Part shown: positions 1 to 29,448 of the stretch, one piece after another
How the letters are laid out: each line of letters opens with the position of its first letter
Numbering within the stretch: the stretch's first letter is position 1
IMG/VR virus record: IMGVR_UViG_3300027746_000006
Span: 1-29,448 of that record
From: a virus
Reading direction: 5' to 3' (one strand)
Length of the DNA: 29,448 bases
Translations under genes and position numbers: made by a program
The notes under the pieces: model-generated
What the model was told of the DNA's origin: nothing
Database searches by the model: none
What the model saw: the letters and a program-made list of their open reading frames with translations, nothing else

Positions 1-85
1 CGTGTTGACTATGGAAGATGATGAGGTATATATCGATGAAGTGGATGCAGCTGCATTCGATGATGTTAAATGTCAAATGAATTGA
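1..85 (+). CDS. 3' part of the 64-aa unknown protein that spans the contig junction
   Basis: This is the duplicated tail of the gene present in full at 29212-29406. It reads in frame from base 2 to a TGA at 83-85 and encodes the acidic end with residues DDEVYIDEVDAA. It is an artefact of the linear representation and should be counted once. The next gene starts one base after this stop, which suggests translational coupling across the junction. Confidence 0.85.
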   Translation, partial: VLTMEDDEVYIDEVDAAAFDDVKCQMN

Positions 86-127
86 GATGGGATGTAAACC
101 ACTAACAGGACGAATAGAATATAAAGA
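1..127. repeat. Terminal direct repeat, left copy (circular assembly overlap)
   Basis: These 127 bases are identical to the last 127 bases of the window (29322-29448). A 127-base exact end overlap equals a common maximum k-mer of de Bruijn assemblers, so it most likely marks a circular contig and not a biological terminal repeat. The genome would be circularly permuted or circular, with a unique length of 29,321 bp. The overlap runs through coding sequence: the end of one gene and the start of the next. Confidence 0.93.
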
Positions 128-473
128 CCCAATGAAAAAAACTAACCAAGAACTCCAGGACTTATACGATTTCATGGAGTTAATTATTCACGAAATTAAA
201 CCAAACACACGGAGCATATATCGGCAAGAGCTGAGTGCATTAAGTGAAATGCTTTCGGAAGTGGAGGTTGTTCCCGAAGAGAAACCAATTCACGTTGATC
301 CAATTCTAATCAAGGTATATAGCAAGTATCAGGAACGGTCAGAGATGGGAATCAAGAAATATGGTACCACATTGGAAAATAATTCATTACCTTTACTCGA
401 TTGGTTGAATCATCTCCAGGAGGAATTGATGGATGCAACCTTGTATATTGAAAAATTAAAGCAAGATATATGA
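87..473 (+). CDS. MazG-like / DUF5664-like nucleotide pyrophosphohydrolase-type protein
   Basis: A 128-aa soluble protein. Its C-terminal half (about 78-128) has the pattern YxxRxxxGIKKYG..TL, then WLxHLQEELMDATLYIEKL, as in the many phage proteins annotated MazG-like or dATP/dGTP diphosphohydrolase N-terminal (DUF5664). The EELMD stretch resembles one half of the metal-binding EExxD signature of all-alpha NTP pyrophosphatases; a full two-half site is not visible, so catalysis is uncertain. The ATG at 87 lies one base after the preceding stop. A second in-frame ATG at 132 would remove 15 residues that show no domain pattern. The gene sits in a run of small overlapping genes before the terminase. 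Confidence 0.6.
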   Translation: MGCKPLTGRIEYKDPMKKTNQELQDLYDFMELIIHEIKPNTRSIYRQELSALSEMLSEVEVVPEEKPIHVDPILIKVYSKYQERSEMGIKKYGTTLENNSLPLLDWLNHLQEELMDATLYIEKLKQDI

Positions 474-718
474 CTTACTTAGCTTCACTCGCACTCAGTT
501 GGTTCCTGGTGTCCTTCGAGCCACTTCAGATGCTATGGGATAACATCGCAGTGCGAATCCGACCGAATCATTTGGTCAATTACATTCATGCAGGACTTGG
601 ATGTTTCAAGTGCATGAGTTTTTGGTCGACATGGATTATCACCGGTGACTTTATCCAAGCAACCATTGTATCATTCATTGCGTTTATTATTGAGGAATGT
701 TTAGCGAAGCTCAAGTAA
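470..718 (+). CDS. Small inner-membrane protein with a CxxC motif
   Basis: An 82-aa protein with a hydrophobic N-terminus (about 3-25, ASLALSWFLVSF) and a second membrane segment (about 50-75). Between them is GLGCFKCMSFWSTWI, a CxxC followed by an aromatic-rich helix. The pattern resembles DUF1360-type membrane proteins, which carry a CxxCxxFW element. The ATG overlaps the previous stop as ATGA. Function unknown; the CxxC could bind metal or be redox-active, which is inference. It lies far from the holin-endolysin cassette, so nothing links it to lysis. Confidence 0.6.
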   Translation: MTYLASLALSWFLVSFEPLQMLWDNIAVRIRPNHLVNYIHAGLGCFKCMSFWSTWIITGDFIQATIVSFIAFIIEECLAKLK

Positions 719-900
719 AGTATATCAATGAGATAATCACGTCAAGTGATGCATCGAAGTACGCCAAGATTACGCTTAAAGCATTGTACAAAATATACGA
801 TGAGCATACGGGAGGAATCACAACCGATTGCTTTTGTGCCAGGACAGTGAGGAAGATTTATTATAAACAATTCATGAATTGGTATGAAGCAAATACTTGA
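697..900 (+). CDS. Small hypothetical protein (67 aa)
   Basis: Begins inside the end of the membrane-protein gene (22-base overlap) and ends inside the next gene (17-base overlap), as tightly packed phage genes do. The sequence is predicted helical and ends in a basic, aromatic stretch (CFCARTVRKIYYKQFMNWYE) with two cysteines. No recognised domain. The basic helix might bind nucleic acid, but nothing proves it. Confidence 0.55.
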   Translation: MFSEAQVKYINEIITSSDASKYAKITLKALYKIYDEHTGGITTDCFCARTVRKIYYKQFMNWYEANT

Positions 901-1423
901 CCGCTACATATCGAGGCACTATGATGAGGTGAGGACGTACACTGAGTATTTTCTCACCAAATTCAAAGCCAATATGATTGCCGATGTAGTCATTAACAAT
1001 AGTTATCTTTATGTGGCTGAGATAAGTGATGATACAAAGGATGAGAACAAGGTCAAGAGCTATTTATTGAACACGATCAAGAAGCAAATCATTTGGTCAA
1101 CGTCAATCAGTCACCTGGAGGAGAGAGTCAATGCCAATGAGATTGATATACCGAATGACTGCGATGATGAGGAAGATTTGAATTACAAGATACGAGAGGA
1201 GAAGAAATACCACAATCAAAAGTCATGCATCGAGATATACAAACGAGAGATGAAGGACCGAATCAAGGTGATAATCTTTGAGGCATACTATGAGAAGGGA
1301 TACACAACCGCCAGGTCAATGGCTAAATACTTTGACATTCCGGTAACCTCAGCTCATTACTATATTAGGGATATTAAACACGATCTAAACAGGATAAAAG
1401 ATGAGAATAAAAGCAGAATATAA
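884..1423 (+). CDS. Putative sigma factor-like / HTH transcription regulator
   Basis: A 179-aa charged protein in two parts. Residues about 1-75 are helical and end with SYLLNTIKKQIIW, resembling the linker region after sigma region 2 in short phage and ECF-type sigma factors. Residues about 122-171 form a region-4-like helix-turn-helix: IFEAYYEKGYTTARSMAKYF, then IPVTSAHYYIRDIKHDLN. An acidic stretch (about 90-106) lies between. The gene sits just upstream of the packaging and structural genes, a suitable place for a late-gene activator. The assignment is by pattern only; it could instead be a simple HTH protein such as a second small terminase-like protein. Confidence 0.45.
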   Translation: MKQILDRYISRHYDEVRTYTEYFLTKFKANMIADVVINNSYLYVAEISDDTKDENKVKSYLLNTIKKQIIWSTSISHLEERVNANEIDIPNDCDDEEDLNYKIREEKKYHNQKSCIEIYKREMKDRIKVIIFEAYYEKGYTTARSMAKYFDIPVTSAHYYIRDIKHDLNRIKDENKSRI

Positions 1424-1667
1424 GGGCAAAACTATTGTCAAGCACACAACGGTTCGAAACATAATCATCGTTGTTGATAATATAGATGTATCAAAGTACA
1501 AATATTATGTGTCTATTGGCATGGGATATTTATTTGAAAAGGAATCAGAAACAACGACCGCACCGGAGCCAATCAAATATGAGGGCATCGAGCAAAAAGT
1601 GAGTGCAAAACCGATTCCAAAGAGAAAACGTAAAACAAAACCAACACCAGGTAAAGGAGAGGAGTGA
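1401..1667 (+). CDS. Hypothetical protein with basic Pro/Lys-rich tail
   Basis: An 88-aa protein overlapping its upstream neighbour by 23 bases. Residues 1-50 look like a small beta-rich domain; the C-terminus (about 66-85) is strongly basic with KPIPKRKRKTKPTPGKG, a disordered nucleic-acid-binding-type tail. No family recognised. Its stop overlaps the start of the next gene (TGATG). Confidence 0.55.
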   Translation: MRIKAEYKGKTIVKHTTVRNIIIVVDNIDVSKYKYYVSIGMGYLFEKESETTTAPEPIKYEGIEQKVSAKPIPKRKRKTKPTPGKGEE

Positions 1668-2134
1668 TGCCAAATCCAAGACAAAACGAACAAAAAGACG
1701 AGTATCTCCAAAGGTGCATGTCGGACTCGGAGAGTCAGAATAGTTTTCCGGATGAATCTCAGCGATATGCTGTATGTGAATCGAAATGGGAGGAATCTAA
1801 GATGACTGCATTGGAGAAATACAATCGAGCATTTGCGGAGCCAAAACGCATCTCATTTGATTATGATGAAACATTGACTCAAGCCAAGGAGATTGCAAGG
1901 AATTGGATTCGTAAAGGAGCTGAGGTATATATCATCTCAGCAAGGCATGACAAAGCAGGAATGCTCAAAACTGCTGCCGATTTAGGAATACCAGCATCGA
2001 GAGTTTATGCTACCGGAAGCAATAAGAGCAAAATTGAGATAATTCAGAAATTGAAGATTGACAAACACTATGATAACAATCCGGATGTCATCAAGCAAAT
2101 TGGTGTCCGAGGAGAATTATGGATAAATAAATAG
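1667..2134 (+). CDS. HAD-superfamily phosphatase with N-terminal Cys-motif module
   Basis: 155 aa from the ATG at 1667; a GTG three bases upstream is also in frame, but ATG overlapping the previous stop is the better start. Residues 61-145 show the HAD motifs: SFDYDETLT (nucleophile D65, acid D67), IISARH (Ser91), lysines at 120-122, and HYDNNPDV (acidic motif IV). This is consistent with a phosphatase or nucleotidase, perhaps like phage 3'-phosphatase modules. Residues 1-42 carry a different module, NEQKDEYLQRCMSD...FPDESQRYAVCESKWE, an RCM...RxAVC..W motif often found attached to phage structural proteins. Lies directly before the terminase genes. An internal ATG at 1802 would give the HAD part alone. 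Confidence 0.75.
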   Translation: MPNPRQNEQKDEYLQRCMSDSESQNSFPDESQRYAVCESKWEESKMTALEKYNRAFAEPKRISFDYDETLTQAKEIARNWIRKGAEVYIISARHDKAGMLKTAADLGIPASRVYATGSNKSKIEIIQKLKIDKHYDNNPDVIKQIGVRGELWINK

Positions 2135-2136
2135 AT

Positions 2137-2559
2137 ATGCCAAAACACAAGATGCTAACTGAAGAGGAATTCGAAGCTCTATTCAATGAATGGCAGCAAT
2201 ATATTGAGAACAATCCAATCAAGAAACAAGTGTTTGTTGGTAAGGATGGAAGGCATGATTATGAATTGATTCCAAGACCATATACTTTGGAAGGATTTCT
2301 TAACTTTGCTGAGGAGAAGATTGGTTGTGTTCATCAATATTTTGAGAATAGGGATTTGAGATATTCAACGTATGTGAGTATCTGTACACGCATTAAGCGA
2401 GTGATTCGCCAAAATCAAATTGAGAACGGGTTGGCAGGACTTTACAATCCGTCAATCACTCAGCGATTAAATGGCTTAACCGAGAAGTCGGACATCACGA
2501 CCAATGGGAAGGACATCAACGAAATCAAGGTGAACATCATCAAGCCGGATGACAAGTGA
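2137..2559 (+). CDS. terS: Terminase small subunit
   Basis: A 140-aa protein with the layout of small terminases from Bacteroidota phages: a helical N-terminus with LTEEEFEALFNEW, then RPYTLEGFLNFAEEK and a YVSICTRIKRVIRQNQIENGLAGLYN block that matches the DNA-recognition and oligomerisation helices, followed by ITQRLNGLTEK and a short acidic tail. Its role would be to recognise phage DNA and load the large subunit for packaging. It starts two bases after the previous stop; a 53-aa gene and then the large subunit follow. Position and motif support the call; the pac or cos site is not visible. Confidence 0.75.
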   Translation: MPKHKMLTEEEFEALFNEWQQYIENNPIKKQVFVGKDGRHDYELIPRPYTLEGFLNFAEEKIGCVHQYFENRDLRYSTYVSICTRIKRVIRQNQIENGLAGLYNPSITQRLNGLTEKSDITTNGKDINEIKVNIIKPDDK

Positions 2560-2710
2560 CATAATCGACATGATGTGCCAGGTTGTGGAGAGATACATCC
2601 ATTTCAAGAAGGGAGTGAATATCAGAATCAATCGGATGGCAGTCATGAGTGATCAACGTCAATTTGGAATGTTGGCTCATGCTTATGAGATAGCGAATGG
2701 AAATAAATAG
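2549..2710 (+). CDS. 53-aa hypothetical protein between terS and terL
   Basis: A short frame that fills the otherwise empty 137 bases between the two terminase genes. It starts inside the end of terS (ATG at 2549, 11-base overlap) and ends 14 bases inside terL. The product is a charged helical peptide starting MTSDIIDMMCQVVERYIHF and ending AYEIANGNK. The overlaps on both sides match the packing of this genome, and no other reading explains the gap. No domain recognised; it may assist packaging, which is inference from position only. Confidence 0.6.
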   Translation: MTSDIIDMMCQVVERYIHFKKGVNIRINRMAVMSDQRQFGMLAHAYEIANGNK

Positions 2711-3848
2711 CACCGTAATCTTTGAGAAGAACTATGAAGCCCTCCAAGATAAGGATGTACGGTTTATAATAAATGAGGGAGGAAGTAGGTCATCTAAGAC
2801 ATATTCCCTTTGTCAAATGATAATTGTCTACTCTCTCCAAAATAAGGGGAAGGTTACCTCTATTATAAGAAAAACGTTTCCGGCTCTCAGAGCAACAGTC
2901 ATGAGGGATTTCCTTGAGATAATGAAGGAGATGGATCTATACGATGTCAACTCCCATAACAAGTCGGAGCACATCTACACATTCCCGAATGGAAGCATCG
3001 TTGAGTTCTTCTCAGTGGATGATGAGCAAAAGATACGAGGAAGGAAACGTGACCTCGCATGGTGCAACGAAGCCAATGAACTATTCTATGACGACTTCAC
3101 TCAGCTCAACATGAGAACGGAATGGAAGCTCATCTTCGATTACAATCCAAGTGAATCAGCATCCTGGTTGTATGAGCTACCGAAGGAGGAGAGCATCCTC
3201 ATCAAGTCAACGTACCGAGACAATCCATTCCTTCCCGATTCCATCCGTAGACAAATCGAGGACCTCAAGAGAACGGATGAGTCCCTGTATCAAATATACG
3301 CACTCGGTGAGAAGGCAATCAGCAAGAGCAACATCTATTCCAATTGGACATTCGTGAAGCATCGACCTGCCAGGTTCGTCAACTATGTGTATGGACTTGA
3401 CTTCGGTTACAATCACCCCACTGCTCTCATGCGAGTGTATTGGTGTGAGGATGACATCTACATCGAGCCGGTCATCTATGAGAGTTACCTCACCACCACC
3501 AACCTCATTGAGAGATGTGAATCATTGGGAGTCGAGAAGCACATCACCATTGTAGCGGATTACGCACGACCTGAGATAATTGCTGAGATGAACAATGCAG
3601 GATACGATGTGCAGAATGCGAACAAGGTGGTCAAGAAGGGAATCGATAACATCAAAACCTTCGGAGTGTTTTGCGAGGATGAGTCCAGGATAAAAAAGGA
3701 ATACGAGAATTATAAGTGGAAAAAGATTGGTGACCAAATTACTGATGAGCCGGTGAAGCTATGGGATGATGCTATGGATGCGGTGAGATATGCCGGTACC
3801 TACATCCGAAAGGAATACTATACCGATGACAGTTACTTCGCCTTCTAA
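2697..3848 (+). CDS. terL: Terminase large subunit (PBSX/Terminase_3 type)
   Basis: A 383-aa packaging ATPase-nuclease. Walker A is GGSRSSKT (28-35); the Walker B region is LAWCNEAN (120-127) with catalytic Glu126. The C-terminal RNase H-like nuclease has the expected acids: GLDFG (Asp235), VADYA (Asp288) and LWDDAMDAVRY (Asp357/358/361). It pumps DNA into the prohead through the portal and cuts the concatemer. It is slightly short for the family (about 400-450 aa) but all key residues are present. The ATG at 2697 overlaps the preceding small gene by 14 bases. Confidence 0.95.
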   Translation: MEINSTVIFEKNYEALQDKDVRFIINEGGSRSSKTYSLCQMIIVYSLQNKGKVTSIIRKTFPALRATVMRDFLEIMKEMDLYDVNSHNKSEHIYTFPNGSIVEFFSVDDEQKIRGRKRDLAWCNEANELFYDDFTQLNMRTEWKLIFDYNPSESASWLYELPKEESILIKSTYRDNPFLPDSIRRQIEDLKRTDESLYQIYALGEKAISKSNIYSNWTFVKHRPARFVNYVYGLDFGYNHPTALMRVYWCEDDIYIEPVIYESYLTTTNLIERCESLGVEKHITIVADYARPEIIAEMNNAGYDVQNANKVVKKGIDNIKTFGVFCEDESRIKKEYENYKWKKIGDQITDEPVKLWDDAMDAVRYAGTYIRKEYYTDDSYFAF

Positions 3849-3866
3849 ACAAAAGAGGTATTTTTA

Positions 3867-3876
3867 TTAATATATA
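3867..3876 (+). promoter_or_regulatory. TTAATATATA motif upstream of the fibre gene
   Basis: The sequence TTAATATATA lies one base before the fibre gene ATG. The same 10-mer occurs at 12649-12658 and 14354-14363, each 1-3 bases before an ATG, and a variant lies before 16949. It may be a phage-specific promoter element for leaderless or near-leaderless transcripts, or an A/T-rich translation enhancer as in Bacteroidota. The three exact copies all lie at gene starts that do not overlap a same-strand upstream gene. Confidence 0.4.
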
Positions 3877-3877
3877 T

Positions 3878-5563
3878 ATGGCATTTAGAACAAAGAAAAT
3901 ATCGCAGATGGATCCGAAAGGAGCCAACCTTGCATCAACCGATTTATTGGAGATATCTGAATTGGTGAGTGGAAGCTATGTAACCAAGTCAATCACCGGA
4001 GCTGAGATAGTCGCGGGTGCCACAACGGGATTAGTCCCAACGACTCGCACAATCTCAACGACATCCCCATTGAGTGGAGGTGGTGACCTTTCCGCAAATA
4101 GAACGTTAAGCATTGCAACTGCGAACACTACCACAACGGGTGCATTGTCATCGACTGATTGGAATACGTTCAATGGTAAACAAGCTCCAATATCACTGAC
4201 AACTACGGGAACGGGTGCAGCTACATTTGTGGCTAACGTATTGAACGTACCAACACCGGCAGCTGCAACCTTTACTTCATTGACAACAACGGGTTCTTCG
4301 GGATCATCGACATTGACTGCGGGAGTTCTCAACGTACCAACATATTCATTGAGTGGATTAGGTGGCGTACCTACGACTCGCACCCTAACAATAAACGGAA
4401 CTACTCAAGACCTTTCAGCAGATAGAACATTCACCATCTCAACGGGAATCACAATCGGTACTACTCCAATCACTTCGGGTACTGTTGGGCGTGTATTGTT
4501 TGAAGGTACGGGTAACGTTGTGCAAGAATCAGCTAACTTGTTTTGGGATAATACCAATGTACGTTTAGGGGTGGGAACTGCTACGCCAAATTACACACTT
4601 GAATTAAAAAATACTACGGGCGGTGCAACTACTCCTTCATTATCGTTTGTGACATCCACTTATAATTCACAAATAATTGTTGGTAACTCAACTTATCCAT
4701 ATGCTTTGGGTGCTAATTCCTTAAACGTATATCACGGAGTAGCGGGAGGGATTGGTTTTTATAATGGTAGTGCAAGTCCAACTTTGAGATTTAGTATTTT
4801 ATCAGATGGTAAAACTATTGTAGGAAGTGCAACAACTGCAACACGAATATTCGAAGTAAACAACACTGTAAATGGTGGAGGTATAGGATTAAATTCATCT
4901 GCGATAAATACAAGCTATGCAATAGTACACACCGCTACGGGTGCAAATAGTTGGGCGTTTAATAGTGCGGGTACAGGAAGTTCACAAACTGCGGGTACTT
5001 TATCTATTGGTGCAACTACAAACAATATGCTTTTGTTCTCAAATGGCAATACTGTTTTAGGTGCGTTAGGTTCAGCAGACGCAGGATACAAACTTGACGT
5101 TAACGGTACTGCGAGGGTTACGGGTTTAATTACTGCGGGAGGTGGTTTAACGTGGGGAAGTGCTCCAAACGATTCATCCTTATCTAATGGTGGTGCGGGA
5201 ACAAACGCAATCAATATCAGCAGACGAGGAATATCTTTAAGTAATGGAGCAGACAACGGAATTCTTTTAGATGGAGGAAACGGAGCTTCGTCAATATCAA
5301 GAATCTACATAGGTGGAGGAGCGGGTACACAACCTTTGTGTATTAATGGAAATGCTAGAGAGGTTGTATTCGGTTCAGATACCGCAACATCAAACGCTTC
5401 GTCTTTAGTTAGAATGGTATCTACTACCAAAGGATTTTTACCGCCCGTAATGACTACAACACAAAAGAACGCCATCGCTTCACCAACTGCGGGACTAATG
5501 GTATACGATACAACTTTAAACTTAATGGCTTTATATAACGGAACAATATGGACAACACTTTAA
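3878..5563 (+). CDS. Tail fibre / receptor-binding-type structural protein
   Basis: A 561-aa Thr/Ser/Gly-rich beta protein. The N-terminus MAFRTKKISQMDPKGANLAS is the attachment-type start seen in Bacteroidota phage fibres. Repeated elements follow: VPTTRT at 53 and 164, DLSA(N/D)RT at 70 and 178, SLTTTG at 106 and 134, VLNVPT at 121 and 150, plus STDWNTFNGKQ (92-102). The distal part has YTLELKNTTGG, GYKLDVNGTARVTG and a C-terminal FLPPVMTTTQKNAIASP...MVYD cap (about 519-545). It probably forms a trimeric fibre that binds the host surface. Base and codon use change near 4560-4620 (more AT-rich third positions, GCG and GGG codons), which suggests the distal part was acquired by recombination. 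No intramolecular chaperone domain (S74) is seen. Confidence 0.8.
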   Translation: MAFRTKKISQMDPKGANLASTDLLEISELVSGSYVTKSITGAEIVAGATTGLVPTTRTISTTSPLSGGGDLSANRTLSIATANTTTTGALSSTDWNTFNGKQAPISLTTTGTGAATFVANVLNVPTPAAATFTSLTTTGSSGSSTLTAGVLNVPTYSLSGLGGVPTTRTLTINGTTQDLSADRTFTISTGITIGTTPITSGTVGRVLFEGTGNVVQESANLFWDNTNVRLGVGTATPNYTLELKNTTGGATTPSLSFVTSTYNSQIIVGNSTYPYALGANSLNVYHGVAGGIGFYNGSASPTLRFSILSDGKTIVGSATTATRIFEVNNTVNGGGIGLNSSAINTSYAIVHTATGANSWAFNSAGTGSSQTAGTLSIGATTNNMLLFSNGNTVLGALGSADAGYKLDVNGTARVTGLITAGGGLTWGSAPNDSSLSNGGAGTNAINISRRGISLSNGADNGILLDGGNGASSISRIYIGGGAGTQPLCINGNAREVVFGSDTATSNASSLVRMVSTTKGFLPPVMTTTQKNAIASPTAGLMVYDTTLNLMALYNGTIWTTL

Positions 5564-5820
5564 CAACAAACGGAGTAGCGATTCAACCTATCGTCTATCC
5601 ACTTAACGAAGGTACGGCGACACGATTAAGCGTACTTGTATTGAACTTTGAAACGACTGCGGTAACTTGCACAACGTATTGGCAATTGCTAACCGAAGAC
5701 GGAAAACAATTAAGTCAAGGGAACTATACGTTAACTGAGGAACAATTCGTAACTTGGGGAACTGATAACAACGTGGTCAATCAATATGTGGCTGATGCTA
5801 TCGGAGTGGTATTAATCTAA
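5548..5820 (+). CDS. Small fibre-associated or adhesion-cassette protein (90 aa)
   Basis: Starts inside the end of the fibre gene (16-base overlap, different frame). Predicted beta-rich, with patterns such as RLSVLVLNFETTAVTCTTYWQLL and GTDNNVVNQYVADAIGVVL. It shares the odd base composition of the distal fibre, so the two were probably exchanged as one cassette. Likely a small virion or fibre-assembly protein; no domain recognised. Confidence 0.6.
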   Translation: MDNTLTTNGVAIQPIVYPLNEGTATRLSVLVLNFETTAVTCTTYWQLLTEDGKQLSQGNYTLTEEQFVTWGTDNNVVNQYVADAIGVVLI

Positions 5821-5830
5821 AACACGAAGT

Positions 5831-5965
5831 ATGTTAACATTAAACGAAGAACAAGTAAAGCAATTAGAGCAAATCCTTGCGGAGTTACCGATGAAGTTCG
5901 GAGTTCCTATTTTAAACATCTTAAACGAAGCGAGTAAACCAAGCGAATCAACTGAATCAGAATGA
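5831..5965 (+). CDS. 44-aa helical protein of the adhesion cassette
   Basis: A short frame with ATG at 5831, ten bases after the previous stop, ending as ATGA overlapping the next start. The product has an amphipathic helix (LNEEQVKQLEQILAELP) and then FGVPILNILNEA, with an acidic tail. It fills the gap exactly and keeps the translational coupling seen elsewhere. Function unknown; tail or fibre assembly is possible by position. Confidence 0.6.
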   Translation: MLTLNEEQVKQLEQILAELPMKFGVPILNILNEASKPSESTESE

Positions 5966-7440
5966 GTCAAACAACCATAGCATCACCACAAACGTTCACA
6001 CCGGCATACAATCCAATCAAGTTCATTATTAATTCAACCAATAAGAACAACACCGGATTCAAGTATATATTTGATGTATACGAGGCAGGAACTTTGAACA
6101 AGATTGCACAATACAAAGTGCTTCCAACATACGGTGATGGATATGGTGAGATTGATTTATCAAAGCTCCTTCAGAGTCAAGTATCTTGGGACCTCAATAC
6201 ACTGAGTACATCCTGGTACAACGCACCCAATTCAAGATACCTTTACGATCTAAGTGTGGGTGAGGAGCAATTGGCTGAATACTCATGGACTTCCAGCATC
6301 ACCGATAACGGAGGGAATGCGAGAATCAATGTGACCAATACATTTGTGGCAGGTGACCAGGTAGTCATCGAACAAGCAGATGGTGGAGTGGCGAATCCTC
6401 AGCTCGAAGGACTGCATACGGTACTTAGTGCAACCGGTTCCAACTTCACAGTCAACGTAGCATTCACCACGATCACTGACATCACCATCAACGGAACTGC
6501 TCGCTATGCTGATAACCGTAAATTGATAACGTTAGACGTTAGTGAGTACAAAGGTTATGTTGTATTCAACGGAGCATTCAGATGGTTGGATTGGAGTGTG
6601 TATGATGTAGCTGATTACACTCTCTCATTAGCAGATAGTGAATGGTTAACGAATCAACCTCAGCAATTCAGTTGCACATTAGGTCAAGATTTGTATCTCA
6701 ACCTCCGCAGTAATCAAGGGCATGACCGAATTGTGTTCGTGAATAGCAATGGGGATTCATTCTACAAAGCAATAACCAACACCGATGAGATATCTCAGAT
6801 TCCTGTTGGTCCCAATAACTTCGGTATCTTGATTGGAGCAGGTGACCTCATCACAAATACTGTTGAATGGTACGAAGTGTATTATCGCACTGCATTAGGA
6901 ATTGAGTCATTGAAGTACCGAATCAACCTGGATAGAAGAACAACCATCTCAGAGTATCACATGCTATTCCTTGACCGCTTAGGTTCATACTCATCATTCG
7001 CATTCCAACTCAAATCATATGAGAGAGGTGAAGTGACTCGCGAGATATTCAACCGAGATGTTGCAGGATATATTCAGGCATTAAGTTCGCCTCAATGGAA
7101 CTATAAAACTGAGGACATGGGATTCATGCAGTCCAACATCAACGTGACCAAGTCATTTGACCTCAACACTAATTGGATGGAAGAGAGTGCAGGGCAATAC
7201 TTTGAGGAGCTCTTGACATCACCTCAGACATTCGTGAAGATTGTGCAGTACAACACCACTGAGGGAGGTATTCCAATCATTGGAGAGGATGGGTGCCCGG
7301 TTCATGTAGCTGAGTCAACCGCATATCAACCATGCATCGTGCAGAATAATGCATACGAGGTATACCAACAACGAAATAAGAATCTAATCAAGCAAAGCAT
7401 CACCATCAAATTATCAAATCAAGACAATATCAATGGTTAG
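5962..7440 (+). CDS. Tail tip / minor tail protein (492 aa)
   Basis: A beta-rich virion protein of a type common in Bacteroidota siphoviruses. The N-terminus (IASPQTFTPAYNPIKFII) resembles a beta-sandwich entry domain; residues about 113-190 look like an inserted beta domain (VTNTFVAGDQVVIEQADGG ... INGTARY); the C-terminal half holds RTTISEYHMLFLDRLGSYSS and a Trp/Tyr-rich region. Between the fibre genes and the large hub-like protein, it may play the distal-tail (Dit-like) role. Overlaps the next gene by 8 bases. The exact structural role is inferred. Confidence 0.65.
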   Translation: MSQTTIASPQTFTPAYNPIKFIINSTNKNNTGFKYIFDVYEAGTLNKIAQYKVLPTYGDGYGEIDLSKLLQSQVSWDLNTLSTSWYNAPNSRYLYDLSVGEEQLAEYSWTSSITDNGGNARINVTNTFVAGDQVVIEQADGGVANPQLEGLHTVLSATGSNFTVNVAFTTITDITINGTARYADNRKLITLDVSEYKGYVVFNGAFRWLDWSVYDVADYTLSLADSEWLTNQPQQFSCTLGQDLYLNLRSNQGHDRIVFVNSNGDSFYKAITNTDEISQIPVGPNNFGILIGAGDLITNTVEWYEVYYRTALGIESLKYRINLDRRTTISEYHMLFLDRLGSYSSFAFQLKSYERGEVTREIFNRDVAGYIQALSSPQWNYKTEDMGFMQSNINVTKSFDLNTNWMEESAGQYFEELLTSPQTFVKIVQYNTTEGGIPIIGEDGCPVHVAESTAYQPCIVQNNAYEVYQQRNKNLIKQSITIKLSNQDNING

Positions 7441-10129
7441 AATTCAACTCTCAAATGGTTATCTTGACGTTAAGGAAGGTACTGCATTCCCTCTCAATTT
7501 CTCGATTGGAGATATTAGGGATTTAACCAAACGTACAGGAACATTCTCAAAGACAATCACATTGGTTGGAAGCAAGAACAATCACATCCTGCTTGGGCAT
7601 CACTATGATGTAAATATCCAAGAGGGTACGTTCAACATCAACACGATCACGAAATGTACCGTACTTCAAAACGATGTGCCAATCATGGAAGATGCATTGC
7701 TTCAGTTGGTCAATGTACGCAAGTCGCAGATGACCGATGCATATGAGCAGATAGTTGAATATGATGTCCTGGTGAAAGATACTCAGTGTGAGTTTTACAC
7801 TGCGATCACAAACAAGGAATTGACTGATTTGGACTTCAGTGATTTCAATCATACATTCTCAGCTGCGGATATCATATCGAGCTTTAACAATACAGTGAGT
7901 GATGGATTCAAATATGTATTTCCATATTCATCTACAGGAGGCAACCAATACCAGGTGCGACAATTTAAACCAGCGATATATGCAAAGCAATACTTTGACC
8001 GCATCTTCTCGAATGCAGGATTCACATATGATTGGATTGGTTTAAATGATTCCCATTTCGACAAATTACTTATCCCATACAATGGCGATGCCAATACATT
8101 TGATACTGAGGATTACTTGGTTGAGGCAGAAATCAACACGCCATTCAATGTAACTACCGCAGTCAACTCATATGGTGGATTTAGTAATGCTACCGGATGG
8201 ACTGAGATTGTTGACCTTCAATCATCATTCAATCCAACAACCGGAGTATTCACAGTGCCATTTGATACCTCACTGAATTCAGCTCAAGGATACACAATGA
8301 TGTATGAGGTGGATTACACACTATCCTTGAATAATACTTCAGCGATTAATGTTATCAATTCAAACAATGCATTTTTCCCAAGACCTCAAGTGAGAGCTTC
8401 GATTGGATCATATGTATCTCAATTGAGTAACATTGCACCGGCATCATATGTACCAATCAACACAACACTTGTTCCTGGTTCAATCATATTGGATTCAGGA
8501 GTAAAGACCGGAGGGATGTTTGTTGCTCAAAATGTAGCGAATGGCTCACAACTTAATACCGGTGATTTAGTTCAGCTTCAGATTGGAATAGGTCAAAACT
8601 TCTCCGCATTTTTCGGAGCAGGTATATTGCAACCGGTCAATGTAGTTTTGACAATTAATTCAATTAGAATAAGAATCCTTCCAACTCAAAATGTCGAAGT
8701 GATTGGTGGTACATTAGCCATCAATGAATACATCCCATTGAAGATTAAGCAATCGGATTACATCAAGTCAATATTTCAGATGTACAATCTTTATGCTGAG
8801 GTCAACACTGATCAACCTAACAAATTAACTCTTCGACATCGTGATGAATACTATGATTCAGGTGCGGAAAAGAATTGGACCTACAAACTAAATAAGGACA
8901 AAGAACAAAATCTTCTCTTCCTTCCAGATGTTACAAACAAGAAATTAAAGCTCACATACAAAGCGGATACCGATTCGGCAAATGTGGTATACACTCAATT
9001 GACTGATGAGATATATGGGCAAATCGAGTACACCTTCGATAGTGAATATGTGAAGGATACCGATACAAAAGAACTAATCTTCTCACCAACACCGGTAACA
9101 TTAAACTCAATCAATGCATATGTTCCAATCCTGGATGGTGAAGCTCCCATGACAAACATCCGCATCTTATATGATGGAGGGGTTCAGACTTGTGGCTCAT
9201 GGGGATTGGTTGAGTATGGAACAACGGGAGTTTTTAACAATACCACATATCCAATGATTGGTCATTTTGACAATGCACTCACACCAACATTTGATATTAA
9301 CTTCGGTACTTGTGATTACTATTATTATTCACCTGATTCATTGACTGCAAACAACCTATACAATACATATTGGAGGAGAACAGTCAACCAAATCAATGTA
9401 GGTAAAATGCTCACCGCATACTTTGACTTGGATGAGGCAGATATTCAAACACTCAAGTTGAATGATAAGATTCGTATCGACAATTCATGGTGGAATATCA
9501 ACCAAGTAAGTGACTACAATGCGAACAATTATGCACCAACTAAGGTGGAGCTCATATCAGTTGATTCAGATATTGAACTTGCACCATTCAAAACAAAACC
9601 AGGTAAACCAACATCACCATTGGTATCAGTCGATGCAGTTGAATCAACGATTGTCACAAAATCAGTTCAGTCAAATGGGAATCTGAGTGGCGATGATGTA
9701 ATTGTAAAGGGTACAGGCAACATCATTGGAAATGGCTTGAGAGGGATTGTAATTGGTGACAATGAGGTATTGAATGATGATGGAGTAATAACTCCGCAAA
9801 TCAATGGAATAGCATTTCAATCAAGAGGATATGTTGCATTGCTTAATCAAGTAGGTACATCGGATCCAACTGTGATAGAATTCTCCAATACAGTTGGATT
9901 ATTCAGATGGATTAGAACTGCTCAAGGTGAATATCTTGGAAGCACTTCGCCACCACTTTCAAATAAAAATACATTTATCACAATAGGAAATACCGAACAT
10001 GATTATCTTGCGTCAGCATATATTGATTCAAGTGGGGATATCGTGGTAAGGACAACCAAAACATCTAATCATCAACATACTGATGGTCGGCTTATTAATT
10101 CACCAATAGAAATCCGAGTATATGAGTAA
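7433..10129 (+). CDS. Large tail-tip / baseplate hub-like protein (898 aa)
   Basis: The largest gene. The N-terminus (GYLDVKEGTAFPLNFSIGDIRDL, then RTGTFSKTITLVGSKNN) matches the start of hub-like proteins of Bacteroidota phages, with a small beta domain near 1-130. A central region (about 440-700) resembles Tal/gp27-like baseplate folds, with YKLNKDKEQNLLFLPDVT. The last ~170 residues are glycine/asparagine-rich beta repeats (GNIIGNGLRGIVIGDNEVL...), suggesting a fibre-like extension. It lies directly before the tape-measure gene, overlapping it by 8 bases. No clear lytic domain is visible. Confidence 0.65.
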   Translation: MVRIQLSNGYLDVKEGTAFPLNFSIGDIRDLTKRTGTFSKTITLVGSKNNHILLGHHYDVNIQEGTFNINTITKCTVLQNDVPIMEDALLQLVNVRKSQMTDAYEQIVEYDVLVKDTQCEFYTAITNKELTDLDFSDFNHTFSAADIISSFNNTVSDGFKYVFPYSSTGGNQYQVRQFKPAIYAKQYFDRIFSNAGFTYDWIGLNDSHFDKLLIPYNGDANTFDTEDYLVEAEINTPFNVTTAVNSYGGFSNATGWTEIVDLQSSFNPTTGVFTVPFDTSLNSAQGYTMMYEVDYTLSLNNTSAINVINSNNAFFPRPQVRASIGSYVSQLSNIAPASYVPINTTLVPGSIILDSGVKTGGMFVAQNVANGSQLNTGDLVQLQIGIGQNFSAFFGAGILQPVNVVLTINSIRIRILPTQNVEVIGGTLAINEYIPLKIKQSDYIKSIFQMYNLYAEVNTDQPNKLTLRHRDEYYDSGAEKNWTYKLNKDKEQNLLFLPDVTNKKLKLTYKADTDSANVVYTQLTDEIYGQIEYTFDSEYVKDTDTKELIFSPTPVTLNSINAYVPILDGEAPMTNIRILYDGGVQTCGSWGLVEYGTTGVFNNTTYPMIGHFDNALTPTFDINFGTCDYYYYSPDSLTANNLYNTYWRRTVNQINVGKMLTAYFDLDEADIQTLKLNDKIRIDNSWWNINQVSDYNANNYAPTKVELISVDSDIELAPFKTKPGKPTSPLVSVDAVESTIVTKSVQSNGNLSGDDVIVKGTGNIIGNGLRGIVIGDNEVLNDDGVITPQINGIAFQSRGYVALLNQVGTSDPTVIEFSNTVGLFRWIRTAQGEYLGSTSPPLSNKNTFITIGNTEHDYLASAYIDSSGDIVVRTTKTSNHQHTDGRLINSPIEIRVYE

Positions 10130-12200
10130 TGAAGTAGCGATTGATTTAACGTTAAATGGAGTAGGTTCCCTCAAGTCACAGTTAAAGCAATTAAAAGCTG
10201 CGATTGCTGAGGCAAGTGATCCTGCTCAGATGGATGCACTCGCAAAGAAAGCGGGTGAGGTATCGGATAGAATTAAGGATGCTAATGATGCGGTGAATGT
10301 ATTCGCATCGGGTTCAAAATTTGAGCAGATATCCTCATCATTTGGAGGCATCAAGGATTCAATCATGTCATTGGATTTTGAAGAGGCAGCGAGTAAAGCT
10401 CAAACCTTCCAAAAAGTAATGGGAGGAATTGGCAAAGCTGAAATCACAACCGCATTGAAAGGCATTGGCAAAACAGTATCGACACTCGGTGCCACATTCA
10501 TGAAGCTCGGTGCTCAGATATTAATGAATCCAATCTTCCTATTGGTTGCGGTTATTACTGCAATTGTTGTGGCGGTTGTTTTGTTCTTGAAAAAGATTGG
10601 AGTCCTGGATGATGTACTCGCTGCACTAATGGCTCCCATCAATGCATTGATTGATGGATTCAAAGAGTTAACAGATTGGCTTGGATTGACTTCATACGCT
10701 GCAGAAGAGAATGCAGAGAAAATGTCCGCTGCGAACAAGAAAGTACAGGAATCATCCAAAGAACGCGAGGCGGTTACAAGTCAAATGTACTCGAATCAAA
10801 TCGCATTACTTAAAGCGAACGGACAAGATACCTACAAAACGGAAGTTCAGGCATCCATGTCTAAGAGTTTATTTGCAAGAGAGAGATACAATTCAGCATT
10901 AGCAGCATACAATGCAGAGAGAGCTCTTGGTAAAGCAGCGGATGCAGCGAAGTTGAAGGATTTAAGAAAGCAAATTGCAGATGAGAGAGCAGTAATCGGA
11001 AATGAAAGAGTTAATCGCCAGGTATTAGCAATCAATGATACCAAAGCAGATGCAGCAGCGGGAGCAGCAGCAGCGAAAGCAGCAGCGGATAAGAGAAAAG
11101 AATACGCAGCGAATCGATTAGCAGCGGAGAGAACAATCATTGATAATCGTATTGCCTTAATAGAGGATGATGCTAAACGAGAATTTAAAGAAACCAAAGA
11201 GAAGTATCGCAGAGCAATAGATGATATTAAACTCAATGATAAATTAACTACTCAAGAAAAGCTCACCTTAACAAATCAACAATTTGCTTTATTAGCTAAG
11301 GCAGAAGCTGACTTTAATGAGAATCAAATAAAAATTGCTGATGATAAAGCAAAAGAGAAGGAGAAAAAAGAGAAGGAGATAAATGATAAGAAAAAGGAGG
11401 AAGCAAATGAAAGATTTGTAAGACTCCAGGAACTTACTTTGTCGGAAAGTGAATTTAAAATATTCCAACTTGAAGATGAATACGAGAAGGAGATGAAATT
11501 GGCAGGTGATAATGCTGCCTTGAAAAAAGCACTCACCGATAAACTTGAATTGGATATAACTGATATCGAGAAAAAAGCAGCAGAGGATAGGATTGCTTTA
11601 AAAGAAGAGGAAGAGAAAAAGAAACGAGATGCACAACTTAAAACTGCTGAGAATGGACTTCAAATTGCAGAGGATGGAGTGAAATCAATTCAAGCTATTG
11701 GTGATATCGCATTCGCAGCCAAGATGAAGAACGTCAAGAAGGGAAGTAAAGAGGAGGAAGAACTTGCCAAGAAACAATTTAAGTTCAACAAATCAATGCA
11801 GTTGGCAGGTGCAGTCGTGGATGCTGGTAAGGCGGTTACTGCTTCATTAGCAGCAGCACCATTGGCAATTGGAGTGGTACCGAATCCTGTTGGTATTGCC
11901 AATCTAATTGCAACCGCAGCAATGTCCGCAGCTAACATCGCAAAGATAGCATCGACACAATTCACTTCGACATCCGCACCGGCATCACCATCCACTCCAT
12001 CGGGAGGAAATATGCCTGACCAATCATCGGTATCAGCATTCACACCTGGTAACTTATTCGGTCAGAATAACAACCAAAACAATGTCGGAGGTTCTCAAGA
12101 TACAAGTCAAAATATCACAGTGACTGCGGTGGTGAGTGAAACGGAAATCACTTCGACACAAAACAATATATTGAAAATCCAAAAATCAGCACAATTATGA
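10122..12200 (+). CDS. Tape measure protein
   Basis: A 692-aa protein that sets tail length and is ejected on infection. The N-terminus has an amphipathic helical region (LTLNGVGSLKSQLKQLKAAI), a hydrophobic membrane-insertion-type segment at 136-157 (NPIFLLVAVITAIVVAVVLF), then a long Ala/Lys/Glu-rich coiled coil (about 195-545). It ends with a second Ala/Gly-rich hydrophobic stretch (about 565-620) and a Ser/Asn/Gln-rich tail. If tail length follows about 1.5 angstrom per residue, the tail would be near 100 nm. No lysozyme or peptidase insertion is seen. Confidence 0.88.
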   Translation: MSNEVAIDLTLNGVGSLKSQLKQLKAAIAEASDPAQMDALAKKAGEVSDRIKDANDAVNVFASGSKFEQISSSFGGIKDSIMSLDFEEAASKAQTFQKVMGGIGKAEITTALKGIGKTVSTLGATFMKLGAQILMNPIFLLVAVITAIVVAVVLFLKKIGVLDDVLAALMAPINALIDGFKELTDWLGLTSYAAEENAEKMSAANKKVQESSKEREAVTSQMYSNQIALLKANGQDTYKTEVQASMSKSLFARERYNSALAAYNAERALGKAADAAKLKDLRKQIADERAVIGNERVNRQVLAINDTKADAAAGAAAAKAAADKRKEYAANRLAAERTIIDNRIALIEDDAKREFKETKEKYRRAIDDIKLNDKLTTQEKLTLTNQQFALLAKAEADFNENQIKIADDKAKEKEKKEKEINDKKKEEANERFVRLQELTLSESEFKIFQLEDEYEKEMKLAGDNAALKKALTDKLELDITDIEKKAAEDRIALKEEEEKKKRDAQLKTAENGLQIAEDGVKSIQAIGDIAFAAKMKNVKKGSKEEEELAKKQFKFNKSMQLAGAVVDAGKAVTASLAAAPLAIGVVPNPVGIANLIATAAMSAANIAKIASTQFTSTSAPASPSTPSGGNMPDQSSVSAFTPGNLFGQNNNQNNVGGSQDTSQNITVTAVVSETEITSTQNNILKIQKSAQL

Positions 12201-12646
12201 TATCATATCAAGCACTAACCGATGAAATCATCGCCTTCTACAATGCACACCTCCAGGTTAAAAAGGTAGGCACTGATTTTAAGGAGCAGTTATTCAACTT
12301 CGCCACTAAGGATGAGAAGTATCCACTCGTGTATGTGGTCCCTGTGGATGTCATTGCAGGTGATAACGTGAACTTATTCAACCTTGAGATATATTGCTTT
12401 GATATCATTCAAAAAGACCGTACAAATATCACGACAATTCTCTCAGATACTCAGCAGATTCTCAATGACCTTTATTTGAACTATACATTCTCATTGACTG
12501 ACACTGATTTCGATGTGGAAGGATTCCCAACGTTCACCCCATTGAACAATGACCTCTTGGATTACGCAGCAGGATGGTTGATGAGCATTACTTTTGTACT
12601 TCCATCGTGGACTGATTGCCAAATTCCTGAACAAATTGGTGATTAA
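12197..12646 (+). CDS. Tail terminator-like protein
   Basis: A 149-aa protein starting in an ATGA overlap with the tape measure gene. It has LQVKKVGTDFKEQLFNFATK, then YPLVYVVPVDVIAGDNVNLFNLEIYCFDII, ILSDTQQILNDLY, and a C-terminal strand WLMSITFVLPSW. This layout (YPL strand, long central strands, helix, final strand) matches tail terminator or completion proteins of Bacteroidota siphoviruses, which cap the tail tube and join it to the head. The assignment rests on pattern and context. Confidence 0.6.
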   Translation: MISYQALTDEIIAFYNAHLQVKKVGTDFKEQLFNFATKDEKYPLVYVVPVDVIAGDNVNLFNLEIYCFDIIQKDRTNITTILSDTQQILNDLYLNYTFSLTDTDFDVEGFPTFTPLNNDLLDYAAGWLMSITFVLPSWTDCQIPEQIGD

Positions 12647-12648
12647 TC

Positions 12649-12658
12649 TTAATATATA
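12649..12658 (+). promoter_or_regulatory. TTAATATATA motif upstream of the neck-protein gene
   Basis: Second exact copy of the 10-mer, three bases before the ATG at 12662 and immediately after the stop of the tail terminator gene. See the copies at 3867 and 14354. Either a promoter-like element or a translation-initiation enhancer. Confidence 0.4.
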
Positions 12659-12661
12659 AGT

Positions 12662-13084
12662 ATGGCTTACAAGAACACAGGCGAATTCAACATCAAATAT
12701 CCCACGAGAAGAAGGGTGGCGAATGTATTAAAGAAGATTATCGTTGATGAATCGTTGATTGATACACGCACTTTGTATGATTCCATCCGTATCAACGCCA
12801 AAGTAACTACCGAAGGCAATCTTCGTATTGAAATACTCGCAGCATATTACTTCGGATTTCTAAACAACGGTACAATCAGCATCGCACCTTATCATTTGGT
12901 GCGTAAATTCAACACCGCACTTGAGCAACAAGGATTGATATCCGAGATGTACGGACAATACGTTCAAAACATGGCTCAAAAGTTCCCTATCCTGGAGCTT
13001 GGTGGATTGCTTCGTAAAAAAGTAAAAGTGATTTATGATTTCAATCCTCTTTTCGGAGAGTTTTGGGATGCATTGGATTACTAA
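12662..13084 (+). CDS. Head-tail joining (HK97 gp10-like) neck protein
   Basis: A 140-aa protein with DTRTLYDSIRINAKVTTEG followed by LRIEILAAYYFGFLNNGT, the core of gp10-like head-tail connector proteins (a helix, then a strand ending in a glycine turn). The C-terminus (about 116-140) is basic then aromatic. Its TAA stop (13082-13084) overlaps the TAG stop of the convergent minus-strand gene, leaving no space between them. Role by analogy: joining tail to head. Confidence 0.6.
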   Translation: MAYKNTGEFNIKYPTRRRVANVLKKIIVDESLIDTRTLYDSIRINAKVTTEGNLRIEILAAYYFGFLNNGTISIAPYHLVRKFNTALEQQGLISEMYGQYVQNMAQKFPILELGGLLRKKVKVIYDFNPLFGEFWDALDY

Positions 13085-13812
13085 ATTTCCAACTCTTTTC
13101 TCATTGCAAGGAAGTTAAAAATCAATACCAATTTCGTATCGGTTATTGCATCGAACTTTGAAAGGTCACCATTGCACATTGTCCATATCAATTGCTCCCA
13201 TCCCCATTTGGATGATTTCTTTTCCTCTTCCTGTTCTTTGCGTTCCTCCACATCGGTTACTTCCTCACTATCTTCATAGGATTCGGTCATCAGATTAGAA
13301 TGGCTATCAAGAAAGTTTTGTCGGAACTGAAGGTACTCCGGTACCAATCCGAATACTGATGTGATGGGATAGTCATCGAAGAGATGAACACGATCAGTTG
13401 ATTTGAATTTGTATGGCTCGGTGATAACATTCCCCCATTCATCAGTGGATGTCTTTCGGTAGAGAATCGCACATATGTTGCGGAGGTTCTTGATATAGTC
13501 ATCAGTAACAAATCCCTCCAATGTAATAAACTCACCGAGAGTGATGTCAACAAATGGCTTGAGCTTGAATTCATCGAGCTGATGCTGATATCTCTTGGAT
13601 GGTTCTGAGGACATCCACTTCAATTGCTTGGTGATGTCCTGAAGTTCGTCAAGTTCTATATCATCGAAGTCCTCAATGGGTAGGTCAGAGAGGATGGAGA
13701 GCACATCAGTATTGTACTGCAATGTTCCATCCTCAATATTTAATGACCTTATCTCAATGAATTGCTCAATCGTTATTTGGCTCCACGCTTTCGGTAGCTT
13801 CAGATTTTGCAT
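13081..13812 (-). CDS. Putative tail assembly chaperone, downstream partner (243 aa)
   Basis: Minus-strand gene. The N-terminus LPKAWSQITIEQFIEIRSL matches a motif in the upstream partner (LTIEQFEKVTEI), so the two may be paralogous or share a domain. Residues 176-200 are an acidic linker rich in Glu; residues 202-241 (KWGWEQLIWTMCNGDLSKFD...LVLIFNFLAMRKEL) resemble the C-terminal part of tail assembly chaperones in Bacteroidota phages. The location between tail tube and tape measure genes fits that role. It overlaps its partner by 47 bases in the +1 frame, so either independent start (ATG at 13812) or +1/-2 frameshifting could make it. Confidence 0.5.
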   Translation of the reverse strand: MQNLKLPKAWSQITIEQFIEIRSLNIEDGTLQYNTDVLSILSDLPIEDFDDIELDELQDITKQLKWMSSEPSKRYQHQLDEFKLKPFVDITLGEFITLEGFVTDDYIKNLRNICAILYRKTSTDEWGNVITEPYKFKSTDRVHLFDDYPITSVFGLVPEYLQFRQNFLDSHSNLMTESYEDSEEVTDVEERKEQEEEKKSSKWGWEQLIWTMCNGDLSKFDAITDTKLVLIFNFLAMRKELEI

Positions 13813-14320
13813 GGCTTGAGATTTTTTCAGTAACGAATACCAGGTAAGGCACTGCGATTTCCGCTTTCAATTGTTTGAATAACTTCGCTTTGTGTTTCAA
13901 ATGTGCTTCAGTGTAGTGTTCCACTTGGCTGAGGTCAGTACGTTTGAACATCAATGCCAACAAATCACTAATCCAATTGTGCGATTTACGACCAATCAAC
14001 TTCTCAATCATCTTGGTATCCTTCACCGAGAGCTTCATCTTCGCCTCATAGGTATATCCATCCAATTCGATTGACTCAATCGGCTCTTTTTTCTCATAGT
14101 TATTGGAATTGAATTCCTTCACTATCTCAATAAAGTCGGAAAGTTCAACGTCATTGTCATCCCATTCGGATTCCTTAACACCGAAGTATTCAAAAATCTT
14201 GATGTATCTCTCGATGTTATCAAGTTCTTTGTTGTTGGTGATTTCAGTCACTTTTTCGAATTGTTCAATGGTCAATTCATCCATCTTGTTGGGGATTTCC
14301 CTCTCAAAAATTTTTATCAT
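13766..14320 (-). CDS. Putative tail assembly chaperone, upstream partner (184 aa)
   Basis: Minus-strand gene starting at ATG 14320. Residues 15-27 (ELTIEQFEKVTEI) repeat the motif of the downstream gene. The rest is helical and charged, with GRKSHNWISDLLALMF in the middle and a disordered acidic end. A minus-strand TATATTTG element (14338-14345) lies 18-25 bases before the start codon, so the pair may be transcribed from its own promoter. Two antisense genes inside a long forward late region are unusual. The role is inferred from gene position and the shared motif. Confidence 0.5.
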   Translation of the reverse strand: MIKIFEREIPNKMDELTIEQFEKVTEITNNKELDNIERYIKIFEYFGVKESEWDDNDVELSDFIEIVKEFNSNNYEKKEPIESIELDGYTYEAKMKLSVKDTKMIEKLIGRKSHNWISDLLALMFKRTDLSQVEHYTEAHLKHKAKLFKQLKAEIAVPYLVFVTEKISSHAKSEATESVEPNND

Positions 14321-14337
14321 GTGTATAGATTTATGAA

Positions 14338-14345
14338 CAAATATA
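14338..14345 (-). promoter_or_regulatory. Minus-strand -7 promoter element (TATATTTG) for the antisense pair
   Basis: On the minus strand this reads TATATTTG, a perfect match to the Bacteroidota TAnnTTTG element, 18 bases before the ATG at 14320. The -33 element is weak: TTTG occurs on the same strand but 24 bases away, more than the usual 17-21. The 44-base gap also holds the TTAATATATA motif for the divergent forward gene. Confidence 0.5.
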
Positions 14346-14353
14346 CAATTTTC

Positions 14354-14363
14354 TTAATATATA
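14354..14363 (+). promoter_or_regulatory. TTAATATATA motif upstream of the protease-scaffold gene
   Basis: Third exact copy of the 10-mer, one base before the ATG at 14365. It lies in the divergent 44-base gap, where no upstream same-strand gene could supply read-through translation. The forward gene must therefore be initiated from here or from a transcript passing through the antisense island. Confidence 0.45.
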
Positions 14364-14364
14364 C

Positions 14365-15321
14365 ATGACCAAAGACTTGCCAATTTACAAAATCACGATT
14401 GATCCCGAATACTCCGATGGAGAAGATTTGGGAATTGAGCAGATTGCGTTCACATCTCAACCGGCAATTAAGGTGAAAGGAATGGCGTTTGAACAAGCAC
14501 AACGAATGATATTCGCTGATGACTTAAAGTATCGAATCACCGCACCTGCCATGATACCGATGGAGATATATCGCAAGGATGACCAGGAGGGAGAATACTA
14601 TGTTCAGTTTACTGAGGAAACAATCGCGAAGATTCATGAGAAGTTCATGAGTGACCTTCGCAATCGTGACCTATTCAACCTGGAGCATGATACATCCAAG
14701 ACAGTTCCTGCCTATATCCTCGAAACTTGGGTGGTTGACAATCCAAAGCAAGATAAGGCATTCTCAACATTCGGTATCGAAGTTCCAAAGGGAACGTTGA
14801 TGGTGACTGCTCAGATAACTGACAAAGAGTATTATGCTGAATTGGTTGCCAATGATCAAGTTGGATTCTCTATTGAGGGATTCTTGGGATTGAAATTAAG
14901 TAATCAATTAAATAAATATAACATGAACAAATTACCTGATGGGGAGCACTTAATCGATGGCAAAATCTACGTTGTTGTAGATGGCGAAATCATTGAGATT
15001 AAGGATGCACCAATTGAAGAGGTTGCAATGGAAGAAGTTGCACTCGAAGAAACAGTTGTTGAGGAGGAAGCTCCGGTTGTTGAAGATGCAGTTGAGGAAG
15101 AAATGGCAATAGATCCAGCTTTGGATTCTGAAGCTATCCTTGCAATCGTTACACCTTTACTTGAGGAAAGAGAGAAAGCAATCATCGCATTGATAGCTGA
15201 CCTTCGCAATCAAATGGAGGAAATGATGGTAACTGAAACTGAAGTTGAAGCGACTGAAACAAAATTATCGGCACATGACAAGTTTAGTGCAGTTAGCAAA
15301 TTTTTAAATTCTAATAATTAA
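14365..15321 (+). CDS. Prohead protease-scaffold fusion (XkdF / peptidase S78_2-like)
   Basis: A 318-aa protein. The N-terminal ~180 residues resemble XkdF-type prohead serine proteases: GIEQIAFTSQPAIKVKGMAF, a candidate catalytic His in FNLEHDTSK (about residue 113), YILETWVV, PKGTLMVTAQITD, and GFSIEGFLGLK (about 173-183) holding the probable Ser. Residues about 215-300 are very acidic and helical (repeated EEVA, EEEAPVVEDAVEEE), typical of a scaffold, ending in a basic SKFLNSNN tail. It would guide capsid assembly and then cleave scaffold. An internal ATG at 14923 (residue 187), preceded by an A/T-rich stretch, could start a separate scaffold (about 132 aa). Directly precedes the capsid gene. 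Confidence 0.75.
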   Translation: MTKDLPIYKITIDPEYSDGEDLGIEQIAFTSQPAIKVKGMAFEQAQRMIFADDLKYRITAPAMIPMEIYRKDDQEGEYYVQFTEETIAKIHEKFMSDLRNRDLFNLEHDTSKTVPAYILETWVVDNPKQDKAFSTFGIEVPKGTLMVTAQITDKEYYAELVANDQVGFSIEGFLGLKLSNQLNKYNMNKLPDGEHLIDGKIYVVVDGEIIEIKDAPIEEVAMEEVALEETVVEEEAPVVEDAVEEEMAIDPALDSEAILAIVTPLLEEREKAIIALIADLRNQMEEMMVTETEVEATETKLSAHDKFSAVSKFLNSNN

Positions 15322-15345
15322 TAAACAAAACAAAAACAAAACAAA

Positions 15346-16281
15346 ATGAGCAGAAAATTAAAATTCGACTTGGACATTGACGCATCAGCGTTATTACAAG
15401 CAAACAGCGAGGCATTCTATTCTCGTGCGTATTTGAATGAGGAAGTAGTTGATAACTACCGTACACTTCCTGGAGTAAAGTACAAAACAAAAATTTCAAC
15501 CGTAACATTCGGTCAAGTTTTACAAGCTGAGAACTGTGGATGGAATGCATCAACTGATGACCTTTCATCAGTAGAAGTTGACGTATGTGGATTGTCAGCA
15601 ATGGCAGAAATTTGTCAATTTTCTTTGGAGCAATCATTTGTTTCATTACAAATGACTAAAGGTTCTAACGGTGATTTCACTGTTGCATCTTTCATGGACT
15701 TCTATTGGGGAGAAATGGCAAAAACAATTGCTGAGAATATCGAGAAATTACGTTGGTTAGGTGATACGGATTCTGAAGTTGATGCATTGGCATTATGTGA
15801 TGGTTATGTAAAAGGATTGGTTGCTGATTCAGCTAACGTGATTGATATCGCTTCACCGGTTGCTATCAACGCATCTAACGTGCTTGCTAAATTGGCATTA
15901 GTTTACGCTGCTATTCCTGCTGCGGTTATCGCTAACCAAGGAGAATTGAGAATCTATGTATCAACACCGGTAGCTACTGCTTATCGTGCTGCGGTTGCTG
16001 CTGCGAATACTCAAGCCAACTTGACTCAAGCATTGGACTTCTCTTACTTAGGTATCAAAATGGTAATGTGTCCAGGAATGGGAACAACATCCAAAATTGT
16101 TGCTACGTTGAGAGGAAATCTTTTGTACGCATTCGATGCTGAAGGAGATGGAAAAGCGTTAAGAGCTATCAACTTAGCTGATACAGTTGCTGAGCCGGTT
16201 ATCCGTACTCGTGCAAACATGAAAGTTGGATTCACTCACGTTAATGGTAACGAGATTGTATTCTACAATTCAGTAGCATAA
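15346..16281 (+). CDS. Major capsid protein (HK97-like)
   Basis: A 311-aa protein downstream of the protease-scaffold gene and followed by a terminator-like hairpin. Features consistent with an HK97-fold capsid protein: helical acidic N-arm (FDLDIDASALLQANSEAFYS), an E-loop-like stretch near 42-62 (LPGVKYKTKISTVTFGQVL), a long alpha-helix region rich in Glu (EMAKTIAENIEKLRWLGD), and Ala-rich segments near 160-215. The C-terminus has the strands IRTRANMKVGFTHVNGNEIVFYN. The leader is rich in AAAC repeats, and codon use is biased to common codons such as GCT, as expected for a highly expressed gene. Confidence 0.85.
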   Translation: MSRKLKFDLDIDASALLQANSEAFYSRAYLNEEVVDNYRTLPGVKYKTKISTVTFGQVLQAENCGWNASTDDLSSVEVDVCGLSAMAEICQFSLEQSFVSLQMTKGSNGDFTVASFMDFYWGEMAKTIAENIEKLRWLGDTDSEVDALALCDGYVKGLVADSANVIDIASPVAINASNVLAKLALVYAAIPAAVIANQGELRIYVSTPVATAYRAAVAAANTQANLTQALDFSYLGIKMVMCPGMGTTSKIVATLRGNLLYAFDAEGDGKALRAINLADTVAEPVIRTRANMKVGFTHVNGNEIVFYNSVA

Positions 16282-16292
16282 TTAATATTCTT

Positions 16293-16322
16293 GAGGGGAT
16301 GAAATACTCCCCTCTATTTTTA
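16293..16322 (+). terminator. Hairpin after the major capsid gene
   Basis: GAGGGGA (16293-16299) pairs perfectly with TCCCCTC (16308-16314) around an 8-base loop, followed by TATTTTTAAT. This is a terminator-like or mRNA-stabilising hairpin, 12 bases after the capsid stop. It may reduce transcription of downstream genes or protect the 3' end of the capsid mRNA. Confidence 0.75.
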
Positions 16323-16341
16323 ATATTTAAAACAACAAAAA

Positions 16342-16866
16342 ATGGCTTGTGAAAATTTAGAATCCATAGTTAAGTCGTGCGACAATAACAGTGGTGGGAT
16401 TTTCAAGGTATATATCAACCAACAAGATAACATCGATGAATTCACTTTGGACTCAGCTCCAAATACATGGACCATTGATAGTATCACTTTAGTTGGTGGT
16501 GGTGATTTATACACTGAATTTGAAATCCGCAGAAATACCGGAAGTTACACCGAAGATGCAGCAATTGACCTTGTCAATGGTAGCTCATATGTAACTGCAA
16601 CAATCAGCTTGATGTTCCACCGTAGAGACCAAGCGAAATCTCAAGCAATTAAAGTGCTTGGTGCAGGACAACAATACCTGAACGCAATCATCCAAGATGC
16701 GAATGGTAAATATTGGTACTTCCCATATTTACAATTGAGTGCAGTTGGTGAAGGTTCGGGAACTGCTCGTGCAGATGGTTCGAAATACTCAGTGACATTG
16801 ATCGCGGAGAATGATTTCCTTGCATACGAGGTTGACTCAACTATCATCGCAGCATTGATTGCTTAA
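16342..16866 (+). CDS. Major tail (tube) protein
   Basis: A 174-aa beta-rich protein directly after the capsid gene and before a terminator. It has FEIRRNTGSYTEDAAIDLVNGSSYVTATISLMFHRRD, the beta-strand pattern of tail tube proteins in Bacteroidota siphoviruses, and a second strand set ending in VTLIAENDFLAYEVDSTII. The segment DANGKYWYFPYLQLSAVGEGSG is typical of tube subunits. Preceded by an A-rich start region. It would polymerise around the tape measure protein. Separation by hairpins on both sides implies its own transcript level. Confidence 0.75.
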   Translation: MACENLESIVKSCDNNSGGIFKVYINQQDNIDEFTLDSAPNTWTIDSITLVGGGDLYTEFEIRRNTGSYTEDAAIDLVNGSSYVTATISLMFHRRDQAKSQAIKVLGAGQQYLNAIIQDANGKYWYFPYLQLSAVGEGSGTARADGSKYSVTLIAENDFLAYEVDSTIIAALIA

Positions 16867-16885
16867 TATTCTTAGAAAGAGAGAG

Positions 16886-16913
16886 AGCTCATCCATTCGG
16901 GTGGGCTTTTTTT
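16886..16913 (+). terminator. Intrinsic terminator after the tail tube gene
   Basis: AGCTCATCC (16886-16894) pairs with GGGTGGGCT (16899-16907) as a 9-bp stem with two G-T pairs and an ATTC loop, followed by a T7 run to 16913. This is a classic Rho-independent terminator. A new, possibly independent, start region (TATAATATAATAGT then ATG) follows for the next gene. Confidence 0.88.
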
Positions 16914-16948
16914 ATAAACATTTTTCTTACTTTTTATAATATAATAGT

Positions 16949-17293
16949 ATGATTTACATTGATAAAGGTGAGGTGAATTCAATTGTGCTGACTCTAACTG
17001 AGGTAAGCACTCTCTCGAATCCGTATTATTTGTTCGTTTTTGAGAATGAAATGGATACAACCGATGCTCCAATACTATTCACAACATTAGACACATCCAC
17101 TTGGAAGGAAAGATTCAACCTCTTCTTATTGGATGAACCTGTTGATGTTGTGTTGGTCAAAGGACAATACCGCTACTCAGTGTATGAATCAGCAATATAT
17201 CCACCAACATCTATCCAGGACACAACGGGAATCGTTATCGAAGAGGGCAGAATGGTTGTAAGTGGTGCAATACAAAATTCAATCTACGATTAA
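16949..17293 (+). CDS. Conserved structural-type protein (114 aa), function unknown
   Basis: A beta-rich protein: EVNSIVLTLTEVSTLSNPYYLFVFENEM, a DTSTWKERFNLFLL segment, and KGQYRYSVYESAIYPPTS near 75-92. Small beta-sandwich proteins of this kind recur in structural clusters of Bacteroidota phages. It lies between the tail tube terminator and the portal gene. An A/T-rich TATAATATAATAGT stretch, a variant of the TTAATATATA motif, precedes the ATG. No assigned role; a tail- or capsid-decorating protein is possible. Confidence 0.6.
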   Translation: MIYIDKGEVNSIVLTLTEVSTLSNPYYLFVFENEMDTTDAPILFTTLDTSTWKERFNLFLLDEPVDVVLVKGQYRYSVYESAIYPPTSIQDTTGIVIEEGRMVVSGAIQNSIYD

Positions 17294-17294
17294 C

Positions 17295-18608
17295 ATGGGA
17301 TTATTTGACCGATTTAGAACAACAAAAAACGAATCACCTGAAGTGGTGGAAGGATATCAATCCTTTTCAACTCCATTCCTCAAGATTGGTGCAGGGAATT
17401 TATCTCTTCCATATGTGAATGGGAGGCATCAAACAAGTGGATGGATTCCATTTGGTGAGGCTAATTTATTCCCTTCCATATTGAATCAGTTGGTGTACTC
17501 ATCACCTTTGCATGGTTCGATTGTGGATTACAAAACCAATGCAGTAATTGGTGGAGGGATTGAATTGAGAGCTACAACCTCAACACCTCAAGAGTTACTT
17601 GAATTGTACACCTTTGAAAAGAAATCTCGATTGAAAAAGACAGTTCGGATTACAACCGAACAATTGATTGTACATAATCGTGTTTACTTTAAATTGTACT
17701 TTGATGATAAGATGAAGCTCACTCGCATTGAGAACGTTTCACCGGACAAAGTGAGAAGAGGGCAAAATCCAAACAACTACTTTATTTGTGATGATTGGGC
17801 ATCAAGAATTGATGTTCGTGACATTCAAAGACATCATCCGACTTGCACTGATAAATGTCAACTATTTGTATATGAGGTTGAGTGTTTAGGTCAGGAGTGG
17901 TATCCATTGCCGAAATATTCCTCGGCACTTAATTTTGCATATCTCTCAGGCGAACTTTCGTACTTCGCAAAATCCAACATTCAGAACAGTGTTTTCCCTT
18001 CATTCGCGATGATGTTCCCTAAGCGACCGCAGTCGGAAGAGGAGAAAAACGTCTTGAGATCCACAATGGACAAGATGCGTGGAGCTCAAAATGCGGGAAG
18101 AGCTGTTGCATTTTTTTCAAATAGTCCTGAGCAGATGCCGAAGATTGAAAGCATTCCAATCAATCAAAATGATAAACTATTCCAGGAAGCATCAGGATTG
18201 AATACTGAGCAGATTTGTTTTGCTCACACAATAGATCCGATACTGATGGGAGTTCGCACAACCGGATCACTTGGAAGTGGTAGTGATATCAAACAAGCAT
18301 ATGTGATATTTGAAAAGAATGTTGTGATGCCATTACGGGACCAGGTGATGGATATCTTCAATGAGATACTTCGAATTGCTAAGGTATCCGCTGACTTCAC
18401 AATCAACAACTTCCAAATCATCAATGAAACAATCGTTGAGGTAGAGGGTGATGCATCCAAAACTCAAGACGCATTGAATGCTATGAGTCCATTGGTAGCG
18501 ACAAAGGTCCTCAACACAATGACAACTAACGAAGTTCGTGCATTAGCTGCCTTAGCACCGGTAGAAGGCGGTGATGTAGTTCCAACCTTGCAAACACCGA
18601 CCGCATAA
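17295..18608 (+). CDS. Portal protein
   Basis: 437 aa from ATG 17295, one base after the previous stop; an upstream GTG at 17262 in frame is less likely. It starts MGLFDRFRTTKN and has the portal-type segment GWIPFGEANLFPSILNQLVYSS followed by SIVDYKTNAVIGGGIELRA, long helical wing segments and a C-terminal crown-like helix (SKTQDALNAMSPLVATKVLN). It forms the dodecameric channel for DNA packaging and ejection. Here it follows the capsid gene, not the terminase, which is an uncommon order. The TAA stop overlaps the next ATG. Confidence 0.85.
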   Translation: MGLFDRFRTTKNESPEVVEGYQSFSTPFLKIGAGNLSLPYVNGRHQTSGWIPFGEANLFPSILNQLVYSSPLHGSIVDYKTNAVIGGGIELRATTSTPQELLELYTFEKKSRLKKTVRITTEQLIVHNRVYFKLYFDDKMKLTRIENVSPDKVRRGQNPNNYFICDDWASRIDVRDIQRHHPTCTDKCQLFVYEVECLGQEWYPLPKYSSALNFAYLSGELSYFAKSNIQNSVFPSFAMMFPKRPQSEEEKNVLRSTMDKMRGAQNAGRAVAFFSNSPEQMPKIESIPINQNDKLFQEASGLNTEQICFAHTIDPILMGVRTTGSLGSGSDIKQAYVIFEKNVVMPLRDQVMDIFNEILRIAKVSADFTINNFQIINETIVEVEGDASKTQDALNAMSPLVATKVLNTMTTNEVRALAALAPVEGGDVVPTLQTPTA

Positions 18609-19174
18609 TGTTGTATTTTATAACCGAAACTTACCTCAAAACAAACACACCAATCACTGCCAATGTGGATGTGACTGATGTGACTCCATACATTGCTACT
18701 CAAGCACAATTGAGAGTGATGCCAATATTGGGAACAGTCTTTTATGAGGACTTATTGACCAAGTACAATGCTCAAACATTGAATCCTGATGAGGAAGCTC
18801 TTGTTCTATTCATTCAACCGGTGATTGCTTGGCGTTCAGCTGAGGATGCAATCTTCGGATTGACCTACCAATTGAAAAACAAAGGACTTCAAACGCAGTT
18901 CGGTGATAACTCATCGAGTGTATCGCGTTCAGAGGTTGCATTCGGCATGGAACACTATGCTCAGAAAGCATCATTCTTTGAGATGAGATTGATTCGGTAC
19001 CTGGTAAAAAACAAAGCGGAGTTTCCTATCTTCACATCCCATGAGAATCGTGATACTGATTTGCGACCTCAGATTGATTGTCATATGTGTGTGGGAAATT
19101 GCTTCATGAACGGTACATGGACTTGCGGATATCCAACCGATAACGGTTATAACAATTCTATCTTGGTATTATGA
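18608..19174 (+). CDS. Head-tail connector-type protein (DUF6712-like)
   Basis: A 188-aa helical protein. LKTNTPITANVDVTDVTPYIATQAQLRVMPILGT is the entry pattern of small gp6-like connectors in Bacteroidota phages; residues 55-100 contain ALVLFIQPVIAWRSAEDAIFGL. The C-terminus (about 150-188) carries four cysteines, CHMCVGNC and TC near the end, suggesting a metal-binding or disulphide-linked tail. It sits between portal and holin. Call by context and pattern; the Cys cluster is an unusual addition. Confidence 0.6.
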   Translation: MLYFITETYLKTNTPITANVDVTDVTPYIATQAQLRVMPILGTVFYEDLLTKYNAQTLNPDEEALVLFIQPVIAWRSAEDAIFGLTYQLKNKGLQTQFGDNSSSVSRSEVAFGMEHYAQKASFFEMRLIRYLVKNKAEFPIFTSHENRDTDLRPQIDCHMCVGNCFMNGTWTCGYPTDNGYNNSILVL

Positions 19175-19596
19175 GGCAGAATGCGTTGATATTACTTGCA
19201 TCTTTTTGGGCGGTACTTTCTCCGGTCATGCCTATGATTTATTTAGCAATGTTAGCCATCACAATTGATACCTGCTTCGGCATTTGGCGATCAGTGAAAA
19301 AAGGAGGATGGAAAGCATTCCAATCTCGCAGATTATCAGACACAATCTCCAAGTCATTGCTTTACGGTGGAGCGATTATGTTTACCTTTCTGATTGAGAA
19401 GTACATCGCAGGGGATATCATAGCTCAGTTTATCTCAATTGAGCTGATAATGACCAAAGTATTCGCATTCTTTTGTGTGATGGTTGAGATTAAGTCCATC
19501 AACGAATCATATGAGAGTGTGACGGGAAAGAATGTACTCGCAGCTCTTCGCAAATTTATCACCAGGACCAAGACTAACTTAGACGAATTCAAATGA
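19171..19596 (+). CDS. Holin (phage_holin_4-like)
   Basis: A 141-aa membrane protein. It has three hydrophobic segments (about 6-36, 62-80, 88-107) and the family signature DTCFGIWRSVKKGGWKAFQSRRLSDTISKSLLYGG, then EIKSINESYESVTGKNVLAAL before a basic C-terminus. This matches the holin family found with GH108 endolysins. It would permeabilise the inner membrane to release the cytoplasmic endolysin. It overlaps neighbours by 4 bases on both sides. Confidence 0.85.
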   Translation: MRQNALILLASFWAVLSPVMPMIYLAMLAITIDTCFGIWRSVKKGGWKAFQSRRLSDTISKSLLYGGAIMFTFLIEKYIAGDIIAQFISIELIMTKVFAFFCVMVEIKSINESYESVTGKNVLAALRKFITRTKTNLDEFK

Positions 19597-20156
19597 CATT
19601 GATTGAAAAGTACGTTAAGTTCGTGAAGAAATGGGAAGGTGGATTGAGTCGTGATAAATCAGATTCAGCTTCATCCTATCCATGTCCAACACCATTCAAT
19701 GGCAAAACGGGATGGCATACAAACGCAGGAATCACGTTCAAAACTTTTGTATCTTTTTATGGTCCTGAAAACAATGAGAGATTCTTTGCAATGAGTTCAG
19801 AGGATTGGTTTAAAATATTTAAGAAAGGATATTGGGATGGTGTTAAAGGTGATTCATTTACGTCACAAAACATTGCAATATTTGTTACAGGAATGGCATG
19901 GGGAAGCGGAGCCAAACAGGCAATCAAATCACTTCAGACTGCAATCAATCACTGCGGTGTATATTGTGATGTTGATGGAGTAATTGGAATGAAAACAATT
20001 AACGCAGCCAATTCAATTGAGCCGAGAGTATTGTTTGATGCCTTAACGAATGAGAGAGAAAGATTCTTTTATGCTATTGGAGTGGGAAAAAATGCTAAAT
20101 TTATCAACGGATGGATCAATCGACTAAACGACTACCGAAAAACCTTCAGACCTTAA
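19593..20156 (+). CDS. Endolysin, glycoside hydrolase 108 lysozyme
   Basis: A 187-aa soluble peptidoglycan hydrolase. The N-terminal catalytic domain starts with KYVKFVKKWEGGLSRD, holding the EGG motif with catalytic Glu15, then GWHTNAGITFKTF. The C-terminal part (about 95-187) contains the peptidoglycan-binding-3-type repeats (KSLQTAINHCGVYCDVDGV, IGMKTINAANSI). No signal peptide, so release depends on the holin. It overlaps the holin by 4 bases and the spanin-like gene by 46 bases. Confidence 0.92.
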   Translation: MTLIEKYVKFVKKWEGGLSRDKSDSASSYPCPTPFNGKTGWHTNAGITFKTFVSFYGPENNERFFAMSSEDWFKIFKKGYWDGVKGDSFTSQNIAIFVTGMAWGSGAKQAIKSLQTAINHCGVYCDVDGVIGMKTINAANSIEPRVLFDALTNERERFFYAIGVGKNAKFINGWINRLNDYRKTFRP

Positions 20157-20581
20157 TACTCATTAGTGTATTATTGGTATCGTGTTCAGCAGAGCACCAT
20201 CTAAACAAGGCAATCAAAAAAGGATATAAATGTGAGGAGGTATCCGATACCATCCGCATCACTTCAGTTGATTCCTTCCCGGTGATTGTCAACGATACTA
20301 TCGTTTGGCAGAAGTATATCACTCAAAAGGATACTGTTGTAATGTGGCACACGCAGTATGTTCCCATGACGAAATGGGAGAAAAAAATCCAATATAAGTA
20401 CAAAGTAAAGTACATCAAAGCGGAAGCTCAAAAGGTTAAGTATCAAAATAAATACATCACAAAGACAAAAATCAATTGGTTTATTGTAATATTGGCATTC
20501 ATTATTGGGTTCCTTGTTAGGTTGACCTTGAGTGAAACCTTCAGGAGTAGGTTACAACTTCTCACTAAACTATTCAAATGA
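20111..20581 (+). CDS. Lipoprotein with C-terminal membrane anchor, candidate unimolecular spanin
   Basis: A 156-aa protein with a lipoprotein signal (KRLPKNLQTLILISVLLVSC; lipobox LVSC with Cys25), a periplasmic beta/helical region rich in DTI/DTV motifs (about 50-80) and a Tyr/Lys-rich coiled segment (about 88-118). A C-terminal transmembrane segment follows (122-141, INWFIVILAFIIGFLVRLTL), then a basic tail. Outer-membrane lipid at one end and inner-membrane helix at the other is the architecture of u-spanins, which fuse the two membranes in the last step of lysis. The gene follows holin and endolysin with overlaps on both sides. Not recognised by sequence, only by layout. Confidence 0.7.
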   Translation: MDQSTKRLPKNLQTLILISVLLVSCSAEHHLNKAIKKGYKCEEVSDTIRITSVDSFPVIVNDTIVWQKYITQKDTVVMWHTQYVPMTKWEKKIQYKYKVKYIKAEAQKVKYQNKYITKTKINWFIVILAFIIGFLVRLTLSETFRSRLQLLTKLFK

Positions 20582-21615
20582 ATAAACAAACGAGATTCAG
20601 ATTACAAGAAGATGAGATTGAAATTTTAGAATCTTACAGGGCAATCAAACTTGAATCAAACGGATTAGGATTAGATGATAAGGATGTCAAACATGGATGG
20701 ATTAAAAACAAACACGCATCCTTATTCTTTAAGAATCCAAACTTCAAAGAAACTGAGGAAACAAATTACAAGGAACTTCAGGAATCAATCATCCAGGACA
20801 TCAAGGATTTCAAACCTCAATATCCAACCATCTTCCGCAATCCATCAACCGAAGGACATTTATTGGTTATAGATCCTGCGGATATTCACATCGGTAAATT
20901 ATGCGATGCATTTGAAACGGGTGAAACGTACAACAATCAAATCGCAGTACAAAGAGTCAAAGAAGGGGTACAAGGAATACTTGATAAATGTACCGGATTC
21001 AACATTGATAAGATTCTATTCATTGGAGGGAATGATATCCTCCACATTGATACTCCGAAACGAACAACAACCGGAGGCACACCACAGGATACTGATGGGA
21101 TGTGGTATTCAAATTTCCTAATTGCCAAAAGATTGTACGTTGATATCCTTGAAACATTATTAGCGGTTGCAGATGTTCACTTCACATTCAATCCAAGCAA
21201 TCATGATTACACTCATGGATTCTTTTTGGCGGATGTCATCCAAACCTGGTTCAAAGATTCTGATAATATTACTTTTGATTGCAGCATCGCCCATCGCAAA
21301 GGATTCCTTTATGGGAAAAACTTAATCGGCACCACTCATGGGGATGGAGCAAAGCATGGTGATTTACCTTTATTGATGGCAACCGAGTTCCCTCACGAAT
21401 GGAGCTTATCAAAGCATCGATATGTGTACACTCACCACGTTCATCATAAGACATCCAAAGATTACATTGGAGTAACGGTTGAAAGTTTACGATCACCTTC
21501 AGCTTGTGACTCATGGCACCACATAAAAGGATTCCAACATTCCCCCCAGGCGGTTGAAGGATTTTTGCATCACAAAGAATTCGGTCAAGTTTGTAGAATA
21601 TCTCATTTGTTTTAG
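20578..21615 (+). CDS. Calcineurin-like metallophosphoesterase
   Basis: A 345-aa protein with the metallophosphoesterase motifs in order: DIHIG (about 103-107), FIGGNDIL (about 148-155), NPSNHDY (about 203-209, the GNHD-type motif), GTTHGDGAKHG (about 249-259) and THHVHH (about 280-285). It resembles DNA repair exonuclease-type phosphoesterases and other phage phosphoesterases. The N-terminal ~85 residues (HGWIKNKHASLFFKNPNF) form a separate helical part. It overlaps the u-spanin-like gene by 4 bases and ends the forward late block before a terminator. Substrate unknown; nuclease, phosphodiesterase or signal-nucleotide hydrolysis is possible. Confidence 0.8.
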   Translation: MNKQTRFRLQEDEIEILESYRAIKLESNGLGLDDKDVKHGWIKNKHASLFFKNPNFKETEETNYKELQESIIQDIKDFKPQYPTIFRNPSTEGHLLVIDPADIHIGKLCDAFETGETYNNQIAVQRVKEGVQGILDKCTGFNIDKILFIGGNDILHIDTPKRTTTGGTPQDTDGMWYSNFLIAKRLYVDILETLLAVADVHFTFNPSNHDYTHGFFLADVIQTWFKDSDNITFDCSIAHRKGFLYGKNLIGTTHGDGAKHGDLPLLMATEFPHEWSLSKHRYVYTHHVHHKTSKDYIGVTVESLRSPSACDSWHHIKGFQHSPQAVEGFLHHKEFGQVCRISHLF

Positions 21616-21646
21616 TATATTTACAACTCATTAGCGTGTGTAATTG

Positions 21647-21675
21647 GGGGTATCGGAAACGGTACCTCTTTTTTT
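21647..21675 (+). terminator. Strong intrinsic terminator with GNRA loop
   Basis: A 9-bp stem, GGGGTATCG (21647-21655) with CGGTACCTC (21660-21668), two G-T pairs, a GAAA tetraloop and a T7 run to 21675. It lies 31 bases after the phosphoesterase stop and closes the late region, insulating the control region that follows. Confidence 0.9.
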
Positions 21676-21752
21676 GTCCCTAATTTATCAAGTTTACGGG
21701 ACTAATAACTTGACAAACATTTGCCAATATTTGCATTTAGTGTCTTTTGTAT

Positions 21753-21788
21753 ATACGCATTGATACGAATTGATACGTAAAATATACG
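21753..21788 (+). repeat. Phased ATACG repeats
   Basis: ATACG starts at 21753, 21763, 21773 and 21784, that is, at 10, 10 and 11 bases, close to one helix turn. Two copies are part of a longer ATTGATACG repeat (21759 and 21769). Related TTACG elements occur at 21802 and 21844. The spacing suggests cooperative binding by a protein on one face of the DNA. The last repeat is also the left arm of the first dyad. Confidence 0.55.
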
Positions 21789-21904
21789 CAATCGGGTATA
21801 GTTACGTGAATTTCACCTTGATTAAGTAGTTTTCACGTATAATTTACGTACCCCATCGGGTACAAAATAACCCATTTCCCATACATGAATACCCCATCGG
21901 GTAT
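21784..21904. promoter_or_regulatory. Three 16-bp dyads with a CATC-type centre (operator array)
   Basis: Dyad 1 (21784-21799) is ATACGC-AATC-GGGTAT, with one mismatch between arms. Dyad 2 (21848-21863) is GTACCC-CATC-GGGTAC and dyad 3 (21889-21904) is ATACCC-CATC-GGGTAT, both perfect. Centre-to-centre distances are 64 and 41 bases, the latter near four helix turns. They lie 50-170 bases before the -33 element at 21954. The simplest reading is binding sites of a dimeric regulator, perhaps one of the phage HTH proteins. Confidence 0.6.
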
Positions 21905-21953
21905 AGCATTCACGATTTATTTTGTTGAAAACTGAAAAAAAAGTTAAAAAAGT

Positions 21954-21983
21954 TTTGCATTTATGAAACATTTAATATCTTTG
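21954..21983 (+). promoter_or_regulatory. Early promoter, Bacteroidota type (TTTG-N18-TATCTTTG)
   Basis: TTTG at 21954-21957 and TATCTTTG at 21976-21983, spaced by 18 bases, fit the Bacteroidota consensus TTTG-N17-21-TAnnTTTG closely. The start would be near 21988, giving a leader of about 20 bases before the ATG at 22010. This would be the main promoter of the early operon 22010-23672. Confidence 0.82.
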
Positions 21984-22009
21984 TGGAGTAAACAATTAAA
22001 AACAACGCA

Positions 22010-22177
22010 ATGAAAAAACAAGAAATGATTGATTTTATTATCCAGGAGGAGAAAAGATTATGGGATGCAGTGCAACGTTCAATGGACTTATTAGGAGTTG
22101 ATGATGAGGTGACTCAATCAGCGGTGACACGTTGGTCAGTTATGAATGATTTAAAAATAAAACTACAAATCAAATGA
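22010..22177 (+). CDS. First early-operon gene, 55-aa protein
   Basis: Begins about 20 bases after the predicted transcription start and ends in an ATGA overlap with the next gene. The product MKKQEMIDFIIQEEKRLWDA... is a charged helical protein; no domain recognised. As the first gene of the early transcript it is a candidate for host take-over or regulation, which is inference from position. An A-rich AAACAACGCA precedes the ATG, the usual initiation context here. Confidence 0.72.
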   Translation: MKKQEMIDFIIQEEKRLWDAVQRSMDLLGVDDEVTQSAVTRWSVMNDLKIKLQIK

Positions 22178-22377
22178 AAGCACTAAACGAAAATCAAAAG
22201 GACATTATCGGGACAATATTCGCTTTGTCTTTGTTTTGGATTGTGATGGGTTATTTTATCTCAACGCAACCAACGTACATGAATACGGAGAAAGCTCCGC
22301 AAATCGAAGGAAAACACGTTCAATCAAAGGTATTGGATGCATACGGAGAACTAATAACTAAACACACGCAAAAATGA
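22174..22377 (+). CDS. Small single-span membrane protein (67 aa)
   Basis: Residues about 10-30 form one hydrophobic helix (IIGTIFALSLFWIVMGYFI); the rest is a polar C-terminal tail with a KHVQSKVLDAYGELITKH helix. It overlaps both neighbours by 4 bases. Early small membrane proteins of phages often act on host envelope or exclude other phages, but nothing here decides the role. Confidence 0.7.
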   Translation: MKALNENQKDIIGTIFALSLFWIVMGYFISTQPTYMNTEKAPQIEGKHVQSKVLDAYGELITKHTQK

Positions 22378-22727
22378 ATTGGAAAAAAGAGATTGATCGC
22401 ATTGATTTAGACTTGATGGAGGTCGACCATTGCTCAATGATTGCATACTACAAAATTGGAGATACATACTTCCAAGTAAACATCGAGTATTGGAAAAACA
22501 ATTATGATTTCAGAAGTTGCAAGTATGATATTGACATCCATATGAAGGATGGAGTATGGTGGACTGATGAAGATACAACCGATAAGGTGATGGAGTTCGG
22601 TCCAGGATACAAAGATTGGATGTTGTGCATGATTGAATGGTTGATGGATGAAAGAGAGTTCCTAAGTGATTACACTTGGGGAAATGATAGTGATAACGAT
22701 GTTGATTGGAGTGAATATGGTATTTAG
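22374..22727 (+). CDS. Acidic hypothetical protein (117 aa)
   Basis: An acidic, Trp-rich protein (ending WGNDSDNDVDWSEYGI) with alternating charged and aromatic strands: IAYYKIGDTYFQVNIEYWKNN, then KYDIDIHMKDGVWWTDED. Strongly acidic early proteins of this size can be DNA mimics or inhibitors of host enzymes; that is a guess from composition. No family recognised. Starts in an ATGA overlap. Confidence 0.6.
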   Translation: MNWKKEIDRIDLDLMEVDHCSMIAYYKIGDTYFQVNIEYWKNNYDFRSCKYDIDIHMKDGVWWTDEDTTDKVMEFGPGYKDWMLCMIEWLMDEREFLSDYTWGNDSDNDVDWSEYGI

Positions 22728-22845
22728 ACTACAAAGGATGAAAAGGTTTTGGACAACCAAATCATCACACGAACACATTAGAGGTACATTCAATGAGGAA
22801 TTGTACAAACGAATTTGTCAAATTAAATTTAATCAGACGTTATGA
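22717..22845 (+). CDS. 42-aa basic micro-protein
   Basis: Starts inside the end of the previous gene (11-base overlap) and ends ATGA with the next start. The product is basic and helical (MVFRLQRMKRFWTTKSSH..., ending IKFNQTL). It explains a stretch that otherwise looks empty and continues the chain of overlapping genes. Function unknown. Confidence 0.5.
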   Translation: MVFRLQRMKRFWTTKSSHEHIRGTFNEELYKRICQIKFNQTL

Positions 22846-22955
22846 GCTACAAAAGAAAAGAAAACTACGAAGCATCAATGCTTGGAATCGTGGTAAGTTT
22901 AGTAATCGCAGCAGTATTAATCATATTTTATTTAATCACGTTATGTATAAATTAA
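22842..22955 (+). CDS. 37-aa single-span membrane micro-protein
   Basis: ATG at 22842 overlaps the previous TGA. The product has a basic/charged N-terminus (MSYKRKENYE) and then one hydrophobic helix from about 13 to 35 (MLGIVVSLVIAAVLIIFYLI). Coherence of the hydrophobic run and the ATGA overlap support a real gene. Topology by the positive-inside rule would put the N-terminus in the cytoplasm. Function unknown; possibilities include a membrane modulator or superinfection factor. Confidence 0.6.
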   Translation: MSYKRKENYEASMLGIVVSLVIAAVLIIFYLITLCIN

Positions 22956-23086
22956 GTTACTATTCGGGAAGTTCAATCATTCAGTCCTGGACATTTCCAT
23001 CCAAAGCACTGTGCTATTGGAAAAAATCGGAGCTCTTGAATCAAGGGTTGTGTGTGGTTGGTAAGTTTAAAGTTGAGCCGGTATGA
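22943..23086 (+). CDS. 47-aa micro-protein
   Basis: The reading frame is open further upstream (to 22793), but that part duplicates the two overlapping micro-genes and reads as an unstructured basic shadow, so the ATG at 22943 is the likelier start (13-base overlap). The product, with YSGSSIIQSWTFPS and ending GKFKVEPV, is short and beta-like. The stop overlaps the next start. No domain recognised. Confidence 0.5.
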   Translation: MYKLSYYSGSSIIQSWTFPSKALCYWKKSELLNQGLCVVGKFKVEPV

Positions 23087-23271
23087 ATCAGCATCGAATC
23101 ATGCGAGTGATCAAGCTCATTGATTTCCTAAAAGAGAAACCTCGACACATCTACACGATGGCAAGATATCTCGGAATCAGCGAGAGATCAGTGTATAGAT
23201 ACCTCAAGATGTATGAGCAATTAGGATACCAGGTGGAGAGAGATATTAATAAGAAATACTTTATAAGATGA
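23083..23271 (+). CDS. Small HTH DNA-binding protein (DeoR/HTH_11-like)
   Basis: A 62-aa winged-helix-type domain: IKLIDFLKEKPRHIYTMARYL, then GISERSVYRYLKMYEQLGY as the recognition helix, and a wing-like end VERDINKKYFIR. This is the N-terminal DNA-binding part of DeoR/WYL-type regulators with no ligand-binding domain. Located just before the DnaA-like gene and between the two control regions, it is a candidate binder of the dyads or repeats. Overlaps both neighbours by 4 bases. Confidence 0.75.
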   Translation: MNQHRIMRVIKLIDFLKEKPRHIYTMARYLGISERSVYRYLKMYEQLGYQVERDINKKYFIR

Positions 23272-23672
23272 CAAAGAACGAGAAAATCAAAGCAATTAAA
23301 GTAATCATCCAACGAGATGGATTAGATACCAAGAATAGAAAACAAGTCAATAACATGAGGAGGAGGTATCTGATGACATCACTCCGGGCATTGAATATGC
23401 CATTCAAAGTGGTGGGTGAGATGTTTAATCGTGATCATGCAACAGTGATTCACAACATCAAGCAGCATCATTGGTCAATTGAAAGCGGTGACTTATATTA
23501 CACAACGGTCATCCAGGATGATATCGATGAGCTTCATGGGACCGCAGATGTGAAATATTGCAGATATTTGAGAGATGATATCCTCAAATGCAAGTCGTAC
23601 AATCAGCTCAAATCAATCAAAAGAAGGGTGCTAAAGAATGAATATGAGGAATTGTTATCAGTTAAGCAATAA
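23268..23672 (+). CDS. Stand-alone DnaA domain IV-like DNA-binding protein
   Basis: A 134-aa protein lacking any ATPase part. Residues 23-70 match the DnaA DNA-binding domain IV: RKQVNNMRRRYLMTSLRAL, then PFKVVGEMF and NRDHATVIHNIKQHH (54-68), which carries the DnaA signature (RDHxTVxHxxxxI). DnaA uses this to bind origin boxes. The C-terminal third (about 91-134) is charged and helical. The gene lies directly upstream of a repeat-rich non-coding region and the primase-helicase gene, so it could be an origin-binding initiator, or a repressor that titrates host DnaA boxes. The motif is clear; the role is inferred. Confidence 0.8.
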   Translation: MTKNEKIKAIKVIIQRDGLDTKNRKQVNNMRRRYLMTSLRALNMPFKVVGEMFNRDHATVIHNIKQHHWSIESGDLYYTTVIQDDIDELHGTADVKYCRYLRDDILKCKSYNQLKSIKRRVLKNEYEELLSVKQ

Positions 23673-23675
23673 AAT

Positions 23676-23853
23676 AGGTACTTAAGTACACATTTTCCCT
23701 CATATACTTATACTTATTTATTTATTTTGAGAATCGGAAAAAATAATATTTTCAAAAAATACCAAAAAAACGTGAAAATGTGTACCAAAAACGCTGAAAC
23801 ATCAGTAAACATTGGATTTTGGTAGGTACACTTGTAGGTACACATTGAGGTAC
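23676..23853. repeat. AGGTAC repeat array, candidate origin or operator
   Basis: The non-coding region 23673-23992 is AT-rich and holds AGGTAC at 23676, 23824, 23836 and 23848 (the last three exactly 12 bases apart). It also has an inverted pair GTACACATTTT (23686-23696) and AAAATGTGTAC (23775-23785), and the perfect 12-bp palindrome GTACTTAAGTAC (23678-23689). The middle, about 23697-23770, is very A/T-rich, as in unwinding elements. With the DnaA-like gene ending just upstream, this looks like a replication origin or an operator for the primase promoter. Confidence 0.6.
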
Positions 23854-23873
23854 TAATTGAAAATAAAGTGTAT

Positions 23874-23906
23874 TTTGATGAGTAATGGAATAAATTACTA
23901 TCTTTG
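23874..23906 (+). promoter_or_regulatory. Promoter of the primase-helicase operon
   Basis: TTTG at 23874-23877 and TATCTTTG at 23899-23906 with 21 bases between, a good -7 element with slightly long spacing. The start is predicted near 23911. It lies 20 bases after the last AGGTAC repeat, so a protein bound there could control it. Confidence 0.7.
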
Positions 23907-23908
23907 TT

Positions 23909-23979
23909 GAGGGGTTGTCGGAGGCATCCACTTAAAAGGTTTTCACTGTTCCTTTCCCCCTCTTTTTTTTAACAGTGAA
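23909..23979 (+). promoter_or_regulatory. Primase leader with competing hairpins
   Basis: The leader contains GAGGGG (23909-23914) complementary to CCCCTC (23957-23962), with an inner AAAGG/CCTTT pair (23935-23939 with 23951-23955), followed by T8: a terminator-like form. TTCACTGTT (23942-23950) and AACAGTGAA (23971-23979) are a perfect 9-bp inverted repeat enclosing the CCCCTC-T8 segment, so the two structures cannot both form. This is a possible attenuator or translational switch upstream of the ATG at 23993. It could also be simple transcript structure; the long loop of the first stem weakens the case. Confidence 0.5.
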
Positions 23980-23992
23980 TTAAAACAGTATT

Positions 23993-26383
23993 ATGATCGT
24001 ATCAATTTTTAAGAAGGTAACGGATACCACAAATCCATTCAACAAATCAGCTCTCTATTGCCTCGAAAGAATTCGAGATGGTAAGTCAAAAGAATTGGTT
24101 GAACAAATCAGAGCTTGTTCCACGAAGGATGAGCAGAAACCATTCAAGAATCAGCTTCCTGGTGTTTGTTTCAATGGAACTTTCAAGAGTCGTTCAGTAA
24201 AAGGTATCGAACAAAGGTCCGGATTGATGGTGTTGGACTTCGATAACATGAGCCATACCGCTGAGGCAATTCAATTCAAGGATTCCTTGATGTTCAACAA
24301 CTTTGTTTTCAGTGCATGGATATCACCAAGTGGAAAAGGAGTGAAGGCATTGGTCAAGATTCCAACTGATGGAGATTTCAAAGGGTATTTTGATGCCTTG
24401 AGAACTTACTTTGATTCGGACTATTGGGATAGCTCAGGGAGTAATCTTGACCGCTTTTGTTTTGAGAGTTACGATCCAAATATTTATATCAACCATGACT
24501 CAATCATATGGACTCAACTTGAGGAGCCGGAGATTGAGGAAATTGGCTCGATGGATGTGATGATTCCAATCAAGTCCGACAACCGTATCATTGATAACTT
24601 GATGAAATGGTGGGAACGGAAGTATGGAATGATACCAGGTGAGAAGAATAACAACCTATTTAAACTTGCAGCTGCATTCAATGACTTTGGAATTCAGAAA
24701 ACTGAATGCGAGAATGTGATGCTGAAATTTGATGAAGGCGGAAAGGATAACGAGATTCGAAAGATAATCAAATCAGCATATTCCAAGACCTCTCAATTCG
24801 GGACCAGGTACTTTGAAGATAATACCTCAAGGGCAAAGATTGAGAAACACATCCGAGCAGGTAAAAAGACCAATGATATCATCAAGATACTTCCGGAGTT
24901 TACTCAAGATGAAGTTGAGAAGTGCGTTGATGCAATCAAAGAAACGGGGAACATCGAGGACTTTTGGACTTACAACAATCAGAATCGAATTCAGTTGAGC
25001 ATCCATCAGTACAAATTTTGGCTACAACAAAACAATTTTTTCAAATACTTTCCTGCTGATTCCAATACTTACTCATTCATTAAGAAGGAGCAGAATCTAA
25101 TTGAGGAAACAAATGAGAAGAGAATCAAGGATTTCACCCTCAGCTCTCTATTGTCGAGGGAGGAGATTGGATTCCAACCGTATGATTTGATGGCAGGTGC
25201 AACCAAATACTTCACATCTGAATTCCTTTCCATGTTGGACAGTGCTCAAGTTGAGATGATGGAAGATACTGCGGATAAGTGTTATTTATATTATCGCAAT
25301 TGTGCGGTTGAAATTACCAAGCAAGGCATATTCAAGCATGAGTACATTGACTTGGATGGATATGTATGGAAGAGGCAGATAATTGACCGAGAATATATCG
25401 CAAGTGATCACCATAAAAGTGAGTTTAGAACATTCCTTTGGTTGGTAAGTGGTAAAGATTCAGCGAAGTACAATTCATTCAAGTCAGTGATTGGATACTT
25501 GATGCATTCATATAAGACCTCAGCGAGTAATAAGGCAATCATATTCAACGATGAAACCATCTCAGAGAATCCGAATGGAGGAAGTGGAAAGGGATTGTTT
25601 TGGAATGCATTGGCTAAGTTAAAAAAGGTAGCTTCAATCGATGGAAAGACATTTGAATTCACCAAAGGATTTCCATATCAAACAGTGTCAACCGATACGC
25701 AGCTCTTGGTGTTTGATGATGTGAAAAAGAACTTCAACTTTGAGAATCTCTTCTCATTGATTACTGAGGGAATCACATTGGAGTACAAAGGGCAGGATGC
25801 CATCAAAATACCGGTAAACAAATCACCGAAAATCATTATCACAACCAACTACACAATTGGTGGAGTGGGTGGCTCATTTGAGAGAAGGAAGTTCGAAGTG
25901 GAGATGAGCAACTATTTTGGTCACACACGATCACCATTGGATGAATTCGGTCATATGTTGTTTGATGATTGGAATGACCAGGAGTGGGTAATCTTTGACA
26001 ACTTCATGATTCAATGCTGCCAATATTACCTTAAGTATGGATTGGTATCTCATGAGTTTACCAACCTGGATGTGCGTAAATTCATCAAGGAAACTTGCTT
26101 TGAGTTTTACGATTGGTCGGGTGATGGAAACCTTCCTCTCAATGTGAGGTTGTACAAAGATGAGCTTCATGAATCATTTATTAGTGAGTACACCGATTAT
26201 GCTAAACTGAGCAAAAAGAAATTCTCTCAATGGTTGAGTATCTTTGGTCATTATCATGGATATAAGATTGATGAGAATAAAACAAACAATAGAAGATGGA
26301 TTGAATTCGGAAGGACCGATAAAACACCAAGTGATCCCGATGACATTTGGGATGAGTTAAACGATAAAGCAAAGGAGATATGA
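23993..26383 (+). CDS. Primase-helicase (VirE_N / BT4734-like primase with SF3-type helicase)
   Basis: A 796-aa replication protein. The N-terminal VirE_N-like domain (1-180) has LMVLDFDNMS (79-87, paired metal-binding Asp), SPSGKGVKALVKIP (111-124) and NLDRFCF (151-157). A helical PriCT-like linker follows (about 215-275). The C-terminal SF3/D5-like ATPase has Walker A NPNGGSGKGLF (526-536, Lys533 with Gly where Ser/Thr is usual), Walker B LLVFDD (571-576), motif C PKIIITTN (612-619) and an arginine pair at 631-632. It would prime and unwind phage DNA. Follows the candidate origin and leader, and overlaps the nuclease gene by 4 bases. Confidence 0.88.
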   Translation: MIVSIFKKVTDTTNPFNKSALYCLERIRDGKSKELVEQIRACSTKDEQKPFKNQLPGVCFNGTFKSRSVKGIEQRSGLMVLDFDNMSHTAEAIQFKDSLMFNNFVFSAWISPSGKGVKALVKIPTDGDFKGYFDALRTYFDSDYWDSSGSNLDRFCFESYDPNIYINHDSIIWTQLEEPEIEEIGSMDVMIPIKSDNRIIDNLMKWWERKYGMIPGEKNNNLFKLAAAFNDFGIQKTECENVMLKFDEGGKDNEIRKIIKSAYSKTSQFGTRYFEDNTSRAKIEKHIRAGKKTNDIIKILPEFTQDEVEKCVDAIKETGNIEDFWTYNNQNRIQLSIHQYKFWLQQNNFFKYFPADSNTYSFIKKEQNLIEETNEKRIKDFTLSSLLSREEIGFQPYDLMAGATKYFTSEFLSMLDSAQVEMMEDTADKCYLYYRNCAVEITKQGIFKHEYIDLDGYVWKRQIIDREYIASDHHKSEFRTFLWLVSGKDSAKYNSFKSVIGYLMHSYKTSASNKAIIFNDETISENPNGGSGKGLFWNALAKLKKVASIDGKTFEFTKGFPYQTVSTDTQLLVFDDVKKNFNFENLFSLITEGITLEYKGQDAIKIPVNKSPKIIITTNYTIGGVGGSFERRKFEVEMSNYFGHTRSPLDEFGHMLFDDWNDQEWVIFDNFMIQCCQYYLKYGLVSHEFTNLDVRKFIKETCFEFYDWSGDGNLPLNVRLYKDELHESFISEYTDYAKLSKKKFSQWLSIFGHYHGYKIDENKTNNRRWIEFGRTDKTPSDPDDIWDELNDKAKEI

Positions 26384-26838
26384 CAAAACAAAACAAAGAA
26401 CGAATCAAGGACCTCGAAAGAGCTCTCACCAGGGCGAAGTATCCGAAATTGCCATATGTGGATAGCTTCCTCACCAATTGGCAGGATAACTCAGCGAATG
26501 CACTCACCAAATCCATATGTGGATTCCTTCAGATGAGTGGATGCCAAGCAGAGAGAATCAATACTATGGGAGTATATCGCAAAAAGTACCGTACTGATGG
26601 AGTAGCAATGGGAGGACAATGGACAAAGGGAACAGGCACGCCAGGTTCCGCAGATATCTCGGCAACCATTCGAGGAAGGTCAGTTAAGATTGAGGTGAAG
26701 TATGGGAAGGATAGGCAATCGGAAGTGCAGAAAGTTTACCAAAAAATGATTGAAGATGCTGGAGGAGTGTACTATATCTCAAGAACTTTTGATGATTTCA
26801 TCGAATTTTATGATACTTTCATTGCTGAATTAAAATAG
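26380..26838 (+). CDS. PD-(D/E)XK nuclease, VRR-NUC-like
   Basis: A 152-aa protein with the nuclease core GTPGSADISATIRGRSVKIEVKYG (85-109), where Asp92, Glu105 and Lys107 form the PD-(D/E)XK site, then RQSEVQKVYQKMIEDAGGVYYI and a Phe/Tyr-rich end. VRR-NUC-like nucleases act on branched or flap DNA, so it may resolve replication or recombination intermediates. It overlaps the primase-helicase by 4 bases. The N-terminal ~80 residues are less recognisable. Confidence 0.8.
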   Translation: MTKQNKERIKDLERALTRAKYPKLPYVDSFLTNWQDNSANALTKSICGFLQMSGCQAERINTMGVYRKKYRTDGVAMGGQWTKGTGTPGSADISATIRGRSVKIEVKYGKDRQSEVQKVYQKMIEDAGGVYYISRTFDDFIEFYDTFIAELK

Positions 26839-26851
26839 TTTATTATCTTTA
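26822..26851 (+). promoter_or_regulatory. Promoter of the ERF-exonuclease segment
   Basis: TTG (26822-26824) and TATCTTTA (26844-26851) separated by 19 bases match the Bacteroidota pattern with the last base of the -7 element altered. It overlaps the end of the nuclease gene, and the start would be about 15 bases before the ATG at 26873. A separate promoter could raise recombination-protein levels. Confidence 0.6.
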
Positions 26852-26872
26852 TTGAAAATTAACACGCTAATT

Positions 26873-27394
26873 ATGGAAAAACAAGAAAAAATAGTCGCAA
26901 CACTGTACCAAAAGTTGCACACTGCTAAACAGCAGATTGGAAAGGTAGCAAAGAATGCTACGAATCCACATTTCAAAAAGTCATATGCTGACATTAATGC
27001 ACTGCTCACCGCAGTCGAGCCAATTCTATTGGAGAATGGATTGATATTGCTTCAGCCAATAGTTGGAAATGATGTGGTGACTCGTATTATCGATATCGAT
27101 TCGGGTGAGATGGTTGAGTCATTCATGACCTTGCCGATTATTACGGATCCACAAAAGGTCCTTAGTGCAGTGACTTACTTCCGAAGAGGAACATTGCAGT
27201 CATTGTTGTCACTTCAAGCGGTAGATGATGATGGAAAGGCAGCATCGATTGCAGTCGCACCGGTTAAACCTGCATTGGACAATGCGAGATTTGAATCCGC
27301 AGTGGCATCCATTAGTGCAGGGAAGTACACAAAAGAGCAATTAATTGAGAAATGGACATTGAGTGAGGTACAACTTAAAGCATTAGAAGTATGA
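26873..27394 (+). CDS. erf: ERF-family single-strand annealing protein
   Basis: 173 aa from ATG 26873, chosen because an upstream TTG start at 26852 would lie at the -7 element of the promoter. Residues 29-60 (NATNPHFKKSYADINALLTAVEPIL) and 93-122 (PQKVLSAVTYFRRGTLQSLLSLQAVDDDG) are the hallmarks of ERF recombinases. These coat ssDNA and anneal it in phage recombination, together with the exonuclease encoded next. The C-terminal part (about 140-173) resembles the helical tail seen in ERF proteins of Bacteroidota phages. It overlaps the exonuclease gene by 4 bases. Confidence 0.9.
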   Translation: MEKQEKIVATLYQKLHTAKQQIGKVAKNATNPHFKKSYADINALLTAVEPILLENGLILLQPIVGNDVVTRIIDIDSGEMVESFMTLPIITDPQKVLSAVTYFRRGTLQSLLSLQAVDDDGKAASIAVAPVKPALDNARFESAVASISAGKYTKEQLIEKWTLSEVQLKALEV

Positions 27395-28008
27395 AGTGGC
27401 ATCCATCCCAAATCGGTAAGCTAATGACCAACGGAAGAGGCAAGAATGACATCGGTGCAACTGCAATCAGTTACATCAAGGATGTTGCCAAGGAAAACTT
27501 TTATGGTTATCGTACTGAGATAAACACCAAGCAAATAATCAAAGGTAAAGAGCAAGAGCAGGATTCAATTGACCTGCTCAATACCGTCCGATTTGAAGCA
27601 TACGGTAAAAACATCATCCGAGTTGAGAATGAGTTGATGACCGGAGAATGCGATATCATCACTAATGATTCAATCATTGATGTGAAAACATCCTGGTCAT
27701 TGGATACCTTCCCTGCATTTAAAGAGGATGCATACAATGTACTTTATGAGTGGCAAATGAGAGCTTATATGATTCTTTATGATAAACAATCAAGCGAAGT
27801 AATCTATTGCATGGTAACAACCTCAAATGAGCTATTGAATGAGTGGGATAATCTTCACATTCACCGAGTAGATCACATCGCACCGGAAAAGAGAATCACC
27901 GCACTTCAATTCGAGAGAGATAAGGAGAAGGATGAGTTGATATCTAAGCGATTGGAATTGGCAACTGAATTATATAATAATTATTACAAACAATTGGAGG
28001 AGAAATGA
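27391..28008 (+). CDS. YqaJ / lambda exonuclease-type recombination nuclease
   Basis: A 205-aa PD-(D/E)XK exonuclease: Glu54/Glu56 in GKEQEQDSI, GECD (85-88, Asp88), IDVKTSW (96-102; Asp97, Lys99) and the Gln-x3-Tyr helix YEWQMRAYM (119-127). It resects dsDNA 5'-3' to make ssDNA for the ERF protein encoded upstream. The pair is a two-component recombination system. The final part (about 170-205) is a charged helix. Confidence 0.88.
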   Translation: MKWHPSQIGKLMTNGRGKNDIGATAISYIKDVAKENFYGYRTEINTKQIIKGKEQEQDSIDLLNTVRFEAYGKNIIRVENELMTGECDIITNDSIIDVKTSWSLDTFPAFKEDAYNVLYEWQMRAYMILYDKQSSEVIYCMVTTSNELLNEWDNLHIHRVDHIAPEKRITALQFERDKEKDELISKRLELATELYNNYYKQLEEK

Positions 28009-28196
28009 AAATAACAATAGAACAATACGAGCACACCGTAACACACGAAGTCCCATTCAATGATGTTGACCTTGACGAAGTGTTGAGGATGGTGGAAGGA
28101 CTACTCAAGGCAACGGGATATTGCTTCAGTGGAAATCTTGAGATAGTGGATGAGTGGAAAGAGAATGAAGACATCTTTAAACAACAAGAACAATGA
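28005..28196 (+). CDS. Hypothetical protein (63 aa)
   Basis: A small protein with EQYEHTVTHEVPFNDVDLDEVLRMVEGLLKATGY, a pattern of beta strand followed by helix, ending KENEDIFKQQEQ. Its last residues are shared with the next protein (both end in QEQ). Overlaps the exonuclease by 4 bases. No family recognised. Confidence 0.6.
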   Translation: MKITIEQYEHTVTHEVPFNDVDLDEVLRMVEGLLKATGYCFSGNLEIVDEWKENEDIFKQQEQ

Positions 28197-28420
28197 AGAT
28201 AGCAGTAGAATTTTTATTAGAAGAAATAAACAAGTTAACGGGACTTACCATCGCAATGGATGAACCTTGTGTTGAACAAGCCAAAGAAATAGAGAAGAAG
28301 CAGATTGCACAAGCATTTGAAGATGGTGCACACAACTATTTCTACTCCATAGAAACGGGAGAAGGTTTTGAAAGTGGTATTGAGTATTACAATGAGAAAT
28401 TTAAAAAACAAGAACAATGA
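28193..28420 (+). CDS. Hypothetical protein (75 aa)
   Basis: A small helical protein of the type often found in Bacteroidota phages, starting MKIAVEFLLEEINKLTGLTI and with GAHNYFYSIETGEGFESGIEYYNEKF near the end. Starts within the ACAAGAACAATGAA repeat, overlapping the previous stop. No assigned function. Confidence 0.6.
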   Translation: MKIAVEFLLEEINKLTGLTIAMDEPCVEQAKEIEKKQIAQAFEDGAHNYFYSIETGEGFESGIEYYNEKFKKQEQ

Positions 28421-28614
28421 AAACAAAACAAAGTGAAATTTCAGATAATTACCAAGTTGGTGATGTATGTATGTTTAAAAAGGTAGAAGAAGGACATCCA
28501 AGAGTATTTACAACGCACAAAGTTGATGTGGATTATGGTGTTGTTTATTACTACAAACTTGATGGTCTTGAAGAAAGCATCGGCACAAGTTATATAAAGA
28601 AAATTAACCTTTAA
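28417..28614 (+). CDS. Hypothetical protein (65 aa), SH3-like appearance
   Basis: A small beta-rich protein: VGDVCMFKKVEEGHPRVFT, then VDVDYGVVYYYKLDGLEES. The alternating strands and the GDV start suggest a small beta-barrel (KOW/Tudor-like) fold, a weak inference. Starts in the second ACAAGAACAATGAA repeat. The stop is 13 bases before the next ATG. Confidence 0.5.
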   Translation: MKTKQSEISDNYQVGDVCMFKKVEEGHPRVFTTHKVDVDYGVVYYYKLDGLEESIGTSYIKKINL

Positions 28615-28627
28615 ATCAACAAGAACA

Positions 28628-29041
28628 ATGAAGATAGATATTGATGACTTCAACCGAAAGGCGGAATACATTATTGAAACGGTTGTTAAACCACAAGTAG
28701 CAAAATACGAATTAAGTAAACAATTAAACAAATCAAATATGGAATTACAAGTAACAGGCACAATCAAAGTAATTGAGCCAATCAAACAAATCAGCGACAA
28801 GTTCTCAGTGAGAATGGTTGTATTAACAGTTCCCAATGGGGAGTATCCTCAAGATGTGATATTCCAACTATCTCAGGACAAGTGCAAACTACTCGACAAC
28901 TATTCACCTGGTATCGATATCACAGTGAAATTCAATCTGAGAGGAAGAGAATACAATGGGAAGTATTACAATACTTTGGATGTATGGAATGTTCAATCAA
29001 CACCGGTAGTGGATGAGAGCTTTGACGATTCACCTTTCTGA
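28628..29041 (+). CDS. SSB-like OB-fold protein (DUF3127-type)
   Basis: 137 aa. Residues 38-120 match DUF3127-type OB folds: MELQVTGTIKVIEPI, YPQDVIFQLSQDKCKLLDNY, then KFNLRGREYNGKYYNTLDVW. The C-terminus ends DESFDDSPF, resembling the acidic tip of bacterial SSB (DDDIPF) used to recruit partner proteins. Thus it probably coats ssDNA in replication and recombination. The first 37 residues are an extra charged helix not usual in the family; an internal ATG at 28739 would give the standard length. The repeat at 28619 supports the upstream start. Confidence 0.75.
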   Translation: MKIDIDDFNRKAEYIIETVVKPQVAKYELSKQLNKSNMELQVTGTIKVIEPIKQISDKFSVRMVVLTVPNGEYPQDVIFQLSQDKCKLLDNYSPGIDITVKFNLRGREYNGKYYNTLDVWNVQSTPVVDESFDDSPF

Positions 29042-29222
29042 TGGGGAAACCATTCGTGACTTCATCGAGAAAGAGGTGAGGTCACGAGTATCCAAGAGAT
29101 ACAAATTGTCACACATTGCTGAGGATATGGGAATCACTTATCTTCAGCTATGGAGATTCCTCAAAGGTCATTCAGTCAATGAGGAGTTTTACATCAAATT
29201 TTTTAAGTATTATGAGAGATAG
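29013..29222 (+). CDS. Small HTH protein (69 aa)
   Basis: Begins inside the end of the SSB-like gene (29-base overlap). Residues about 30-55 (YKLSHIAEDMGITYLQLWRF, then LKGHS) fit a Cro/XRE-type helix-turn-helix; the N-terminus (GETIRDFIEKEVRSRVSKR) is a charged helix. A possible repressor or regulator of the early genes. It overlaps the next gene by 11 bases. Confidence 0.6.
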   Translation: MRALTIHLSDGETIRDFIEKEVRSRVSKRYKLSHIAEDMGITYLQLWRFLKGHSVNEEFYIKFFKYYER

Positions 29223-29406
29223 ATACTTCATTGCCTATGTCGGCACCAAGAATGAGAATCCCCACATGATCATCAACCGATTCCAGGATGTGTTTCATGG
29301 GATGAACGTCAACTACTGCATCGTGTTGACTATGGAAGATGATGAGGTATATATCGATGAAGTGGATGCAGCTGCATTCGATGATGTTAAATGTCAAATG
29401 AATTGA
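29212..29406 (+). CDS. Unknown protein (64 aa) spanning the circular junction
   Basis: ATG at 29212 lies inside the end of the HTH gene (11-base overlap). A longer reading from 29116 is possible but repeats the HTH gene in another frame. The product MRDRYFIAYVGTKNENPHMI..., with FHGMNVNYCIVLTMEDDEVY and an acidic end, is probably a small alpha/beta protein. The 3' part is the repeated sequence at 1-85. Function unknown. Confidence 0.65.
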   Translation: MRDRYFIAYVGTKNENPHMIINRFQDVFHGMNVNYCIVLTMEDDEVYIDEVDAAAFDDVKCQMN

Positions 29407-29448
29407 GATGGGATGTAAACCACTAACAGGACGAATAGAATATAAAGA
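29322..29448. repeat. Terminal direct repeat, right copy
   Basis: Identical to bases 1-127; see the left copy. It covers the end of the 64-aa gene and the first 41 bases (29408-29448) of the MazG-like gene, so both genes are complete once the contig is closed. Confidence 0.93.

Follow-up and report, generated by a model that had tools for sequence, protein, structure and literature searches.

The DNA analysed here (the window, 29,448 bp) is a linear IMG/VR virus record that encodes a terminase, a portal protein and virion genes. Its right part is occupied by a replication/recombination region with, in order, an HTH protein, a stand-alone DnaA domain IV-like protein (DnaA-IV), an intergenic region, a primase-helicase, an HNH-like nuclease, an Erf-like annealing protein, an exonuclease and an SSB-like DUF3127 protein. 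The HTH gene (62 aa; 23083–23271, plus strand) overlaps the start of the DnaA-IV gene by ATGA; in relatives its presence and position vary, the gene having been gained or lost upstream of DnaA-IV.

The DnaA domain IV protein

The DnaA-IV gene (23268–23672, plus strand) encodes 134 aa, with an HTH part at about residues 14–75 and a helical C-terminal part at 76–130. The original prediction, which read the signature RDHATVIH as a DnaA box-binding domain without its ATPase, was borne out: the signature is present, the Pfam model Bac_DnaA_C matches residues 14–66 with 32.8 bits (just over the cut-off of 31.5), neither Pfam nor NCBIfam gave an AAA+ match in the protein, and the NCBIfam DnaA models cover it through their C-terminal part only. 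When a profile of 24 DnaA-IV relatives (A1) was compared with the PDB, the top six matches were all DnaA (3pvp, E = 9.5e-7; 1j1v, E = 4e-6). Structure prediction agreed, the AlphaFold model (pLDDT 85) having as its top Foldseek match the DNA-binding domain of Mycobacterium tuberculosis DnaA in complex with a DnaA box (probability 0.97 and a target-normalised TM of 0.68, but an E-value of only about 1). The gene encodes a true DnaA domain IV without the motor.

R24, R32, H57 and H62 are invariant in the alignment of the 24 relatives; we take these residues to be equivalent to R399, R407, H434 and H439 of E. coli DnaA, and D56 to D433, with the roles that the DnaA–DNA structure gives them. D56 varies between D and G, and the position equivalent to T435 (A58 in the window) is A, S or G in relatives. 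Because the DNA-contact residues are largely kept, DnaA-IV probably still binds DNA somewhere. It thus resembles domain IV of bacterial DnaA in its signature-bearing HTH and in most DNA-contact residues, but differs in the absence of the AAA+ domain, in its extra helical part, in the altered D433 and T435 equivalents of many relatives, and in its setting in a region without DnaA boxes. Perfect TTWTCCACA is absent from the window, one-mismatch matches number 15 against 24 expected, and nothing in the array region described below lies within one mismatch of TTATNCACA; DnaA-box scans were accordingly set aside as giving no signal beyond chance.

The protein matched nothing in the phages collection. 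No relative was returned at E ≤ 1e-10 when 200 genomes from the family to which a Flavobacterium MAG belongs were searched, a result that is uninformative as the search had no positive control, and a literature search for stand-alone DnaA-IV in phages, with most subscription journals outside its reach, found nothing.

The repeat array and the primase-helicase gene

Behind the DnaA-IV gene lies an array of six sites, arranged in two sets on either side of an AT-rich stretch. AGGTAC was confirmed at the four positions first reported (23676, 23824, 23836 and 23848); two sites had been missed, namely a direct one, AGTACACATTTT, at 23685–23696 and an inverted one, an exact GGTACACATTTT, at 23775–23786 (minus strand). 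The first set, AGGTAC(N4)GTACACATTTT, spans 23676–23696 and the second, three AGGTAC units with a 12-bp period, spans 23824–23859 (both plus strand). The stretch between them (23698–23774; 21% GC) is a candidate melting region, and the lowest-GC 77-bp segment of the record starts at 23702. In relatives with GGTAC-type arrays the cores are invariant at identical offsets, while the 4-nt spacers vary, so that the array proved to be conserved. The 320-bp region holds five GGTAC against 0.56 expected, and 0.1% of shuffles reach five (P = 0.001); for any 6-mer with at least four copies, about 11 of 2000 shuffles went beyond the usual. GGTAC alone is not diagnostic of the array, since the whole window holds 55 copies against 20.5 expected, most of them outside the array region. 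GC skew climbs steadily along the window with no switch at the array, which, the record being a linear phage, neither supports nor refutes an origin there.

A 12-bp palindrome, GTACTTAAGTAC (23678–23689), is present as first described, but its centre (TTAA, TTTG or ACAA in relatives) is not conserved; the palindrome was therefore rejected as a functional unit and is read as a by-product of two adjacent sites. A second intergenic region, 21632–22009, holds repeats such as CCCCATCGGGTA(C/T) and TTACGTG/CACGTA, is strongly different even among near relatives and resembles a control or immunity region. Its GGTAC sites were considered as a second target and rejected, as near relatives do not conserve them.

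Downstream of the array, a putative promoter of the primase gene, TTTG-N21-TATCTTTG (23874–23906, plus strand), was recognised in the sequence by what we take to be the Bacteroidetes consensus, and a promoter-like box lies 3′ of the array in the array types examined. The gene itself (23993–26383, plus strand; 796 aa) encodes an archaeo-eukaryotic-type primase (BT4734-like_N, 66.9 bits; PriCT_1, 23.7 bits; both over cut-off) joined to SF3-type helicase motifs (GGSGKG, LLVFDDV and KIIITTNY), of which the Walker A, Walker B and motif-C-like strings are conserved in alignment A2. No Pfam helicase model matched the protein, and its primase profile had zero matches in the PDB. The AlphaFold model (pLDDT 37) was too poor for a fold search; predicted secondary structure alone places a helix-helix-strand-strand segment, a candidate winged helix, at about residues 723–774. 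In the phages collection a 43%-identical primase was found in MW202828.1, where a "dnaA" gene of 100 aa lies some 2.4 kb upstream. Two small proteins of this deposited phage genome (L089), at 3297–3599 and 12371–12940, are annotated as dnaA or chromosomal replication initiation protein, and both lie near the primase.

Array type and cassette exchange among relatives

A scan of IMG/VR yielded 58 relatives of DnaA-IV, nearly all of which carry one of three repeat types behind the gene: GGTAC (type 1), CGTCAC (type 2) or, in a distant group, CGTTACAA (type 3). Exceptions in the typing were L058, which is too distant for comparison, and L042–L044, which carry an inserted gene. Identity of the downstream primase to that of the window is 94–100% with GGTAC arrays, about 37% with CGTCAC and 36% with CGTTACAA. 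Wherever the primase is 95–100% identical, the GGTAC array is found at the same offsets, be the DnaA-IV protein 95–100% or 74–78% identical, and loci with a 37%-identical primase carry CGTCAC-type repeats even where DnaA-IV is 98% identical. DnaA-IV residues 1–128 are the same in the window, in L001 (GGTAC) and in L002 (CGTCAC), and of the DnaA-IV pairs with 97% identity or more, 38% have matching array types, against 50% expected. Comparison of these loci shows that array type co-segregates with the downstream primase-helicase and not with DnaA-IV.

The DNA of L002 is 100% identical to the window over 23268–23650 (383 bp), cannot be aligned until 26339, and is then again 100% identical over 47 bp, up to the end of the primase gene. 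L002 thus has a CGTCAC array and a 37%-identical primase beside an identical DnaA-IV gene, and most of the genes flanking on both sides are 74–99% identical. With L002 and L003 alike, 23651–26338 is unalignable inside and bordered by 98–100% identity directly outside; identity outside and none inside indicates that the block was exchanged as a unit. Judged from these alignments, array, promoter, leader and primase-helicase form an exchangeable cassette that is swapped between phages with otherwise similar neighbourhoods. Exchange points fall at gene borders (ATGA overlaps, last codons), those of the primase block being 23650 and 26339.

In a third lineage (L049–L057) the third repeat, CGTTACAA (7-mer P about 0.04–0.06), accompanies a third primase, and in L085 GTTGTCACG recurs many times between DnaA-IV and primase. 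DnaA-IV is the constant neighbour in all three array lineages and in L085. The original prediction suggested a DnaA DNA-binding domain separated from its motor; on this view DnaA-IV would bind the array and bring in the primase-helicase. The order of DnaA-IV gene, array and primase, for which relatives were to be searched, is indeed kept in the three lineages, the R399, R407 and H434 equivalents are retained, and GTACACA is similar to the NCACA half of a DnaA box. Such a split DnaA is nevertheless highly improbable: the same DnaA-IV stands beside unrelated arrays and a diverged one (74–78%) beside the same array, the scarcity of DnaA boxes in the window speaks against it, and in L065–L068 and L070 the DnaA-IV and primase genes directly adjoin, without an intervening array. 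Moreover, the type-1 and type-2 regions share no motif of at least 7 bases other than A-tracts; the short motifs in common are A-tracts and, in types 1 and 2, CTTATA, which is too short for a claim. Since identical DnaA-IV proteins occur beside unrelated arrays and the reverse, the array is most likely not the specific target of DnaA-IV. Of the initiation module first proposed, the domain IV protein, the array and the adjoining primase-helicase stand, while DnaA-IV as binder of the array does not, as the array follows the primase. DnaA-IV is probably a separate, constant companion that would regulate the replication operon or assist it as an accessory factor.

Co-segregation of array and primase could also arise from linkage alone, as the two are adjacent, and different host factors could read both arrays. 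The DnaA-IV gene is, however, equally near on the other side, yet does not co-segregate. That host or phage factors beyond the cassette read the arrays, with the primase following by linkage only, is also highly improbable: the sequence itself does not directly identify the binder, but the primase is the sole protein gene in the exchanged block of L003, and three array/primase pairings were observed.

The C-terminal segment of the primase-helicase is its most divergent part between array types (21–23% identity, against 53–57% in the helicase core) and is near-identical within type 1. Within type 2 it is 72% identical between L002 and L014, where the repeat core is still CGTCAC.

Leader RNAs and the proposed origin

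Between promoter and primase gene the window has a leader (23909–23979, plus strand) with a terminator-like hairpin (GAGGGG/CCCCTC) and T8, in which a 9-nt loop segment, TTCACTGTT (23942–23950), is exactly complementary to AACAGTGAA (23971–23979), shortly before the primase start. This leader is nearly invariant in relatives, leaving no variation for covariation, and folds without the pseudoknot no better than shuffles (z = 0.31). Its layout is comparable to that of a structured leader found between array and primase in many relatives, but it is not a member by sequence. The relatives' leader comprises a hairpin with a T-run behind it, an internal loop (AGTA/GAA), a short upper helix, and a loop that would form a pseudoknot with a complementary 5′ arm close to where transcription is expected to start. 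Examples are L002:5629–5720, L003:3639–3731, L011:5646–5732, L047:2450–2542, L049:1559–1646 and L168:3939–4026, among others. Rfam has no match to the leader.

The structure of the relatives' leader is supported by covariation, with 18 cells changed on both sides in type-3 leaders and 17 in those of types 1 and 2 together, and 0 of 500 shuffles as high in each case; hairpin stems reach −18.7 kcal/mol with their own partner versus −9.8 with partners from other sequences. A pattern scan of viral contigs returned about as many matches as were estimated to arise by chance, and leaders were kept only if they had the hairpin, the T-run and an upstream GCAG. In 49 of 50 distinct leaders (against a mean of 12 after shuffling) the loop has an exact complement in the 6-nt 5′ arm, which occurs in five sequence versions; because the filter sets four of the arm bases, only the remaining two are informative in this count. 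Of the 40 leaders with a 3′ copy, 38 repeat these six bases immediately ahead of the start codon. As the loop can pair with either arm, a switch is suggested, in which the loop would pair alternately with the 5′ and the 3′ arm. Genes after leaders encode BT4734-type primases, DUF6291 and other possible replication proteins, and HNH proteins. Genes for NUMOD4/HNH homing-type endonucleases lie between leader and primase in L011 (5748–6224) and also in L007, L002 and L047. No leader RNA was found in 200 genomes, again a search with no positive control and hence uninformative.

We infer origin function for the array region, binding by the primase C terminus and the companion role of DnaA-IV from these comparisons: 23673–23992 is probably an iteron-type origin recognised by its own primase-helicase, with DnaA-IV as a companion that does not read the array. 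The primase-helicase would bind its own iterons in two sets, via the candidate C-terminal winged helix, melt the AT-rich stretch between them, load itself and prime, so that array and primase-helicase would constitute one co-adapted cassette, exchanged as a block. The two iteron sets flanking the AT minimum of the record argue for this model. The same region is probably also the control region of the primase-helicase gene, and sites near the promoter may add autoregulation. A purely transcriptional array, in which 23824–23859 binds an activator or repressor (perhaps the primase) and origin function is absent, has a minor though appreciable chance of being correct: those sites sit 15–50 bp ahead of the −33 box in the primase promoter, which adjoins the array here as a promoter-like box does in the other types examined. 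It accounts poorly for the first set and the inverted site, about 90–200 bp further up, for the bracketing of the AT minimum, and for the fact that leader cassettes are common to different array types but arrays remain with their primase.

An iteron origin of the proposed kind has known counterparts, in that short repeats lie beside an initiator gene around an AT-rich stretch and repeat type is paired with initiator type. In PICI origins an AT-rich stretch is flanked by two iteron sets (PMC6092414), and SaPI Rep and Cch2 bind iterons through C-terminal domains (PMC7581432); P4 alpha binds its origin repeats through a winged helix (PMC4234260). The most divergent segment of the primase-helicase occupies the position of the origin-binding domains in SaPI Rep, Cch2 and P4 alpha. 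SaPI/PICI rep-ori and SCCmec Cch2 (PMC6092414, PMC7581432) resemble the window in having an initiator helicase that loads itself and is linked to a primase (a mode proposed here), in the cognate iterons that adjoin the gene in two sets around an AT-rich stretch, and in allelic initiator variants, but their origin lies downstream of the helicase gene rather than upstream, and the passages considered do not mention a DnaA-IV companion; the window, unlike SaPI/PICI, belongs to a phage that encodes its own terminase and portal. P4 alpha likewise combines primase, helicase and winged helix (the latter two being candidates here) with origin repeats (PMC4234260), but its primase is TOPRIM-type, not archaeo-eukaryotic. 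ORF904 of pRN1 and the protein of Bordetella phage BIP-1 have an AEP primase, SF3 helicase and winged helix in one chain (PMC4234260), but there the proposed origin is a stem-loop 3′ of the gene instead of iterons.

A further, rather unlikely reading makes DnaA-IV a generic licensing or loading adaptor for any downstream cassette, with expression in many relatives tuned by the pseudoknotted leader RNA. It might contact host DnaA, host helicase or the primase, or bind an AT-rich element such as CTTATA; if so, initiator cassettes would be swappable beneath a constant DnaA-derived component. Most likely, the module belongs to a known class of origin/initiator pairs and is unusual in its DnaA-derived companion. 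The cassette swap is the strongest result and the leader RNA the most promising lead. Near-identical neighbourhoods with different origin and primase-helicase amount to a natural swap experiment that assigns the iteron array to its probable initiator, and the three candidate cognate array/initiator pairs in one neighbourhood could be used to map the specificity of AEP-SF3 initiators. They also raise the question of why a DnaA domain IV protein is retained in these phages beside an origin that it seemingly does not read.
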